Assembly: GCF_000195275.1 (NCBI RefSeq)
Contig: NC_015385.1
Span: 1,442,501 to 1,506,500 of the forward strand
Reading direction: 5' to 3'
Origin: Treponema succinifaciens DSM 2489
GTDB taxonomy: Bacteria; Spirochaetota; Spirochaetia; Treponematales; Treponemataceae
DNA length: 64,000 nt
The notes beneath the pieces were generated by a model that saw nothing but the letters and a program-made list of their open reading frames with translations, was not told the origin of the DNA and did not search any database. Below are positions 1 to 64,000 of this stretch, piece after piece. The position numbers and the translations under genes were made by a program. The first letter of the stretch is position 1; every line of letters begins with the position of its first letter.

Positions 1-8
1 TCAAGCAT
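1..8 (-). CDS. Start of the next Rnf-cluster gene (cut by window edge)
   Basis: Reading the minus strand past the rnfD stop codon, an ATG follows after a single base (complement of 6-8). A GAGG element inside the end of rnfD lies about 6 bases before it, at normal ribosome-binding distance. In Rnf operons rnfG commonly follows rnfD, so this is probably the first codon of rnfG, but only two full codons are visible and the identity is inferred from gene order alone. Confidence 0.4.
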
Positions 9-9
9 T

Positions 10-1086
10 TTAAACCTCGCTGATTTCCTTTAGGCGCGGAACAAGTTTTTTGGAAACATTTTCGTATAGCTTTTTGTCTTCAAAAAATTGAATCACAGGA
101 GAAATCAAATTTATAACAAGAATCAAAAAAACATATCCTGCAGAAGAAGTTCCGCTTCCGATTATAAGAAAGCCAATCAGCCCGGCAAAAGCTCCGTAAA
201 GAAATTTTCCCCACAAAGTCATTGGCAAAGTTCCGAACCATTGCAAAAGATAAAGCGTGCAAAACAAAGTTCCGCTTGTAAGAAGAGCAAGCAGAATGTC
301 GCCCTGGAACGGAATTCCGCCTATAAAAAACGGAAGCAAAAATCTCACTAAAAATGAATAGACAAAAAGGAAAACTGCAGGAACAACGTAATCAATCATA
401 TCAAATGAAACCAATATAATGGAAGAAACTAAAGTTATAAAGTTGAATCTAAAAGCAGGAATCACAGAACCGTTGTCCCAAAACAAACTCACATATCCAT
501 CTGGAATTGAAATTCCAAAAAACTTAAAAATATAGCTATTCAAAAAATCTGTGATAGAAGAATCCAGTTCAAGCAAAGGAACTGTTCCATTTTGAATCAG
601 AGAAAGAGCCGCATTTCTTGTCTGAAGCTCTTGCGCAGAAACAGCAAACGGAGGAAAAGCAGAAGGATTCAAAAAATACAAAACAACAATGCAAAGCGCG
701 ACTAAATTAGCCCAGGACGAATCAAAGTTTCCGAATACAAATTTTCCAAGAAGCAAAGTAAAAAACACAACGGCAAAAACAGCATAGACTGGATAAACAG
801 AAGGAATCAAAAGTCCAGCTATCAAGCCTTGTATTACAGAAATTCTCCAAGTATGTTTTTCAGTCCGCTTAAAAAAATAAAAAGCGGCTTCTGCGCAAAC
901 CGAGGCAAGCAAAGCAAACAAAAGCACAACAAGAGAATCAAAACTTTTTGAAACCGCCAGCATAGCGACTTGAACAAGAAGGAGCGCAATCATCACAAAC
1001 GAAATTGTTCCAAGTGAATAAGATGCGCTTGCAAACGGATTCAAAGTAATTTTCGCACAATGTTTTTTTAATTCTGTATTCGTCAT
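10..1086 (-). CDS. rnfD: RnfD-like membrane subunit of an electron transport complex
   Basis: This is a 358-residue, strongly hydrophobic protein with about ten predicted membrane segments. It fits the NqrB/RnfD/RnfE family, whose RnfD members carry covalent FMN and help couple ferredoxin:NAD oxidoreduction to ion transport across the inner membrane. The usual flavinylation motif (SGAT-type) is not clear; the closest stretch is NGTVPL near residue 166, so cofactor attachment is uncertain. The gene lies 9 bases downstream of rnfC and is followed by another start codon after 1 base, so it is part of a tight operon. An AAGGA element precedes the ATG. Family assignment rests on hydropathy, length and the RnfC neighbour. 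T. pallidum is known to have an Rnf-like cluster, which supports the call. Confidence 0.75.
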   Translation of the reverse strand: MTNTELKKHCAKITLNPFASASYSLGTISFVMIALLLVQVAMLAVSKSFDSLVVLLFALLASVCAEAAFYFFKRTEKHTWRISVIQGLIAGLLIPSVYPVYAVFAVVFFTLLLGKFVFGNFDSSWANLVALCIVVLYFLNPSAFPPFAVSAQELQTRNAALSLIQNGTVPLLELDSSITDFLNSYIFKFFGISIPDGYVSLFWDNGSVIPAFRFNFITLVSSIILVSFDMIDYVVPAVFLFVYSFLVRFLLPFFIGGIPFQGDILLALLTSGTLFCTLYLLQWFGTLPMTLWGKFLYGAFAGLIGFLIIGSGTSSAGYVFLILVINLISPVIQFFEDKKLYENVSKKLVPRLKEISEV

Positions 1087-1095
1087 TTTTTTTCC

Positions 1096-2370
1096 TTATA
1101 ACAAAGCTATTGTCTGGCTCAAAGGCAGGCGTGAAGGACAAACGCTGTTGCAGACCGAGCAATGTGAACAGAGCAAACTTGTAGCGCAAAGTTCTTTTGG
1201 AAGATGATAGTTTTCAACCAAGTGCTTGTAAAGTAAATCCGGCGAAAGTCCTTCTGGGCAGACGTTTCTGCATTTTCCGCATCTTATGCAGTTTTTTTCA
1301 TCCTGAACGCAAAGTTCCGTTGCAGGAACAAATTCCAAAGACTTTATAGATTTTGTAATCGGAATATCCAAAGTTGAAGCCACCATTCCTGTAATCATTC
1401 CGTTTACAACAATTTTTGAAGGAGAAATTTTAAATCCGCCACATTGCTCAACAAGACTTTTTATAGAGGCTCCGATTCTTGCCTTGAACATTCCAACGGA
1501 TTTCAAGCAGCTTCCATGCACATGGACGTAACGCTCAATAACAGGAATTCCTTTTACAACTGCTTCAAAAACTGAAAGTGCAGTTTCAGGATCTAAAAAA
1601 AGGCACTTGCTGTTTACTTTTGAAAATTCTGAATTTTTGGAAGCATTGCGGATTGTCCTAAGCAAATTCTGCATAAAGCCGCAAGGATACTTTTCTGTAT
1701 CAGCATTTACAAACAAAAAAGGAACATTGCCAAAAAACTCTGTGGAAATTTCAATGTCAGATTTCTTAGGCAAAGCAAAAACAATTCCTTTTGCGCTAAA
1801 AGCTTTGCAGCAAATCAACGCCCCCTGAACAACTTCCGAAGTAAATTTCTTTGCAATGAAACTGTCTGTAAATCGGCTTGGATCTTCATCAAACATTCTG
1901 ACGATTACAAAACGCTCTTTTACAAGATTTCCACGAGTTATCTGGGCGCAAAGTGATTCCGTTTTTTTTCTGAATGTGTTTACAATTCCCTTCACCTTAA
2001 ATTCTTCAAGCAAAGTTTCTGTGTTCAAAAAATTCCAGTCAACAGAAGGAAGCTTTTTTCCAAGATACGAAAACGCACCGTCTGTAGAGATTTCCGCCGC
2101 ATTTCCCAAAGTTCCATTAGGAAGCGTACATTTAAAAATCGAAAGTATTTTTCCTGGAACGGAAGAATGAATGTTCGCACCATCCGCAAAATTTTTTGGA
2201 GAAGCGATTATCTGACCTTCCCTCACAATATCGCCAGGCTGAAATCCGCAGGAATACTCCGCCTCGCACGACTGCCTAAATGGAATTACAACTTTCCTCG
2301 GCAAAAAAGCTCTTACAGAATCCTGAAACATCGGATGTCCAGGCAAAACAAAATTATTCACAGTCTTCAT
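1096..2370 (-). CDS. rnfC: RnfC-like iron-sulfur subunit
   Basis: This 424-residue protein ends with two clusters of four cysteines, CxxCxxCxxxCP at about residues 361-372 and 401-412. These are the two ferredoxin-type [4Fe-4S] sites of RnfC, the peripheral subunit that passes electrons between NADH/flavin and the membrane subunits. The N-terminal part (about residues 5-75) looks like the biotinyl-lipoyl-like barrel of RnfC/NqrA (PGDIVREGQ, then SSVPGKI). The usual N-terminal glycine-rich GGIHPPE-type stretch appears as PGHPMF, so the protein is divergent. rnfD follows after 9 bases. The upstream gene ends 60 bases away on the same strand, consistent with co-transcription. The cysteine pattern makes the assignment firm at family level; electron donor and acceptor are not shown by the sequence. 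Confidence 0.85.
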   Translation of the reverse strand: MKTVNNFVLPGHPMFQDSVRAFLPRKVVIPFRQSCEAEYSCGFQPGDIVREGQIIASPKNFADGANIHSSVPGKILSIFKCTLPNGTLGNAAEISTDGAFSYLGKKLPSVDWNFLNTETLLEEFKVKGIVNTFRKKTESLCAQITRGNLVKERFVIVRMFDEDPSRFTDSFIAKKFTSEVVQGALICCKAFSAKGIVFALPKKSDIEISTEFFGNVPFLFVNADTEKYPCGFMQNLLRTIRNASKNSEFSKVNSKCLFLDPETALSVFEAVVKGIPVIERYVHVHGSCLKSVGMFKARIGASIKSLVEQCGGFKISPSKIVVNGMITGMVASTLDIPITKSIKSLEFVPATELCVQDEKNCIRCGKCRNVCPEGLSPDLLYKHLVENYHLPKELCATSLLCSHCSVCNSVCPSRLPLSQTIALL

Positions 2371-2430
2371 TTATCTTTTTTTCCCAAAGCTGACCGAAAA
2401 ACAGCCAGCAAACTTTTTCAAAAAATCTGT

Positions 2431-3825
2431 TTACAAACTTCTGCGCCTGTTCGATTTTGCCACATACAAAAGCAAAAGAAAAACCGGCACAAAAAGACAT
2501 GACAAAATCAAGCTTGCGCTGAATCCATCAGGCCGTCTGGAAATATTTTCCCTTGAACTGTAAGCAACGCTCGTATTTTCTCCTTGTTTCAACATCAGTT
2601 TTTCAATTGCATTGTAGCCAAGGGACTCAACTTTTTTATCAATGCGGTTTTTAAAATCCGAATTAAATTTCATCACGATCGAATCCGCCTGAAAAATTCT
2701 GCCGTTTTTTTCTTCAAAACGAGGAACAGAAACAACGCTTCCCTCTTGCACATTCTCAAAGCCGGAATTTTTGTTTAAGTTTTTATACGGAAACGACTCC
2801 ACATTCCAAGCCCAGCAGTAAAAATCTTTTAATGACGGAATTGAACTTTCCGAAGAAGAGTCCACAGGAACAGGAAGAGAAACATTTTTTCCAGAACTAA
2901 AACTGAAATTGGAAGCGAAAACAAAACAAAAAAGCAAGACAAGCAAAGGTGCAAGGCAAAGAAACGTATGAAAAGCTGTAGCAGGATACATAAGAGGAAG
3001 CTGAGGCGCAGAAAAAATCTTTACAGTTTTAAAAGAATTTCTTGAATCCATAAAAGCTTCAAAAGTTCCCAAAAGAAAAAGAGCCGAGCAAGAAGCCAGT
3101 CCGCACAAAATCACAAGAAAACCTTCCTGCCATCCGGAAAGCAAGGCAATCAAAAACGAAACTGCAAGCGGAATTATAAAATACGGATTTTTTTTAAGTA
3201 CAGAAAAAGCTTTTTTTCTTCCCCAAATCCGCTGAGCAAAATAACATGAAAGCATATACAGAACAACCGCCGCCGCAACAGGATAAAAAGGCTTTGAAAA
3301 AGACAAAAGCAAAATAAAGCAAGATGAGAAAAAAAACGGAACTTTATTTTTTGACAAATATAAAAAAGCAAAAAAAACCAAAACGCAGACAACAGGAACT
3401 GCAAAAGGATACCGCTGAATTCCGTCAATTCCAGCCTGAAGCCCTGTTTTCTGCGAAAGATTTTCCAAGGCTTTTAAAATTTGCTGTCCTGAACCATTCG
3501 GAATATAATAAAGCAAAAAAGATTTTGAGTAGTCAAAAAAATATCCAAGCCGGCTTGTCAAATATTCATTGTAAGAATCAGGAAGAACAGGCGTAAAGTC
3601 TGAAACCAATGGAATCTGCTGACGGCCAAGACTTATGATGTTCTGGCAGCCTGCGTTTTCAAGGCAGGAAAGAACTTTTTCCTCTGGAATAGATTTGTCA
3701 GCGTAAACAACTTTATAACTGTCCCAAATTCTAAAAACTGGAATGCTCCTAAAGGCAAAGAGAAAAACAAAAACGGAACAAACCGCCGCAATAGAAAATG
3801 AAATCTTTAGTTTGCTAGGCTTCAT
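2431..3825 (-). CDS. Multi-pass membrane protein of unknown function, Rnf-linked
   Basis: I do not recognise a named family. The product is about 464 residues, with one N-terminal membrane segment (about residues 8-28), a polar region of roughly 120 residues, a block of six to eight hydrophobic segments, a second polar region and a final membrane segment near the C-terminus followed by NRRR. That layout suggests an inner-membrane protein with two extracytoplasmic domains. I chose the ATG at 3825, directly after the stop of the upstream gene, over a TTG at 3861 that would overlap that gene by 35 bases. It sits 60 bases upstream of rnfC in the same direction and may share its transcript. A role in assembling or tuning the Rnf module is only a guess from position. 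Confidence 0.7.
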   Translation of the reverse strand: MKPSKLKISFSIAAVCSVFVFLFAFRSIPVFRIWDSYKVVYADKSIPEEKVLSCLENAGCQNIISLGRQQIPLVSDFTPVLPDSYNEYLTSRLGYFFDYSKSFLLYYIPNGSGQQILKALENLSQKTGLQAGIDGIQRYPFAVPVVCVLVFFAFLYLSKNKVPFFFSSCFILLLSFSKPFYPVAAAVVLYMLSCYFAQRIWGRKKAFSVLKKNPYFIIPLAVSFLIALLSGWQEGFLVILCGLASCSALFLLGTFEAFMDSRNSFKTVKIFSAPQLPLMYPATAFHTFLCLAPLLVLLFCFVFASNFSFSSGKNVSLPVPVDSSSESSIPSLKDFYCWAWNVESFPYKNLNKNSGFENVQEGSVVSVPRFEEKNGRIFQADSIVMKFNSDFKNRIDKKVESLGYNAIEKLMLKQGENTSVAYSSRENISRRPDGFSASLILSCLFVPVFLLLLYVAKSNRRRSL

Positions 3826-3826
3826 T

Positions 3827-4300
3827 TTAAACACTGAATGCAAGTCCGATAAAAAAGCCAAGCAACGAACCGATAATGACTTCCGCCGGAGTATGTCCCT
3901 GAACTTCCTTTATCGGCTTGACTTCTTCAATTATATTTTTTGCAGCAAGAAGACGACCTATTTTATTGAGCATTGTAGCCTGAAGCCCATTCGCGCGGCG
4001 CACTCCAACAGCATCGCGGATTGTAACCAAATAAAAACCAAGAGAAAGAATAAAAACATCGCTGTTAACACCGGAACGGAAGCCAATTGTAGTGCAAAGC
4101 GTAGCTACAAGCGCGGAATGGCTAGACGGCATACTTCCTGTACGCCACAAAAGAAGTTCAAACAATTCTTTTAAACTATGAACTTTTCCAGAGAAAAGCT
4201 TTATGAGAGTTTTTACAAGTTGAGCAGACAGCCAGCTGAATAAACATGCCAAAAAAGCAGGCTGAGAAAAAAACAAATGGAGCTGTTCCTTCAAATTCAT
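3827..4300 (-). CDS. DUF212 (YuiD-like) membrane protein, acid phosphatase/haloperoxidase-related
   Basis: The 157-residue protein carries GSMPSSHS at residues 55-62, the phosphate-contacting signature of the DUF212 branch of the PAP2/vanadium haloperoxidase-related families. It also has the conserved C-terminal region GHTPAEVIIGSLLG with about four membrane segments. Family members are small integral membrane proteins; no substrate is established. Its stop codon is one base before the ATG of the next minus-strand gene. It is transcribed divergently from the pseudouridine synthase at 4347, with only 46 bases between them. Confidence 0.85.
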   Translation of the reverse strand: MNLKEQLHLFFSQPAFLACLFSWLSAQLVKTLIKLFSGKVHSLKELFELLLWRTGSMPSSHSALVATLCTTIGFRSGVNSDVFILSLGFYLVTIRDAVGVRRANGLQATMLNKIGRLLAAKNIIEEVKPIKEVQGHTPAEVIIGSLLGFFIGLAFSV

Positions 4301-4346
4301 AAGCAGGATTATAGCATATAAGCATAAATTATTCTATAATCGGCGC

Positions 4347-5291
4347 ATGGAATTTATAGAATTTGAAGCAAAGGAGGACGATGACGGAAGACGGCTAGAC
4401 AAAGCCGCAAAACGCATATTTGAATCGAAAGGACTTCAGCCCGAAAACATTTTCAAGCTCATAAGAAAAACACTGATAAAACTGAACAATGCAAAGTCAG
4501 CTCCAGAAGACAGAATCAAAAGCGGAGACAAAATTTTCATAGCGGATTTTCTACTAAAAGAAAATGCAGCCAGAAAAAGTAAAACTGAAAAAAAATCAAC
4601 GCAAAAAATTCATGGCGACATTTCACTTCAAACTGCATTTAAAAACGAGCATCTCTGGATAATAAACAAGCAAAGCGGAATTGAAGTTCAGCCTTCAAAA
4701 AATTCAAGTTTCTGCCTTGCTGATTTTGTTGCGCAGAACACAAAAAACGCATCTCTTTCATTCAGACCTGGACCGCTTCACAGAATTGACAAATTCACAA
4801 CCGGACTTATCACATTTTCCCAAAGTTTGCAAGGCGCAAAATGGTTTTCGGAAAATATAAAAAATCACAGCATAAAAAAAACTTATCTTGCAGTTGTTGA
4901 AAATTTTCTTCCGGAAAATGAGCTTGCAATTTACGATACAATTGAAGAAAAAACTGCCTGCACAAAAATAAAAAAAATCGCGCAAGGAATTTTCTGCGGA
5001 AAAGAAATTTCACTTGCAAAAATCCAGATAGAAACCGGAAGAAAACATCAGATTAGAATTCACTGCGCAAGCCGCGGTTTTCCGCTTTTGGGAGACAAGC
5101 TTTACGGCGGAACAAAAATTCCAAACGGAGAATTTTCTAGCTGCGGATTTTTTCTTCATGCCTGGAAACTGGAATTTCCAAAAGACAATCCGCTTTTGCT
5201 TCCAAGTGAAATTCAGGCAGAGATTTCTCCTTTATTTAAAAAATTTATAGAAAATTTCTTGAAAATTCCCACTGCTGAATTTATAATTTAA
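4347..5291 (+). CDS. RluA-family pseudouridine synthase
   Basis: The 314-residue enzyme has an N-terminal S4-like RNA-binding region (about residues 12-70) and a catalytic domain with HRIDKFTTGL at 145-154, where Asp148 is the expected nucleophile of the RluA family. The later motif RKHQIRIH followed by GDKLYGG is also typical. Such enzymes isomerise specific uridines in rRNA or tRNA. RluC/RluD-type specificity cannot be told from the sequence alone. Asn or Arg-rich linkers between the S4 and catalytic domains vary in this family and do here. The next gene begins 4 bases after its stop, so the two are likely co-transcribed. Confidence 0.88.
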   Translation: MEFIEFEAKEDDDGRRLDKAAKRIFESKGLQPENIFKLIRKTLIKLNNAKSAPEDRIKSGDKIFIADFLLKENAARKSKTEKKSTQKIHGDISLQTAFKNEHLWIINKQSGIEVQPSKNSSFCLADFVAQNTKNASLSFRPGPLHRIDKFTTGLITFSQSLQGAKWFSENIKNHSIKKTYLAVVENFLPENELAIYDTIEEKTACTKIKKIAQGIFCGKEISLAKIQIETGRKHQIRIHCASRGFPLLGDKLYGGTKIPNGEFSSCGFFLHAWKLEFPKDNPLLLPSEIQAEISPLFKKFIENFLKIPTAEFII

Positions 5292-5294
5292 TAT

Positions 5295-6158
5295 ATGAAT
5301 TTTATTTCAAAAATGCTGCATACAGGTCTTACAGTTTTCGCGCTGGTCGGTGAAAGCGGAACAGGAAAAAGTTTCCGCGCAAAACTTCTTGCTCAAAAGT
5401 ACGGAATCGAGGCGATTATTGACGACGGACTTCTTATAAAGGACGACAAAATTCTTGCGGGAAAAACTGCCAAGCACGAAAAAACATACATGGGAGCTGT
5501 AAGAATCGCGCTTTTTGATGACAAGCAGCACCGCGACGATGTTGCAAAAGCCCTGCAAAAGAACAAAATCAAAAAACTTCTCATAATCGGAACAAGCGAA
5601 AAAATGGCTGGAAAAATAGCCACAAGGCTTCAGATTCCGCTGCCATCAAAAATAATAAAAATTGAAGACATTGCAAACCGCGAAGAAATTGAAAAAGCAA
5701 TCCGATCAAGACAAATCGAAGGCAAGCACGTAATTCCTGTTCCGGCTATCGAAGTAAAAAAAAGCTACTCGCAAATTTTCCATGATTCGCTTAGGGACAT
5801 TGCGAATAAAAGCAAGCTGAAATTTCTAAAGAAAGAAACTTCCGTAATGGAAAAATCAATTGTAACTCCAGAGTTCAGCAAAAAAGGCAGAATTGAAATT
5901 TCAGAAGCCGCTCTCAGCCAGATGGCAATGCACTGCATAAATGAATTCTCGCAGGAAATCAGAATCAAAAAACTTTCAATAAAAACAGACAGCCGCGGAT
6001 ACAGGCTAATAATCACAATCGACGTTCCGTTCGGCCGCCAGCTCACAGGAGAGATTCACAGCCTACAGCAGTACATAATCGAAAATATCGAAAAATACAC
6101 AGGAATTTTAATTGAAGAAGTCAGCATAATAATAGACAAAATAACGTTAAACAAATAA
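5295..6158 (+). CDS. P-loop nucleotide-binding protein with C-terminal Asp23/Gls24-like domain
   Basis: The 287-residue protein opens with a Walker A motif, GESGTGKS at residues 19-26. A region rich in Lys and Ile to about residue 130 looks like a small P-loop kinase or ATPase fold. The last ~75 residues (from about 212) resemble the alkaline-shock Asp23/Gls24 fold (DUF322), with alternating strands and an amphipathic helix. No Walker B Asp-Glu pair is evident. I know of no established function for this combination. It starts 4 bases after the pseudouridine synthase, suggesting an operon, and is followed by a separate promoter before the nucleotidyltransferase gene. Confidence 0.7.
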   Translation: MNFISKMLHTGLTVFALVGESGTGKSFRAKLLAQKYGIEAIIDDGLLIKDDKILAGKTAKHEKTYMGAVRIALFDDKQHRDDVAKALQKNKIKKLLIIGTSEKMAGKIATRLQIPLPSKIIKIEDIANREEIEKAIRSRQIEGKHVIPVPAIEVKKSYSQIFHDSLRDIANKSKLKFLKKETSVMEKSIVTPEFSKKGRIEISEAALSQMAMHCINEFSQEIRIKKLSIKTDSRGYRLIITIDVPFGRQLTGEIHSLQQYIIENIEKYTGILIEEVSIIIDKITLNK

Positions 6159-6205
6159 AACGGTTTTAAAAGTCTGCTGCGTTTTGATTAATGATTTTCG
6201 GGTAA

Positions 6206-6234
6206 TTGACTTCAAAACATTTGAACATTAAAAT
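6206..6234 (+). promoter_or_regulatory. Sigma-70-type promoter for the nucleotidyltransferase gene
   Basis: TTGACT at 6206-6211, a 17-base spacer, and TAAAAT at 6229-6234. The expected transcription start is about 6241, only about 3 bases before the GTG start codon, so the message may be leaderless. Confidence 0.6.
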
Positions 6235-6243
6235 GTTCGCACT

Positions 6244-7368
6244 GTGTTAGTTAGATATTCTACAGATGAAAAAGGAAATCCTGTAAAAAAAGCCGTTGTT
6301 TATACAAAAGACGAGCATTGCATAAAGCGGGAATCAATAGATCCTGACGCTATTTTTATAATTGACTGCTTAAAGAAAAACGGTTTTGACTCTTACATTG
6401 TCGGAGGAGCTGTAAGAGATCTTATTGGAGGCAGAACGCCAAAGGATTTTGACATTGTAACAGACGCAACTCCAAGCCGCATAAAAAAAATTTTCAGAAA
6501 CTCACGCATAATCGGAAAAAGATTCAGGCTTGTGCACGTTTTCTTTGGAACAAAAATTTTTGAAGTCAGCACATTCCGCTCAATTATAGACGGATCAATC
6601 GGAAACGCATTCGGCTCAATGGACGAAGATGTGTTGCGCCGGGATTTCACATTGAACGCGCTGTACTACGACCCTTTAAAGCAGCAGATTATTGACTATG
6701 TAGGCGGAGTTGAAGACATAAAAAAAGGAATTGTAAAACCTGTAATTCCAATCGACAGAATTTTTATAGAAGATCCCGTAAGAATGATAAGGGCCGTAAA
6801 GTACGGAGCAACAACAGGCTGCAAACTTTCGCACAAGCTAAAAAAGAAAATCAGAATATCTGCCCCTCTTTTGTCGCCAGTTTCTCCTTCAAGGCTCACT
6901 GAAGAATTTTTAAAAATAATAAACGGTGGACATTCATTTGAAATTGTAAATGCGGCATTGGAAACTGATTTATACGAATACCTTCAGCCGGCAGCTTCAA
7001 ATCTCATTCTCGAAAATAAAAAGTTCGCAAAATCTTATCTTGAAAATTTAAAAAAACTCGATGACTTCGTAAAGCAAAACCAAGATTCTAGGCTTGGCGA
7101 GCGTCTTTATTTTCTTTTAAAGGATTTTGTTGAGCAACTCACTGACTGGAAGCTTGAAATCCAAAGTGAATATTCATCATCAGAAATTTATAAAAAAACC
7201 TGGGCAATATGCAGAAATTTTGTGCTTCCGATAAATCCGCAGAGGACAGAACTCGATTTTGCAGTACGGAAACTTTTGCAGGACGCAGGAATTCAGGTAA
7301 AACCAAAACGCGCAAAAAGAAACAGAAAACTTCACATTCAGCAGGACGTTTCAGAGCAGGAAAACTAG
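6244..7368 (+). CDS. pcnB: Class II CCA/poly(A) nucleotidyltransferase (PcnB-like)
   Basis: The 374-residue protein has the nucleotidyltransferase signature GGAVRD at residues 54-59, the metal-binding DFD at 68-70, and RRDFTLNAL around residue 131. It has a helical RNA-binding C-terminus ending in a basic tail (KPKRAKRNRK). Enzymes of this class either add CCA to tRNA 3' ends or make poly(A) tails; the sequence does not decide which. A basic C-terminal tail is more usual in PcnB. The GTG start at 6244 has no Shine-Dalgarno sequence. A good promoter lies so close upstream that translation is probably leaderless. The 3' end overlaps the convergent hydrolase gene by 4 bases. Confidence 0.8.
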   Translation: MLVRYSTDEKGNPVKKAVVYTKDEHCIKRESIDPDAIFIIDCLKKNGFDSYIVGGAVRDLIGGRTPKDFDIVTDATPSRIKKIFRNSRIIGKRFRLVHVFFGTKIFEVSTFRSIIDGSIGNAFGSMDEDVLRRDFTLNALYYDPLKQQIIDYVGGVEDIKKGIVKPVIPIDRIFIEDPVRMIRAVKYGATTGCKLSHKLKKKIRISAPLLSPVSPSRLTEEFLKIINGGHSFEIVNAALETDLYEYLQPAASNLILENKKFAKSYLENLKKLDDFVKQNQDSRLGERLYFLLKDFVEQLTDWKLEIQSEYSSSEIYKKTWAICRNFVLPINPQRTELDFAVRKLLQDAGIQVKPKRAKRNRKLHIQQDVSEQEN

Positions 7369-8294
7369 CTTTGCAAAAAATGCAGAATGTCGTCCATGAC
7401 TTCCTCGCGGTTTATTTCGTTAAAAAGCTCATGGCGCGCACCTTCATAAAGACGCATTGAAACATTTTTCATGCCGGATTTTTTATAGCAGTCAAAAAGT
7501 TTTTTTACAGTCTTTCCGTAAGAGCCGACTGGATCAGCAGTTCCTGCAACAAGAAAAACTGGCAAATCTTTTGGAATTTTCAAGATGTTGCTCTTTTTAT
7601 GAATTTGGCGTAATCCTGAATATATATCGCACAAAAATCCATTTGTGGCATCAAAACCGCAAAGTTCATCTTTTATATAAAGGTCAACTTCATTTTTATC
7701 TCTTGAAAGCCAGTCAAAATCCGTACGGCGATTTTTTATTTTTGAATTTGAAAGTCCGAACGTTAAAAAATTCATAAAGCGGCTTTGCTTTTTTGCGCCT
7801 TCAAAAAATTTTATAATTCCGCCAATAAAATTTGCAAAGGCAACTGTCAAAAGCCTGGGACCGGCAGTTCCGCAAAGAACAGCCTTGGCAATTTCATCTC
7901 CATATTTTTCAATTACATTCTGGGCAATAAACGAGCCAAAGCTATGCCCCAAAAGAAAAATCTTTTTTCCGGGGAAAATTTTTTTTGCATATAAAATTTC
8001 TTCGTGAATATCTTCTGTTACCAGGTTGAATCCGTCTTTATCCGCAAGAAAACCAGGCATTCCAGTTCCGTCAGTCTGCGCTTTTAGACCGGTTTTTCCA
8101 TGTCCCCTGTGATCTTCTGCAATCAGCGCGATTTTATTTTTTGCAAGAAATTCCGCAAAACGAGCATAACGGGCAGCGTGCTCAGCCATTCCGTGGCTTA
8201 AAACCACAACAGATTCAGTTTCCACCGGAATCCAATGATAAACAAAATTCACATTTCCATCAGGCATAGAAAGTTCTTTTACTTCGCAATTCAT
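7365..8294 (-). CDS. Alpha/beta hydrolase (lysophospholipase / monoacylglycerol lipase type)
   Basis: This 309-residue serine hydrolase has the nucleophile elbow GHSFGS at residues 116-121 (Ser118), Asp254 in AGTADPVG and His288 in GARHE, giving a complete triad. The oxyanion motif LSHGMAEHAARY (about 32-43) and DHRGHGKT (61-68) are typical of the monoglyceride lipase/PldB group (Hydrolase_4). There is no signal peptide, so it is probably cytoplasmic. The likely substrate is a monoacylglycerol or lysophospholipid. It is monocistronic: trpS upstream ends in a terminator hairpin. Confidence 0.85.
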   Translation of the reverse strand: MNCEVKELSMPDGNVNFVYHWIPVETESVVVLSHGMAEHAARYARFAEFLAKNKIALIAEDHRGHGKTGLKAQTDGTGMPGFLADKDGFNLVTEDIHEEILYAKKIFPGKKIFLLGHSFGSFIAQNVIEKYGDEIAKAVLCGTAGPRLLTVAFANFIGGIIKFFEGAKKQSRFMNFLTFGLSNSKIKNRRTDFDWLSRDKNEVDLYIKDELCGFDATNGFLCDIYSGLRQIHKKSNILKIPKDLPVFLVAGTADPVGSYGKTVKKLFDCYKKSGMKNVSMRLYEGARHELFNEINREEVMDDILHFLQS

Positions 8295-8322
8295 ATTTTT
8301 AATTCCCTTTTGCTAAAAATAA

Positions 8323-8346
8323 ATCCTGCCGTTTTTGCAGCAGGAT
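8323..8346 (-). terminator. Rho-independent terminator of trpS
   Basis: On the minus strand, ATCCTGC and GCAGGAT form a 7-bp stem with a 10-base loop, followed by TTATTTTTA. It lies 18 bases after the trpS stop. Confidence 0.7.
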
Positions 8347-8363
8347 AACAGGAATAGCTAAAG

Positions 8364-9449
8364 CTAAATTTTCATGTTCATGGCTTCGCGGACTTCGTCC
8401 AAAGTTTTTATGGCAATCGCACGCGCTTTTTCTACACCTTCAAGAAGAACCTGCCTTATGTAGTCAGGATTTTTTTCAAGCTCAGCCCGTTTTTGTCTTA
8501 AAGGACGAAGTTCTTCATTCAAGGCTTCAGCAAGCACTTTTTTAAGCTCGCCGCTTCCCTTTTCTCCAATCCGCTCAGCAATGTCAGCTGGCTCTTCTTT
8601 TGTACAAAGAGAAATCAGCATAAGAAGATTTGCGACTTCCGGGCGATTTTCAGGATCATAAGTTATAACGCGCTCAGAATCAGTTTTTGCTTTCTTTATA
8701 AGATAGGCGGTTTCGTCTTCGGTGCTGCAAAGGAAAATTGCGTTTCCACGGCTCTTGCTCATTTTTTGGCTTCCGTCCAAACCAAGAATGCTCGGAGTTT
8801 TTGAAAGCAATGCTTGCGGCAATGGAAAAACTGGCTCGCGGTTCTTGCAGAATTTCCTGTTAAAAGCCTTTGCAATGTTCCGTGTAAGCTCAATATGCGG
8901 AAGCTGATCTTTTCCAACAGGAACAACATTTCCCTTGCAGAAAAGAATATCGCATGCCTGATGAATCGGATAAGTGTACATTCCGGCATTCACGTTTGTA
9001 AGTCCCGCGCTGGCAATCTCCTCTTTTACAGTCGGATTTCTTGAAAGCTCCGCGTTGCTTACCAAAGTCATAAACGGAAGCATAAGCTGATTGCACTCAG
9101 GAATATAGCTGTGCGGATAAATTATAACGTTTTCACCAGGCTCAATTCCGGCGGCAAGATAATCTATTACAAGCTGCTTTGTGTTCTGGCTGATTTTATC
9201 AAACGCATCATGGTCGGTCAGAACTTGATAGTCCGCAATAAGAATCATTGTAGGAACGCCAAGTTTTGCAAGGCGCACTCTGTTCTGCAAAGATCCAAAG
9301 TAATGCCCGATGTGAAGATTTCCAGTCGGACGGTCGCCTGTAAGAACCCTATATTTCTGCGGATTCACTTGAATATCTGCTTCTATCTGCTTTGAGCGTT
9401 CCACTGACGCCAAAAAAGTCTTGTTGCTGTCAAATTCTTCGTCTGCCAT
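8364..9449 (-). CDS. trpS: Tryptophanyl-tRNA synthetase
   Basis: This 361-residue class I synthetase has HIGH at residues 46-49 and KMSKS near residue 230 (QKMSKSRGN). The fold and length match bacterial TrpS. It charges tRNA-Trp in the cytoplasm. I chose the ATG at 9449 because GAGG precedes it at good spacing; the alternative TTG at 9461 would overlap that ribosome-binding site. A terminator follows the gene, and about 100 bases separate it from glgA upstream, so it probably has its own promoter. Confidence 0.93.
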   Translation of the reverse strand: MADEEFDSNKTFLASVERSKQIEADIQVNPQKYRVLTGDRPTGNLHIGHYFGSLQNRVRLAKLGVPTMILIADYQVLTDHDAFDKISQNTKQLVIDYLAAGIEPGENVIIYPHSYIPECNQLMLPFMTLVSNAELSRNPTVKEEIASAGLTNVNAGMYTYPIHQACDILFCKGNVVPVGKDQLPHIELTRNIAKAFNRKFCKNREPVFPLPQALLSKTPSILGLDGSQKMSKSRGNAIFLCSTEDETAYLIKKAKTDSERVITYDPENRPEVANLLMLISLCTKEEPADIAERIGEKGSGELKKVLAEALNEELRPLRQKRAELEKNPDYIRQVLLEGVEKARAIAIKTLDEVREAMNMKI

Positions 9450-9553
9450 TTGATTCCTCAAGTTAAAAAAGTGAGTTTTAGATTATCATATTGCGCGGCG
9501 TTTAGCAATTAGAGCCAGTCCAAGAAAAAATTCAATTGTCTGGCTCAAAGAAT

Positions 9554-11035
9554 TTACTTTCTTATTCCGCAGCCACGTTCCAAAGCTTCTTTATAAACCT
9601 GAACATACTTTTCAGCAGCCTCGTCCCAGCCAAATGTTTTTTTCATTCCGGCTTGCTGCATTTTTTTGATGTGGTCTTTTTTGTTGTAGTACGCCCAGAC
9701 AGCCCAGCCAACAGTATCATAAATAGCACGCGGAGTAAGCTGTTCAAATACAAAGCCTGTGCCTTCTCCTGTCTGCTGATTGTAGTTGTCAACGGTATCC
9801 GCAAGTCCGCCAGTTTTTCTTACAATTGGCAAAGTTCCATAAAGCATTGAATAAATCTGATTCAAGCCGCACGGTTCATACTTTGACGGCATAAGGAAGA
9901 AATCACTTCCGGCTTCAATAAGATGGCTCAAAGCATCGTCGTATCCAATGTAGGCTCTAAGGTTCGGAAGTTTTGACTGCAAGGCGCAAATCTCGTTTTC
10001 GCACCAGCTTTCTCCGCTGCCAAGAATTGCAAACTGAACTTTCATGTCCGTGCAAATTTGGTAAATCGAGCCGTAAGTCGGAGCAAAAATTTCAGCAATG
10101 CCCTTCTGGTCAACAAGGCGCGTAACAATTCCAATGACGGGAATATCAGGATTTACTTCCAGCCCCATTTTTTTCTGAAGTTCTTCCTTGCACTTTGCTT
10201 TTCCAGCCATACTTCTTGCCGAGTAAGTCTCAGGGATTTTCTTGTCTATTTCTGGATTCCACTGACGTAAATCCGCGCCGTTCAAGATTCCTTTTATAAC
10301 ATCAGTTCTTGCGCGCAAAAGTCCGTCCATTCCGAACCCGCCTTCCGCAGTCTGAATTTCATGCGCATAAGTCGGCGAAACAGTCGTTATCATGTCGGAA
10401 GAAGAAACGCCGGCCTGCAAGAAATTTATTCCGCCGTCATGCTCAAAGCCCGCGCCATAATAAAGTCCCCAGTCAATTCCAAGAGCTGGAAACGAATTTT
10501 TTGAATACTGACCTTGGTAGCCCTGATTGTGAATTGTAAGAACGCTCGCTGTTTTTTCAAATCCACAGTAACGGCAAACATGCTTTAAAAGAACTGGAGC
10601 AAGACATGTTGACCAGTCGTGGCAATGAATTATGTCAGGGAACCATCCAAGCTTACGGCAAAGCTGAAAAGCTCCGTGGCAAAGAACAGCAAACCTATAA
10701 GGATTGTCGTGGAAATCAGTTTCAGAAGGAACGCCGTAAACGCCATCTCTTCCAAAGCACTGCTCATGGTCGATAAAATAAACCGAAAGCTTTTCGCATC
10801 CCGGCATTGTTGTTGTATAAACAGCCGACCAAGTTTCAACTGTTCCAGCGGCAATCGCCATAGGACCTTCAAGTTTCACAAGCCTGCTTCTGTCTATTTT
10901 ATAGTAGCGCGGCATAACAATTTTTACATCATGCCCCATTTTTGTAAGCTGAATTGCAAGCGCACTTACCATGTCTGCAAGTCCGCCAGTTTTTGCAAAA
11001 GGAACAGTTTCTGCTGTCACCATTAAAATTTTCAT
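9554..11035 (-). CDS. glgA: Glycogen synthase (ADP-glucose type, GT5)
   Basis: This 493-residue enzyme starts MKILMVTAETVPFAKTGGLAD; the KTGGLAD loop (residues 15-21) binds ADP-glucose. A second conserved block near the C-terminus (EPCGLNQIYSMLYGTLPIVRK, then TGGLADTV) completes the GT-B active site. It elongates alpha-1,4-glucan using ADP-glucose, so the cell stores glycogen. The start overlaps the stop of the upstream aminotransferase as ATGA, so translation is probably coupled. Why glycogen synthase should be coupled to an aminotransferase is not evident. The predicted native promoter of this pair now lies on the far side of an IS element. Confidence 0.95.
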   Translation of the reverse strand: MKILMVTAETVPFAKTGGLADMVSALAIQLTKMGHDVKIVMPRYYKIDRSRLVKLEGPMAIAAGTVETWSAVYTTTMPGCEKLSVYFIDHEQCFGRDGVYGVPSETDFHDNPYRFAVLCHGAFQLCRKLGWFPDIIHCHDWSTCLAPVLLKHVCRYCGFEKTASVLTIHNQGYQGQYSKNSFPALGIDWGLYYGAGFEHDGGINFLQAGVSSSDMITTVSPTYAHEIQTAEGGFGMDGLLRARTDVIKGILNGADLRQWNPEIDKKIPETYSARSMAGKAKCKEELQKKMGLEVNPDIPVIGIVTRLVDQKGIAEIFAPTYGSIYQICTDMKVQFAILGSGESWCENEICALQSKLPNLRAYIGYDDALSHLIEAGSDFFLMPSKYEPCGLNQIYSMLYGTLPIVRKTGGLADTVDNYNQQTGEGTGFVFEQLTPRAIYDTVGWAVWAYYNKKDHIKKMQQAGMKKTFGWDEAAEKYVQVYKEALERGCGIRK

Positions 11036-12237
11036 CTTTCTTCCTCCAAATTTTTCATTGCCTTTACAAAAGCCTTTCTTGAATTTTCAATTGATTTTTC
11101 GCTCACACAGTACGCAAGCCGAATCCACCCCTTTCCGCCAAAGCCGCTTCCCGGAGCAGAAAGAATATTGTATTTTTTTAAGTAATCGCAGAAAGCCATA
11201 TCGTCCGCGCCAAAAGATTCAGGAGCCCTGCACCACATATAAAACGCGCCTTCAGGAACAATATGCTCAACTCCAGCCTCGTCCAGCACGTCCATAAGCA
11301 TATCACGGCGTTTCTTATAAAGAGAATAATCAACCTTCACATTCCAAGTTTTTGCAACCACACGCTGAAAAAAAGCCGGAGCATTTACATAGCCCAAAAT
11401 TCTTGTTGTAAAAATACAAGCGGCGACAACTTCATCCTTGTCAGGGCAGACAGGATTTACGCAAATATATCCGATTCTTTCACCTGGAAGGCTTAAATTT
11501 TTTGCAAACGAAGTTACAATAATCGCGCTGTCATAAACTGGAAAAACAGGGGCTACAGAGTTACCGTCGTAAACAATCGCTCGGTAAGGCTCGTCGCACA
11601 CAAGGTACGGTTTTCTTCCGCATTTTTTTGCATGAAGCTCCAGAACTTCAGCAAGTTTTTTTATTTCTTCATTTGAATAAATGCGGCCGGTCGGATTATT
11701 CGGACTGTTTATAAGAACAGCGGCGGTTTTTTCTGTCAAGGCGGCGGAAATCGCATCCACATCAAGCGAAAAATCAGGCTTTGCAGGAACTTCAATCAAA
11801 TTTCCGCCGTAATTATGAACATAATGCCTGTATTCTGTAAAAAATGGAGAAGGAACTATAACATTGTCACCTTCAGAAAGAATAGCCTTGAAAAGACTAT
11901 TTAAAGCTCCAGCCGCACCGACAGACATTACAACACAGCTAAAGTCAACAGGAACTCCTTGCTCCGTTTCTGTTTTTTTCGCCATCGCTTCTCTTGCAAA
12001 CTGATAGCCGGGATTCGGCATATATCCATGGAAATTTTTTTCACGCTTTTTTGCAAGCTCTTCTATGCACTCAAAAATTTCTTTCGGCGGATCCAAGTCT
12101 GGATTTCCTATGCTGAAGTCAAAGACATTGTCTTCTCCGTATTTCTTCTTAAGTTCAAGGCCTTCCTCAAACATTTTTCTGATTACACCAGCAGTTTTGC
12201 TAGACATTGTTTCCTTTATATAAGGCGAAACAGGCAT
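11032..12237 (-). CDS. PLP-dependent class I aminotransferase
   Basis: The 401-residue protein has the class I/II aminotransferase fold. Visible features are NSPNNPTGRIYS (about residue 180), the DEPYRAIVYD block, the PLP-lysine motif SFAKNLSLPGERIGY with the Schiff-base lysine near residue 235, and a C-terminal RLAYC substrate-arginine motif. Related proteins are annotated as aspartate or aromatic aminotransferases; substrate is not decidable here. glgA starts within its stop codon. AGGAGCG lies 11 bases upstream of the start codon ATG at 12237. An insertion sequence begins only 40 bases upstream of that start codon. Confidence 0.88.
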   Translation of the reverse strand: MPVSPYIKETMSSKTAGVIRKMFEEGLELKKKYGEDNVFDFSIGNPDLDPPKEIFECIEELAKKREKNFHGYMPNPGYQFAREAMAKKTETEQGVPVDFSCVVMSVGAAGALNSLFKAILSEGDNVIVPSPFFTEYRHYVHNYGGNLIEVPAKPDFSLDVDAISAALTEKTAAVLINSPNNPTGRIYSNEEIKKLAEVLELHAKKCGRKPYLVCDEPYRAIVYDGNSVAPVFPVYDSAIIVTSFAKNLSLPGERIGYICVNPVCPDKDEVVAACIFTTRILGYVNAPAFFQRVVAKTWNVKVDYSLYKKRRDMLMDVLDEAGVEHIVPEGAFYMWCRAPESFGADDMAFCDYLKKYNILSAPGSGFGGKGWIRLAYCVSEKSIENSRKAFVKAMKNLEEER

Positions 12238-12269
12238 TTTCTTTGCGCTCCTGAGTTCTTAAATTATTA

Positions 12270-12277
12270 AAAAATTA
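12270..12277. repeat. Left target-site duplication of the IS
   Basis: AAAAATTA here is identical to 14211-14218 on the other side of the element. An 8-bp duplication is the size known for the IS1595 family. Confidence 0.93.
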
Positions 12278-12303
12278 CGGAATTATCCCCTAACACACTC
12301 TTA
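12278..12303 (+). repeat. Left terminal inverted repeat of the IS
   Basis: Begins CGGAATTATCCCC and pairs with the right end at 24 of 26 positions; mismatches are at positions 15 and 17 of the repeat. Confidence 0.95.
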
Positions 12304-12311
12304 GTTATTAA

Positions 12312-12359
12312 AAAAAACAAGAAATATTACAAACGACAAAACTATATTTCTTGTTTTTT
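12312..12359. terminator. Bidirectional terminator inside the left IS end
   Basis: A 15-bp perfect stem (12312-12326 with 12345-12359) has T-runs on both strands. It should stop transcripts leaving the IS toward the aminotransferase gene and transcripts entering from outside. Confidence 0.7.
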
Positions 12360-12368
12360 TATTATATG

Positions 12369-12446
12369 CTAAAATTCAAAATCTTTCCATATTAAATCAA
12401 AAAAATGTTCATCATAAAAATCAATGTAATTTTTTTTACACCTCAT
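12369..12446 (-). CDS. Possible 25-residue micro-ORF at the IS left end
   Basis: On the minus strand an ATG at 12446 follows AAAGGA at 8-9 bases and opens 25 codons that end at a TAG just before the bidirectional terminator. The predicted peptide is rich in Phe, Asp and Lys and not hydrophobic overall. I recognise no family. A good ribosome-binding site and the terminator right after the stop are the only support. No clear promoter of its own is seen, although a TATAAT lies about 70 bases upstream. It may be a chance ORF in A/T-rich DNA. Confidence 0.3.
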   Translation of the reverse strand: MRCKKNYIDFYDEHFFDLIWKDFEF

Positions 12447-12481
12447 TAAATTTATCCTTTTAAGAGGCTTTCTGTATCATA

Positions 12482-12510
12482 TTGACAAATAACTTATAAA
12501 TGCTTAATAT
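12482..12510 (+). promoter_or_regulatory. Consensus-like promoter inside the IS, opposing the transposase
   Basis: TTGACA at 12482-12487, a 17-base spacer, then TAATAT at 12505-12510, reading on the plus strand toward the transposase 3' end. No ORF with a ribosome-binding site follows. Confidence 0.5.
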
Positions 12511-12516
12511 TATACA

Positions 12517-12630
12517 AAAAGCGAGAACATTTGTTCCCTTTGTTAATAAATATCAGATTGCCGTTTCCCAAAAGTATCTGATAATCCGTTTCAAAAGCCT
12601 TTCTTTCGCCAAAAAGAAAGGCTTTATCTT
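12517..12630 (+). ncRNA. Putative small RNA convergent with the transposase
   Basis: Transcription from the promoter at 12482-12510 would begin near 12517 and meet a 12-bp terminator-like stem at 12595-12624, giving an RNA of about 115 bases. The interval contains two more possible stems: GAACA/TGTTC near 12514-12536 and TATCAGAT/ATCTGATA near 12550-12583. No protein-coding potential is seen. The product would be complementary to the 3' untranslated region of the transposase message, but not to its coding sequence. This is a prediction from promoter, stems and terminator only. Confidence 0.35.
12595..12624 (-). terminator. Terminator after the transposase gene
   Basis: A perfect 12-bp stem (12595-12606 with 12613-12624) and a 6-base loop, 44 bases downstream of the transposase stop. 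The U-run on the minus strand is short (TTTT). The same stem could also end a plus-strand RNA. Confidence 0.6.
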
Positions 12631-12667
12631 TATACTATACATTTCAAGGATTTAAATCAATATTGAA

Positions 12668-13579
12668 TTATGCCGCAAATATCCCCTGCTTTAACAGTAC
12701 ATCAAATGAGCTTGTTCCGTTGTTCTGCCGGAAACAGAATTCGTTTACATATTCCTGCAAGTAGTCTACAGAAACGTGATGATAAATTCCGAGAATTCCA
12801 CGCTTCAACAGTGCCCAGAACGATTCAATTCCGTTTGTATGAAGTCCGTTGCCGAGGCTGTAAATGCTTTCTAAATGATTTACGCTGATTCTGTAGTAGT
12901 TGTTTTTATTTGTGTTTTTATGGTTCATAAAATTGTAGCCTCTAAAATCATCGGTCAGAACCGTTGCGTCTTTCTTGCATACGCTGTCAAGAATATTGAA
13001 AAGCTGCTTTCCTGTAAGTTTCTTGCCTTCTTCGTTTGGAAGTGCTACCTTTGCGAATACGTGGCTTGAACTTCTTTCTTTTACACCTACAACAGGAGTT
13101 TTTTTAGTTCCACGTCCACGCTTTGAAGGCTCTGTTTCGCCGTTCATTTTTCTAGGTTTACCGCCGATATATGTTTCGTCAATTTCGACCATTGCTTCAA
13201 ATGCTTTTGACATATCAGTGTTTCCCATTGCAGAGCGTATCTGCTTGAGCATTCTCCACGCTGTTTTATATGTTACGCCGATTTCACGCTGTAACTGCAA
13301 GCCGGAAATTCCTTTTTTAGAATTCAAAAATAAATGGATTGCATAGAACCATTTACGCAGGTCTGTTGATGACTTTTCAAAGATTGTGTTTTTGAATGGT
13401 GAGAATGTATTATTGCAGTTATGGCAGTTACAAAGTTTTAGATTGTCATTTCTGTGCTGAACACGAACTTTTGAACCGCAGTGAGGGCATATAAGAACAT
13501 CGTTATATCTGATTTTGAGAAAGTATTTTATAACGGCTTTTTCAGTCGGAAACTTTATCATAAAATCAAAGAATGTCAT
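12668..13579 (-). CDS. IS1595-family (ISXO2-like) DDE transposase
   Basis: The 303-residue protein has an N-terminal zinc ribbon (C31xxC34 and C52xxC55), a helical linker region, and an ISXO2-like catalytic domain. Catalytic acids are visible as D134 in VEIDETYIGG, D210 or D211 in LTDDFRGY, and E252 in NGIESFW. All expected residues are intact, so the enzyme is probably active. It would cut and paste the element at its 26-bp inverted repeats. An AGGAGG element precedes the ATG at 13579. The small ribbon-helix-helix-like gene ends 16 bases upstream, so the two are almost certainly on one message. Confidence 0.93.
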   Translation of the reverse strand: MTFFDFMIKFPTEKAVIKYFLKIRYNDVLICPHCGSKVRVQHRNDNLKLCNCHNCNNTFSPFKNTIFEKSSTDLRKWFYAIHLFLNSKKGISGLQLQREIGVTYKTAWRMLKQIRSAMGNTDMSKAFEAMVEIDETYIGGKPRKMNGETEPSKRGRGTKKTPVVGVKERSSSHVFAKVALPNEEGKKLTGKQLFNILDSVCKKDATVLTDDFRGYNFMNHKNTNKNNYYRISVNHLESIYSLGNGLHTNGIESFWALLKRGILGIYHHVSVDYLQEYVNEFCFRQNNGTSSFDVLLKQGIFAA

Positions 13580-13595
13580 ATATGCCTCCTGCTTT

Positions 13596-13796
13596 TTAGT
13601 TTTTCAAAACAGAATCAATAATCAACCTGCTTACTGTTTTATTCTGTTCTTTTGCTTTTTGTTTTATTGCCATTTCCTCAGATTCAAGGCAGGAAATGAC
13701 AATCCGTCCGTTTTTATATCCTGTATTATTTGTTGTGCTTCCTTTTTTTCTGCCTGCTCCGGCTCTTGTTCCGCCGTGCTGTGTTGTTTTTTCCAT
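13596..13796 (-). CDS. Small basic ribbon-helix-helix-like protein in the IS
   Basis: This 66-residue product starts at ATG 13796 with GTAGGTGA ahead of it. Residues 8-19 (GGTRAGAGRKKG) are a flexible basic, AT-hook-like arm seen at the N-terminus of several DNA-associated proteins of mobile elements. Residues 30-66 fit a ribbon-helix-helix pattern: a strand (GRIVISCL), then a helix of Glu/Lys/Ala, then VSRLIIDSVL. It may bind the IS ends or repress the IS promoter. A longer reading frame extends upstream to 13925, but that start has no ribosome-binding site and covers another micro-ORF. Function is inferred only. Confidence 0.7.
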   Translation of the reverse strand: MEKTTQHGGTRAGAGRKKGSTTNNTGYKNGRIVISCLESEEMAIKQKAKEQNKTVSRLIIDSVLKN

Positions 13797-13804
13797 AAAA
13801 TCAC

Positions 13805-13882
13805 CTACATTATAAACCTTAACGCAATATCCAAAACTTGAAGAATTAAAATTGCTATCAGTATTTTTTCCATTCTGTTCAT
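13805..13882 (-). CDS. 25-residue hydrophobic micro-ORF in the IS
   Basis: An ATG at 13882 follows AGGAG with 8 bases between. The 25 codons encode a short polar start (Asn, Arg, Glu, Lys) followed by an uninterrupted hydrophobic helix of about 18 residues rich in Ile and Leu. The TAG stop overlaps the ribosome-binding site of the next gene (TAGGTGA), so translation could be coupled to it. The size and composition are like single-pass membrane peptides or type I toxin peptides, but I recognise no family. Too short to exclude chance; the ribosome-binding site and coupling are the evidence. Confidence 0.45.
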   Translation of the reverse strand: MNRMEKILIAILILQVLDIALRFIM

Positions 13883-13916
13883 TATTGACACTCCTATATA
13901 ATTTGATTATTTTTAA

Positions 13917-13951
13917 ACCGTTCATAGATATTGGCGGTATCTATGAACGGT
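13917..13951. other. Perfect 14-bp stem-loop between the two micro-ORFs
   Basis: ACCGTTCATAGATA (13917-13930) pairs perfectly with 13938-13951 across a 7-base loop. On the minus strand it lies 6 bases after the stop of the 37-codon ORF and is followed by TTTAAAAA, a poor U-run. It could be an attenuator, an RNA-processing site or a protein-binding palindrome. Confidence 0.8.
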
Positions 13952-13957
13952 GGAAAA

Positions 13958-14071
13958 CTAAGCAGACAGCTTAGAAACCAGGTCAAGTATGAACTTTAGA
14001 AGTTCTAGCAGAAAAACCAGCAAGGCGATTTTGTCTGCTCTTGACCACAGTTTTTTCTTTTTTCGTTTCAC
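13958..14071 (-). CDS. 37-residue Lys-rich hydrophobic micro-ORF, first gene in the IS
   Basis: A GTG at 14071 lies 10 bases after a full AGGAGG and opens 37 codons. The peptide starts with a Lys/Arg block (residues 2-7), then Leu-Trp-Ser, and then an amphipathic to hydrophobic helix (about residues 12-35) rich in Leu, Phe and Ile with regularly placed Glu, Lys and Asp. A consensus-like promoter sits about 26 bases upstream. A strong perfect hairpin follows the stop. The build resembles small membrane-active peptides, but no family is recognised. Being the first ORF behind the only strong IS promoter with a strong ribosome-binding site makes it more than a random frame. Confidence 0.5.
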   Translation of the reverse strand: MKRKKKKLWSRADKIALLVFLLELLKFILDLVSKLSA

Positions 14072-14096
14072 ATTTCTATTACCTCCTGATGTTTAT

Positions 14097-14125
14097 AATA
14101 TAATACATCTTGATTATTATGTCAA
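14097..14125 (-). promoter_or_regulatory. Promoter of the IS gene set
   Basis: On the minus strand a perfect TTGACA (14125-14120), a 17-base spacer and TATATT (14102-14097). AGGAGGT follows at 14087-14081. Confidence 0.7.
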
Positions 14126-14184
14126 TAAAAATCAAATAAAAATGTAAAAAAAAATATGAAAATTTGTCGAATTTTATGTTATAT

Positions 14185-14210
14185 TAAGAGTGTATGAGGG
14201 GATAATTCCG
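14185..14210 (-). repeat. Right terminal inverted repeat of the IS
   Basis: Its complement begins CGGAATTATCCCC and matches the left repeat at 24 of 26 positions. Confidence 0.95.
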
Positions 14211-14218
14211 AAAAATTA
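14211..14218. repeat. Right target-site duplication of the IS
   Basis: AAAAATTA, identical to 12270-12277. It overlaps the -10 hexamer of a predicted minus-strand promoter. Confidence 0.93.
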
Positions 14219-14243
14219 TACCACACAAATATGGATTTAACAA
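14215..14243 (-). promoter_or_regulatory. Predicted native promoter of aminotransferase-glgA, split off by the IS
   Basis: On the minus strand TTGTTA (14243-14238), a 17-base spacer and a perfect TATAAT (14220-14215). Without the IS it would start transcription roughly 35 bases upstream of the aminotransferase start codon. With the IS present it reads into the IS genes instead. Confidence 0.5.
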
Positions 14244-14305
14244 ATTTTATTATTTTCACTTGATTAATAAAAATCAAAAAAATAGCGAATTTTAAACTAA
14301 AGATA

Positions 14306-14334
14306 TTGACACAAAATGCGCTATAGTATATAGT
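14306..14334 (+). promoter_or_regulatory. Promoter of the tRNA-Thr/tRNA-Tyr unit
   Basis: Perfect TTGACA at 14306-14311, a 17-base spacer, and TATAGT at 14329-14334, about 38 bases before the tRNA-Thr 5' end. Confidence 0.7.
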
Positions 14335-14371
14335 CTTTCTATCAGCTTGGTTAACCGCCAGTTGATTATCT

Positions 14372-14444
14372 GCTGCTTTAGCTCAGTTGGTAGAGCACGT
14401 GATTTGTAATCTCGGGGTCGTGGGTCCAAGTCCTACAAGCAGCT
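14372..14444 (+). tRNA. tRNA-Thr (anticodon TGT)
   Basis: A cloverleaf can be drawn: acceptor GCTGCTT/AAGCAGC, D arm GCTC/GAGC with AGTTGGTA loop, anticodon loop TTTGTAA reading TGT, and T stem GTGGG/CCTAC. Two positions are odd. The anticodon stem CGTGA/TCTCG contains a T-T mismatch (29-41). The T loop reads TCCAAGT, so position 55 is C rather than the near-universal T. CCA is not encoded. It shares a promoter with the downstream tRNA-Tyr. Confidence 0.85.
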
Positions 14445-14450
14445 TTCATC

Positions 14451-14531
14451 GGGGAGTTTCCCGAGTGGTCAAAGGGGGCAGACTGTAAATCTGTTGGTTT
14501 TCCTTCGTAGGTTCGAATCCTTCACTCCCCA
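14451..14531 (+). tRNA. tRNA-Tyr (anticodon GTA)
   Basis: Acceptor GGGGAGT/ACTCCCC, anticodon loop CTGTAAA with GTA, a long variable arm as expected for bacterial tRNA-Tyr, and T loop TTCGAAT. The T stem GTAGG/CCTTC has one T-T mismatch (50-64). It begins 6 bases after tRNA-Thr. Confidence 0.9.
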
Positions 14532-14536
14532 GGCAG

Positions 14537-14564
14537 GCACTAAGTTTTCTTAGTGTCTTTTTTT
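14537..14564 (+). terminator. Terminator of the tRNA unit
   Basis: GCACTAAG pairs with CTTAGTGT across TTTT, followed by a run of seven T. Confidence 0.85.
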
Positions 14565-14601
14565 ATTTTTAAATCACTCATACTTCCAAATGTTGAATAT
14601 A

Positions 14602-14627
14602 GATTATCGGATCAAGTCCGATAATAA
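14602..14627 (-). repeat. REP-like palindrome (half element)
   Basis: On the minus strand it follows the pattern CATTATCsGrCTTGAyCsG-AATC shared with copies at 31042-31067 and 60690-60715. It lies between the tRNA terminator and the mgl terminator. Confidence 0.6.
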
Positions 14628-14680
14628 CAATAAATATAAAATAAATATCCAGGCTTCAAAATAAATCAGAATCAAATCAT

Positions 14681-14721
14681 AAAAAAAAACGCACCCTTGA
14701 AGCAAAAAGCCCCAAAGGTGC
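14681..14721 (-). terminator. Terminator of the mgl operon
   Basis: On the minus strand GCACC...GGTGC forms the stem (14691-14721, inner TTG/CAA pairs as well), followed by nine T residues. It lies 50 bases after the mglC stop. Confidence 0.75.
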
Positions 14722-14770
14722 AAAATTGGAGGAAAATTATTCAGACAAAAATTTATTTACAATTCCGCAT

Positions 14771-16453
14771 CTATTTCCGCTTAAGATATTTTATGCTGTC
14801 AAGCGCAACAGCCGCAATAATTATAAATCCTTTAAATACAAACTGAAGATTTGTGTCAATTCCAAGGAAAGTAAGGCAGTAAGTAAGGCTTGTGAAAATT
14901 ATAACACCAAGAACTGCGCCACCGATTTTTCCTATTCCGCCGTTAAATGAAATTCCGCCGACAACACACGCAGCAATAGCATCAAGCTCATAGCCCTGCC
15001 CTGTTCCTGCGCTTGCGTTTGCCTTGAAAGCCTCAAAAAACGCGCCGAATCCGTAGAAAATTCCAGCCATAATAAACACGCCCAAAGTTACCTTGAACAC
15101 GCTGATTCCGCTTACACTTGCAGCTTCTGAGTTTCCGCCTACAGCATACATGTTTTTTCCGAACGTTGTCTTGTTCCAGATAAACCAGGCTACAACAATC
15201 GCTATGGCGGCAGGAATAATCAATTTCGGGAATGTAACTAACTCGCCGTTTATAACTCCAAGAACCCATCTTCCGCCAAAAACATCCTTGATTCCGCTGT
15301 CAATTGACCCGACTGGAGTTCCGCTTGTTCCAAAGAACAAAAGTCCGTAGATGATAAGCTGGGTTGCAAGAGTTGAAATAAACGGATGAATCTTGAGCCT
15401 TGCTGAAAAGACACCTGCAAACGCGCTGAAAAGCACACAAAGGAACACAGAAGAAAACAAAGCCATTATTACGCGGACAGCCATAGGAATCGCAGTAAAA
15501 TCCCAAGGTCCCATTCCAAAGAAAGTAACAATATTCTGTCCCGGATGAAGCACAAGTCCTGTAACAACCGCGCCAAGAGCAACCATTCGTCCTACGCTCA
15601 AATCTGTTCCAGCAAGAAGAATAAGCCCCGCAACTCCAAGCGCATAGAACATACGGGTTGAAGACTGTTCAAGGATTGTAAAAATATTCGGAAGAGAAAG
15701 AAGATTTCCATTTCCAGAAAGAGGAGCTAGAATAATGCAGACTATGAAGAACACAAGAATTGCAAGGTAAAGTCCGTTGTCAAGGAAAAACTTTGAAGGC
15801 TTGAACTTGTAAATGTAGTCGTTCAAATTAAGCACAAAGTCTTCTGAAAATTTGTTTTTTCCATTGCGGAGGCTTCTGTTCTTTTGAACGTGATTTACAA
15901 AAGCCTGATTTTTTGCATCCTTGCATCTTCCAACTGCGGAAGACAAGCGGCTTTTTGCGTCGAACAAAGAAGATTTTGTTTCATATTTAAGAGTTGCAAT
16001 TTCTTCTTTTAAAGCGGCTGAATCCATTCCAGAAGACTTCAGCTTGCTTTCTTTTTCAGCGGATTCAGATTTTATCTTTAATACTTCCTGCGCAAAATCC
16101 TGCTTATGCTTTGCAATAGACTCATTTTCAGAGTGAACAACCTGGGCGATGTAGTCTTTTGAAATCGCGTTCGCATAGGCAACGGCTTCTTTTTCAACAC
16201 GGATTTCTTCCGCCTTGTTTTTTGCCGCGACTTCCTTTGCCTTTTCAATTCCAGCTTTTTTTTCTGCAATGAGACGCTGCTTTTCGGCAGAATCAATCAT
16301 CTTGCTTTTTTTCAGCGAGAAAATTTCCTGCTTTAAGTCGGCGATTTTGTTCACTCCGTCCTTGCGAAGATTATGCAAAGTTTCAGAATATCCGCGGAGT
16401 TTTTCGTCTTCGTCCAAAGATTTTATTTCTGCAACAGATGCTTTTTCATTCAT
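14771..16453 (-). CDS. mglC: MglC-type sugar ABC permease with long N-terminal coiled coil
   Basis: The product is 560 residues, against about 336 for E. coli MglC. The C-terminal ~340 residues are a typical BPD_transp_2 permease with eight to ten membrane segments and conserved GTDLSVGRMVALGAV and GGISFNGGIGKIGGAVLG. The first ~200 residues are a highly charged Lys/Glu/Ala helix with heptad character and no membrane segment, so a cytoplasmic coiled coil is likely. I chose the ATG at 16453, preceded by AGGAG at 7 bases; an ATG at 16474 overlapping the mglA stop has no ribosome-binding site. It should import galactose or glucose with MglA and MglB. The role of the extension is unknown. Confidence 0.88.
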   Translation of the reverse strand: MNEKASVAEIKSLDEDEKLRGYSETLHNLRKDGVNKIADLKQEIFSLKKSKMIDSAEKQRLIAEKKAGIEKAKEVAAKNKAEEIRVEKEAVAYANAISKDYIAQVVHSENESIAKHKQDFAQEVLKIKSESAEKESKLKSSGMDSAALKEEIATLKYETKSSLFDAKSRLSSAVGRCKDAKNQAFVNHVQKNRSLRNGKNKFSEDFVLNLNDYIYKFKPSKFFLDNGLYLAILVFFIVCIILAPLSGNGNLLSLPNIFTILEQSSTRMFYALGVAGLILLAGTDLSVGRMVALGAVVTGLVLHPGQNIVTFFGMGPWDFTAIPMAVRVIMALFSSVFLCVLFSAFAGVFSARLKIHPFISTLATQLIIYGLLFFGTSGTPVGSIDSGIKDVFGGRWVLGVINGELVTFPKLIIPAAIAIVVAWFIWNKTTFGKNMYAVGGNSEAASVSGISVFKVTLGVFIMAGIFYGFGAFFEAFKANASAGTGQGYELDAIAACVVGGISFNGGIGKIGGAVLGVIIFTSLTYCLTFLGIDTNLQFVFKGFIIIAAVALDSIKYLKRK

Positions 16454-16470
16454 TTGCTTGCTCCTAGTAA

Positions 16471-17964
16471 TCATAAGTATTTTGCAGAAAGTCTAAGCAA
16501 GGCTTCCTGATCCGTTTCTTTTGTATTTACAATTCCTGCAAGGCGGTGGTTAGACATAACGGCGATTCTGTTTGTAATGCCTAAAATTTCAGGCATTTCG
16601 CTTGAAACAACGATTATTGTCTTTCCTTCTTTCGCCATGTTTATAATCAGCTGGTAGATTTCATACTTTGCACCAACGTCAATTCCGCGCGTAGGCTCGT
16701 CAAGCAAAAAGACCTGCGGCTGCCGCTCAAGCCATTTTCCGATTATAACTTTCTGCTGGTTTCCGCCGCTAAGAGAACTTATAAGCTCATCCGCTGAAAC
16801 GCATTTTGTATGCATGGTTTTTATTTCGCGGTTGGCGGCTTCCTGCATCTTGCGGTTTGAAAGCACACCGAATGTCTTGTAGCTGTCAAGGTTTGTAATC
16901 GTTGTGTTGAACTGGATTGTGTCTTTTCCGAACATTCCGTTCAGCTTGCGTTCCTCAGTAACAAGCGCAAAACTATAGTCCATCGCATCCTTGCTGTTTT
17001 TAAAATGAAGTTTTTTTCCGTTCATTATAATTTCGCCGGAAGCAATTGTCCTGATTCCGAACAAAGATTCCAAAAGCTCGCTGCGTCCAGCTCCAACAAG
17101 TCCGTACAATCCGAAAATTTCGCCTTTTTTTACCGTAAACGAAATATCTTCAAGAACCGGCTCATACTTTGTGGTAAGTCCGCGGACCTCAAGGAAATCC
17201 TCGCCCGGAACATTGTCCACATCCGGGAAACGCTTGTCCAAAGAGCGTCCAACCATTGCAGAAATAAGTTCGTTCATGTCGGTTGATTCGACAGGCTTTG
17301 AAAGAATCATCTTTCCGTCCCGAAGAACAGCGACTTCATTGCAAATCTGGAAAATTTCATCCATCTTGTGCGAAATATAAACAAACGAAACTCCCTTGTT
17401 TCTAAGGTCGTCCACTATGGAAAAAAGCTTGCTGACCTCACGCTCTGTAAGTGAAGATGTAGGCTCGTCAAGAACTATTATTTTTGCGTCGTAAGAAACC
17501 GCCTTTGCAATTTCCACCATCTGCCTTTGGGAAACAGACATTGTGCGCATAACGGTCTTTGGATTTACATTCATGCTAAGAGAAGCAAAAAGGCTGTTCG
17601 CTTCCTTGAGCATTTTAGCTTCGTCAACAATTCCCGCCCTTGTTGGATAGCGGCCAAGAAAAAGGTTGTCTGTAACAGTACGGTCAAGGCACTGATTAAG
17701 CTCCTGATGCACCATTGCGACTCCATTTTCAAGAGCTTCCTTTGGATTCTTAAAGTTTATGGGCTTTCCCAAAAGCGAAATTGAGCCTTCATCCTTTGCG
17801 TAAATACCAAAAAGGCATTTCATCATTGTGGATTTTCCGGCTCCGTTTTCGCCCATAAGCCCAAGAACAGTGCCTTTTTTTACAGTAAGATTTATACCGT
17901 CAAGGACCTTGTTCTTTGCAAATGACTTTGAAAGATTTTTTATTTCCAGAACTATATCGTCCAT
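16471..17964 (-). CDS. mglA: MglA-type sugar ABC transporter ATPase
   Basis: This 497-residue protein has two ATPase halves, as in RbsA/MglA. The first half has Walker A GENGAGKST (about 38-46), signature MSVSQRQMVEIA and Walker B IIVLDEPTSSL. The second has the degenerate P-loop GLVGAGRSEL, signature LSGGNQQKVIIGKWL and LLDEPTRGID. It powers uptake of a hexose, probably galactose/glucose by analogy with the Mgl system, delivered by the lipoprotein encoded upstream. It lies 120 bases after mglB, separated by a terminator-like hairpin that may lower its expression relative to the binding protein. mglC follows directly. Confidence 0.92.
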   Translation of the reverse strand: MDDIVLEIKNLSKSFAKNKVLDGINLTVKKGTVLGLMGENGAGKSTMMKCLFGIYAKDEGSISLLGKPINFKNPKEALENGVAMVHQELNQCLDRTVTDNLFLGRYPTRAGIVDEAKMLKEANSLFASLSMNVNPKTVMRTMSVSQRQMVEIAKAVSYDAKIIVLDEPTSSLTEREVSKLFSIVDDLRNKGVSFVYISHKMDEIFQICNEVAVLRDGKMILSKPVESTDMNELISAMVGRSLDKRFPDVDNVPGEDFLEVRGLTTKYEPVLEDISFTVKKGEIFGLYGLVGAGRSELLESLFGIRTIASGEIIMNGKKLHFKNSKDAMDYSFALVTEERKLNGMFGKDTIQFNTTITNLDSYKTFGVLSNRKMQEAANREIKTMHTKCVSADELISSLSGGNQQKVIIGKWLERQPQVFLLDEPTRGIDVGAKYEIYQLIINMAKEGKTIIVVSSEMPEILGITNRIAVMSNHRLAGIVNTKETDQEALLRLSAKYL

Positions 17965-17984
17965 AACGCTCCTCTTTTATCTGC

Positions 17985-18017
17985 TTAAAAAATGCCATGC
18001 CTTTTCGGGGCATGGCA
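17985..18017 (-). terminator. Attenuating hairpin between mglB and mglA
   Basis: On the minus strand TGCCATGCC pairs with GGCATGGCA (18017-18009 with 18001-17993) and is followed by six T. Such partial terminators are common after binding-protein genes and would give more MglB than MglA/MglC. Confidence 0.75.
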
Positions 18018-18084
18018 ATCTAAAAAAAATCAAATACCTTCTAGAAATCGGGCTGAAATTTTCATCCAGCCCCAAAATTAAACT

Positions 18085-19347
<1,263 letters not shown>

Positions 19348-19351
19348 TCAA

Positions 19352-19380
19352 TATATAAACCCGTTCTGCTTATTTGTCAA
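19352..19380 (-). promoter_or_regulatory. mglB promoter
   Basis: On the minus strand perfect TTGACA (19380-19375), a 17-base spacer and TATATA (19357-19352). Confidence 0.7.
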
Positions 19381-19537
19381 ACAAATTCTTTTATAAATTT
19401 TAGTTATAAAATACGCTTAAAAAAAGTGATTTTCATGCATAAAAACAAAGAAAAATAATACTATAGTTCTAAAAATCAATTCAAAATCACTACGATTTTC
19501 ACTGATAAAGTTTTTCAAAAAAATAATTGAAAATTAT

Positions 19538-19580
19538 TTGCACCCCGAAAAAAATAGTGCTAAAATGTGTACGTCAACAC
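19538..19580 (+). promoter_or_regulatory. Promoter and operator of the LacI-type regulator
   Basis: TTGCAC (19538-19543), a 17-base spacer and TAAAAT (19561-19566), then directly GTGTACGTCAACAC (19567-19580), the second copy of the operator seen at mglB. This suggests autoregulation. Confidence 0.65.
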
Positions 19581-19604
19581 GTTTTGACAAAAGAAGAGGC
19601 AGTT

Positions 19605-20633
19605 ATGACAATAACAGAAATAGCAAAAAAATCAGGCGTTTCAATCGGAACAGTGGACAGAGTTCTGCACAACAGAGGAAAAGTTTCTGAAAAAACAAAG
19701 CTTGCGGTAGAAGCCGTAATCGAAAAATACGGATACACACCAAATCCGCTTGCCCGCACACTAAAAAAGAACAAGCCTTTTGTTATTGGCGTTTTAATGC
19801 CTCCTCCCGGAACTGGAAGCGGTTACTGGCAAATGATTTTCAAGGGAATGAAAGAAGCTGAATCAGAACTTTCTGCATTCGGAATAAAACTTGAATTTGA
19901 ATATTTTGACAGAACTGAATACGGCTCAATGACAAAGGCTTCACAAAGGCTTTTTGAAAAGAACTTGCAGGCTTTGATAACAGTTCCAATCGTTCCGCAG
20001 GAAGCTGAGGAAATATTCAGCCATATAGAAATTCCTTACATTTTCGTAGACTCCCCGCTGCCAAGAGCAAATCCAGTTATCACAATCGCGCAGAATCCGT
20101 ACAGAGGCGGACAATGCGCAGGACATATAATGAAACTCCTAAAGGGAAGCGGAAAATTTTCTGTGCTCCGGTTTTACAAGGATTCATACAACCTTTTGGA
20201 ACGGCTAAGAGGATTCACGGATTATTTTAAGAACGACACAAACTGCCAAGTAATAGAAACAATATCTCCAAACGGCACAAACCAAGTAATTTTCAACTTT
20301 CTGGACAACTTGTTCAAGTCCGAGCCAGAAATAAATGGAATTTTCGCAACTCACACGGAAGGCTTTATAATCGGCCAGTATCTTAGCTACACAAACAGAA
20401 AAAACAAAGTCGCACTGATAAGCTATGATATGCAGGAACAAAATAGAAACGGACTTATGACCGGAAACATAGACTGCGTTATTTCCCAGCGTCCAGAATA
20501 TCAAGGCTATACAAGCGTGAATGAAATTTTCAAGAGCAAAGTTCTTCTTCAAGAAATTCCGCAGAGAATCTTTGTTCCTATCGATGTGATTTTCAAGGAA
20601 AACGCAGGCGAATACAATCCCATAAAGTTATAA
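19605..20633 (+). CDS. LacI/GalR-family transcriptional regulator of mgl
   Basis: From the ATG at 19605 the product is 342 residues. It has an N-terminal LacI helix-turn-helix (ITEIAKKSGVSIGTVDRVLHN) with hinge region to about residue 60, then a sugar-binding core of the periplasmic-binding-protein type. A longer frame from 19527 adds 26 residues, but it would run through the operator and promoter, so I reject it. AGAGG lies before the chosen start. The gene is divergent from mglB, and both promoters carry the same 14-bp operator, so it very likely controls mglBAC and itself. The inducer is probably the transported hexose or a derivative. Confidence 0.88.
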   Translation: MTITEIAKKSGVSIGTVDRVLHNRGKVSEKTKLAVEAVIEKYGYTPNPLARTLKKNKPFVIGVLMPPPGTGSGYWQMIFKGMKEAESELSAFGIKLEFEYFDRTEYGSMTKASQRLFEKNLQALITVPIVPQEAEEIFSHIEIPYIFVDSPLPRANPVITIAQNPYRGGQCAGHIMKLLKGSGKFSVLRFYKDSYNLLERLRGFTDYFKNDTNCQVIETISPNGTNQVIFNFLDNLFKSEPEINGIFATHTEGFIIGQYLSYTNRKNKVALISYDMQEQNRNGLMTGNIDCVISQRPEYQGYTSVNEIFKSKVLLQEIPQRIFVPIDVIFKENAGEYNPIKL

Positions 20634-20654
20634 TCAAACTGGAAAATCTATTTA

Positions 20655-20700
20655 AGAAAAAAAAAGCTATACACCGTGCAACCAGTACACGGCATATAGC
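20655..20700 (-). terminator. Terminator of the cellobiose phosphorylase gene
   Basis: On the minus strand GCTATA-(n)-CCGTG...CACGG-(n)-TATAGC forms a two-part stem (20700-20666) followed by nine T. It may also end the regulator gene on the plus strand. Confidence 0.75.
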
Positions 20701-20726
20701 CAAAAAGTGTTTTAGATTAAAACAAA

Positions 20727-23195
20727 TCAGCCTACAGTTACAGAAACCTTAACCTGCTTTGCGCCGTTGTCGGCAACAACTGTAGTTCCGTTAGCTTTTC
20801 CGCCAGAAACAACTTCAACTTTTACAGCTCCGTCGTTCTTATTGTTCTTTACACTGATTATGTATTCAACTCCGCGGAATTTGCGTGTCATTTCAGCAGT
20901 CTTTACGTGCTCCGGAAGACGAGGCTCCACAACAAGACCTTCATAGCTTGGCCGAAGTCCGCAAAGATACTGGCTCAATGCAACAAAGTTCCAAGCGGCT
21001 GTTCCTGTAAGCCAAGAGTTCTTTGCCTCACCTTCGCGGCGAGCCTCTTTTCCAGCGACCATCTGGCTGTAAACATAAGGCTCTGTGCGGTGGATGTCTG
21101 AAATCTCCTCAACATAAGCCGGAGCAATCTTCTTGTAATGCTCAAACGCATCCTGAGGACGTCCGTTTACAACTTCACCGATAATTACCCACGGATTGTT
21201 GTGGCAGAAAATTCCTCCGTTTTCTTTGTATCCAGGCGGATAAGACGAGACTTCACCAAGCTCAATGTGGTAATCCTGATATGCAGGCCAGCAGATTACA
21301 ATTCCGTACTTTGAATCAAGATATTTCTTTACGCTGTCAAGAGATTTTTCTGGATAGCCTTTGTCTTTTCCGACTTTTGCCATTGTTCCAAATCCCTGCG
21401 ACTCAATAAAGATTTTTCCGTCATTGCATTCATGCGAGCCAATCTTGTTTCCGGCATCGTCATAAGCGCGCACATACCATTCTCCGTCCCAACCAGCTGT
21501 ACAGATTGCCTCTTCCATTTTCTTGGCGGCTTCCTCTGCAAACTTAGCTTCCTCTTCATCTCCCTGAAGACGGCACATCGCGGCATAGTCAGGAGTTACA
21601 TAGACAAACATTTCCGCAATCATTACGGATTCAGCGTTCTTGCCTTCCTTGTTTGTGCAAGTCTGGAAAGAATCGTTCGGATTCATGCTGAAGCAGTTCA
21701 AATTCAAGCAGTCGTTCCAGTCAGCGCGTCCGATAAGAGGAAGTCCGTGCGGTCCCATGTGAGTTGTGATGTAGCGGTAAGAGCGTTTAAGGTGCTCGTA
21801 CATTGTTGCCTTGTTTGTCTCGCTGTTGTCAAACGGAACCATTTCATTAAGGAAGTCCTTGTCGCCAGTTTCGCAAATATAGCGTCCAACGCCAAGCACA
21901 AGCCAGAGCGGATCGTCATTAAAGTTAGAGCCGATATCTGCGTTTCCGCGTTTTGTAAGAGGCTGGAACTGATGGTAAGCTGAACCGTCCTCAAACTGTG
22001 TAGCGGCAACATCAAAAAGACGCTCGCGGATTCTTGAGTTAGGAAGCTGATGAGCCGCGCCGAGCATATCCTGAGAAGTATCACGGAAGCCCATTCCTCG
22101 TCCAATTCCGCTTTCAAAGTAAGAAGCTGAGCGCGCAAAGTTGTATGTAACAACGCACTGGTACTGATTCCACAGAGCCATGCGGTCAAGCTTTTCATCT
22201 CCAGTCTTAAGAGTGAAGTGAGAAAGAATTTCGTTCCAGAATTCCTTAAGAATGCTGAATTCCTTTTCTACTTTTTCTTTTGTGCTGAATCTTTCCTGAA
22301 TTGCATAAGCCTTTTCTTTGTTGATGATTCCGCTTGCTGTATTTGTACGAAGAAGCTCGCCTTTTGTCTGTGTTGTCCACTTTTTGTCCTGGTCATTTTC
22401 AACGTATCCAAGAACAAAAACAAAAGTTTTTTCCTCGCCGGCTTTAAGCTCAACATTCAGGCGGTGAGAAGCAATCGGACTCCATCCGTCAGCGACAGAG
22501 TTTCCGCTTTTTCCTTCCATTACAGACTTTGGGTTAGAAAGAGGATTGTAAAGACCAAGCCAAGTCTCGCGGTCTGTGTCAAATCCGTCAACAGGAGCGT
22601 TTACAGAATAGAATGTAAAGTGGTTGCGGCGCTCGCGGTATTCAGTCTTGTGATAAATTACGCTGCCTTCAATTTCAACTTCTCCGGTAGAAAAGTTTCT
22701 CTGGAAGTTCTGGCAGTCGTCAGAAGCGTTGTAAAGACACCACTCAATAAAAGAAACAAGCGAAAGTTTTTTTTCAGACTTTCCTTCGTTTTTGAGCGTA
22801 ACCATTTCAACTTCGCAGTTAACGCCATTAGGAACCATGCAAAGAACCTTGGCGGAAACATCGTTTTTCTTAGAAGCGAATTTTGTATATCCAAATCCGT
22901 GACGGCACTCGTAGCTGTCAAGAGGAGTCTGTGTTGGCTGCCAGGCAGGATTCCAAACCGTATCTCCGTCCTTGATATAGAAATAGCGTCCGTTAGAGTC
23001 AAGCGGAATGTCATTGTAACGGTAACGGGTCAAACGGCGCAAACGGGCGTCTGTATAAAAGGCATAACCACCTGCTGTGTTGGAAATAAGAGAGAAAAAC
23101 TTCTCATTTCCAAGGTAGTTAATCCAAGGGTAAGGTGTCTGTGGAGTTTCAATGACGTATTCCCTGTTTACATCATCATAATGTCCAAATTTCAT
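20727..23195 (-). CDS. cbp: Cellobiose phosphorylase (GH94)
   Basis: This 822-residue enzyme matches the GH94 phosphorylases in length and layout: an N-terminal beta domain, a helical linker, an (alpha/alpha)6 catalytic barrel and a C-terminal beta domain. The catalytic block GRADWNDCLNLNCFS is present, where the Asp of DWND is the expected general acid. The Gly-rich GIGRGMGFRDTSQDMLG phosphate-site region also fits cellobiose phosphorylase rather than cellodextrin or chitobiose enzymes. It converts cellobiose and phosphate to glucose-1-phosphate and glucose in the cytoplasm, saving ATP. There is no signal peptide. It ends in its own terminator and is not obviously in an operon; a cellobiose importer is not seen here. 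Confidence 0.92.
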   Translation of the reverse strand: MKFGHYDDVNREYVIETPQTPYPWINYLGNEKFFSLISNTAGGYAFYTDARLRRLTRYRYNDIPLDSNGRYFYIKDGDTVWNPAWQPTQTPLDSYECRHGFGYTKFASKKNDVSAKVLCMVPNGVNCEVEMVTLKNEGKSEKKLSLVSFIEWCLYNASDDCQNFQRNFSTGEVEIEGSVIYHKTEYRERRNHFTFYSVNAPVDGFDTDRETWLGLYNPLSNPKSVMEGKSGNSVADGWSPIASHRLNVELKAGEEKTFVFVLGYVENDQDKKWTTQTKGELLRTNTASGIINKEKAYAIQERFSTKEKVEKEFSILKEFWNEILSHFTLKTGDEKLDRMALWNQYQCVVTYNFARSASYFESGIGRGMGFRDTSQDMLGAAHQLPNSRIRERLFDVAATQFEDGSAYHQFQPLTKRGNADIGSNFNDDPLWLVLGVGRYICETGDKDFLNEMVPFDNSETNKATMYEHLKRSYRYITTHMGPHGLPLIGRADWNDCLNLNCFSMNPNDSFQTCTNKEGKNAESVMIAEMFVYVTPDYAAMCRLQGDEEEAKFAEEAAKKMEEAICTAGWDGEWYVRAYDDAGNKIGSHECNDGKIFIESQGFGTMAKVGKDKGYPEKSLDSVKKYLDSKYGIVICWPAYQDYHIELGEVSSYPPGYKENGGIFCHNNPWVIIGEVVNGRPQDAFEHYKKIAPAYVEEISDIHRTEPYVYSQMVAGKEARREGEAKNSWLTGTAAWNFVALSQYLCGLRPSYEGLVVEPRLPEHVKTAEMTRKFRGVEYIISVKNNKNDGAVKVEVVSGGKANGTTVVADNGAKQVKVSVTVG

Positions 23196-23348
23196 AACTT
23201 TTCCTTCTATTAGTTAATCTAAAACTTCTGCCTTCCAAACTGGATACAAAAATTTCAGCAAATTCTATCATGCCATATATCAAAAGTCAAAGGGATTTTT
23301 TTTCAATATTATTGTTTTTTTCAGCGCAGTTGAATATAATTGTAATAT

Positions 23349-24689
23349 ATGAAGAAGAAGTTTTTATTTGTATTTTTACTGGCCGCGCTTATTCCTGCCG
23401 CCATGTACGCAAAAGACAATGTTGACTACGAGCTGCTTGCAAAACAGGGAACAGAAGCAGAAATCCGTCAGGCATTTAAAGAAAACCGAAACCTTTCCAC
23501 ACAGGTGTTCGGAACCAGCAGAGAGACGTTTCTTATGCTCGCCCTGAAAAATGACAGAGACATTGACATAATAAGCCTTTGCCTTGAAAAAGAGTCGAAT
23601 CCAAGCGCAAAAACGAAGGAAGGAAAAACTCCGCTGATGTACGCAGCCCAGTATTCCTCAGACCAAAATGTAATCGACCTTGTTTCAAAGTACGGGATTG
23701 TTTTAAAGCGCAGCCGGGACGCAAGAGTTCTGCAGAAAGACAAAAGCGGAATGGACTCGTTCGCCTACGCAAGAATGAATCCTGAATACAGTGTTTATCA
23801 AAAGCTCACGGAATACACAGAAGATCCTCAAGGACTTTATGTTCCAGAGCCGCCAGCACAGGAAACTGCCGATGTTCCAACGACAGAAGCCGCGCAAAAT
23901 TCAGAGCAGACAGCGTCAGTTTCAGCTGATTCAAATTCAAATGAACAAAACGCTTCAAATGCAAAACAGGCTGAAATTCAGCAGTATGCAAGCGCATTCC
24001 TCTTAGACTATGCAGAAAACGAAGACAAGCCGGCAGAACAGCCGCCTGCAAATAAAACTGAATACATAGAAAATCCGAACGCGGCAGACAAAAACGGCGT
24101 TACGCTTCTTATGAGGGCAGCAAAAGCCGGAAACGACTGGGACGTAAATTTACTTCTTAAAAACGGAGCAGACGTAAATCTTAGGGACAAAGACGGCTGG
24201 ACAGCTTTAATGTATGCTGTAAGATACCAAAACAACCTGAACATCCTTAATATGCTTATTGAAAATGCCGCATATATCCGTGTAAGAAACAAATTCAACG
24301 CCACTCCGCTTTTAATGGCTGCAGACTATTCACAGAATCCTGAAATAATTTCAGTTCTCCTAAAAAATAGAAGCGTTTCCGAGGATGAAGTTTTCAGGGC
24401 ATTTATCTTTGCAATAACAGGAAATTCGTCTTCCGACCACATCCGCGAAGCAAAAATCAAGCTGTTTCTTGACATGGGAATTCCGCTAAACCGCTTGTGG
24501 AAAGGACAAACTCCATTGATGTACGCGGCACAATACGGAAAATCAACTTTGGTTTTAAAGCAGCTAATAGACGCAGGCGCAAATCCGGCACTTCAGGATG
24601 AAAACGGAAACACAGCCTTTGAATACGCAAAAGCAAACAAAAATCTTGCCCACGACGACATTTACTGGTCTCTTAACGGAGCAAACTAA
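23349..24689 (+). CDS. Secreted ankyrin-repeat protein
   Basis: The 446-residue product begins with a signal peptide (KKK, hydrophobic core, cleavage probably after AMYA near residue 21). Ankyrin repeats are seen at about residues 35-100 (TPLMYAAQY) and again from 245 to the end (TLLMRAAKAGND, TALMYAVRYQNN, TPLLMAADYSQN, TPLMYAAQYGKS). A Gln/Ala/Ser-rich low-complexity linker of about 70 residues separates the two blocks. Ankyrin repeats bind proteins; the signal peptide places it in the periplasm or outside. rsmD starts 2 bases after its stop, so they share a transcript. No specific partner can be named. Confidence 0.88.
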   Translation: MKKKFLFVFLLAALIPAAMYAKDNVDYELLAKQGTEAEIRQAFKENRNLSTQVFGTSRETFLMLALKNDRDIDIISLCLEKESNPSAKTKEGKTPLMYAAQYSSDQNVIDLVSKYGIVLKRSRDARVLQKDKSGMDSFAYARMNPEYSVYQKLTEYTEDPQGLYVPEPPAQETADVPTTEAAQNSEQTASVSADSNSNEQNASNAKQAEIQQYASAFLLDYAENEDKPAEQPPANKTEYIENPNAADKNGVTLLMRAAKAGNDWDVNLLLKNGADVNLRDKDGWTALMYAVRYQNNLNILNMLIENAAYIRVRNKFNATPLLMAADYSQNPEIISVLLKNRSVSEDEVFRAFIFAITGNSSSDHIREAKIKLFLDMGIPLNRLWKGQTPLMYAAQYGKSTLVLKQLIDAGANPALQDENGNTAFEYAKANKNLAHDDIYWSLNGAN

Positions 24690-24691
24690 AA

Positions 24692-25261
24692 ATGAGAATT
24701 ACAGGCGGAAAGCTAAAAGGGCGTGTTACAGAAACTCCTTACGGAAAAATGGCGATTCGTCCTGCAATGGACAAAATGAGAGAGTCCGTTTTCAACATAA
24801 TAGGATTCTCTCTTGAAGGAAAATCATTTCTTGACTTGTTCAGCGGGTCTGGAACAATTGCGCTTGAAGCAGTTTCGCATGGGGCTTCCGCAGTAACACT
24901 TTGCGAAATGGACAAGTCAAAGGCAAAGACAATCCTTAAAAATGTAAAAATGGCTGAAGAAGTTGGAGTTCGCATAAACTGCCGATTTATGTCTGTTGAG
25001 CTTTTTTTGAAACGCTGCAAAGAAAAATTTGACTATATATTTTTAGATCCGCCTTTTCCATATAAATTCAGAAAAGAACTTGTGGAAACTGCCGGAACAA
25101 GAGAACTTCTTACAAAAAACGGCCAGCTTTTAATCCACTATCCTGCCGAAGATCCGCTTCCTGACAAAATAGGCAACCTCGTTCTTTCGGACAAAAGAAT
25201 TTACGGACGCTCAATCGTAAACTTCTATAAATATGAAGAAAACGCTGAACAGACAAACTAA
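24692..25261 (+). CDS. rsmD: 16S rRNA (guanine966-N2)-methyltransferase
   Basis: This 189-residue protein has the RsmD layout: MRITGGKLKGR at the start, RPAMDKMRESVFNII (residues 24-37), the SAM-binding FLDLFSGSGTIALEA (46-60), and the catalytic DPPF at 119-122. It methylates one guanine in helix 31 of 16S rRNA using S-adenosylmethionine. Length and motif spacing fit the family closely. It follows the ankyrin gene by 2 bases. A separate promoter for the next gene lies 20 bases downstream. Confidence 0.93.
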   Translation: MRITGGKLKGRVTETPYGKMAIRPAMDKMRESVFNIIGFSLEGKSFLDLFSGSGTIALEAVSHGASAVTLCEMDKSKAKTILKNVKMAEEVGVRINCRFMSVELFLKRCKEKFDYIFLDPPFPYKFRKELVETAGTRELLTKNGQLLIHYPAEDPLPDKIGNLVLSDKRIYGRSIVNFYKYEENAEQTN

Positions 25262-25280
25262 AAGACTTTAAAACCATTGC

Positions 25281-25308
25281 TTGACAAATCGAAATAACAA
25301 GTTACAAT
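25281..25308 (+). promoter_or_regulatory. Promoter of the TPR gene pair
   Basis: TTGACA at 25281-25286, a 16-base spacer and TACAAT at 25303-25308, about 30 bases before the ATG at 25338. Confidence 0.65.
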
Positions 25309-25337
25309 TAAAACTGTATTCTATAAGGTTAAAAGTA

Positions 25338-25676
25338 ATGACAAGTAATTTAAAAAATCAAATCGACTCAAAGCCAGAAGAACTGAAATTTATAAAAACT
25401 TCAGAGTTGCCATTGGAAGGGCTTTCTGACCAGCAAAAAGTCGCCCTTAACAGAAGAGCAAACGCGCTGCTCAACGAAGGCAAAATTGAAATGGCAAAAA
25501 GGATTTTCATTACTACAGGATATTCAGACGGTCTTACAAGAATAGGAGACAATTATAACAAGGAAAACAAGTATTTAGACGCGCTGAAAATGTATCTGCT
25601 TGCCCACAACAAAAGAAAAAGCGAACCAATTATAGAAAAAATATCGCAGACTGTGTCTGTTATGCTAAAAAGTTAA
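25338..25676 (+). CDS. Small conserved-looking protein upstream of a TPR protein
   Basis: I do not recognise a named family. From the ATG at 25338 the product is 112 residues, hydrophilic and helical. A section at about residues 30-95 resembles a degenerate TPR pair (ALLNEGKIEMAKRIFITTGYSDGLTRIGDNYNKENKYLDALKMYLLAHN). The frame opens earlier at 25281, but that start sits on the -35 box, so it is not used. It is 12 bases upstream of the TPR protein and probably works with it or is regulated with it. Confidence 0.75.
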   Translation: MTSNLKNQIDSKPEELKFIKTSELPLEGLSDQQKVALNRRANALLNEGKIEMAKRIFITTGYSDGLTRIGDNYNKENKYLDALKMYLLAHNKRKSEPIIEKISQTVSVMLKS

Positions 25677-25688
25677 GAGAGGTAAAAA

Positions 25689-26834
25689 ATGGCTGATGAA
25701 TTGAAACCTGAGGAATTCAGTTTTTCCCAGACACAGGAATTCAACAAAACAGACGGTACCAACACAGCAATAAGCGAGCTTTCAAAAAAAGGCTATCAGT
25801 ATTTAAAGGACAACAGCACAAAAGAAGCAATAGAAGCATTCAACCAGATTCTTAATATAGAAGAAAACAACAATTACGCACTTGTGGGGCTTGGCGACAG
25901 CGAGCGAAAGCAATGCCACTTCAAGGAAGCGATTGAATATTACTCAAAATGCCTTTCCTGCCACCCAGGAAACAACTACGCTCTTTTTGGACTTGCGGAT
26001 TGCTACAAGGCAATAAATCAGTACAAAAAAGCCATAGAAATATGGGAGCAATATCTTGTCCATGACGACAGAAATATAACTGTTTTAACCAGAGTCGCCG
26101 ATGCCTATAGAAAAATCAGGGATTTTAAAAAGTCAAAAAATCTTTATTTAAAAGTCCTTGACATGGAAGAAAACAATGCCTATGCGCTTATTGGTTTGGG
26201 GCATCTTCACTATGATTTTAAAGAATATAAAGACGCGCTTTTCTACTGGACGCAGATGCTTGAAATGAATCCTTCGCACGTGGACATTAGAGTTCTTACT
26301 TCAATAGGAAACTGCCACAGAAAAATCAAGACATTCGAAAAAGGACTTCCCTACTTTGAAAAGGCTCTTGAACTTGACCCGAACAATTTTTACGCCTTAT
26401 TCGGAATCGCAGACTGCTACCGGGGAATGAACCAGCAGTTCCGCTCGATTGGATACTGGAATAAAATTCTTGAAATCGATCCGAAAAATAAAGTCATTTT
26501 GACACGCACCGGAGACGCATACAGAAACACAGGTGATTATTCCACAGCTGCAGAATATTACAACCGGGCAATGGATATCGATTTTGACATTTATGCCGCC
26601 TTGGGACTTGCGCTTATTTGCAAGGGAGAAGGAAAATTTGAAGAAGCGACAGACAGGCTTAATCAGCTTATAAGCGGAGATCCTAAAAACTACCGTCTTT
26701 ACATAGATCTTGCGGATTGCCACCTAAAAATGAACAATAAAAAAGAAGCCTTGGAAACTCTTCATTCTTTCCAAAAGCTTGGAATAAAAAATCAGGCAAT
26801 AAACGACTTCATAGACCAAATTCAAGAAAACTGA
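25689..26834 (+). CDS. Tetratricopeptide-repeat protein
   Basis: The 381-residue product is built almost entirely of TPR units from about residue 30 to 365. Repeated features are the spaced Ala, Gly, Tyr and Pro of helix pairs, for example YALVGLGDSERKQCHFKEAI and YALFGLADCYKAINQYKKAI. Nine or ten units are visible. It has no signal peptide or membrane segment, so it is probably a cytoplasmic scaffold. AGAGAGG lies just before the ATG. It is co-transcribed with the small gene upstream; rlmN follows 10 bases downstream. T. pallidum has similar TPR proteins, but no function is established. Confidence 0.9.
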   Translation: MADELKPEEFSFSQTQEFNKTDGTNTAISELSKKGYQYLKDNSTKEAIEAFNQILNIEENNNYALVGLGDSERKQCHFKEAIEYYSKCLSCHPGNNYALFGLADCYKAINQYKKAIEIWEQYLVHDDRNITVLTRVADAYRKIRDFKKSKNLYLKVLDMEENNAYALIGLGHLHYDFKEYKDALFYWTQMLEMNPSHVDIRVLTSIGNCHRKIKTFEKGLPYFEKALELDPNNFYALFGIADCYRGMNQQFRSIGYWNKILEIDPKNKVILTRTGDAYRNTGDYSTAAEYYNRAMDIDFDIYAALGLALICKGEGKFEEATDRLNQLISGDPKNYRLYIDLADCHLKMNNKKEALETLHSFQKLGIKNQAINDFIDQIQEN

Positions 26835-26844
26835 TTATATTTTT

Positions 26845-27873
26845 ATGGAAAAAAAAGTTTCACTTTCGGGGCTTTTCCCTGAAGAAATAGCAAAAGCAAT
26901 ACAATTGTCGCCGTTGTTCCGTGCAAAACAGATTTACGAATGGATTTCAAAAGGCGCGGAATCTTTTGAGCAGATGACAAATATCGACAAAACCACTCGA
27001 AAGTTTTTGGAAGAAAATGTCCTTTTGCGCTCTTCAAAAGTAACAGAAGTTTTAAAAGACCCGGACGGAACAATAAAACTTCAAATCTCCCTTTCAGACG
27101 GACTTGCAATAGAAACAGTCCTTTTAACAGACAAAGAAGGAAGAAAAACAGCCTGCGTAAGTTGTCAGGCGGGCTGCGCAATGGGCTGCGCTTTTTGCCA
27201 GACAGGACGGCTTGGACTCGGAAGAAATCTTACCGCCGGAGAAATTGTCGAAGAATTCTTTTTTATGGAAAAAGAAGCTGGAACCTTGGATAACATTGTT
27301 TTTATGGGAATGGGCGAACCTCTTCAAAACCTAGATGCAATAAGAAAAGCCGTGGCGATTTTAACAGATAAAAAAGGAAGAGGATTAAGCCCCAGAAGAA
27401 TCACGTTAAGCACTTGCGGACTTATAAGCGGAATCTACGAACTTGCGGAAAACGGACCTTTTGTGCGCCTTGCAATTTCCTTAACAACAGCCGACCCAGC
27501 TCTCCGAGAACAGCTTATGCCAGTTTCAAAAGGAAATCCATTACCTGAATTAAAAACGGCGATAAAATTTTATTCAGAAAAAACTGGAAAAAGAATTACA
27601 TTGGAAGCCGCCCTTCTTTCAGGACAAAACACAGGATTAGAAAGCGCAAAACGAATGGCTGAATTTGCCGCAGGGCTTGACGCATACATAAACCTCATTC
27701 CATGGAATCCAGTTCAAGGTTTACAATTTAAGACTCCTTCAAGGAAAGAATGCGAGGAATTTGTAAAAATTCTTCAGAATGCAAACCTTAAAGTAAACTT
27801 AAGAACTCGCAGAGGTGTAAAAATTGGCGGAGCATGCGGTCAATTAGGCCGTTCTGTGGCTTCAAGCATTTAA
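26845..27873 (+). CDS. rlmN: Dual-specificity RNA methyltransferase RlmN
   Basis: This 342-residue radical SAM enzyme has the CxxxCxxC cluster motif at residues 111-118 (CAMGCAFC) and the catalytic C-terminal cysteine in GGACGQLG (Cys331), which forms the methyl-carrying residue. Further family motifs are FMGMGEPLQN and RRITLSTCGL. It methylates A2503 of 23S rRNA at C2, and A37 of some tRNAs in other bacteria. The start ATG at 26845 has no strong ribosome-binding site but follows the TPR gene by 10 bases, so it may be translated by coupling. Confidence 0.95.
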   Translation: MEKKVSLSGLFPEEIAKAIQLSPLFRAKQIYEWISKGAESFEQMTNIDKTTRKFLEENVLLRSSKVTEVLKDPDGTIKLQISLSDGLAIETVLLTDKEGRKTACVSCQAGCAMGCAFCQTGRLGLGRNLTAGEIVEEFFFMEKEAGTLDNIVFMGMGEPLQNLDAIRKAVAILTDKKGRGLSPRRITLSTCGLISGIYELAENGPFVRLAISLTTADPALREQLMPVSKGNPLPELKTAIKFYSEKTGKRITLEAALLSGQNTGLESAKRMAEFAAGLDAYINLIPWNPVQGLQFKTPSRKECEEFVKILQNANLKVNLRTRRGVKIGGACGQLGRSVASSI

Positions 27874-27942
27874 ATTTGCTTGAAAAAAAATATAATCCCT
27901 ATTATAATAATTTTGTATTTAAAATTTTGCTAGGAGACAGAA

Positions 27943-28152
27943 ATGCAGAAAAAGATTTATGTTACAGGAATGGATGATGATGCTGCGGCAGCAAAAGTTG
28001 ATGCAGCAGTAAAAGCAGTCGCAGGTGTTACAAATGTAGTCTCTACAGCAGCAAAATGCCAAGTTTGCGTTGACTTTGACGAAGGAACAGCAGGAATTGA
28101 GGATGCAATAAATGCAGCAATCAATTCTACCGGCGTTATAGCTCTCGGCTAA
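27943..28152 (+). CDS. Small HMA-like fold protein without the CxxC metal site
   Basis: This 69-residue protein starts KIYVTGMDDDAAAAKVDAAVKAVAGVTNVVS and has the beta-alpha-beta-beta-alpha-beta rhythm of heavy-metal-associated domains. The usual GMxCxxC loop reads GMDDDAA, so the metal-binding cysteines are absent there. Two other cysteines occur at CQVC (about residues 45-48), on a strand. AGGAG precedes the ATG. The following dehydrogenase begins 6 bases after the stop. It may bind a different ligand or regulate its neighbour; function is unknown. Confidence 0.8.
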   Translation: MQKKIYVTGMDDDAAAAKVDAAVKAVAGVTNVVSTAAKCQVCVDFDEGTAGIEDAINAAINSTGVIALG

Positions 28153-28158
28153 TTTTAT

Positions 28159-29103
28159 ATGAAAATCACAGTTCTTGACGGCAATGCCTTGAATCCAGGC
28201 GATCTTTCCTGGTCGCCGCTAGAAAAATTCGGGCAAGTCGCAGTTTTTCCAAGGACAGAGGCTTCTCTAGTTGCAGAAAGAATTGGCGACAGTGATGCGA
28301 TTCTTTTAAACAAAATAAACATAACAGAAGAAATCCTTGATAAATGCCCGAAGCTAAAATACATCGGAGTTCAGGCAACAGGCTACAATGTAATCGACTT
28401 GGAAGCCTGCAAAAGGCACAATATCACCGTAACAAACGTGCCATCTTACAGCACAGCAGGCGTTGCGCAGCTTGTTTTCGCTTTTATAAGTGAATTTGCC
28501 TGCCATACACAGCTTCATTCAGACAGCGTAATGTCCGGCGAGTGGACAAACTGCCCGGATTTCTGCTATTGGAAAGTTCCGCTGATTGAACTTGAAGGAA
28601 AAACTCTCGGAATTTTTGGCTACGGAAGCATAGGCTCAAGAGTTGCAAGAATCGCTGAAGCCTACGGAATGAAAGTTATTGTCTGCACCAGAACTCCAAA
28701 GCCTGAAATAAAAAATCCAGTTGACATTTCTACTTTGTTCAATGAATCAGATTTTATTTCCCTTCACGCGCCTTTAACTGAAAAAACTAGAAATGTCGTA
28801 AACAAAACAACACTTTCTTTAATGAAGAAAACTGCATTTTTAATAAACACAGCCAGAGGTCCGCTTGTAAATGAAAAAGATGTAAGAGAATTTCTTGACA
28901 ACGGAAGAATTGCAGGCTATGCGGCAGATGTTGTAAGCAAAGAACCTATGAAAAAAGACAATCCTTTGCTTGGCGCAAAAAACTGCATTATAACTCCGCA
29001 TATCGCCTGGGCTGCCACAGAAACAAGGCAAAGGCTTTTGAATATCGTAATAGAAAACCTAAAATGCTTTATCATGGGAAAGCCGCAGAATGTTGTTTCG
29101 TAA
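28159..29103 (+). CDS. D-isomer-specific 2-hydroxyacid dehydrogenase
   Basis: This 314-residue NAD(P)-dependent enzyme has the nucleotide-binding GYGSIGSRVARIA (GxGxxG) at about residues 154-166, the catalytic Arg in NTARGPLVNE, a Glu in SKEPMKKDNPL and the His in TPHIAWA. The substrate family includes glycerate/hydroxypyruvate, lactate and phosphoglycerate; the GVQATGYNVIDLEACK and length best fit a glycerate dehydrogenase type. It is cytoplasmic. It lies 6 bases after the HMA-like gene and before leuC, which has its own promoter. Confidence 0.88.
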   Translation: MKITVLDGNALNPGDLSWSPLEKFGQVAVFPRTEASLVAERIGDSDAILLNKINITEEILDKCPKLKYIGVQATGYNVIDLEACKRHNITVTNVPSYSTAGVAQLVFAFISEFACHTQLHSDSVMSGEWTNCPDFCYWKVPLIELEGKTLGIFGYGSIGSRVARIAEAYGMKVIVCTRTPKPEIKNPVDISTLFNESDFISLHAPLTEKTRNVVNKTTLSLMKKTAFLINTARGPLVNEKDVREFLDNGRIAGYAADVVSKEPMKKDNPLLGAKNCIITPHIAWAATETRQRLLNIVIENLKCFIMGKPQNVVS

Positions 29104-29110
29104 AATCATA

Positions 29111-29139
29111 TTGACAATTTTATTTTTACTTAATAAACT
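29111..29139 (+). promoter_or_regulatory. Promoter of leuCD
   Basis: TTGACA at 29111-29116, a 17-base spacer and TAAACT at 29134-29139. TATACT at 29145-29150 is an alternative -10 with less suitable spacing. Confidence 0.5.
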
Positions 29140-29177
29140 TTAATTATACTAAAGTCTATTAATACAGAGGAATTTCT

Positions 29178-30464
29178 ATGGGAAAAACTATAGCACAGAA
29201 AATCTTTTCATCACATTTGGTTGAATCCCCTTTTGAAGGAACAAACATTCTTAAACTTGACAGAGTTTTCTGCCATGAAATCACAACGCCAATCGCAATC
29301 AACGACCTTGTTGAGCGGAATAAAGACAGAGTTTTTGACAGCACAAAAATCAAGGCAGTCATAGACCACGTAACTCCTGCAAAAGACAGCAAATGCGCAA
29401 TGCAGGAAAAAATTCTCCGCGACTGGGCAAAACGCAACAACATAAAAGATTTCTTTGACATCGGAGCAAACGGTGTCTGCCATGCAATTTTCCCGGAAAA
29501 AGGCTTTGTACGTCCTGGCTTCACGGTAATCATGGGAGACAGCCACACTTGCACACATGGAGCTTTCGGAGCATTTGCCGCTGGTGTAGGAACAACAGAC
29601 TTGGAAGTTGGAATATTGAAAGGCGTCTGTTCTTTCCGCGAACCAAAAGCTATAAAGTTTGTTTTAAATGGCAAGCTCAAAGACGGAGTTTATGCAAAGG
29701 ATGTAATTCTTTTCCTGATTGGCCAGATTGGAGTAAACGGAGCTACAAACTGCGTTGCGGAATTTACAGGTCCGATTGTTGACAATATGTCAATGGAAGA
29801 AAGAATGACAATTTGCAACATGGCAGTTGAAGCCGGCGCAACAAGCGGAATCTGTTTTCCTGACATGACAACAGTAGAATATCTTTGGCCATTTATCAAA
29901 GATGAATTCGAATCAAAAGAAGCAGCCCTTAAAGAATACAGCAAATGGATTGACGATGAAGATGCGGAATATGAAAAAGTTTACACATTCGACTTGTCAG
30001 ATCTTGAGCCTATATGTACAATTGAATACAAGCCTGACCAGATAAAAAAAGTTTCAGAAATGAAAGGAACAAAAGTTGATCAGGTTTATATCGGCTCATG
30101 CACAAACGGAAGAATCAGTGATCTCCGTGTAGCCGCAGAAATCTTAAAAGGACACAAAATCTCAGAAGGCGTGCGCGGAATCGTAAGTCCTGCAACTCCG
30201 CTCGTTTATAAAATGGCGCTCGAAGAAGGAATCATAAAGATTTTCATGGATGCTGGATTCTGCGTTACAAACCCGACTTGCGGAGCCTGTCTTGGAATGA
30301 GCAACGGAGTTCTTGCAGAAGGAGAAGTCTGCGCTTCTACAACAAACAGAAACTTCAACGGACGAATGGGAAAAGGCGGAATGGTTCATCTAATGAGTCC
30401 TGCTACAGCTGCGGCAACAGCTATTGCTGGAACAATCACTAATTCATGCTTTTTTAAAGGCTGA
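29178..30464 (+). CDS. leuC: 3-isopropylmalate dehydratase, large subunit (or related hydro-lyase)
   Basis: This 428-residue aconitase-superfamily protein has the cluster-ligand cysteines in YIGSCTNGRISDL and in NPTCGACLGM, and HTCTHGAFGAFAAGVGTTDLE near residue 118. Its length matches the short, archaeal/clostridial-type LeuC (HacA/DmdA group) rather than the ~470-residue E. coli LeuC. It would isomerise 2- and 3-isopropylmalate with LeuD in leucine synthesis. Homoaconitase or dimethylmalate dehydratase roles are also possible in this subgroup. leuA and leuB are not in the window. AGAGGAA lies before the ATG. Confidence 0.85.
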   Translation: MGKTIAQKIFSSHLVESPFEGTNILKLDRVFCHEITTPIAINDLVERNKDRVFDSTKIKAVIDHVTPAKDSKCAMQEKILRDWAKRNNIKDFFDIGANGVCHAIFPEKGFVRPGFTVIMGDSHTCTHGAFGAFAAGVGTTDLEVGILKGVCSFREPKAIKFVLNGKLKDGVYAKDVILFLIGQIGVNGATNCVAEFTGPIVDNMSMEERMTICNMAVEAGATSGICFPDMTTVEYLWPFIKDEFESKEAALKEYSKWIDDEDAEYEKVYTFDLSDLEPICTIEYKPDQIKKVSEMKGTKVDQVYIGSCTNGRISDLRVAAEILKGHKISEGVRGIVSPATPLVYKMALEEGIIKIFMDAGFCVTNPTCGACLGMSNGVLAEGEVCASTTNRNFNGRMGKGGMVHLMSPATAAATAIAGTITNSCFFKG

Positions 30465-30493
30465 AAAATAAATAAATAAAGACGAGGAACAAA

Positions 30494-31027
30494 ATGAAAC
30501 AGTTTGGTGGACAAGTTTTATTCTTGGATCGCTCAGATATTAATACTGACGAAATAATTCCTGCAAAGTATCTTACAGAAAATACAAAGCAGGCACTCCA
30601 GCCGTATCTTCTTGAGGATTTAAAGCTTGAAGGGTTCAATCCAAAGACAGACGTTCTGGGCAAAAAAGTCATCATTACACGTGAAAACTTTGGCTGCGGT
30701 TCTAGCCGTGAGCACGCTCCCTGGGCTTTGGAAGTAAACGGAATTTATTGTGTAATCGCAGTAAATTTTGCCCGCATTTTCCGCCAGAATATGTACAACT
30801 GCGGACTTCTTGCACTTGACATGAGCAAAAAAGACATAGATGATATGTTCAGAACATTTGCAGACAAAGACACAGAATGCAAAATCGAGCAAAAAGAAGA
30901 CGGCACTTGGAAAGTAAAACTTATTGCCGGCTCACTTTCAAAAAGCTACCCTTTCAAGCTTGAAGGATTTGAAAAAGCACTTGTTGAAAACGAAGGCTGG
31001 ATTGGATACGCTGACAAAAAGTATTAA
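30494..31027 (+). CDS. leuD: 3-isopropylmalate dehydratase, small subunit (or related hydro-lyase)
   Basis: The 177-residue protein shows the swivel-domain signature of the aconitase small subunit: LDRSDINTDEIIPAKYL (residues 12-28), then NFGCGSSREHAPWAL with the substrate-binding Ser and Arg, and FARIFRQNMYNCGLL. It pairs with the large subunit encoded 29 bases upstream. Length fits the same short LeuD/DmdB subgroup. GACGAGG lies before the ATG. A terminator follows at 31071. Confidence 0.87.
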   Translation: MKQFGGQVLFLDRSDINTDEIIPAKYLTENTKQALQPYLLEDLKLEGFNPKTDVLGKKVIITRENFGCGSSREHAPWALEVNGIYCVIAVNFARIFRQNMYNCGLLALDMSKKDIDDMFRTFADKDTECKIEQKEDGTWKVKLIAGSLSKSYPFKLEGFEKALVENEGWIGYADKKY

Positions 31028-31041
31028 TACCTACCTTAATC

Positions 31042-31067
31042 CCATTATCCGACTTGATCGGACAATC
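31042..31067 (+). repeat. REP-like palindrome (half element)
   Basis: CATTATCCGACTTGATCGG and its continuation match the half element at 60690-60715 and the reverse copy at 14602-14627. Confidence 0.55.
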
Positions 31068-31070
31068 TTC

Positions 31071-31099
31071 AAACTGCCTTGGTAAACGCCATGGCAGTT
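31071..31099 (+). terminator. Terminator of leuCD
   Basis: AAACTGCC...GG and CC...GGCAGTTT form the stem around a short loop, followed by nine or more T. Confidence 0.8.
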
Positions 31100-31208
31100 T
31101 TTTTTTACAAATTTTCTGTGTGCAAAACAAAGTCAATATAATAAAAGTACGATTTTCTATATTAAAAGCCTTAAAAATTCACAGTTTTTATAATAAATAA
31201 AATATTTA

Positions 31209-31237
31209 TTGACACACAAAAAAAGAAGCGATATATT
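31209..31237 (+). promoter_or_regulatory. Promoter of the TrmB-amylase locus
   Basis: Perfect TTGACA at 31209-31214, a 17-base spacer and TATATT at 31232-31237. Confidence 0.75.
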
Positions 31238-31270
31238 CTTTAGTAGTAAAACAGTTACTACTAAAGAATA
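31234..31270. promoter_or_regulatory. 16-bp-arm perfect palindrome, likely operator
   Basis: TATTCTTTAGTAGTAA (31234-31249) pairs exactly with 31255-31270 across five bases (AACAG). It overlaps the -10 box and the transcription start, and ends 16 bases before the regulator ATG at 31287. It is a good candidate operator for the TrmB-type regulator, although an mRNA hairpin is also possible. Confidence 0.75.
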
Positions 31271-31286
31271 CTTTTCAAGGAAAAAC

Positions 31287-32126
31287 ATGACAGACAAAAT
31301 CATAGACATACTAGGCAGTCTTGGTTTTTCAAAAATGGAATCGCTTGTCTACTGCGCGCTTGTTCCAGAAGAAAAAATGGGCGGTTATCAGATTGCAAAA
31401 AAACTGAATGCGCCCCGCCCTTCTGTTTATTCCGCGCTGGAAAATCTTTTAAAGAAAGAATGCATAACAAGCATTCCGGGTTCAACAGCAGAATATCAGG
31501 CAGTTCCGCCGGATATTTTAATTGACGAGATTTCAAAGAAGTATTCGGACAACGCCGCAAAAGCAAAAGAAATGCTAAAGGAATTGAAATCGCCGATTTC
31601 AACGCAGGAACGTTTTGTGAACATCGAAGGAAAAACTAAACTCATTTCTGTTGTAAACAAACTTATTTCAGCGGCAAAAAAAGAAATTGTGTTCAACTGC
31701 TCAATGCCGCTTGAATATTTTAAGGAAGCTCTTCTTTTGGCGGCAGAAAGTAAAGTGAGAATTGTTTTGTTCAGCTGGAAAAATCTTGACACTCTTGGAA
31801 TTCCGCTGGAATTTTTCTGCGGATTTGACGGAACAGACTGCTGCCCGGAACAAAGAATTCTTTTGGTTTCAGACATGGCGCACTGCATCGTAGGAAGCAA
31901 CGACCGGGCTGTTTTTTTTCCGCACAGACCGCACCACAAAATTCAAAAGCTTCCAGACGGAGAAAATGATTTTCTTGGAATGACAAGCGACAACAGGCTG
32001 ATTGTGAATCTTGTTTCAGAACATATTCACTTTGATATTTACTTACAAAAGCTAAGGAAAAAATTCAACCGCGATATTATTTCCAAGGACATTTGCATCG
32101 GAACCTTAATGGAGAAAGGAATCTAA
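31287..32126 (+). CDS. TrmB-type sugar-responsive transcriptional regulator
   Basis: The 279-residue product begins with a winged helix-turn-helix of the TrmB family (LGFSKMESLVYCALV, then IAKKLNAPRPSVYSALENLLKKECI). A C-terminal part (about 110-260) resembles the phospholipase D-like/TrmBL effector region. TrmB proteins regulate maltose, trehalose or other sugar genes, mostly in archaea, with bacterial relatives. I chose the ATG at 31287 with AAGGA upstream; the earlier frame from 31209 runs through the promoter. It is followed after 1 base by a MATE gene and then by amylase and glucosidase genes, so alpha-glucan use is the likely target. A large palindrome precedes it. Confidence 0.85.
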   Translation: MTDKIIDILGSLGFSKMESLVYCALVPEEKMGGYQIAKKLNAPRPSVYSALENLLKKECITSIPGSTAEYQAVPPDILIDEISKKYSDNAAKAKEMLKELKSPISTQERFVNIEGKTKLISVVNKLISAAKKEIVFNCSMPLEYFKEALLLAAESKVRIVLFSWKNLDTLGIPLEFFCGFDGTDCCPEQRILLVSDMAHCIVGSNDRAVFFPHRPHHKIQKLPDGENDFLGMTSDNRLIVNLVSEHIHFDIYLQKLRKKFNRDIISKDICIGTLMEKGI

Positions 32127-32127
32127 A

Positions 32128-33483
32128 ATGAAGACTGAAAACAAAACATTTTTGAACAATTTAATTTCAATAGCCGTTCCTATTTCATTGCAGAATTTAA
32201 TTCAGTCGTGCTTAGGAATGATTGACCAGATTATGATCGGGCAGCTAGGCTCAAAAACAGTTGCGGCAGTAAGCCTTGCAGGAAGACCTTGCTTCGTAAT
32301 GCTTTTTGCACTAGGAGGAATCGCAGCCGCAAGCTCAATTTTCGCCGCGCAATATGAAGGAGCAAAAGATTCAAGCAAACACGCAAATGTAATGAGAGCC
32401 TCAGTTTTCGCAGCATTGGCAGTCGCGCTTGTGTTTTTTATTTTTTCACTTTTCACACCTGAACTAGTTCTTTCATTTTTTACAAAAGACACAGAAGTTA
32501 TTTCAATCGGAAAAAATTACTTAATGATAAATTCTTTAAGTTACTTTGCGCTTGCAATCATAAGCTGCTGTTCGGCAATGCTAAGAAGCACAGGATTTGC
32601 AAAAACTCCGCTGGTAACGGGATTTATTTCTGTCGCAATAAACACGATTCTCAATGCAATCATGATTTTTGGACTTTTAGGATTTCCGGCGCTTGGTTCA
32701 GACGGCGCTGCAATTGCAACTGTAATTTCAATATTTGTTCAATGTGTAATCCTCATTGTTTTTATGATAAAGAAAAATCATCCTGCGAACATGAAAGCTG
32801 TTCTTTTGTGCAAAAACGACTTTTCATTTCTAAAGATATTTTTTATAACTGCTCTTCCAGCAATAGGAAATGAGCTTTTATGGGCATTGGGAGACGCAGG
32901 CTACAGCGCGATATACGGACACATGGGAACAGCCGAGCTTGCGGCAGTTACGTTAACTTTTCCTATGCAAGGGTTAACAATTGGATTCTTCAGCGGACTT
33001 TCTGCAGCCACAGGAATTCTTATAGGAAACGAGCTTGGATCTAATAACTTTGACAAAGGCTATAGGCTCGCCTGGAAGTTTATAAAAATCTGCGTTTCAG
33101 GTTGCGCCGTAATCGGAATTTTTATTTTTATATTCGCTCCAATATACATAGACTTTTACAATGTTGAGCCTCAGGTCCGTGAATATGCAAAACATCTTTT
33201 ATGGATATTCGCATTCTATTTATGGATAAAAGTCTGCAACATGATAATAGGCAATGGAATTCTTAGAAGCGGCGGAAAAACAAAATTTACTTTGTTCCTG
33301 GATGTCTTGGGAACTTACGGAATCGGACTTCCGCTTGGACTTTTGGGCGCGCTGGTCTTCAAGTTTGAAATCACAAAAGTTTATGCGCTTCTTTCCGTTG
33401 AAGAAATCGCAAGGCTTGTAATTGGAGCAGCAAGAGTTAAAAGCAGAAAATGGATAGACAATATTACACATAAAAATAATTAG
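32128..33483 (+). CDS. MATE-family efflux transporter
   Basis: This 451-residue protein has twelve predicted membrane segments in two similar halves, with MATE features such as PISLQNLIQSCLGMIDQIMIGQLG near the N-terminus and LTFPMQGLTIGFFSGLSAATGILIGNELG in the second half. These transporters export organic cations, drugs or metabolites using Na+ or H+ gradients. The gene starts one base after the regulator stop, so the two are co-transcribed. The C-terminus is followed by the amylase gene with its own ribosome-binding site. The exported molecule is unknown; a link to sugar metabolism is from position only. Confidence 0.9.
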   Translation: MKTENKTFLNNLISIAVPISLQNLIQSCLGMIDQIMIGQLGSKTVAAVSLAGRPCFVMLFALGGIAAASSIFAAQYEGAKDSSKHANVMRASVFAALAVALVFFIFSLFTPELVLSFFTKDTEVISIGKNYLMINSLSYFALAIISCCSAMLRSTGFAKTPLVTGFISVAINTILNAIMIFGLLGFPALGSDGAAIATVISIFVQCVILIVFMIKKNHPANMKAVLLCKNDFSFLKIFFITALPAIGNELLWALGDAGYSAIYGHMGTAELAAVTLTFPMQGLTIGFFSGLSAATGILIGNELGSNNFDKGYRLAWKFIKICVSGCAVIGIFIFIFAPIYIDFYNVEPQVREYAKHLLWIFAFYLWIKVCNMIIGNGILRSGGKTKFTLFLDVLGTYGIGLPLGLLGALVFKFEITKVYALLSVEEIARLVIGAARVKSRKWIDNITHKNN

Positions 33484-33504
33484 GCAGTCAAAATGGAGGA
33501 AAAG

Positions 33505-34905
33505 ATGCTTAGAAGAATTTTTACATTTGCAATGATTTTTATTTTAGGAGTTTCTGCTATGTCCGCGGAAAATAAAATGCAAACAAAACAGGGAACTATA
33601 CTTCACTGCTGGTGCTGGTCGTTCAAGACAATTGAAGATAACATTGAAAAAATCTCAGAAGCGGGATTCACTGCAATCCAGACTTCCCCAGCAAATGAAT
33701 GCTTTGTAGGCGACAATGGCGGACTTGAAATTATGAGTGCAAAAAAAGGAAAATGGTATTATCACTATCAGCCCACGGATTGGAAAATTGGAAACTATCA
33801 GCTTGGAACAAGAGACGACTTTATCCGTATGTGCGCAAAAGCAAAAAAATTCGGAATCGCAGTAATTGTTGACGTTGTTCCAAACCATACAACCACGCAC
33901 AAAGATGAAATTTCACTTGACTTCATAGAAGCTGTAGGCGGAATGGAAAAAATGTACCACAAGAATTCCGACCACACAATCAGAAGCATGGCAAACCGAA
34001 GGGAAGTTACAAGCGCAATGCTTGGAGGGCTTCCAGATGTAAACACAGAAAATCCGCTTTTCCAAGAATACTTTATGAACTACATAAATGACCTCATTGA
34101 CTGCGGAGCCGACGGTTTCAGATTTGACACAGCAAAGCACATTGCCCTTCCCGACGACCCTGTAGATCCTGCTTCAAAAGAAAACGACTTCTGGCCAATC
34201 TTTACAGGAAAAAAATCAGTAAACGGAAAATCTGTAAAAAATGCGGATGGGCTTTTTATTTATGGAGAGGTTCTTCAGGAAGGAGCCTCAAGAGAAGATG
34301 CCTACGGAAAACTTTTTCCAGTAACAGCGAGCAAGTACGGCAAACTTTTAAGAAGCGCGTTAAAAAATGAAAAGCTAAACGCAAAAGGAATTGTCAACTT
34401 TCAAAACGCAGCTTCTCCAGAAGTTGTAACTTGGATTGAAAGCCATGACACTTACGCAAACGAAGGCGAATCCGCTTACCTCACAAACTTTATGATACGC
34501 GCAGGCTGGGCTGTCATAGCTTCAAGAAAAGACGGAACTCCATTGTTCTTTAACCGACCAAAAGGAAAAGAAGCCGCACAGTTCCCGGGAGAATCCAAAA
34601 TCGGAGAAACAGGAAACGATGAATGTTTCAGCCCGGAAGTTTCCGCTGTAAACAAATTCAGAACTGCAATGCAAGGCGAAAACGAAAAATTCCTCAACGG
34701 AGAAAATGCGGGCATTCTAATTATAAAGCGCGGAGAAAAAGGCTGCGTAATTGTCAACTTAAACTCCAAGCCGTCTGCCGTTCAGGTTGAAATAAAACTT
34801 CCAAAAGGAACTTACATCGACAAGGCAAACAAAACAAAATTCGTCTGCAAGGATTCTGTCCTAAAAGGAAAGATAAAACCAAAATCAATTTGCGTAGTTT
34901 ATTAA
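33505..34905 (+). CDS. Secreted alpha-amylase (GH13)
   Basis: The 466-residue enzyme begins with a signal peptide (RRIF, hydrophobic core, cleavage near AMSA at about residue 20). GH13 motifs are present in order: VDVVPNHT, DGFRFDTAKH with the nucleophile Asp, FIYGEVLQ with the acid/base Glu, and ESHDTYAN with the third Asp. It should hydrolyse alpha-1,4-glucans such as starch outside the cytoplasm. I chose the ATG at 33505 because GGAGG precedes it at good spacing; the frame opens at 33493. It lies in the TrmB locus, upstream of a GH31 glucosidase that could finish the degradation. Confidence 0.93.
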   Translation: MLRRIFTFAMIFILGVSAMSAENKMQTKQGTILHCWCWSFKTIEDNIEKISEAGFTAIQTSPANECFVGDNGGLEIMSAKKGKWYYHYQPTDWKIGNYQLGTRDDFIRMCAKAKKFGIAVIVDVVPNHTTTHKDEISLDFIEAVGGMEKMYHKNSDHTIRSMANRREVTSAMLGGLPDVNTENPLFQEYFMNYINDLIDCGADGFRFDTAKHIALPDDPVDPASKENDFWPIFTGKKSVNGKSVKNADGLFIYGEVLQEGASREDAYGKLFPVTASKYGKLLRSALKNEKLNAKGIVNFQNAASPEVVTWIESHDTYANEGESAYLTNFMIRAGWAVIASRKDGTPLFFNRPKGKEAAQFPGESKIGETGNDECFSPEVSAVNKFRTAMQGENEKFLNGENAGILIIKRGEKGCVIVNLNSKPSAVQVEIKLPKGTYIDKANKTKFVCKDSVLKGKIKPKSICVVY

Positions 34906-34938
34906 AAAATGTCATGGAGATTTCCAATAAGTTCAAAA

Positions 34939-35010
34939 TGTCATTGCCGTGCTTTACAAGGCAATATTGAAAACCCACAATGGATTTTCAGGTCAACCAC
35001 AAAGATGACA
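34939..35010 (+). repeat. Double-hairpin repeat, TGTCATT...GATGACA
   Basis: A 72-bp intergenic element with ends TGTCATT and GATGACA and two internal stems, similar in layout to 60689-60763. It lies between the amylase and GH31 genes. Confidence 0.6.
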
Positions 35011-35035
35011 TAATGCAATAAATGGGAGGCAGAAA

Positions 35036-37033
35036 ATGATTAAGAGATTTGTATTCGGAAAAGCATTTGACACAGAAGCCGTAAAAGATAAGCCTGAAGC
35101 CTGCAAAGAAAAAATTCCATATTTTGAAAACGCAGAAACTTCCAGTTTTTCACTTGAGATGGATTCTAGCGATATTGTTTACGGTCTTGGTGAAAATGTG
35201 CGCGGAATAAACAAGCGAGGATTTATTTACGAAAGTTTCTGCACGGATCAGCCAGAACACAACGAAAACAAAAGCTCACTGTATGCCGCCCATAATTTTT
35301 TCATTGTGTCTGGAAACAAAAAAAATTTCGGAGCATTCTTTGACACTCCTGGAAAAGTTACATTTGACATTGGAGCTTCAAGCTATTCAACTCTTAAAGT
35401 TTCTATAGAAAACACAGGCTATGAAATATACATAATAGAAAACCCAACGCTAGAATTAATTATAAAAGAATTCAGAAATTTAATCGGGCAAAGCTACATT
35501 CCTCCAAGATGGGCATTTGGAATAGGACAGTCAAGATGGGGCTACACCTGCGAAGAAGACATAAGAAAAATCGCTGAAAACTACAGAAAGAACAAACTTC
35601 CGCTCGACATGGTTTACCTCGACATCGACTACATGGAAAAGTTCAAGGACTTTACTGTTAACAAAAAATCATTCCCGGACTTTAAGAATTTTGTTTCCGA
35701 CATGAAAAAGAATTCCGTGCGCATTGTTCCTATAATTGATGCCGGAATAAAAATGGAAGACGGATTTGAACTTTACGAGGAAGGAAAGGAAAACAATTAT
35801 TTTTGCAAGGACAAAGACGGAAACGATTTTATAGTTGGTGTGTGGCCGGGAAAATGCTGTCTTCCAGACTTCTTAAATCCAGAAGCAAGAGAATGGTTTG
35901 GAATGAAATACAAATTTCTGACCGACCAAGGCATTGAAGGTTTCTGGAACGACATGAACGAGCCTGCCCTCTTTTACTCTGAAAAAAATCTGGAAAAAGT
36001 TTTTGACCAAGTAAAAGAAATGAAAAAGCTCAACATCGGCTTAAAAGAAAGTTTCGCTTTAAAAGACACTATCTTGAACCTTGCGAACAACACCGATGAC
36101 TACAAAAGTTTTTACCATTGCAAGGACGGAAAGAAAATCCGCCATTATGACGTTCATAACCTTTACGGCTACAACATGACAAGAGCCGCATCCGAAGCGT
36201 TTGAAAAGATTTCTCCAGAAAAAAGAATCCTCATATTTTCAAGATCTTCCTGCATAGGCTCTCACAGATACGGTGGAATCTGGATGGGAGACAATATGTC
36301 AAGGTGGCAGCACATTCTCCTGAATTTGAAAATGCTTCCATCCCTTAATATGTGCGGCTTCTTGTACACAGGAGCTGACTTGGGCGGATTCGGGGAAAAC
36401 ACAACAGAAGATCTTCTCTTGCGCTGGTACGCGCTTGGGATTTTTATGCCGCTGTTAAGAAATCATTCCGCATTAGGAACCCGGGAGCAAGAACCTTTTA
36501 GATTCAAAAACAGCATAGAAAAATTCAGAAACATCCTTAATCTGCGCTACAGGCTTCTTCCTTACATTTACAGCGAGTTTATGAAAGCCGCCTTGCAAGG
36601 AACAATGTACGCAAGCCCGCTTGGATTTATCTGGTCAAAAGACGAGGACGCAAGAAGAACAGAAGACCAGATTATGATTGGAGAAAGCATTATGATTGCT
36701 CCAGTCTATGAACAGAACGCAACCGGACGGCACATTTATCTTCCTGAGGAAATGAAGCTTGTAAAGTTCAAGGACAGTGAAAGCTACGAGGAAAAAATAA
36801 TTCCAGCCGGACACAACTTTGTCCACATTGCACTAGATGAAGTCGCTGTTTTTATCCGAAAAGGACACATTCTGCCTCTTGCAGACAACGCAGAATCAGT
36901 TGAAAAAATTGACTTTGAAAATTTGACAACTATAAGTTTCGCAGAAAAAGGCGCACGATACGAGCTCTACACTGACGACGGAGAATGCAGAAATCCTAGC
37001 CTAAGAGAAAACTTAAGAAGCATAAGTGTATAA
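35036..37033 (+). CDS. Alpha-glucosidase-type glycoside hydrolase (GH31)
   Basis: This 665-residue enzyme has the GH31 catalytic signature WNDMNEP near residue 305, where the Asp of DMNE is the nucleophile. The acid/base Asp is expected in GIWMGDN, and RSSCIGSHRYGG precedes it. An N-terminal beta domain (galactose mutarotase-like) and a C-terminal beta domain frame the barrel, as usual. No signal peptide is seen, so it probably acts in the cytoplasm on imported maltooligosaccharides. AGGAGG or a close variant precedes the ATG at 35036. Together with the amylase it forms an alpha-glucan pathway. Alpha-xylosidase activity cannot be excluded. Confidence 0.92.
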   Translation: MIKRFVFGKAFDTEAVKDKPEACKEKIPYFENAETSSFSLEMDSSDIVYGLGENVRGINKRGFIYESFCTDQPEHNENKSSLYAAHNFFIVSGNKKNFGAFFDTPGKVTFDIGASSYSTLKVSIENTGYEIYIIENPTLELIIKEFRNLIGQSYIPPRWAFGIGQSRWGYTCEEDIRKIAENYRKNKLPLDMVYLDIDYMEKFKDFTVNKKSFPDFKNFVSDMKKNSVRIVPIIDAGIKMEDGFELYEEGKENNYFCKDKDGNDFIVGVWPGKCCLPDFLNPEAREWFGMKYKFLTDQGIEGFWNDMNEPALFYSEKNLEKVFDQVKEMKKLNIGLKESFALKDTILNLANNTDDYKSFYHCKDGKKIRHYDVHNLYGYNMTRAASEAFEKISPEKRILIFSRSSCIGSHRYGGIWMGDNMSRWQHILLNLKMLPSLNMCGFLYTGADLGGFGENTTEDLLLRWYALGIFMPLLRNHSALGTREQEPFRFKNSIEKFRNILNLRYRLLPYIYSEFMKAALQGTMYASPLGFIWSKDEDARRTEDQIMIGESIMIAPVYEQNATGRHIYLPEEMKLVKFKDSESYEEKIIPAGHNFVHIALDEVAVFIRKGHILPLADNAESVEKIDFENLTTISFAEKGARYELYTDDGECRNPSLRENLRSISV

Positions 37034-37075
37034 TATAATATCATGGGGATGTCTAATTTGGGCTAATTAACGTTT

Positions 37076-37573
37076 CTACATATCGGCATAAGTCTGAACG
37101 GAATCTTCCAAGTGTTCAATTTTTATTCCAGCCTCGGCAAACATTTTCATTGAATCTTCTTCATCATGGTAATGTTTTTCGCAGACAACCCTTTTTATTC
37201 CGCAGTTTATGATAAGCATGGCACACGTTCTGCAAGGAGTCATTTTGCAGTAAACGGTCGCTCCATCAATTGAAATTCCTCTTTTTGCAGCCTGACAAAT
37301 CGCATTCTGCTCGGCGTGAACTGTCCTTACGCAGTGCTGGGTAACAGAGCCATCAGCATGAATCATTTTGCGCATCAAGTGGCCGACCTCATCGCAATGA
37401 GCAAGCCCTGCAGGACTTCCGACATAGCCTGTAACAAGAATCTGATTGTCCTTTGCAATTACACAGCCGCTTCTTCCGCGGTCGCAAGTCGCACGCTTTG
37501 CAATAGTCCGCGCAACTTCCATAAAGTATTCATCCCAGGTCGGACGCACATATTTTTCTTTTTCTTCGCTCAT
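37076..37573 (-). CDS. Deoxycytidylate (dCMP) deaminase family protein
   Basis: The 165-residue protein has the zinc and proton-shuttle motif HAEQNAICQAA (His and catalytic Glu) and PCRTCAML with the two zinc cysteines. An N-terminal His/Cys pair (CDRGRSGCVI and the H of the AHCDEVGH) and the overall length match dCMP deaminase/ComEB. It converts dCMP to dUMP for thymidylate synthesis. It converges with the GH31 gene, with 42 bases between the stops. A hairpin at 37607-37648 lies upstream. Confidence 0.9.
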   Translation of the reverse strand: MSEEKEKYVRPTWDEYFMEVARTIAKRATCDRGRSGCVIAKDNQILVTGYVGSPAGLAHCDEVGHLMRKMIHADGSVTQHCVRTVHAEQNAICQAAKRGISIDGATVYCKMTPCRTCAMLIINCGIKRVVCEKHYHDEEDSMKMFAEAGIKIEHLEDSVQTYADM

Positions 37574-37606
37574 GCAAAAAACTTACCATAAATTTCCGAA
37601 AAAAAA

Positions 37607-37648
37607 AAGTGCGTCCCAAAAATTGTTTCCGACTTTTGGAGCGCACTT
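37607..37648. other. Inverted repeat upstream of the dCMP deaminase gene
   Basis: AAGTGCG...CCAAAA pairs with TTTTGG...CGCACTT. Its role could be regulatory or termination; no clear T-run follows on either strand except an A-run on the left, which gives T on the minus strand and so resembles a minus-strand terminator for the permease transcript. Confidence 0.5.
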
Positions 37649-37719
37649 AAGATTGCCATATCAAGTACAGCAATGTCAGTCATTTATGTTGAAATACACA
37701 AAAATAACAGGCACTTTTC

Positions 37720-37748
37720 TGTCATTCCCATGCAACGACATGGGAATC
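37720..37748. repeat. Palindromic TGTCATT half element
   Basis: TGTCATTCCCATG, six bases, then CATGGGAATC: the first half of the double-hairpin repeat family, followed by a T-run on the plus strand. Confidence 0.6.
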
Positions 37749-37754
37749 TTTTTA

Positions 37755-39059
37755 TTATATAGCCTTTATTGCAAGCGCAAAAATGAATACAACCGCAAGA
37801 ATCCAAGTAACAACAGGAATTTCTTTTGTTTTCTTTCCAGCAATTTTTGCAATTACATAGGCAATCATTCCGAATGCGATTCCCTTTGAAATTGAATAAC
37901 CAAACGGCATTACCATGATTGTAATAAATGCCGGGATTCCGTCTGTAATATCAGCGAAGTTGATTTTAGAAACAGCCTGCATCATGAGGAAGCCTACAAA
38001 AATCAAGGCAGGAGCTGTAGCGCAAGAAGGAACAAGAGCGAACAAAGGAGTAAAAAACAAAGCAAGAAGGAAGAAGAACGCTGTAACTACAGAAGCAAGA
38101 CCAGTGCGTGCTCCGGCTGCAACTCCAGAAGAAGACTCAACAAATGAAGTTACTGTTGAAGTTCCAAGACAAGCGCCTGCTACAGTTCCAACAGCATCAG
38201 CAAGAAGCGCGCCTTTTACATTCGGAATGTTTCCTTTTTCGTCAACAAGATTTCCCTGCTCTGCAACACCCATTAAAGTTCCGATTGTATCGAAAATATC
38301 TGTAAACAAGAAAGTAAAGAAAACGCCGAAGAATTTAAGAGAAAGAACTCCAGCCCATTCAAACTTAAAGAGGAACGGAGCGCTAGGAACAGAAACAGGC
38401 TTGAAGTTGTCTGGAACTGTTGTAACGCCAAAAGGAATTCCAATAACAGTTGTAGCGGCAATGCCAATAAGAATTGCGCCAGGAACTTTAAGAATGTAAA
38501 GAACAACTGTAATGACAAGGCCGATGATTGCAACAAGAGCAGTAGCATGGCTCAAGTCAATTGCATTGAAGCCGATGATTGTTCCGTTTGCAGAAGTTAC
38601 GATTCCAGCATTGTTAAGTCCGATAAGCGCAATGAAAAGTCCGATTCCAACAGCGACAGCTTTTTTCATTGTTCCCGGAATTGAATTGATAATCGCTTCG
38701 CGCACTCCGAAGAATGAAAGCAAAATAAAAAGAACGCCTTCAAGCAAAACAGCAGTAAGAGCGAACCAAGGAGAGCATCCCATCTGACCACAGACTGTGT
38801 AAGTAAAAAACGCGTTAAGCCCCATTCCGGAAGCAAGAGCAACCGGCATATTCGCAAGGAACGCCATTATAAGAGTTGCAACGGCGGCAGAAACAGCAGT
38901 CGCAGTAAACACACCGCCGAAATTCATTCCTGCAATTGAGCCCAGCATTCCAGGGTTAACGGCAAGAATGTAAGACATTGCAAGGAAAGTTGTGATACCG
39001 CCAACAACTTCACGGCTTACAGTAGACCCTTTCTCCTTGATTTTGAAAAATTTCTCCAT
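37755..39059 (-). CDS. NCS2-type purine (xanthine/hypoxanthine/guanine) permease
   Basis: This 434-residue protein has about twelve to fourteen membrane segments. The N-terminal VVGGITTFLAMSYILAVNPGMLG and the TSVTSFVESSSGVAAGARTGLASV block are typical of the AzgA branch of the NCS2 (PbuG/GhxP/AdeQ) family, which imports adenine, guanine or hypoxanthine with H+. AGGAAA precedes the ATG. No canonical purine riboswitch was recognised upstream, where a MITE-like element lies instead. It is transcribed on its own. Confidence 0.9.
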   Translation of the reverse strand: MEKFFKIKEKGSTVSREVVGGITTFLAMSYILAVNPGMLGSIAGMNFGGVFTATAVSAAVATLIMAFLANMPVALASGMGLNAFFTYTVCGQMGCSPWFALTAVLLEGVLFILLSFFGVREAIINSIPGTMKKAVAVGIGLFIALIGLNNAGIVTSANGTIIGFNAIDLSHATALVAIIGLVITVVLYILKVPGAILIGIAATTVIGIPFGVTTVPDNFKPVSVPSAPFLFKFEWAGVLSLKFFGVFFTFLFTDIFDTIGTLMGVAEQGNLVDEKGNIPNVKGALLADAVGTVAGACLGTSTVTSFVESSSGVAAGARTGLASVVTAFFFLLALFFTPLFALVPSCATAPALIFVGFLMMQAVSKINFADITDGIPAFITIMVMPFGYSISKGIAFGMIAYVIAKIAGKKTKEIPVVTWILAVVFIFALAIKAI

Positions 39060-39143
39060 AAGAAATTTCCTCCAAAAAATAGAATAGCGATATTATACCA
39101 CGAAATAAAAAAAAATTATATAGTATGGACATTAGTTTTCAGA
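39060..39143. other. Intergenic region upstream of the NCS2 permease gene
   Basis: The ribosome-binding site AGGAAA is at 39064-39069 (complement). Beyond it the sequence is A/T-rich with a possible minus-strand -10 (TATAATATCG). The MITE-like element begins at 39144. I see no riboswitch fold. Confidence 0.4.
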
Positions 39144-39236
39144 GCAAACGCATTATAAATGTATTCAGCATAAAACTGGCTCCCAGAAAGCGTTCCTTCG
39201 CGCAAACTTTACTTAAATTATTTATAATGCGCTTGC
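39144..39236. repeat. MITE-like element, copy A
   Basis: Ends GCAAACGCATTATAAAT (39144-39160) and ATTTATAATGCGCTTGC (39220-39236) are inverted repeats at 16 of 17 positions. The left half also matches copy B (42999-43080, inverted) over about 36 of 38 bases. Confidence 0.8.
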
Positions 39237-39249
39237 CCTTTCATCTCTT

Positions 39250-39279
39250 TGTCATTTTCGTATTTGATACGACAATCCC
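39250..39279. repeat. Degenerate TGTCATT palindrome
   Basis: TGTCATTTTCGTATTTGATACGACAATC follows the half-element pattern of the double-hairpin family; the stem is short (CGTA/TACG). Confidence 0.4.
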
Positions 39280-39376
39280 ATTTTAACTTTTCAAGAATCT
39301 AGATTAAATTATACTGAATAAATTTCAAAAAACAACTTTTTAGCGAAAATTTATTGAGATTTTGTGCCGCAGGCAC

Positions 39377-39402
39377 TTGACGGGGGGGGATGTGTGTAAT
39401 GA
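39377..39402 (+). promoter_or_regulatory. Poly-G tract between promoter-like boxes, lipoprotein gene
   Basis: TTGACG at 39377-39382 contains the first of eight G residues (39382-39389), and TAATGA follows at 39397-39402. With eight G the spacer is 14 bases, shorter than the usual 16-18. Changes in tract length could switch expression. Confidence 0.45.
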
Positions 39403-39421
39403 TTGCTTCAAGGAGGAATCC

Positions 39422-40897
39422 ATGAAGATTCAAAAAATTATTGTATTATCAGCATTTATTGCTGTATTAGGTTTTGCTTCTTGTAGCAACGGCTCATCAT
39501 CCGACGGAGCCTCGGAAACAGATTTCAATTCAAAACAAGCATTAAAGTTCGACTTGACAAACGCAAAGGCAATCGCTTCTGTTGAAGAAAGTTCCAGTAG
39601 AAACATAGCTGCCCGCGCTTCTTCTAGCAACTTAAATTCCCCGCCCATAAAAATACTTGAAGACTCTTCTGTCGCTTCTATCTTGTCAATTCCAAGTAAT
39701 GCACAAGGAAATATCTCTGAAATAGAAAAAATAATAAACACTCAAGATAGAAGTGGAAACAAGTATCTTTATATCGTCTTTAACGGTTCATCTTGGTTTG
39801 GCTATAACGGTGAAGATGGAGAATATATAAATGTTAATTTAAGCCAGCTAATTTGTGTGTATGAAGATGGTTCCTATAAAGATATATTAGGTTCTAATAA
39901 CAACTCTAGTAATCCAGATTGGATTGATCCTTATTTAAAAGAATACATACAAACAGACTTAAATGGCTGCTTATACTTTATAAAATGTACAAATAACAAT
40001 GTAAGCATCTGTAAATACGATCCTGTTTCACAAAAAACATCAAATCTTACTGCACCGCTAGAAGGAATTAACTATGGTAAATTCCAAATGAGCCAAGACG
40101 GAACAAAAATATTTGTCTCTGGAAATAGATACAATTATTCAAGTTCTTCATATGGCAATAGCGCCTATTTCATTAGATATATTCCTGTGCAGTTCCCAGA
40201 AGATTTCAAAAATATTTATTATTCATCAGAATCTTATGCCAACTATGGCTGGGTATATCAGGATAGCACAGACTATTTCTATTACATTCAAGAGAATAAA
40301 AACAAACATGGGCTATACCGCATAAAAACAAGCACAATGGAAGAAGAACATTTTTACAAAGATAAATTTATTTCTGTGAATGAAGAGCCAGAAGATAATA
40401 ATTATTATTCTAGCGATTACTACCTAAAAACTGAATCTGGAAACTATATTTCTCCTTATTATTACAATCAACTTTATTCAACTTCGAATGGAATATGGGC
40501 ACAACCAAATAGCTACTATGGTTCTTCAAAGCAGTTTATGAAAATCGTTGATAATTATGGAACTTATGTAGGAAAAACTTTTGATTCAGTAGCTCCAATA
40601 GGACTTTATACTTATAACGATGCTTTCTATTTCTTAAATGCAATACTTGATTCTTCAGGCAACGAAACAGGAGCACAAAATATATATATGTTTGACACTA
40701 ATTCCGGAAAATTTGAAAACTTATTTGAAAAAGTTCCTGTAGAGCTAGAAATCATATCTTATTCAGCAGGAAACGGAAAATTGTACTTTAGCGCAGTAAA
40801 AGGCATTTCTTTGTTAAACGGAACAATTGATTTGGAAACGAAAGAATTCACTCGACTAGACACTGAAAATAAGCTAACTTCTATAGCCGCTTACTAA
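39422..40897 (+). CDS. Outer-membrane-type lipoprotein of unknown function
   Basis: I do not recognise a named family. From the ATG at 39422, preceded by AAGGAGG, the product is 491 residues. It has a signal peptide with lipobox FASC (Cys21), then a Ser-rich stretch (about 22-70). The remainder is rich in Tyr, Ser, Asn and Gly with repeated YxYI, YxYF and DGxxY patterns, which fits a beta-rich, propeller-like fold. The base composition is more A/T-rich than neighbouring genes. A G8 tract in the predicted promoter suggests variable expression, as for surface proteins in other treponemes. A terminator follows at 40938. Confidence 0.78.
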   Translation: MKIQKIIVLSAFIAVLGFASCSNGSSSDGASETDFNSKQALKFDLTNAKAIASVEESSSRNIAARASSSNLNSPPIKILEDSSVASILSIPSNAQGNISEIEKIINTQDRSGNKYLYIVFNGSSWFGYNGEDGEYINVNLSQLICVYEDGSYKDILGSNNNSSNPDWIDPYLKEYIQTDLNGCLYFIKCTNNNVSICKYDPVSQKTSNLTAPLEGINYGKFQMSQDGTKIFVSGNRYNYSSSSYGNSAYFIRYIPVQFPEDFKNIYYSSESYANYGWVYQDSTDYFYYIQENKNKHGLYRIKTSTMEEEHFYKDKFISVNEEPEDNNYYSSDYYLKTESGNYISPYYYNQLYSTSNGIWAQPNSYYGSSKQFMKIVDNYGTYVGKTFDSVAPIGLYTYNDAFYFLNAILDSSGNETGAQNIYMFDTNSGKFENLFEKVPVELEIISYSAGNGKLYFSAVKGISLLNGTIDLETKEFTRLDTENKLTSIAAY

Positions 40898-40937
40898 AAT
40901 AAATTACCAAATCAACTAAGGCAATGGCAACAAAAAA

Positions 40938-40985
40938 GCCTCCAGTGCAAGCTGTTCAAGTTACACTGGAGGTCTCGTTCTTTTT
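40938..40985 (+). terminator. Terminator of the lipoprotein gene
   Basis: GCCTCCAGTG pairs with CACTGGAGGT across 16 bases, followed by a T-rich run. Confidence 0.75.
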
Positions 40986-41117
40986 CTGGCATCCAATGGC
41001 TTTTATTCACTTGCCATTCCCTGACCTCAATTTATTTTTATAAATTATATTTCAAAGCTTATATTGCGCCTCGAAAAGTGATATTATTACATTGTAATGT
41101 TTCCTAATTTTCCACAG

Positions 41118-41158
41118 GCAAATAGCTTATTTACCCAGGGAAAATAGACTATTTGCCT
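41118..41158. repeat. Intergenic palindrome
   Basis: GGCAAATAG (41118-41126) pairs with CTATTTGCC (41150-41158); inner TATTT/AAATA pairs extend the stem. No T-run follows. Confidence 0.6.
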
Positions 41159-41264
41159 GTTAGTAGAAAAATCTTTGGATTTTTCCAATCCGTGTGGCAA
41201 TAAACGCTTATAAAAAAGACTCCAACGCAAACTGTTCAATATATTTTATAGATTTGCATTACAA

Positions 41265-41301
41265 AAAGAACAGCCCGGATTTTTTGTCCGGGCTGTTCTT
41301 T
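41265..41301 (-). terminator. Terminator of gltX
   Basis: A perfect 15-bp stem (41265-41279 with 41287-41301) and a 7-base loop, with T-runs on both strands. It lies 14 bases after the gltX stop. Confidence 0.9.
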
Positions 41302-41315
41302 ATGCAATCTAAAAC

Positions 41316-42893
41316 CTAGAAAGCTGCAAGTGTTTTTTCAACGCGCTCGCAGGCTTTTTCTTTTCCAAGAATCCATATTGAGCCAATCAGCGGCGGAGAA
41401 ATGCGGCTTCCTGTAACGGCCATGCGCACAGGCATCATAAAGTCGCCAAGCTTTATTCCAAGCTCCTCGGCATATTTTTTTGCAAGGGCTTCCGCGTCAT
41501 CGTGGCTCATTCCGAAGATTTCAGAAACAAAAGACTTAGCCTTTTCAAGAACTTCCTTTGTCTTTGCCTCATCAAGCTTCTTTGGAATAATTTCAGAGTT
41601 TGCGGGAACAGCAGGCTCTGTAAACATAAAGCGGACCATTTCTGCGGCATCTGTAAGGAAGTGCAAGCGTTCCTTTATAAGCGGCATAAGCTCCAGAAGT
41701 TTTTTCTTTACATCTGCGCTCGCCATGTTCATTGAAGAGTCCACGCAAACAGGCTCGCCGTCGCTTCCAAGCGCAACACCGGAATATTCAGGACCTACTT
41801 TTGGCTTAGGCTGAGGATTTTCAGGATTTATTTCAAGGGAAGCATCTCCAGTTCCTGTTATAAACGGCAATGTCCACTTGTAAAGCTCCTCATCAGACAA
41901 AGCGCGGATATACTGGCCGTTGTACCACTCAAGCTTCTTGTAGTCAAAAACAGCAGGCGCCTTGTTCAAATGCTCAAGCTTAAAGTTCGCGGCAAGCTCA
42001 TCAAGGCTGTAGATGTCGCGTCCGTCCTCATAAGAGCAGCCCAGAAGAGCCACATAGTTTACAATCGCCTGCGGAAGGTAGCCTCTTGCGCGGAACTCGT
42101 TAAGCGAAGTCGAGCCGTGGCGTTTTGAAAGTTTCTTTCCGTCTGAACCATTTACCATTGGCAGGTGGCAGAATTCAGGATGCTCCCAGCCGAACGCCCT
42201 GTACATTTGAACATGAAGCGGAGTTGAAGGAATCCATTCCTGGGCGCGCATAACATGGCTTATCTTCATCAAATGGTCGTCAACGATATTCGCAAGGTGA
42301 TATGTCGGAAATCCATCGCTTTTTAAAAGAACCGGATCAGGGGAAATATCCTCGTTCTTCCATACAATGTCGCCAAGAAGATGATCCGTGAATTTTGTTT
42401 CACCTTCAAGAGGAACTTTAAGCCTTATTACGTAAGGTTTTCCGGCGGCAAGATTCGCCTTCACTTCTTCTTCTGTAAGGTGGCGGCAGTTCCTGTCATA
42501 TCCCGGTGGCATTTTGTTTTCTGTCTGAATCTTTCGGATTCGCTCAAGACGCTCTGAATCGCAGAAGCAATAGTAAGCCTCGCCTTTTTCCACAAGCTCC
42601 TGGGCATACTTCTTGTAAAGCTCGAACCTTTCGCTCTGAACATAAGGACCGTACTCGCCGCCCTTGTCGCCGCCTTCGTCCCAGTCGATTCCAAGCCAAT
42701 CCATTGTGTCGTAAAGATTCTTCACATATTTTTCATCGTATCTTGTGCGGTCTGTATCCTCAAGGCGGAGAATGAATTTTCCGCCCTTAGACCTTGCAAA
42801 AAGATAGTTAAAAAGCGCAGTACGCACACCGCCGATATGCTGCAGTCCCGTAGGAGAAGGCGCATAACGAACCCGAACTTCTTTGTTTTCCAT
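41316..42893 (-). CDS. gltX: Glutamyl-tRNA synthetase
   Basis: The 525-residue class I synthetase opens RYAPSPTGLQHIGGVRTALF (the HIGH-type motif at about 18-21) and has the second signature KKLSKRHG (KMSKS-type) near residue 255. A helical anticodon-binding domain forms the C-terminus. It charges tRNA-Glu, and possibly tRNA-Gln if no GlnRS is present. Length is a little above the usual ~480, mostly from an insert near residues 355-385. It stands alone with a strong terminator. A MITE-like element lies 106 bases upstream. Confidence 0.95.
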   Translation of the reverse strand: MENKEVRVRYAPSPTGLQHIGGVRTALFNYLFARSKGGKFILRLEDTDRTRYDEKYVKNLYDTMDWLGIDWDEGGDKGGEYGPYVQSERFELYKKYAQELVEKGEAYYCFCDSERLERIRKIQTENKMPPGYDRNCRHLTEEEVKANLAAGKPYVIRLKVPLEGETKFTDHLLGDIVWKNEDISPDPVLLKSDGFPTYHLANIVDDHLMKISHVMRAQEWIPSTPLHVQMYRAFGWEHPEFCHLPMVNGSDGKKLSKRHGSTSLNEFRARGYLPQAIVNYVALLGCSYEDGRDIYSLDELAANFKLEHLNKAPAVFDYKKLEWYNGQYIRALSDEELYKWTLPFITGTGDASLEINPENPQPKPKVGPEYSGVALGSDGEPVCVDSSMNMASADVKKKLLELMPLIKERLHFLTDAAEMVRFMFTEPAVPANSEIIPKKLDEAKTKEVLEKAKSFVSEIFGMSHDDAEALAKKYAEELGIKLGDFMMPVRMAVTGSRISPPLIGSIWILGKEKACERVEKTLAAF

Positions 42894-42998
42894 AATAAAT
42901 ATAACCTCTATAAAATAGAATAAAAATATTCAAACTAGATACGCAGATTATACCGACTGAAAGAGTTTTACTCAATAACGAACTGAGTGCATAACAGT

Positions 42999-43080
42999 GC
43001 AAACGCATTATTGCGCGATTTTGAACAAGGAAACCGTGTCTGAAAGCCAGTTTTATGCTGAATATTTATAATGCGTTTGC
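42999..43080. repeat. MITE-like element, copy B
   Basis: GCAAACGCATTAT at the left (42999-43011) is the exact inverse of the right end (43068-43080). Read on the minus strand it matches copy A at 39144 over most of its length. Confidence 0.8.
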
Positions 43081-43184
43081 CCTGGAGCGCATAAGCATTC
43101 AGCAAGTATAGAAACAGAGCCGCTAGAGATTTTCGGTGCATACACCAACTACTTGATGCTCTCTAAAATAAAATTGATTTAACT

Positions 43185-43426
43185 GAAAAATCAAATTGAG
43201 ATACAAGTAAAATCAAGTTAATTTTAAAGTGAAATTAAGTTAAAATCAAAGTGAAATTAAGTTAAAATCAAAATGAAATTAACTTAAAATTAAAATGAAA
43301 TTAAGTTAAAAACAAAACAAAATTAAGTTAAAATCAAAATGAAATTAACTTAATTTCAAACCGAAATCAACTTAAAACTGAACTAAAATAAACTTAATTT
43401 TATAATCAAATTAACTTAATTTTATA
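43185..43426. repeat. Eleven tandem 22-bp units
   Basis: Units begin at 43185, 43207, 43229, 43251, 43273, 43295, 43317, 43339, 43361, 43383 and 43405, all exactly 22 bases. The consensus is rTGAAATTAAsTTAAAATCAAA. Units at 43229 and 43251 are identical; the outer units are more diverged. The common core TTAAsTTAA is nearly palindromic. Confidence 0.85.
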
Positions 43427-43552
43427 ATTTCGCAGGCAGTGTATATGGATGCCGGAAGCCTAATGATGAACAGCCGCAAGCACCGCTGGCAAGCACATAA
43501 GCACTAAAAAATTCCTGTGGAACTTTATGATTAAGTCTGCTATACTGTCGCC

Positions 43553-44281
43553 ATGAATCTGATTGAGCTTAAAGATATTTCCAAAAACTACAAGATGGAC
43601 AAAGTTATTGTAAAAGCCGTGGACAAGGCTTCTTTTTCAATAAAGAAAGGTGAATTCGCGGCGATTTCCGGTTCATCCGGCTCAGGAAAGTCCACGCTTC
43701 TGAACATAATAGGGCTTATTGACCTTCCAACTTCCGGCTCTTTGCTTTTAAACGGAAACGATATCTACGCGCAAACAAAGCTTTCTGCGGACACAAAGCT
43801 TTCTGCCGTATTGGACAAAAAGCTCACAGTTCTTAGAAGAAAAAACCTCGGATTTATTTTTCAGACATTCAATTTAATTCCAGTTTTGAATGTAAGGGAA
43901 AATGTGGAGCTTCCGCTTACGCTTGGATCTTCATTTGCGACAGAAACCATGGGCAAGAAAGAGCTTGACGAATGGATTGACTTTCTGATTGAAACAGTCG
44001 GACTTTCCGCATGGAAAAACCACAAGCCATCTGAGCTTTCAGGCGGACAAAGGCAAAGGGTGGCAATTGCACGCGCGCTGGCCACAAAGGCTCCGGTGAT
44101 TCTTGCCGACGAACCTACCGCAAACTTAGACTCAAAAAACGGAGACCAGATTCTTGAGCTTATGAAAACCCTGAACAAAGAGCTTGAAACAACATTTATT
44201 TTTTCAACGCACGATGCAAAAATCGTGAACATGGCAGACCACGTTATAAAGATTTCCGACGGAAAAATAATAAGCGCATAA
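43553..44281 (+). CDS. ABC transporter ATPase (LolD/MacB type)
   Basis: This 242-residue ATPase has Walker A GSSGSGKST, the Q-loop FIFQTFNLIP, signature LSGGQRQRVAIARAL, Walker B VILADEPTANLD and the His switch FSTHDAK. It belongs to the LolD/MacB/FtsE-like group, which act with FtsX-type permeases in lipoprotein release, drug export or envelope stress. No permease gene is adjacent; the next gene encodes a YccF-type protein. Residues around 75-86 contain an in-frame 18-bp duplication (TKLSAD then TKLSAV) in a surface loop that is longer than usual. Confidence 0.9.
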   Translation: MNLIELKDISKNYKMDKVIVKAVDKASFSIKKGEFAAISGSSGSGKSTLLNIIGLIDLPTSGSLLLNGNDIYAQTKLSADTKLSAVLDKKLTVLRRKNLGFIFQTFNLIPVLNVRENVELPLTLGSSFATETMGKKELDEWIDFLIETVGLSAWKNHKPSELSGGQRQRVAIARALATKAPVILADEPTANLDSKNGDQILELMKTLNKELETTFIFSTHDAKIVNMADHVIKISDGKIISA

Positions 44282-44300
44282 AATAGAAAAGGAGATTTTT

Positions 44301-44678
44301 ATGGATTTTTTTAGATTCCTTGGAAATATTGTATGGTTCATACTCTGCGGATTTATTTCCGGGCTTGCCTGGCTAGCAATTGGCTTGATTTGGTGCATTA
44401 CAATTATCGGCATTCCAGTGGGAATTCAGTGCCTTAAGCTGTCCTGCGTTTCGTTCTTTCCATTCGGAAAAAATATTTTGCTTGGAACAAAAACAAGCTC
44501 ACTCTTGCTGAACATTCTTTGGGCTGTCTTTGGCGGTCTTGAGCTTGCGATTGGATATTTGGCGGCAGGAGTTGTTTTGTGCTGCACAATCATCGGAATT
44601 CCGCTTGGACTTCAGTGCTTTAAGCTCGTAAAGCTTGCGTTCCTGCCATTCGGCGCAAGGATAGAAATAAAAGTATAA
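44301..44678 (+). CDS. YccF-type small inner membrane protein
   Basis: The 125-residue protein has two copies of the YccF domain, each with CxTIIGIPxGxQCxKL (at about residues 33-48 and 94-109) and two membrane helices per repeat. YccF proteins are small inner-membrane proteins with no proven function. A good AAGGAG lies before the ATG. It follows the ABC ATPase gene by 19 bases and may be co-transcribed with it. The 3' end meets the convergent higA gene 4 bases later. Confidence 0.88.
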   Translation: MDFFRFLGNIVWFILCGFISGLAWLAIGLIWCITIIGIPVGIQCLKLSCVSFFPFGKNILLGTKTSSLLLNILWAVFGGLELAIGYLAAGVVLCCTIIGIPLGLQCFKLVKLAFLPFGARIEIKV

Positions 44679-44682
44679 AACG

Positions 44683-44982
44683 CTATGCAATCTGCTTGCA
44701 AGCTGGGATTTTTTTCAAATCTTTTTCCAGTCTGATTTCAGCCTCTCGCAGATCCAGCTCATTCTGCAAATTAAGCCAAAATTTTGAGGTTGTTCCAAAA
44801 TATTTTGCAAGGCGCAAAGACATTTCTACAGTTATCTTTCGTTTTCCGTGAACTAAATCTAAAACTGTGCTAGACGAAACACCTAAATCTTTTGAAAGTC
44901 TATAAGGCGTGATATTTAATGGCTCAAGAAATTCCTCTGTAAGAATTTCTCCTGCGGTTGGCAATTCAAATCTTTCAGACAT
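44683..44982 (-). CDS. higA: HigA-family antitoxin-like regulator, no HigB neighbour
   Basis: The 99-residue protein has a central XRE helix-turn-helix (ITPYRLSKDLGVSSSTVLDLVHGKRKIT, about 24-51) and the HigA-typical FGTTSKFWLNLQNELDLREAE at 66-86. In HigBA systems HigA neutralises the mRNA-cleaving HigB and represses the operon. HigB is normally encoded directly upstream, but here the next minus-strand frame upstream ends in a secreted-protein gene, so the antitoxin is an orphan within this window. It may act as a regulator or protect against related toxins. Confidence 0.85.
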   Translation of the reverse strand: MSERFELPTAGEILTEEFLEPLNITPYRLSKDLGVSSSTVLDLVHGKRKITVEMSLRLAKYFGTTSKFWLNLQNELDLREAEIRLEKDLKKIPACKQIA

Positions 44983-45028
44983 AGAAAATCTCTATTAATA
45001 TAATAGCACAATTTTTGACAATTTCACC

Positions 45029-45580
45029 TTACTCTCTTTCCGGCTTGGTGAACCTGAAGAACTTCGGGGCTTTGTGGTCAATGTGCCACCCGCCATCATA
45101 GAAGCCGTTTTCATTGGCGGTGGGGCTTACAAAGATTACTTTCGCAGGATTTTCTGTGTCGTACAAAAAAGTGTTTGAATTCCAGTCTTTTTTCAAAAGC
45201 TCCTTGGAAAGTCCTTGCGCAGAAATTTTTTCCTTGGGTGTGTAAAAACTGATTTTATAGCTTCCTTTCTTTAAAAGAAGATGCATTGCCATTCCGCCGC
45301 AAAGATAATAGTTACGCTCATAAGGGATTCCTTTATTTGGCTCGCTGACCCAGGAATAGTTCGCCTTGGATTTTGTGTAAGTTACATCTTCGCCGGTTTC
45401 CGCGTCTTCGAACTTCAAGTAGCAACGGGTTTCGTTTATCTGCCAGCTGTTTTCGGGTCGGTAGATTATGAGCGACCAGGGATTATGGCGCACTTCATCT
45501 TCCGCATAAAGACAGATTCCGTTCAGAAATAAAAGCAGGAAAAGCGCAATGGAAAAAAGTTCAGTTTTCTTTGTTTTCAT
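45029..45580 (-). CDS. Secreted protein of unknown function
   Basis: I do not recognise a family. The 183-residue product begins with a signal peptide (KTKK, hydrophobic core, cleavage near LYAED at about residue 26). The mature part is beta-rich with many Tyr, Trp and Pro and repeated patterns such as YLKFEDAETGEDVTY and GSYKISFYTP, so it may be a small extracellular beta-sandwich. The ATG at 45580 lies inside the end of a MATE remnant and follows AAAGGAA closely. Its transcript may begin in or before that remnant. Confidence 0.7.
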   Translation of the reverse strand: MKTKKTELFSIALFLLLFLNGICLYAEDEVRHNPWSLIIYRPENSWQINETRCYLKFEDAETGEDVTYTKSKANYSWVSEPNKGIPYERNYYLCGGMAMHLLLKKGSYKISFYTPKEKISAQGLSKELLKKDWNSNTFLYDTENPAKVIFVSPTANENGFYDGGWHIDHKAPKFFRFTKPERE

Positions 45581-45791
45581 TTCCTTTTATATTAAGTTTT
45601 TTCTGATAAAAAATAAAGAACACAAGATTCAAGACGATTCCAAAGACTGTTGCTGTAGGAGCGGCAAGACCAATCATTGAAAGGCTGGCATCCGGCTGAA
45701 CAGACATAATGTACGACATCGGAAGACGCACAAGAAACGACTGTGCAAGTCCCTGAATCAGTTGATACAAACATACAGATCCATACGGCAA
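45561..45791 (-). pseudogene. C-terminal remnant of a MATE-family transporter
   Basis: The 76 codons encode LIQGLAQSFLVRLPMSYIMS and then two hydrophobic segments ending YQKKL, which matches the C-terminal end of MATE transporters; the N-terminal ~370 residues are missing. Upstream of the frame there is only the tRNA-Gly promoter region. An ATG is present, but a functional protein is unlikely. It may mark a deletion or an old insertion beside the tRNA gene. Confidence 0.6.
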
Positions 45792-45831
45792 AACATTCTT
45801 AAAAAATAATTACAAATTCATCATTTTCCTG

Positions 45832-45860
45832 TTGACATTTTTTTTCATAAAATATAATAT
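45832..45860 (+). promoter_or_regulatory. Promoter of tRNA-Gly
   Basis: TTGACA at 45832-45837, a 17-base spacer and TAATAT at 45855-45860, 16 bases before the tRNA. Confidence 0.75.
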
Positions 45861-45876
45861 ATCAAACATAAGCAAT

Positions 45877-45949
45877 GCGGCAGTCGTATAACGGCTTATT
45901 ACCCCAGCCTTCCAAGCTGGAGACGAGGGTTCGACTCCCTTCTGCCGCT
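45877..45949 (+). tRNA. tRNA-Gly (anticodon TCC)
   Basis: Acceptor GCGGCAG/CTGCCGC, anticodon loop CTTCCAA reading TCC, T loop TTCGACT, and the short D stem typical of bacterial tRNA-Gly(TCC). No CCA encoded. Confidence 0.95.
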
Positions 45950-45953
45950 CTCG

Positions 45954-45987
45954 GACCTTAGGTTTTTCTAAGGTCTTTTTTTTTTTT
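45954..45987 (+). terminator. Terminator of tRNA-Gly
   Basis: GACCTTAG pairs with CTAAGGTC across six bases, followed by twelve T. Confidence 0.9.
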
Positions 45988-46021
45988 GCCTATTAAACCT
46001 TGCTTATTTTTGGAGGAAAGA

Positions 46022-47206
46022 ATGAAAATAGCAGTAGCAGGAACAGGATACGTAGGACTTTCAAACGCAATTTTGCTTTCACAGCACAATGAAGTTTTCG
46101 CAACAGATATAATTCAGGCTAAAGTTGACTTAATAAACAGCAAAAAATCTCCAATCGTTGACAAGGAAATTGAAGAATACCTTGCGAATAAAAAACTCAA
46201 TCTTACGGCCACAACAGACGCAAAACTTGCCTATAATGATGCTGACTTTATCATCATCTCAACTCCAACAAACTACGACCCGGAAAAAAACTACTTTGAC
46301 ACATCTTCTGTTGAAGCGGTTCTAAAGCTTGTAAAAGAAATAAATCCTGAAGCAACAGTTGTAATAAAATCCACAATTCCAGTCGGCTATACTGAAAAAA
46401 TCCGCGCGGAAATGGGAATAAAGAATCTTCTGTTTTCCCCGGAATTTCTTCGTGAAGGACATGCGCTTTATGACAACCTTTATCCGTCAAGAATCGTTGT
46501 AAGCTTTCCAAAAGAACAGCCGGAACTAAAGGAAAAAGCAGAACTGTTCGCATCCCTTTTAAAAGAAGGCGCAATAAAAGAAGACATAAAGATTCTTTAT
46601 CCAAACTGCACAGAAGCAGAGGCAATCAAGCTTTTTGCAAACACATATCTTGCCTTGAGAGTCGCATATTTCAACGAGCTGGACACTTATGCGGAAGTAC
46701 GCGGACTGGACACAAAGTCTATTATAGAAGGAATCTGTCTGGATCCAAGAATCGGAGACTTCTACAACAATCCTTCGTTTGGCTACGGCGGTTATTGTCT
46801 TCCAAAGGACACAAAGCAGCTTCTTGCAAACTACAAGGATGTTCCACAGAATTTAATCCATGCGATTGTAGATTCAAATTCAACACGCAAGGACTTTATC
46901 GCAGACCAGATTATCGCAAAAAAGCCAAAAGTTGTGGGAGTTTTCCGCCTTACAATGAAAGCGAACAGCGACAATTTCCGACAAAGTTCAATTCAGGGAA
47001 TCATGAAGCGCGTAAAGGCAAAAGGAATTCCTGTAGTTGTTTACGAGCCATCTTATAAGGAAGATAAATTTTTCGGCTCAAAAGTAGTAAAAGACCTCGC
47101 GGAATTCAAGAAAGACTGCGATGTAATTATTTCAAACAGAATGTCTCCTGAACTTTCAGACGTAAAGGAAAAAGTCTACACAAGAGATTTGTATTCTCGC
47201 GACTAA
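46022..47206 (+). CDS. ugd: UDP-glucose 6-dehydrogenase
   Basis: This 394-residue enzyme has the NAD site GTGYVG at residues 7-12, the central [22 protein letters not shown] helix, and the catalytic Cys in GGYCLPKD near residue 258. The length matches the short bacterial Ugd (about 388). It oxidises UDP-glucose to UDP-glucuronate for surface polysaccharides. I chose ATG 46022, preceded by GGAGGAAAG; the frame opens 12 codons earlier with no ribosome-binding site and overlaps the tRNA terminator. A glycosyltransferase gene follows after 9 bases, supporting a polysaccharide role. Confidence 0.93.
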
Positions 47207-47215
47207 GGTTTAAAG

Positions 47216-48271
47216 ATGATTTTAATAAACGGAAACTTTCTTTGCAGAAACCTCACAGGAATTGAAAGATTCGCTTGGGAAACTTGCAGGCAGCTCGACT
47301 TGATTGTTTCAAAAGAAGACAATATTGCGCTCTATGCCCCTGCGAACGCAAAGTCAGTTCCAGAATACAAAAACATTAAAATCATCGTGTCAAAAAAAAG
47401 TATTAAGAGCTTTCCATTTTGGGACATGGGAACTTTTTCTTCGGCCTGCAAAAAATTAAAGGCAACCGGACTTAACTTTTCAAACACTGCTCCGCTTGGA
47501 AAAAACTGCGGAATTTCTTTTATACATGACATTTATGCAAAGGATTTTCCACAGGACTTTAAAACATTTAAGGACAAGCTAATCAGGCTTTACTGCCGCC
47601 TAAGTTACTGGAACATCGCAAAAAACGCAAAAAAAATCATAACAGTTTCACAGTTCAGCAAAGAGCGGATTCTAAAGGCATACAAAGTTTCACCACAGAT
47701 AATAGAAATTATTCCGAACGGCTGGGATCACTTTAAGTCAATAGAACCTGACAATTCAATATTTGAAAAGTTTCCCAAGCTTGAAAAAGGCGGATTTTAC
47801 TTTACACTCGGAAGCCTTTCAAAGCGAAAGAATTTAAAATGGATTGCATCTTACGCAAAAAAAAATCCAGAGGAAAAATTTGCGGTTTCCGGAAAGGCAA
47901 TATCCGGACTTGTTCCAAAGGAGCTTGAAGACCTGCAGAGCCTTCCAAACGTAACGCTTTTAGGCTATGTAACAGACGGTCATGTAAAATCGCTGATGGA
48001 AAACTGCAAGGCGTTTGTTTTTCCTTCTTATTATGAAGGATTTGGAATTCCGCCGCTCGAAGCCCTTTCCTGCAAAGCAAAAATAATAATCTCAAAGTCA
48101 GCAAGCCTTCCTGAAATATACGGAAATTCCGCCCATTACATTGAATGGAACAACACGGACTGCAATTTAAACAACCTTCTAAAGGAAAAGACAGAATCCC
48201 CGGAACCAATTCTTGAAAAGTACACCTACAAGAATTCCGCGGAAATTCTAAAAAAAATCATAAAAAATTAA
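47216..48271 (+). CDS. Glycosyltransferase family 4 protein
   Basis: The 351-residue protein shows the GT-B fold with the C-terminal GT4 block: TLGSLSKRKNLKW, then FVFPSYYEGFGIPPLEALSCKAKIIISKSASLPEI, where the Glu of EGFG contacts the sugar nucleotide. There is no membrane segment, so it works at the inner face of the membrane on a cytoplasmic donor. It is encoded 9 bases after ugd and probably uses a UDP-glucuronate-derived or other sugar in making a surface glycan. Acceptor unknown. Confidence 0.88.
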   Translation: MILINGNFLCRNLTGIERFAWETCRQLDLIVSKEDNIALYAPANAKSVPEYKNIKIIVSKKSIKSFPFWDMGTFSSACKKLKATGLNFSNTAPLGKNCGISFIHDIYAKDFPQDFKTFKDKLIRLYCRLSYWNIAKNAKKIITVSQFSKERILKAYKVSPQIIEIIPNGWDHFKSIEPDNSIFEKFPKLEKGGFYFTLGSLSKRKNLKWIASYAKKNPEEKFAVSGKAISGLVPKELEDLQSLPNVTLLGYVTDGHVKSLMENCKAFVFPSYYEGFGIPPLEALSCKAKIIISKSASLPEIYGNSAHYIEWNNTDCNLNNLLKEKTESPEPILEKYTYKNSAEILKKIIKN

Positions 48272-48280
48272 AAAAAACGC

Positions 48281-48308
48281 TAAAGTCAAGCCTCCGTTAT
48301 GCCGATAA
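48281..48308 (+). promoter_or_regulatory. Sigma-28 (FliA) promoter of flaB
   Basis: TAAA at 48281-48284, 16 bases, then GCCGATAA at 48301-48308, a perfect match to the -10 consensus with spacing one base longer than usual. It implies a leader of about 150 bases. Confidence 0.75.
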
Positions 48309-48420
48309 TTATATTGAAAAACCATGGCTGTTCAACTTCGTAGAAGACATCAGCCAGGCTATTCAATGTAAAAGATTGCAGATGTAGCCTTGTAATACAG
48401 ATGTAGTCTTTTACAATTTT

Positions 48421-48458
48421 AGACCGAAAGGATTTGGTCTTTATAATTCCATGGAGGA
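48421..48458 (+). promoter_or_regulatory. Possible CsrA-binding leader of flaB
   Basis: AGACC and GGTCT (48421-48425, 48436-48440) form a small stem whose loop displays AAGGA. ATGGAGGA at 48451-48458 overlaps the ribosome-binding site. The two GGA sites mirror the arrangement at the B. subtilis flagellin leader. Confidence 0.5.
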
Positions 48459-48463
48459 AAAAT

Positions 48464-49324
48464 ATGGTCATCAACCACAACATGTCCGCAATGTTTTCAA
48501 ACCGTTCTTTAGGAGTAACCCAGGGTTCACTCACAAAGGACATGGAGAAACTTTCTTCTGGCCAGAAAATCAACCGCGCTGGAGACGACGCTTCAGGACT
48601 TGCAGTTTCTGAAAAAATGAGATCTCAGATCCGCGGATTGAACCAGGCTTCAAGAAACGCAGCAAACGGAATCAGCTTCATTCAGACAACTGAAGGATAT
48701 TTGCAGGAAACTACAGACATCGTTCAGCGCATCCGCGAACTTGCAGTTCAGGCTTCAAACGGAATTTATTCAGATGAAGACAGAATGCAGATTCAGGTTG
48801 AAGTAAGCCAGCTCGTAGCAGAAGTAGACCGCATCGCTTCCCAGGCGCAGTTCAACGGTATGAATATGCTCACAGGAAGATTTGCACAGGCTACTGGAGA
48901 AAACACTCCTACAGCTTCTATGTGGCTCCACATCGGCGCAAACATGGACCAGCGTATGTCTGTTTTCATCGGAACTATGACAGCTGCTGCTCTCGGAATG
49001 AGAGAAATTGGAACTGAAGAAGTTATGACAATTGCGGCTCCAAGTGATGCCAACCGCGCAATCGGAACTCTTGATGAAGCTCTAAAAATCATCAACAAGC
49101 AGAGAGCAGACCTTGGCGCATACCAGAACCGCCTTGACTATGCTGTAAAGGGACTTGATATTGCCGCTGAAAATACACAGGCATCTGAATCAAGAATCCG
49201 CGATACAGACATGGCTTCTGCGATGGTAGAATTCACCAAGAACCAGGTATTGTCACAGTCTGGAATTGCAATGCTCGCTCAGGCTAACAGCCAGTCACAA
49301 AGCGTCTTGTCTTTACTCCAATAG
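48464..49324 (+). CDS. flaB: Flagellin FlaB (periplasmic filament core), first copy
   Basis: From the ATG at 48464 (GGAGG upstream) the product is 286 residues. It has the spirochaete FlaB N-terminal D0/D1 helices starting [14 protein letters not shown], the [30 protein letters not shown] block, and the C-terminal helices ending [12 protein letters not shown]. The central region is short, as in other FlaB proteins. It forms the core of the periplasmic flagellar filament. It is preceded by a sigma-28 promoter and a GGA-rich leader. The adjacent second copy is closely similar, so FlaB1/2/3 numbering cannot be fixed here. Confidence 0.95.
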
Positions 49325-49340
49325 TGTGATATACTGAATA

Positions 49341-49370
49341 CAAAGAGCATGGACTTTTCTATGCTCTTTG
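49341..49370 (+). terminator. Hairpin after the first flaB gene
   Basis: CAAAGAGCAT pairs with ATGCTCTTTG across ten bases. There is no T-run, so it may be a weak terminator or an mRNA-stabilising hairpin. Confidence 0.5.
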
Positions 49371-49672
49371 CCGTTTGCAGGTTTGATTTACACTTCAACT
49401 TTGCTTTCTTTTTGAATCTTTCCCGCAAAAACAGCTGTGCTTTTAGACACGGCTTTGCTTTGTTTTAGAAGCCGATCTTTGAAAATTCTGTTTTCCATGA
49501 TTGTCTGTAACAGCATAGACGGTTGCTTAAATTTTTTACAAGGGAAATAAAAGCAACGGTTCCTGCTGTACAAGGTCTAAAACTTCTGCCGGGGGCGCAA
49601 AAACCAGCAGAAAGCCTTTACAGACGGGCATTTTGCATGATGCATTATGTACGATTCATGGAGGACATTATT
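49371..49672. other. Gap between the two flaB genes
   Basis: It contains no convincing gene. A minus-strand frame (49388-49573) has no ribosome-binding site. ATGGAGGA at 49658-49665 is the leader site of the second flaB. No clear sigma-28 promoter was found for that gene, so it may depend on read-through or a divergent promoter. Confidence 0.6.
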
Positions 49673-50527
49673 ATGGTCATTAATCACAACATGAGCTCAA
49701 TGTTTGCAAACCGCACATTGGGAGTTTCTAATTCCCAGTTGATGGGCAACATTGAAAAACTTAGCTCAGGCGAAAAAATCAACCGCGCTGGAGACGACGC
49801 TTCAGGACTTGCAGTATCTGAAAAGATGCGCAGCCAGATCCGCGGACTCAACCAGGCTAACAGAAACATTCAGAACGGAGTTTCTTTCATTCAGGCAACA
49901 GAAGGATACTTGCAGGAAACTACAGACATTCTTCAGAGAATCCGCGAGCTTTCAGTTCAGTCTGCAAACGGAATCTACAGCGATGAAGACCGCATGCAGA
50001 TTCAGGTTGAAGTTTCTCAGCTTGTAGCAGAAGTAGATCGCATTGCTTCACAGGCTCAGTTCAATGGAATGAACCTTCTTACAGGACGTTTTGCAGAGAA
50101 TTCTGTAACAAACAATGTAATGACATTCCAGGTTGGCGCTAACATGGATCAGAGAGTAACAGCTTTCATTGGAACAATGACAGCACAGGCTCTTGGTCTT
50201 AAGGGAACTCAGGGTACTGACGAACAGATAAGCATCTCTACTCCAGATACAGCTAACATGGCTATCGGAGCAATTGACGCAGCTCTTAAATCAGTTTCAC
50301 GCCAGAGAGCAGACCTTGGCGCATACCAGAACCGCTTTGAAATGGCTTCTAACGGTATCGCCGTTGCAGCAGAAAATATGCAGGGCGCAGAATCAGGAAT
50401 CCGCGACACTGACATGGCTGCTGAAATGGTTGAATACACAAAGAATTCTATTCTTGCTCAGTCAGGAACAGCAATGCTTGCTCAGGCAAACAGCCAGTCT
50501 CAGAACGTATTGGCTTTGCTTCAGTAG
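49673..50527 (+). CDS. flaB: Flagellin FlaB (periplasmic filament core), second copy
   Basis: The 284-residue protein starts [14 protein letters not shown] at 49673 behind ATGGAGGA and ends [12 protein letters not shown]. It is closely similar to the first copy through the N- and C-terminal helical blocks and differs mostly in the central part. The frame upstream to 49523 has no start signal, so I reject the 50-residue extension. It is another filament-core flagellin. A terminator with a GC-rich stem follows at 50610, before flaG. Confidence 0.95.
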
Positions 50528-50609
50528 TATTAAAAATAACGGCGCAAGCTGTAACCGTGTTTTCTGAATAAGAGAAATCTGGATGTCTTCTTTTAGGCAG
50601 CAAGCACGT

Positions 50610-50657
50610 AAGAGCGAGGAGGGGTGCGCCCCCTTCCCCTCTCTTCTTTTTTATTTT
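50610..50657 (+). terminator. Terminator after the second flaB gene
   Basis: AAGAG...GGGG pairs with CCCC...CTCTT (50610-50645), followed by a run of CTTTTTTATTTTT. Confidence 0.7.
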
Positions 50658-50673
50658 TCAGGAGGAAATGTCC

Positions 50674-51051
50674 ATGAATACAATCAGTATGAATGGTCAG
50701 ACAATGGCAATGGATGGCCAGAAAGTCTACAACGCTTTCTCTCCGCAAAAAGGAGAAGCAAAGGTTTCTGTAAAAGGAACTTTGCCAAATTCAGCTTCGG
50801 AAGTTCTTCAAAACTTTGAGGCGAACCAGGCAGATTTGGAAGCGTCAGTGCAGGAACTTCAGCGTCTTTCTGACATTGTTACAGGACACAAACTGCATTT
50901 CAATGTAAATGACGAACTTAACAGAGTTGTTGTAACAGTTGTAGACGCATCAACAAACGAAATTATCCGGGAAATACCGTCAAAAGATATACAGAGAATT
51001 CAGGCAAGAATGAAACATGCCATCGGTGTACTTTTTGATGAAATGATTTAA
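50674..51051 (+). CDS. flaG: FlaG-family flagellar protein
   Basis: The 125-residue product has the conserved FlaG C-terminal domain: LHFNVNDELNRVVVTVVDASTNEIIREIPSKDIQRI (about 74-109), then a final amphipathic helix. FlaG influences filament length in other bacteria and is normally found next to fliD. I chose the second ATG (50674) because GGAGG sits 8 bases before it; the first at 50668 is too close. Its stop overlaps the fliD ATG as TAATG, so translation is coupled. Confidence 0.88.
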   Translation: MNTISMNGQTMAMDGQKVYNAFSPQKGEAKVSVKGTLPNSASEVLQNFEANQADLEASVQELQRLSDIVTGHKLHFNVNDELNRVVVTVVDASTNEIIREIPSKDIQRIQARMKHAIGVLFDEMI

Positions 51052-53135
51052 TGGCAGACGGACTGAACATACCAGGCGTAAGCGACAAATACAAAACAAA
51101 TGATCTCGTTGAATCCTTAATGGAAGTCGAACGGATTCCTTTAAAGCGTGAGGAGTCCAATCTTGAGACGTATAAAAAGCAGCAGGACGCCTGGCGTGGA
51201 GTCAATCAGAAAATGTCTTCTCTGCGCGACAGTGTAAAAAGCCTCTACTCTTTTGAAAATCCATTCAGCAACAGACTTTCATCTTCTTCGGAAGAATATG
51301 CAGTAACAGCAGACGCAGGACGCGAAGCGGAATTCGGTTCATTTAAAATAGAAGTTCTTCAGCCTGCCGCATCAGACAGATTTTTAAGCGAAGAAATAGA
51401 CAGCGATATGCAAGTAGCTCCGGGAAAATACACTTATTCCGTCGGAGAAAAAAAAATCGACTTTAACTGGAAAGGCGGAAAACTCAATGACTTTGTTACT
51501 GCCTTGAACCGCCGCGGAAACGACACGATAAAAGCAAGCCTGATTGGTGTAAGCGCAAATAAAAAATCACTTTTAATTGAAAGTTTAAGGACAGGCGCAG
51601 AAAATCGCCTTGTATTTGAAAAACAAGCACTTGACTTTGCAAAAAAAACCGGCATGATTTCCTCTGCAAAATCTGAAACCACAACTTTAAAATATTCTTC
51701 ACTTTCTGCAAAAACGCCGGAAACAAAAGACGAAATCCACCAGGAAAATATTCCGGCAATCTCAAAAAACAATGTCAAAGCAAGAGGAAACGACATTACA
51801 ATAGAACCAAGAGGCGGATTTGAACTTGATTTTCCGTCTTTGATAAGAAAAAGCAGCTCTGGAAAAATAGAATTCTCTTTTACAGAAAAAAAAGTTCAGG
51901 ATATAACAGAAGAAAATGTCCAGCTTCCAAAAGAAAGCCTTGAGCTTCCGGCTCCGCTGAGCGTTACTTATGAAGGAATCAGCGTATTCAACAACCCAAG
52001 CGATTCTACACTTCCGCCTGCGCAAGAACAGCAGGAACAAAAATCCAAGCCTGTTGAAATTTCAAGCAGCCAAGTATTTTTTATAAAGGATTCGGACGGA
52101 AACGAAAAGCCAGTTGATTCAAAGTATTTTACAAAGGATTCAAACGGAAAAACAAAAGTTTCCGTGAGCCTTTCAGACTTTCCAAACGCACAGTCGCTTG
52201 TTGTAAGAAATTCAAATACGGGCAAAGAAATTTCAATGACTGACCCGCTCTGTTTTGACGAAAAAAAATCGCTTGGATTTGAGCCTAAGAACGCAATTTC
52301 AACTGCGCAGGACGCAAAGCTAAAATATGAAGGAATTACAATAAGCCGCCCGACAAACGACATTGACGACATAGTTCCAAATGTTACCCTTCACGTCCAT
52401 GAAAAAACGGAAAAGCCCGCGAACATAAAAATTGAGCCGGACACAGAATCCGCAAAGGATGCGATTATAACTTTTGTGGGCAAATACAATCAGGCAGTTG
52501 CAGAAATGAATATTCTTTCTATTAATAAGCCTGAAATTGTTTCCGAGCTTGACTACCTTTCTTCTGATGAGCAGGACAAAGCATACGAGCGTCTTGGAAT
52601 GTTTCAGGGAGAGTTTACTCTCACAAACGGAAAATCATCCTTGCAGCAGATTGTTTCTTCAAACTACAGATTTTCTGATGACGCGTCCGTTACAATGCTT
52701 TCGCAGATTGGTGTTTCTACAAATGCAAGCGGAGGCGCAAGAGGCTACAGTCCTTCTCAGATGCGCGGATATCTTGAAGTTGATGAAAAAAAACTTGACG
52801 AAAGCTTAAAGTCAAATTTGAATCAAATAAAAAATTTGTTTGGCTACGATTCTGACGGAGACTTGGTTATTGACGATGGAATCGGATACAAGATTGACAG
52901 GCAGCTTACTTCCTGGGTTCAGTCAGGCGGGATAATTTCTTCAAAAACAAATTCGCTTGAAACGCAGATAAAAAATTCAAATTCAAAAATCACACGGCTT
53001 CAGACCCAGCTGGACAGAAAAGAAGCTGAACTTAAACGGAAATACGCAAACATGGAAGGCACGCTGAACAGCCTTGAAAGCCAGCAGTCCACAATGCAGA
53101 ATTTTTCAAATCAAAATAACGGCAGAAACAGATAG
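51051..53135 (+). CDS. fliD: Flagellar filament cap protein FliD
   Basis: The 694-residue protein has FliD_N (GLNIPGVSDKYKTNDLVESLMEVERIPLKREES at the start, then the coiled segment to about 75) and FliD_C, with YLSSDEQDKAYERLGMFQGEFTL and the terminal coiled coil (TNSLETQIKNSNSKITRLQTQLD). It caps the growing filament and helps flagellins fold into place. A large middle region (about 170-480), rich in Ser, Lys and Asp, is longer than in many enteric FliD proteins but usual in treponemes. It follows flaG with coupled start and stop. Confidence 0.93.
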   Translation: MADGLNIPGVSDKYKTNDLVESLMEVERIPLKREESNLETYKKQQDAWRGVNQKMSSLRDSVKSLYSFENPFSNRLSSSSEEYAVTADAGREAEFGSFKIEVLQPAASDRFLSEEIDSDMQVAPGKYTYSVGEKKIDFNWKGGKLNDFVTALNRRGNDTIKASLIGVSANKKSLLIESLRTGAENRLVFEKQALDFAKKTGMISSAKSETTTLKYSSLSAKTPETKDEIHQENIPAISKNNVKARGNDITIEPRGGFELDFPSLIRKSSSGKIEFSFTEKKVQDITEENVQLPKESLELPAPLSVTYEGISVFNNPSDSTLPPAQEQQEQKSKPVEISSSQVFFIKDSDGNEKPVDSKYFTKDSNGKTKVSVSLSDFPNAQSLVVRNSNTGKEISMTDPLCFDEKKSLGFEPKNAISTAQDAKLKYEGITISRPTNDIDDIVPNVTLHVHEKTEKPANIKIEPDTESAKDAIITFVGKYNQAVAEMNILSINKPEIVSELDYLSSDEQDKAYERLGMFQGEFTLTNGKSSLQQIVSSNYRFSDDASVTMLSQIGVSTNASGGARGYSPSQMRGYLEVDEKKLDESLKSNLNQIKNLFGYDSDGDLVIDDGIGYKIDRQLTSWVQSGGIISSKTNSLETQIKNSNSKITRLQTQLDRKEAELKRKYANMEGTLNSLESQQSTMQNFSNQNNGRNR

Positions 53136-53144
53136 GAGAAAATC

Positions 53145-53744
53145 ATGGAACTTTTTGTAAACGGTGAAAAAATAGACATTACGCTTGAAGATGAAAAAAC
53201 AGTCGGCGAAGTTTTAAAGTCATTTGAAAAAGAAGCAGAAAAAAGCGAGGCCACAACAATCGGCATTTTTCTTAACGGAAAAAAAGTTCTAGCAGATGAT
53301 TTTGATAATGCCTCAAAAACTCCGATTGAAGAAAATACAAAAATCGAGCTTACAGTTTTAAGCAAACAGGACGTAATCGATTCCCTTGGAAAATCAAAAG
53401 ACAAATTTTCTTCGCTTGCAAAAAAGCTTCCAGAAGTTCCGGTCGCGCTTCAAGGCGGAAAAGACAAAGAGGCAAACACTGTAATAGCTGAGCTTGCAGA
53501 AGCAATTGACGACTTTTGCCACACAGCGGCTTTGAGCGCATTGTTCCCGGAAGTATATTCAAGCATTGTAATAGACGGAAAAAGCGTTACAGAATTTTTT
53601 GAAGAGTTTGCGCCGCTTGCAGCGGATTTTGAGCAGTCACTTGAAACAAAAGACACTGTAACTTCAGGAGACTTGTGCGAATACGAAATTGCGCCGCGTC
53701 TTGAGCTTATTGCAAAGGCTATAGAGGACAGCCTTAAAAAGTAA
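53145..53744 (+). CDS. Beta-grasp-like protein encoded after fliD
   Basis: I do not recognise a named family. The 199-residue product has an N-terminal ~72 residues with the rhythm of a beta-grasp (ThiS/MoaD-like) fold: LFVNGEKIDITLEDEKTVGEVLKSF, then TIGIFLNGKKV and ENTKIELTVL. There is no C-terminal di-glycine, so sulfur transfer is unlikely. The rest is helical and acidic. AGGAG precedes the ATG, 10 bases after fliD. Its place in the fliD operon suggests a flagellar role such as a chaperone, a guess from position only. Confidence 0.7.
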   Translation: MELFVNGEKIDITLEDEKTVGEVLKSFEKEAEKSEATTIGIFLNGKKVLADDFDNASKTPIEENTKIELTVLSKQDVIDSLGKSKDKFSSLAKKLPEVPVALQGGKDKEANTVIAELAEAIDDFCHTAALSALFPEVYSSIVIDGKSVTEFFEEFAPLAADFEQSLETKDTVTSGDLCEYEIAPRLELIAKAIEDSLKK

Positions 53745-53749
53745 ATATC

Positions 53750-54826
53750 ATGGACACAGGCTCACCTATTGAAGCACGTATTGCTTCAAGCGGATTCGTA
53801 TATTTTTTTGTCGCTTTTTTTGTTGTTGCAGCTATAATTCTTGCGGTTTTGTATTTTTTATATTTAAAATACAAGGCGTTTATAAAATCAAAACAATGGA
53901 TTGAAGCAAACAAGAACAGAAAAACAAAATTTTCAGATGTAAGAAAAATTGCGCATGAGGCAAACCTTGACAGCATAGAAAAAAAACTGTTATGGAGCAT
54001 CTGCAAAACACATCATGCGCGCAACATTCAGTTTTCTTACCGCTCAGAAAATGAAATGCAAAATCTTTTTAAATCCGAATTTCAAAGAATGAATTTGCAA
54101 AATCCGCGGAACGAAGAAAAAATTTCAGTTTTGTTTTCATTAAGGTATAAGCTCGAAAAACTTTACGACAGAAAACATTCCATAACTTCCACAAAATATT
54201 TAAGACCCGGACAGCAAATAAGAGTTTTAGATGAAAAACACATTCCGCATGACGCGACAGTTCAAAAGAATACGCCGGAAGGTTTTTATGTAGAAATTTC
54301 CGCAGAACTAAAAAATTTTAAGCCAAAGCCTCTTTCAAAGTTTATGATAAATTTTTCTTCTGCAACAGGAATGCTTTACCAATGCGTTGTAATAGCGGCA
54401 CGCTACGAAGACATTCCAAACGGAAAAGAACTTCTTCTTATAACGCATTCTTCAACGCTAAAACTAATCCAAAAGCGGATGACAAAGCGGCAGGGAACAA
54501 CCATTGAATGTCTTTTTTCCGCAGTAAAGGAAGTAAAATCCGGACGAAAAACAAAATTTGAAGTTCAGCAAAAAAAGTACACGGGAACATTTATTGATAT
54601 TTCCGCAGGCGGATGCAAAATTTCATGCGGGCTTCCAATTTCAAAGAATCAGTACATTCAGCTTTACTTTAAGCTTCCTGGAATCATTGAGCATCAGGCG
54701 CAAGGTCTTATTATAAAGTCAAAAAAATCCGTGGATGAAAAAACATTTGTGCTGTACATTAAATTTACCGATATTAATATAGCTGCAAGAAATGATATTT
54801 ATGCTGCGATTTATGATTATTTTTGA
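53750..54826 (+). CDS. PilZ-domain c-di-GMP receptor-like protein
   Basis: The 358-residue protein has one N-terminal membrane helix (about 18-42), a long helical middle with a possible coiled coil, and a C-terminal PilZ domain. The PilZ RxxxR motif appears as RMTKR (about residue 244) and the D/NxSxxG motif as DISAGG (about 285). These contact cyclic di-GMP. A membrane-anchored PilZ protein beside flagellar genes would fit control of motility by c-di-GMP. It has a weak ribosome-binding site. It follows the beta-grasp-like gene by 5 bases. Confidence 0.82.
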   Translation: MDTGSPIEARIASSGFVYFFVAFFVVAAIILAVLYFLYLKYKAFIKSKQWIEANKNRKTKFSDVRKIAHEANLDSIEKKLLWSICKTHHARNIQFSYRSENEMQNLFKSEFQRMNLQNPRNEEKISVLFSLRYKLEKLYDRKHSITSTKYLRPGQQIRVLDEKHIPHDATVQKNTPEGFYVEISAELKNFKPKPLSKFMINFSSATGMLYQCVVIAARYEDIPNGKELLLITHSSTLKLIQKRMTKRQGTTIECLFSAVKEVKSGRKTKFEVQQKKYTGTFIDISAGGCKISCGLPISKNQYIQLYFKLPGIIEHQAQGLIIKSKKSVDEKTFVLYIKFTDINIAARNDIYAAIYDYF

Positions 54827-54846
54827 GCTTGGAATTTGATTGCATT

Positions 54847-55116
54847 ATGAAAGTTTTAGAAATAAATTCGATACAAAAAGAAGACGGATACATTTACTAC
54901 ATTCATCACTACAAGGCGATTGCAAAAGTAGAAGTTTTGTCTTCAATTATTTCAATACCAATAAGTTTTACTGTAGAAACAAATCCACTTGGAATAAGAA
55001 CAGTTGAGCTTGATCCGCTTCCGGCTAAGCTTGACTATCCAGTTATTCCTATAACAAAAGCAATCAAGGCTCTTATTGATAAAATGGCGCAGGAAGGGTC
55101 TCTTCCGCAAGTTTAA
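54847..55116 (+). CDS. Small protein of unknown function upstream of tsaE
   Basis: I do not recognise a family. The product is 89 residues, mostly beta and charged, with a motif-like IGIRTVELDPLP, and no signal peptide. I chose the ATG at 54847; the longer frame from 54823 starts with TTG and overlaps the PilZ stop. It may be translated with the PilZ gene, which ends 20 bases upstream. tsaE follows 16 bases after its stop. Confidence 0.65.
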   Translation: MKVLEINSIQKEDGYIYYIHHYKAIAKVEVLSSIISIPISFTVETNPLGIRTVELDPLPAKLDYPVIPITKAIKALIDKMAQEGSLPQV

Positions 55117-55132
55117 TGGCATCGGGTAAAAA

Positions 55133-55579
55133 ATGATTTTCCACACAAAGTCTTCAATTGAAACAATCTCACTGGGAGAAAAAATCGGCTCTCTTTTAAA
55201 GCCAGGCGACATTCTTGCAATGACTGGAACTCTCGCAGCCGGAAAAACCACAATAACAAAAGGAATCGCAAAATCCCTTGGAGTAAAAGACAATATAACA
55301 AGCCCCACATTCTGCCTCGTAAGTGAATACGAAGGTGAAAAAATGCCTTTATACCACATGGACGTTTATAGACTTGAAGGCGAAGAAGACTTTGTAAACC
55401 TGGGTGTTGAAGATATGCTCTACGGAAACGGAGTCTGCATAATTGAATGGAGTGAAAAAGTAAAAAAAGAGCTTCCCCAAAAGTCTATCCTTGTTGAAAT
55501 AACACCGCAGGAAGACGGAAGCCGTAAAATAAAAATTGAAAACTGGAACAACGGAAAAATCGACTGGAACGAGGAATAA
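55133..55579 (+). CDS. tsaE: tRNA t6A synthesis ATPase TsaE
   Basis: The 148-residue protein has Walker A GTLAAGKTT (about 30-38), a TsaE-typical ITSPTFCLVSEYEG block, and HMDVYRLEGEEDF with the Asp of the catalytic loop. It powers the N6-threonylcarbamoyl-adenosine modification of ANN-decoding tRNAs, together with TsaB, TsaC and TsaD. tsaB follows after 1 base. Length and motifs are normal for the family. Confidence 0.93.
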   Translation: MIFHTKSSIETISLGEKIGSLLKPGDILAMTGTLAAGKTTITKGIAKSLGVKDNITSPTFCLVSEYEGEKMPLYHMDVYRLEGEEDFVNLGVEDMLYGNGVCIIEWSEKVKKELPQKSILVEITPQEDGSRKIKIENWNNGKIDWNEE

Positions 55580-55580
55580 A

Positions 55581-56264
55581 ATGAAAGCTCTTGCAATAGA
55601 CTGCGCAGTTACAAAACTTTCTGTAGCCGCAAAAAATGAAGGCAACACAATAAAACTTACACTCGATATTGGAATGAAGCAATCTGAAAAGCTTCTTCCT
55701 GCAATTGACTATGTAATGAAAGAAGCAGGACTTTCTGCAAAAGATCTTGATTACACGACAGTTACGCTTGGTCCAGGAAGTTTTACAGGACTCAGGCTTG
55801 GTCTTAGCGCGCTCAAGGCAATCACTCTTTCAGACAATGTTCCGCTTTATGGAATTCCTTCCTTGGAAGCATACTCTTGGCCTTATAAAAAAGCGATTGA
55901 AACAGTTCTTCCTGTAATAGAAGCAAAAGAAGATGAGTTTTTCTATTCATTCTATATACGCGGTGAAAAAATCAGAAACGAAGAAGATTCAGAAATTGAA
56001 GAAATCTTAAAACAAATTGACGCGGAAAGTTCTGTTCTTGTTTGCGGGCCTGGAGCAAAAACATTTGTCGAGCGGACAAACGAAATAACACCGCTATATT
56101 CCCTTCATTGCTTTTGTCCGGAAAATGACTGCTGCGAAAGTCTCTTTGAAATTGCAGAAAAAATGATTGCGGAAAAGAAAGAACCATTAAAAGACTATGA
56201 CGGTCCGCTGTATGTAAGAAAAAGCGAAGCTGAAATAGTCCTTGAATCAAAAAACAAAAACTAA
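55581..56264 (+). CDS. tsaB: tRNA t6A synthesis protein TsaB
   Basis: From the ATG at 55581, one base after the tsaE stop, the product is 227 residues. It has the TsaB signature ALAIDCAVTKLSVA at the start and TVTLGPGSFTGLRLGLSALKA near residue 66, and an actin-like fold. It is the non-catalytic partner of TsaD in t6A synthesis. The frame opens earlier at 55536 but overlaps tsaE. It converges with csrA, with a 21-base gap. Confidence 0.92.
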   Translation: MKALAIDCAVTKLSVAAKNEGNTIKLTLDIGMKQSEKLLPAIDYVMKEAGLSAKDLDYTTVTLGPGSFTGLRLGLSALKAITLSDNVPLYGIPSLEAYSWPYKKAIETVLPVIEAKEDEFFYSFYIRGEKIRNEEDSEIEEILKQIDAESSVLVCGPGAKTFVERTNEITPLYSLHCFCPENDCCESLFEIAEKMIAEKKEPLKDYDGPLYVRKSEAEIVLESKNKN

Positions 56265-56285
56265 TATTTTTCTAACAAAAAAAAA

Positions 56286-56504
56286 TCAGCCAAAAAGTTT
56301 TCCTAGGCGCTCCATTGAAATCTGCGAGGCAGCGGCTTTGTTTTCCGACTGGATTGCTTCAAAAACTTCCTGCCGGTAAACTTTTACATTGCTAGGAGCT
56401 TCCACGCCGATTTTCACTTGATCGCCTTTCACATCTATCAGCGTAATAACAATATCGTCTCCTATACGGATTTTTTGATCTATTTTTCTTGAAAGGATAA
56501 GCAT
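56286..56504 (-). CDS. csrA: Carbon storage regulator CsrA
   Basis: The 72-residue protein has the CsrA layout: [22 protein letters not shown], then [22 protein letters not shown], with the RNA-contact residues in the first and last strands. It binds GGA motifs in mRNA leaders and blocks translation. The fliW gene directly upstream ends with TAA overlapping the csrA ATG (TAATG), and GGAGG lies inside the fliW end. In spirochaetes and Bacillus, FliW sequesters CsrA and links it to flagellin levels. Two flaB leaders in this window have GGA sites. Confidence 0.95.
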
Positions 56505-56947
56505 TATTTTGCCTCCTTTCGTTTTAATGCTTCAAGAATATTGTGCTTTGTTGTGTACTTTGAGCCGTCAAGAATAGCCTGCATACACTGATGATTTTTC
56601 TTGTTAATTATAAGAGGTCCCTGGAAATTCGCAGTTACCGCGCTGCCATCATCAGGAACAGTTACAATTGTAAGAACCATTACATCAGCAGGATCTTTTA
56701 TGCCGATTTTTAAAAGCTCGTTGTCATCAATTTCAGCTTCATAATCATCTGTAATTAAAAACGGATCTATTAAAAGAAACGCAAGATTTTTTTCCTGAAG
56801 TGACTGAAGCCACATAAGCGGCTCATACTCACTGTCCACAAGAGCAAAATCCGTATATTCTTCAAAGCCAAAAAGCCCAGAAGGTATAGAAATCAACCTA
56901 TCGTTGGAAATTTCAACACAGCCTTTAGTTTTTGTTTCTACCAGCAT
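56504..56947 (-). CDS. fliW: Flagellar assembly factor FliW
   Basis: This 147-residue protein matches FliW: the N-terminal [19 protein letters not shown], then [21 protein letters not shown] and the [12 protein letters not shown] and [10 protein letters not shown] blocks. It binds CsrA without RNA competition and is itself bound by flagellin, so flagellin synthesis is matched to export. Its stop overlaps the csrA start, so translation is coupled. Confidence 0.95.
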
Positions 56948-56982
56948 AAATAATCCTATGAATATTTTTAAATACTAAAATC

Positions 56983-58230
56983 CTAGCGCATATAATTGAG
57001 CAGAGTGCTTGAATACATTTTTCCAGCATTGCTCATTGTTGCCTGGTTGACATATTCCATCATTTTTAAATCTGTTATGGCTTCTGTCAAATCAATATCA
57101 CCTTCTCTGCTTACAAGCTGACTAACATTCACTTTGTTTGTCTTTGAACGCTCAACATTATTCATTGCACGCTCATAGTCGCTTCCTGACTTTGCAAGGC
57201 GAGTTGTAAGATTGTTGATTCCATAGTCAAGAGTTCCAATCACGCGGCTTCCAATTGACTCTTGGTCTCCCTTTAGCATAGAATCACGCAGGGCAATAAC
57301 AGCGTCAAACAAAGAGCCACCGGAAACTTTTACAGCGGAAGTGTTCACATTGTAAGGCGGAAACTGGCTTGAATCTTCAATCATTCCCATGTCTGCCAAT
57401 GCGCTGCCAGTTTTATCTTCCATCCAAACCTGATGAGAATCTGTAGTAGAAAGCGAAAGTCCTTGGGAAACAGGATCGATTGAAGCTTTTACCGCAATTC
57501 CAGAATTGTTAATTTTTGCAGCAACAGCATAAACATTGTCGCCAGATTTTATAGTAATATCTGCACCGTCAATATTTATAACAGAATCTTCCAGCGCCTG
57601 CCAAGATGTCAAATCACGTTGCCCTATAAGATGCTGTGGTTCTGCCCAAAATGTTTTTGTTCCGCTGTTGTCAATCTGAAGATAAGCGTTTTCATCAACT
57701 TCGATTTTATTAATTCCGTTGTTTCCCTTGTAATTTACTTTTTCAATAAGAGCCTCATCGGAGCCTGGAATATTTCCCATTACAACATCGAAGGCCGCGC
57801 CCTTTGTTCTTGTTCCGGCAAAAAGAGTGTTGCCGTCCGGACCTACAGCATTTGCATTCTGAATCATTTCCTTTAAAAGCTCATTGACTTCAACAGCCAT
57901 GTTTTTCAAGTCATCTCCAGTATAGGTTCCGTTTGCTCCAGTAATAGCAAGTTCTCTGACACGGTGCATAATCTGCAAATTCTGATTTATATAGCCTTCC
58001 CTGACATTCATCTGATCCGCAAGAGTCTGCGCATTTTTTTCAAACTGATTCACACGTCCCAAGTAAGACTGATAACGCACAAGATGTCCAGCCGCAATCG
58101 GATCATCACGAAGGCTTCCGATTCTGCTTTGAGTTCCAATCTGGCGGTTCTTTATTGCCTGATTCACTTCCTGTTTTCTAAGCTGGTACTGGGTATCTGT
58201 ATTATTAAATTGTGAGCTGATTCTATGCAT
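56983..58230 (-). CDS. flgL: Hook-filament junction protein FlgL
   Basis: This 415-residue protein has the flagellin-like N-terminal helix (MHRISSQFNNTDTQYQLRKQEVNQAI and following) and the C-terminal helix (NVSQLVSREGDIDLTEAITDLKMMEYVNQATMSNAGK), as in FlgL/HAP3. The central domain is about 250 residues. It forms the second junction ring between hook and filament. The gene order flgN-flgK-flgL-fliW-csrA is the same as in T. pallidum. It follows flgK by 24 bases. Confidence 0.93.
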   Translation of the reverse strand: MHRISSQFNNTDTQYQLRKQEVNQAIKNRQIGTQSRIGSLRDDPIAAGHLVRYQSYLGRVNQFEKNAQTLADQMNVREGYINQNLQIMHRVRELAITGANGTYTGDDLKNMAVEVNELLKEMIQNANAVGPDGNTLFAGTRTKGAAFDVVMGNIPGSDEALIEKVNYKGNNGINKIEVDENAYLQIDNSGTKTFWAEPQHLIGQRDLTSWQALEDSVINIDGADITIKSGDNVYAVAAKINNSGIAVKASIDPVSQGLSLSTTDSHQVWMEDKTGSALADMGMIEDSSQFPPYNVNTSAVKVSGGSLFDAVIALRDSMLKGDQESIGSRVIGTLDYGINNLTTRLAKSGSDYERAMNNVERSKTNKVNVSQLVSREGDIDLTEAITDLKMMEYVNQATMSNAGKMYSSTLLNYMR

Positions 58231-58254
58231 ATTCTACCTCGTTTCTAAAATAAC

Positions 58255-60126
58255 TTAAACTCCAAGACGGTTAATCAACGTATCAAGAAGCTCATCCTGC
58301 ACCGAAATAAATTTTGCAGCAACATTATATCCATGCTGAAACTTTATTATATCGGCAAGCTCTTCATCAATGTTTACACCAGAAATACTGTCGCGCAAAT
58401 CCCTTAAGTCACCCATTATTTTGTTTTGAGTTGCAAGCTGGTTTTGCGCCTGCTCACCTTTTAACCCAACGTTGGTTATAGTATCAGCAAAATAATCATC
58501 AAATGTGCGCTGGCTTCCAATCATTATTTTTGTATTTCTGATTGCAGCCATTTCCACTGCCGCTCTTCCATCGCTAGGCTCTGCGAATCCCTGGGAATTT
58601 TTAAATGCGGCTGCCACGCTTGAAACATCATTCTGAATAAGTCCATTTACTTCGATATATGCAGACGGATTCAAAACTGGAGAAACCGCAAACTGCGCTC
58701 CTGCAAGAACATCAACCGCATTCGCACGGTTAAAGTCATAAGCATTGTCCGCGCCGCTTCCCTGCAAAATCCCTGAATACCCCGTAAGAAACATTCCAGA
58801 ATCTTCAACGTGGCGGATAACAAAATCAGGATTTTCCATTCCTTTAGAAGAAGTTGCTTTTAAAACAAGACAACTGTTTCTGTCAAGATAAGCCTTTACC
58901 TCTCCGTTGGAATCATTGATTCTGTTAATAACATCTTCAACTGTGTCTGTTGAAAAATAAGCAACATCAATATTTCCACTTGCGCCGTTAATTGTCATTG
59001 TTCCAAAAAGACCAATCTGCTCCTGCATCTTAAGCACATTTGTTCCTGTCATGCGGAAAATATACGAAGTGTCTTCCACACCATCGCCATTTCTGTCATA
59101 GTTTCCGTTTACGTTTTCCACAAAATCATGCTGAACAAAAAAATCCAAACCTGTTGTATTGTTCTTTCCAATGGCATTCCGGTGAACATCATTCACCAAA
59201 TCTGCAAAGTTAAGAGCCATTGTATTTAAAGACTGAATTTCTGTGCGGATATCCTTGTCGCGAAGCTCTACCAAAGCTCCGAGTGTTCCGCCATGAAACT
59301 CCGCGTCAACCTTTGTATCAGACCACATAAGTTTTCCATAGCCGTTATTGTCAAGCTGGCCAACAGTTTCTATCTGACGCGCAAGGCTTCCTTGGACAAT
59401 AATCTGCCCGTCTGTATGAACCATAAATTCATCAGGATCTTTTTGAGTAACAGTAACATTAATAAGAGATGAAAGTTTTTCAACAAGCAAATCGCGGCGG
59501 TCCATAAGATCATTCGGATTGTCCCCAAGACCTTTGCTCCTTACAATTTCACCGTTTACAGAAGCAATCTGGCGCGAAAGATCATTCACCTGCTTTACAA
59601 CAGCCTCAATGTCGCCGTTTATCTGGTCTCCAATTCCACGCAGACTTTTGTACTGCTGCTGAATTGAATTTGTCAAAGTCTGTCCGCGCACAACAACAGC
59701 AAGACGAGCCGCATCGCTTTCAGGATAAGTAGAAAGTTCCTGCCAGCCCTGCCAGAACTTATCCATGTTTGTTCTTACAGAAACATCATTAGGCTCATTG
59801 TAAACAGATTCAATCATTGAATAATATTTGTCGCGTGTTTCCCAGTAAGACTCAACATTCTTCTGCTCAACAATGCGGCTTTCCAAAAGCTCGTCTTTTA
59901 TTCTGTTTATGCTTTCAACATCGCAGCCCTGTCCTATCTGACCTGGAACCATCGCGCGCTCCAAGTCAGGACGGTAAATAGGCTCAAAGGATTTTACAAT
60001 GACACGCTGCCTAGAATAGCCTTCTGTATCCGCATTTGAAATATTGTGGCCGGCAGTCTGAATCTGAGTTGAATGAGCCATAAGGCTTCTTTTTCCAATT
60101 TCTATTCCTGCAAAAGAATTCGCCAT
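58255..60126 (-). CDS. flgK: Hook-filament junction protein FlgK
   Basis: This 623-residue protein begins MANSFAGIEIGKRSLMAHSTQIQTAGHNISNADTEGYSRQR, the FlgK/HAP1 N-terminal signature with the rod/hook-type SNADTEGYSRQ. It ends in the helical IVDEELADIIKFQHGYNVAAKFISVQDELLDTLINR region. It forms the first junction ring above the hook. Codon use and composition match neighbours. It lies in the operon with the FlgN chaperone gene upstream. Confidence 0.95.
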   Translation of the reverse strand: MANSFAGIEIGKRSLMAHSTQIQTAGHNISNADTEGYSRQRVIVKSFEPIYRPDLERAMVPGQIGQGCDVESINRIKDELLESRIVEQKNVESYWETRDKYYSMIESVYNEPNDVSVRTNMDKFWQGWQELSTYPESDAARLAVVVRGQTLTNSIQQQYKSLRGIGDQINGDIEAVVKQVNDLSRQIASVNGEIVRSKGLGDNPNDLMDRRDLLVEKLSSLINVTVTQKDPDEFMVHTDGQIIVQGSLARQIETVGQLDNNGYGKLMWSDTKVDAEFHGGTLGALVELRDKDIRTEIQSLNTMALNFADLVNDVHRNAIGKNNTTGLDFFVQHDFVENVNGNYDRNGDGVEDTSYIFRMTGTNVLKMQEQIGLFGTMTINGASGNIDVAYFSTDTVEDVINRINDSNGEVKAYLDRNSCLVLKATSSKGMENPDFVIRHVEDSGMFLTGYSGILQGSGADNAYDFNRANAVDVLAGAQFAVSPVLNPSAYIEVNGLIQNDVSSVAAAFKNSQGFAEPSDGRAAVEMAAIRNTKIMIGSQRTFDDYFADTITNVGLKGEQAQNQLATQNKIMGDLRDLRDSISGVNIDEELADIIKFQHGYNVAAKFISVQDELLDTLINRLGV

Positions 60127-60141
60127 AATTCCACGCTCCTT

Positions 60142-60585
60142 TTAAATGCTTCTATTTACAACAATGCTCTGTGCATAGTTTTTTCTCATTGTGCCGTTCG
60201 GGGAATAAATTTCGTTTCTCTGCTGAGATGCGCATTGATCCATGACTTCCGAAATAAATTTCTTTGTCGCGCTCACATATTTTGCAAGAGCGTCATTTTC
60301 AACTTTGCTTCTTGAAAGCTTTGTCTTTACGCGGAGAAAAACATCCTTTACTTCAGGATGAAAATAAATATTTTCTGAAACAGATGCGATTTTTTCACGG
60401 AACTTGTCAACCTTGGAAAATTCACTTCCAAGCTCGTTAATATTCAGGACATACTCTTCAAGCCCAGCCCAGCTGCGCTTTACAACACATTCGTGAATTT
60501 TATTCTGCTCCATAAGCATAGAATCAAGAATTCGTTCCTGTTCATTAAGCACACTGATCAATTCAATTTCTTTTTCTTCCGCCAT
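60142..60585 (-). CDS. flgN: FlgN-type export chaperone
   Basis: The 147-residue protein is all-helical with the FlgN pattern: LISVLNEQERILDSMLMEQNKIHECVVKRSWAGLEE at the start, and the conserved YSPNGTMRK near the C-terminus, which is the region that binds FlgK and FlgL. It is the chaperone of the junction proteins encoded downstream. I chose the ATG at 60585, preceded by AAGGA; a TTG frame extends 5 codons further up. It is likely transcribed from the sigma-28-like motif at 60620-60646. Confidence 0.85.
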   Translation of the reverse strand: MAEEKEIELISVLNEQERILDSMLMEQNKIHECVVKRSWAGLEEYVLNINELGSEFSKVDKFREKIASVSENIYFHPEVKDVFLRVKTKLSRSKVENDALAKYVSATKKFISEVMDQCASQQRNEIYSPNGTMRKNYAQSIVVNRSI

Positions 60586-60619
60586 AAGTTTTTCCTTCAA
60601 AAAGAAAGTTTCTATTTAA

Positions 60620-60646
60620 TTTTCGGAATATAAAGATTTTTGTTTA
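60620..60646 (-). promoter_or_regulatory. Sigma-28-like promoter of the flgN operon
   Basis: On the minus strand TAAA (60646-60643), 15 bases, and TCCGAAAA (60627-60620). Two of the eight -10 positions differ from GCCGATAA. Confidence 0.5.
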
Positions 60647-60688
60647 GAGAAAAATTTAAAAGACTGAATGGCGACTTTTACACTTTTG

Positions 60689-60763
60689 TGTCATTATCAG
60701 GCTTGAGCCGAAAATCCGTTAAAAATCTTCAATAGATTTCTGTGTCGTAGCACAGGAATGACA
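60689..60763. repeat. Double-hairpin repeat, TGTCATT...AATGACA
   Basis: A 75-bp intergenic element ending in exact inverted heptamers TGTCATT and AATGACA. It has two internal stems: CAGGCTTGAGCCG-type and CTGTGTCGTAGCACAG. It lies between flgN and flgJ. Confidence 0.65.
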
Positions 60764-60780
60764 AGATGCAGAAAATAAAA

Positions 60781-61341
60781 TTATCTTTGGCCGGAAAGCT
60801 CAATGTAAATCTGATCTGCAAGTCCCAAAGAAGCGTTTTTGGTAATCGATTCCGCCATATTGTCATACATCATGTCATCGTACATTTTGCGGGCATATTC
60901 GTTGTCTTTTCCGGCAAAACATGTTTTTTGAACTGTATTGCGCATTGACGAAAGCATCATTTTGACCATGTAGTTTTCCATTTCCATGGACTGCGCATAA
61001 AGCTCGGAAGTCTTGTCAATTACGGGACTTTTTCCGCTTGAAGTTTTTGAATTTGCGGCGAATCCCTGCGGGCGTGCTGACTTGTCAGAATCAGAAGTGA
61101 ATGCTCCGTAGAATCCCTGAGTGTAGTCCCCATTCAGGCGATGGTTCCTGGCAACTTGGCTTGAAGAAACTCCTGACAAAGATGCTCCTTCAGAAATTCC
61201 TAATGCAGTTTTATTTTGCATTTCCTTTACGAGCGAAGAAAACTTTTTTGCTTCATTTTGAAGAACAGCAGAGTCGATTGCATTGCTTCCGTTAGACAAA
61301 GTGCCTGTTATTCCAGTTCCAGAAATTCCGTTTACCGCCAT
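60781..61341 (-). CDS. flgJ: Rod-binding protein, FlgJ N-terminal type
   Basis: The 186-residue protein has only the rod-binding domain of FlgJ: ELYAQSMEMENYMVKMMLSSMR, then KDNEYARKMYDDMMYDNMAESITK and LGLADQIYIEL. The C-terminal peptidoglycan hydrolase domain of enteric FlgJ is missing, as usual in spirochaetes. It helps the rod pass or assemble at the cell wall. It lies downstream of flgG with a gap of 204 bases that contains a palindrome (TTTAGGGG/CCCCTAAA) near 61456-61480. Confidence 0.85.
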   Translation of the reverse strand: MAVNGISGTGITGTLSNGSNAIDSAVLQNEAKKFSSLVKEMQNKTALGISEGASLSGVSSSQVARNHRLNGDYTQGFYGAFTSDSDKSARPQGFAANSKTSSGKSPVIDKTSELYAQSMEMENYMVKMMLSSMRNTVQKTCFAGKDNEYARKMYDDMMYDNMAESITKNASLGLADQIYIELSGQR

Positions 61342-61545
61342 GATTCCACCTTATTTACATTTTCGGCATTTTGGAGTCAGGATTTTACAAGATTTTCTGT
61401 GATAAATTATTCAGTAAAAAAAAACTGCGACTGGATTTTTCCAACGCAGGCTGATTTAGGGGTTATCACACCCCCTAAAAACGGCTGAGTCAAGATCTTG
61501 AGCGTAAGCGTACCTTGGCCAGACGTATTTCTAGCAATTCAATTT

Positions 61546-62340
61546 TTAGCGTTTAAGTCCGGCGGCAGTCTGAAGCATATTGTCGCTAGTCTGAATTGCC
61601 TTTGAGTTGAACTCATAAGCACGCTGCGCAACAATCATCTGAACCATTTCATTTACAACAGAAACATTGCTCATTTCAAGAAACTTATGCTTTGTAATTC
61701 CCATTCCGTCAATTCCAGGACGTCCAGCAATTGGCTCTCCAGAAGCGTTTGTAACTTTGTAAAGATTGTCGCCTGTGTTTTCAAGTCCGACTGCATTCGG
61801 AAATCTATAAAGCTCAAGCTGGCCGACTTCAACAGGCTCAAGCTCGCCGTTTACTTTTATGTTTACCCTTCCGCCGTCAGAAATAGAAAGTGTTTCAAGC
61901 TGAAAGCCTTCCGGCATGATTATTTCTGGCATTACCCGAAGTCCGTTTGCCGTTACAAGCTGTCCGGTCGAATCAACCTTAAATGAGCCGTCTCTTGTGT
62001 ATGCCCAACTTCCGTCATACTGCTGAACCCTAAAGAATCCGTCGCCAACAACCGCAACATCTGTGTCAACTCCGGTCGCCTGCAAAGAGCCTTGTGTCAT
62101 AATGCGCTGTGTTGCTCCAACTTTTACACCGCTTCCCATCTGATGTCCAACAGGAGTTACGGTGTCTTCCGTAGCCGGAGTTCCAGCAAGCTTTACATTC
62201 TGATAAAGAAGGTCTTCAAATTCAGCACGGTGCTGTTTAAAACCGGTTGTATTTACGTTAGAAAGGTTGTTTGAGATAGTGTCTATATTCATCTGCTGAC
62301 CGTTCATTCCTGTAGCGGCATTCCATAAACTTCTTACCAT
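61546..62340 (-). CDS. flgG: Flagellar distal rod protein FlgG
   Basis: This 264-residue protein begins MVRSLWNAATGMNGQQMNIDTISNNLSNVNTTGFKQHRAEFEDLLYQ, the classic FlgG N-terminus, and ends with SNVSVVNEMVQMIVAQRAYEFNSKAIQTSDNMLQTA. It forms the distal part of the rod. It follows flgF by 16 bases with AGGAGA before the ATG. Length matches FlgG (about 260) closely. Confidence 0.95.
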   Translation of the reverse strand: MVRSLWNAATGMNGQQMNIDTISNNLSNVNTTGFKQHRAEFEDLLYQNVKLAGTPATEDTVTPVGHQMGSGVKVGATQRIMTQGSLQATGVDTDVAVVGDGFFRVQQYDGSWAYTRDGSFKVDSTGQLVTANGLRVMPEIIMPEGFQLETLSISDGGRVNIKVNGELEPVEVGQLELYRFPNAVGLENTGDNLYKVTNASGEPIAGRPGIDGMGITKHKFLEMSNVSVVNEMVQMIVAQRAYEFNSKAIQTSDNMLQTAAGLKR

Positions 62341-62356
62341 TTTCTAATTCTCCTTA

Positions 62357-63157
62357 TTAGCGGTTTACAGTAACAACTTTAGACCAAAGCGTGTCCATCA
62401 TGCTGTCTTCTGTCTGAACTGACTTCTGGTTCGCCTCATAAGCGCGGTTTACTTCTATCATCTGAACCATTTCGTTTACAACATTCACGTTGCTTGCTTC
62501 TGTATATCCCTGCAAAAGCCGCGGACGTTCATCTCCTTCCGCAATATACGCATCTCCGGAAATTTCATTTGAATTCCAAAGTGAAGAGCCTTGTTTTTTT
62601 AGGAAACGCTCGTTTTCAAAGCGTACAACTTTTATTCTGTCAACAAGTTCGTTGTCTTCATTTGTATAAATCATTCCGTCCTGATTCACAAAAAATTTGT
62701 CATTAGGAACATGAATCGCTCCGTTTTCGCCAAGAACGGGATAACCTTCCTTTGTCAAAAGAATTCCTTCTTTTCCAAGGTGAAAATTTCCGTTGCGTGT
62801 ATAGCGTTCACCTGCCGGAGTCTGGACAGTAAAAAACCCCTCTCCCCCCAAAGCCATGTCTGTTTTAGTATCTGTTGATTTAAAAGAGCCTTGACTAAAA
62901 TCTGTGTAAAGTTCGTTTGTTTCAACTCCAAGTCCGATTGAGCCGATTATAGAAACCGCATCCGCAGAACCGAACGGTGTTTTATACACGCCGTCTGCCA
63001 CAGTTCTTCTAAGCAAAAGCTCGCTGAATTCCTTGTTTACAGGAATTTCTTTTTTAAAGCCTGTCGTGTCTACATTTGCAAGATTGTTCGAAATTGTGTC
63101 CAGCCTGTTCTGCTGAGCATTCATTCCGCTTGCTCCGATATACCAGCCTCTAATCAT
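62357..63157 (-). CDS. flgF: Flagellar rod protein, FlgF type
   Basis: The 266-residue protein begins MIRGWYIGASGMNAQQNRLDTISNNLANVDTTGFKKEIPVNKEFSELLLRR and ends NVNVVNEMVQMIEVNRAYEANQKSVQTEDSMM, so it belongs to the FlgE/F/G family. Being upstream of a clear flgG, and having the IRGWYIGASGM-type start, it is best called FlgF, although spirochaete genomes often label both genes flgG. It forms part of the proximal or distal rod. A sigma-28-like motif lies at 63176-63202. Confidence 0.9.
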   Translation of the reverse strand: MIRGWYIGASGMNAQQNRLDTISNNLANVDTTGFKKEIPVNKEFSELLLRRTVADGVYKTPFGSADAVSIIGSIGLGVETNELYTDFSQGSFKSTDTKTDMALGGEGFFTVQTPAGERYTRNGNFHLGKEGILLTKEGYPVLGENGAIHVPNDKFFVNQDGMIYTNEDNELVDRIKVVRFENERFLKKQGSSLWNSNEISGDAYIAEGDERPRLLQGYTEASNVNVVNEMVQMIEVNRAYEANQKSVQTEDSMMDTLWSKVVTVNR

Positions 63158-63175
63158 AACATAACCTCAATTATT

Positions 63176-63202
63176 TTATCGGAATCCGAATAAAAAAGTT
63201 AA
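63176..63202 (-). promoter_or_regulatory. Sigma-28-like promoter of flgF
   Basis: On the minus strand TTAA (63202-63199), 15 bases, then TCCGATAA (63183-63176). Two positions differ from TAAA-N15-GCCGATAA. Confidence 0.45.
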
Positions 63203-63321
63203 GCTAAATCAGTTTGGAGAAAATACCATGCACGCATTTTAAACAAATTTTTTCTTGTTTTTTGAGGAATTGTAGTTTATACTTTATTCATTCTACTTAA
63301 ACTTTTTACGAGATTATAAAA

Positions 63322-64000
63322 ATGTACAGTCCACGTTTTGCCGCAATGATTTTAATTTTTTTTGCCACGCTAATTTGCTTCGTAATAGCTCTTCTTCTGC
63401 TGATTCTGCATAAAAAAAGCTACATGATTGAACACGACAACATAACAGGGCTTCCTGCATACAGCCACTTTGAATTCGATGCAAAAAAGCTTCTGAAAAA
63501 CGCGCTTCCAAACGAATACATGATTCTTTCTCTCAATGCAGACAATTTTAGAATCATAAACGACACTTACGGAATTCTCTGCGGAAACGAAATTCTAAAG
63601 CTTCTTGGAAAACATTTTGCCTCCCAATGCGGAAAAAACGAATTCGTGTGCCGTTTTTATGCAGACAACTTTGTTTTCCTTATAAAAAACATGGAATTTT
63701 TCTGGGACATAGAAGAACGTGTCTACAACATGACAAACGTAGACAATATCGTAAAAAAATATCTTCCTCCAAAATACCAGTTTACATTCAGCGCAAGCAT
63801 TTACCGCATAGAAAATCCGCTGGACGACATAGAATCCATGATAAGCAAGGCTAATCTGGCTCAAAAACTCTACAAAAATCATTTTGCAACCCATAGAGTA
63901 ATCGAATATACAAGCGAGCTTAAAGAGTCCTACAGTTGGAACAGAGAAATTACGCTTTCTATGGAGGAAGCCTTTGAAAACAAGGAATTTGAAGTTTTTT
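63322..64000 (+). CDS. Degenerate GGDEF-domain protein, probably GGDEF-EAL (cut by window edge)
   Basis: The open frame from ATG 63322 runs to the window end (226 codons). It begins with a membrane helix (about residues 8-28), then a GGDEF fold: HDNITGLPAYSHFEFDAKK, LNADNFRIINDTYG, GNEILKLLGKHF and then CRFYADNFVFL, where the GGDEF loop reads YADNF. The catalytic signature is thus lost. The last residues (WNREITLSMEEAFENKEFEVF) match the start of an EAL domain, so the full protein is probably a membrane-bound GGDEF-EAL hybrid acting as a c-di-GMP phosphodiesterase or sensor. It is divergent from flgF. Confidence 0.8.
   Translation, partial: MYSPRFAAMILIFFATLICFVIALLLLILHKKSYMIEHDNITGLPAYSHFEFDAKKLLKNALPNEYMILSLNADNFRIINDTYGILCGNEILKLLGKHFASQCGKNEFVCRFYADNFVFLIKNMEFFWDIEERVYNMTNVDNIVKKYLPPKYQFTFSASIYRIENPLDDIESMISKANLAQKLYKNHFATHRVIEYTSELKESYSWNREITLSMEEAFENKEFEVF

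Follow-up and report, generated by a model that had tools for sequence, protein, structure and literature searches.

A conserved spirochaete operon with a predicted antisense RNA, apparently carried as a passenger by an IS1595-family insertion sequence

The AapA/IsoA modules of Helicobacter are type I toxin-antitoxin systems in which a short, hydrophobic and basic peptide is paired with a structured antisense RNA that lies over its open reading frame. In the YonT/YoyJ/SR6 system of Bacillus subtilis two toxins encoded on the same polycistronic mRNA are under the control of a single antisense RNA (PMC5848175). SR6 pairs with the 3' end of yonT and with the ribosome-binding site of yoyJ, and yoyJ is broken in other Bacillus (PMC5848175). 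Toxin-antitoxin modules of type II occur as passengers of Tn3-family transposons, where they adjoin the transposition genes and where some of the antitoxins are ribbon-helix-helix (RHH) proteins (PMC7157771). With respect to phylogenetic range, a paper from 2025 states that, until its own cyanobacterial case, no type I systems had been known outside Proteobacteria, Firmicutes and Tenericutes (PMC12390103). In the open-licence literature which we searched, no report of type I toxin-antitoxin systems in spirochaetes was found.

The window, i.e., the whole stretch of 64 kb of DNA analysed here, contains at 12278-14210 an intact insertion sequence (IS) of 1933 bp. The left terminal inverted repeat (12278-12303, forward strand) matches the opposite end (14185-14210, reverse strand) at 24 of 26 positions, and an exact 8-bp target duplication, AAAAATTA, is located at 12270-12277 and 14211-14218; in both respects the preliminary description was correct. 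On the reverse strand (12668-13579) the IS encodes a transposase of 303 aa which in a family-model scan matches NF033547 (E 2.4e-56, 191 bits, cut-off 75) and PF12762 (E 1.1e-30, 107 bits, cut-off 27). By its DDE transposase of the IS1595/ISXO2 type, its inverted repeats and its 8-bp duplications the element belongs to the IS1595 family. The 390 bp between the transposase stop and the end of the IS (12278-12667) hold no convincing gene; hairpins are present at 12311-12360 and at 12594-12625, the latter a terminator-like structure 3' of the transposase. The element is placed between an aminotransferase-like gene (11032-12237) and two tRNA genes (14372-14444 and from 14451 onwards), which follow about 160 bp past its end.

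In the genome, which consists of a chromosome of 2,731,853 bp and a replicon of 165,572 bp, ten near-identical copies of the IS were found, nine of them identical end to end. All ten carry the two micro-ORFs described below, and all ten are flanked by 8-bp duplications. One copy (L225; G000:C1:751600-753533) has an additional base at IS position 986 which causes a frameshift in the transposase; its micro-ORFs are intact. Two further copies (C2:141286 and C1:1267875; L226 from 387 and L227 from 476) are extended at the right end by 36 bp which close with a second inverted-repeat-like end, TATAAGAGTGTATAAAGGGATAATTCCG. Because the duplications of these two copies, TTTTGGAA and TACAATTT, are both positioned outside of the extension, the longer form of 1969 bp has evidently itself transposed.

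Ahead of the transposase, and on the same strand, the promoter TTGACA-N17-TATATT (14093-14125, reverse strand, scoring 11/12) is predicted to drive four genes. The first, ORF1 (13958-14071, reverse strand), comprises 37 codons, starts with GTG and is preceded by AGGAGG; its Lys-rich hydrophobic peptide is the candidate toxin. A perfect hairpin (13918-13950) occupies the gap to ORF2 (13805-13882, reverse strand), which has 25 codons, is preceded by AGGAG (AGGAGTGTCAATA) and encodes a single hydrophobic helix. The ORF2 stop TAG overlaps TAGGTGA, the ribosome-binding site of the third gene (13596-13796, reverse strand), which encodes an RHH DNA-binding protein of 66 aa; the transposase is the fourth gene. 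Both ORFs, hairpin, 66-aa gene and ribosome-binding sites are all located where the preliminary description had put them. Its suggestion that the 66-aa gene is RHH-like is borne out, since a profile of the protein matches NikA (2ba3) in a comparison against the PDB with an E of 5.7e-6. A single-sequence AlphaFold model, which depicts the same protein as one long helix, is uninformative.

The micro-ORFs had been called unrecognised, and indeed no family library identifies either peptide: against the type I toxin models in Pfam, NCBIfam and PHROGs ORF1 and ORF2 gave no match, only weak matches to unrelated or unknown families. Likewise, the PADLOC models of anti-phage defence did not match the module, and Rfam returned nothing relevant. 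A relationship of ORF2 with BsrG/TxpA/Hol_Tox, an idea derived from the motif RFEKLMI, was dropped for want of Pfam support. The hairpin was also considered as an integron attC site, and this was discarded in view of its position within the operon between ORF1 and ORF2 and not at the ends of the module.

How did such genes get into a small IS? Related transposases were sought in a named collection and in 274 genomes belonging to the same family, and 11 related IS1595 loci with 55-72% identity were found. They share with the window IS the transposase, the inverted repeats and the 8-bp duplication, yet differ in their flanks: 51-114 nt separate the transposase start from the inverted repeat and, where measured, about 22-143 nt follow the transposase, compared to 631 and 390 nt in the window IS. 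All 11 loci lack the micro-ORFs, and an ancestral IS1595 trait was rejected for this reason. In the nearest relative (L016, 72% identity) a promoter and AGGAGG are found immediately 5' of the transposase. Since the relatives are short in this region and the L016 promoter adjoins the transposase, the segment that begins with the promoter and stops just short of the transposase is most readily interpreted as an insertion, and the module as a passenger of the window IS which was captured between promoter and transposase. The preliminary description had considered toxin-like or IS-maintenance peptides as possibilities and had proposed a comparison of related ISs as a test. Carried out with these relatives, the comparison speaks against a general maintenance role, all the more as the module resides mostly in prophages and elsewhere.

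The 66-aa protein, and after it a profile built on it, served as query against the 274 genomes. Homologues are present in 80 of them, and many of these are preceded by a pair of small hydrophobic ORFs which keep the order seen in the window IS and have strong ribosome-binding sites. A detector, which requires a small hydrophobic ORF1 and ORF2 at fixed spacing plus an antisense promoter, was run on the fetched DNA. It reported 45, then 58 unique loci, and 70 distinct ORF1/ORF2 pairs once viral contigs were added; in the 64-kb window it reported the window IS alone. In 5.5 Mb of Markov-shuffled sequence it had no match, so the arrangement exceeds chance. The peptides have a mean length of 35 aa (ORF1) and 33 aa (ORF2) and a net charge of about +3; they are in the range of type I toxins, i.e., hydrophobic peptides below about 60 aa, with hydrophobicity being a criterion of the detector. 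A sense promoter scoring at least 10/12 precedes 58 of the 70 loci. The hosts belong to the family of the window, to one other family of its class, and to one family of the same phylum outside of this class.

Sequence changes among 19 independent pairs give a pooled pN/pS of 0.37 for ORF1 and 0.39 for ORF2, which indicates that both are under purifying selection. Together with a ribosome-binding-site layout that is the same in dozens of loci, this upholds the earlier proposal that the micro-ORFs are genuine conserved genes. The three-gene unit is genuine and conserved among spirochaetes and their phages, and apparently has not been described before. Could the micro-ORFs and the hairpin nevertheless be accidents of non-coding IS DNA? 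ORFs of this size are frequent by chance, and the related IS1595 elements do without them; but recurrence, codon-level selection and the empty shuffles have already refuted this explanation, which we regard as having next to no chance of being right.

The genomic surroundings of the module are diverse. In Mu-like prophages it adjoins CI/S24 repressors and MuA-type transposase genes (L069, L071, L074), at L115 and L117 it is close to terminase genes, at L075 it is located downstream of a tyrosine integrase, and at L076 and L079 it is seemingly solitary in the chromosome. Tandem modules exist at L068, L070 and L115, and in IMG/VR viral contigs the number of modules reaches four per contig. Four or five different modules are packed into about 5-8.5 kb in the prophage region L115 (G179:C50:114000-122500) and in the viral contig L216. 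The viral scan with the RHH protein of the window yielded loci without a module, and a second RHH query yielded many module loci; plasmid and annotated phage collections queried with RHH proteins gave no match.

Such surroundings suggest another explanation, namely that ORF1 and ORF2 are a membrane peptide pair expressed from the prophage, by which the lysogen excludes superinfecting phages or serves some other membrane function, with antisense control merely setting the dose. Such phage accessory genes would fit the modules' frequent vicinity, in Mu-like prophages, to CI-type repressors and MuA transposase genes, their closeness to terminase genes, and the presence of several different modules per phage. 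Yet antisense repression against a strong promoter would be unusual for a constitutive exclusion gene, and modules are also found in an IS, next to an integrase gene and, seemingly, on their own in chromosomes. We consider this explanation quite improbable.

A further mobile context was detected in the complete Treponema genome G062, where the module and an adjoining ISNCY-family transposase form a unit of about 1.94 kb that is repeated in the genome. This is likely a second case of capture of the module by an IS. Within the unit (L065:4869-6813; L066) module and transposase are convergent, and one of its copies is split by an IS256-type (Mutator) element.

The preliminary description had overlooked a promoter, an RNA and a terminator predicted on the opposite strand. 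In the ORF1-ORF2 gap this strand displays TTGACA, a spacer of 16-18 nt and TAnnnT, oriented toward ORF1. In the window the promoter is located at 13885-13913 (forward strand), with the -35 box TTGACA at 13885-13890, a 17-nt spacer and the -10 box TATTTT at 13908-13913. GTCAA, which is conserved ahead of ORF2, corresponds to TTGACA on the complementary strand. The -35 box directly adjoins the start codon of ORF2 or overlaps with it. Among the 70 pairs 61 have the exact TTGACA, and in 28 the start codon is inside the box (ATGTCAA). Most module loci were reached via the adjoining RHH gene and the detector itself requires the promoter; therefore, only a test with 17 loci is free of selection bias. 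These were picked on the ORFs alone before the promoter had been noticed, and several copies from the same locus are among them. An antisense promoter scoring at least 9/12 is present in 17 of 17, whereas dinucleotide shuffles predict 0.92; at least 10/12 is reached in 11 of 17, compared to an expectation of 0.11. At the starts of 368 ordinary genes, used as a control, the frequencies are 4.9% and 0.3%, respectively. In type I systems the cis-encoded antisense RNA is transcribed from a separate promoter that opposes the toxin gene, and such a promoter is predicted at all 17 loci. With a score of 10/12, the -10 box TATTTT and a shuffle P of 0.022, the one in the window ranks with the weaker promoters.

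The RNA predicted to start here has a length of about 105-150 nt across loci; it begins with the hairpin and then runs antisense through ORF1. In the window it comprises about 145 nt (13919-14063, forward strand), is complementary to nearly all of ORF1 and is the candidate antitoxin. The intergenic hairpin is its 5' stem-loop, internal stem-loops follow, and a predicted terminator (13981-14063, forward strand) consists of a GGTCAAG...CTTGACC stem ahead of TTTTTTCTTTTTT, which on the other strand corresponds to Lys codons of ORF1. For 13914-14068 the predicted folding energy is -49.8 kcal/mol (z -5.4). A 5' hairpin of -8 kcal/mol or better is predicted in 95% of loci and in 39% of shuffles, an intrinsic terminator of -12 kcal/mol or better in 50% and 1.8%, respectively; about half of the loci are without a convincing antisense terminator. 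The terminators are mostly predicted to end within ORF1, some 15-30 nt from its start, the T-tract often being ORF1 Lys codons, and the RNA covers neither ribosome-binding site. RNAalifold on 12 mixed sequences gave no usable result owing to 5' stems that could not be aligned with each other, and a closer group was used instead. In this subgroup of five sequences compensatory changes occur at 2 of 9 pairs of the 5' stem, with a covariation score above all shuffles, which lends the stem modest support.

The third gene starts between -23 and +11 nt from the ORF2 stop in most loci. It usually encodes an RHH protein of one of several subfamilies, sometimes a helix-turn-helix (HTH) protein; variants with HTH in place of RHH are L054:632-891 (reverse strand) and L172. 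The preliminary description had taken the basic protein for a possible repressor or antitoxin. As antisense promoter, RNA and terminator are predicted, the RNA is the likely antitoxin instead. A type II-like system, in which the RHH protein neutralizes one of the peptides and the antisense promoter is incidental, would accord with the abundance of RHH proteins among type II antitoxins and with weak matches to RelB-antitoxin profiles. The promoter is, however, too constant to be incidental, and a third gene that is exchanged between RHH subfamilies or for HTH after similar ORF1 and ORF2 does not behave like a toxin-binding partner. We judge a type II-like system to be highly improbable.

Operon, conservation, antisense promoter, hairpin and passenger status can thus be read from the sequence, and so can a terminator in about half of the loci. 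On this basis we propose, with moderate confidence, that the captured mobile operon is controlled by an antisense RNA and works most likely as a type I toxin-antitoxin module. The strong promoter would generate one mRNA for ORF1, a candidate membrane-active toxin, for ORF2, a second membrane peptide, and for the small RHH protein, a likely autorepressor. The opposing promoter would produce a short structured RNA which starts with the stem-loop, continues antisense to ORF1 and ends in its first codons. Pairing with the mRNA would result in block or degradation and silence the presumably toxic ORF1. Upon loss of the element the labile RNA would disappear first and leave ORF1 unrestrained, i.e., addiction. 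Since the module is positioned between promoter and transposase, the latter would share its control as fourth gene of the operon.

Precisely this position also suits a circuit for control of copy number or transposition, in which antisense RNA and RHH protein throttle the polycistronic mRNA, here limiting the transposase, and ORF1 and ORF2 are mainly leader peptides or weak effectors. CopG and RNAII of pMV158 plasmids and RNA-OUT of IS10 are parallels. The transposase is downstream in the same operon of the window IS, the RHH protein and the predicted antisense RNA occur together, and modules are commonly carried by mobile elements. On the other hand, most loci are without a downstream transposase or replication gene, and the purifying selection on the peptides would be needless for a pure leader. 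A control circuit therefore seems unlikely to us as the main function.

Returning to the type I interpretation, a more far-reaching version is put forward tentatively, as possible but short of probable. The modules may constitute a new RNA-controlled addiction family of Spirochaetota, made up of two membrane peptides, an antisense RNA and an exchangeable DNA-binding protein, which Mu-like phages, other prophages and two unrelated IS types each acquired independently; in the IS1595 element the transposase would be the fourth gene of an addiction operon, with one switch for transposition and addiction. A family that is present in three or more spirochaete families and in their phages, and that can be searched for by a diagnostic promoter signature, would widen the range of type I systems. 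If true, the transposase operon of a small IS here provides a concrete example of an internal RNA-type addiction module, and the notion that such modules serve mobile elements becomes directly testable.

Among described systems, YonT/YoyJ/SR6 of B. subtilis has the layout closest to that of the module. The likeness concerns the architecture only: two small peptides, toxins in B. subtilis, on a polycistronic mRNA, one antisense RNA between them, and a prophage as carrier. Family scans detect no sequence similarity of the peptides, and because they match no known toxin family we do not claim descent from known type I families. In contrast to SR6, the predicted RNA of the module starts beyond the ORF1 stop and extends across this ORF as far as its first codons, while ORF2 is reached by the -35 box only; in addition, the module has a conserved DNA-binding third gene and a conserved ORF2. 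AapA/IsoA resembles the module in its short, hydrophobic and basic peptide and in the placement of an antisense RNA, predicted for the module, over the ORF; it is not known to include a second peptide or an RHH gene, and its peptide sequence differs. What the module has in common with the type II passengers of Tn3-family transposons is an addiction-type unit that adjoins transposition genes in a mobile element. Those are protein-protein systems in transposons of several kb, whereas the module would be of the RNA-antisense type, in an IS of 1.9 kb and within the transposase operon itself.
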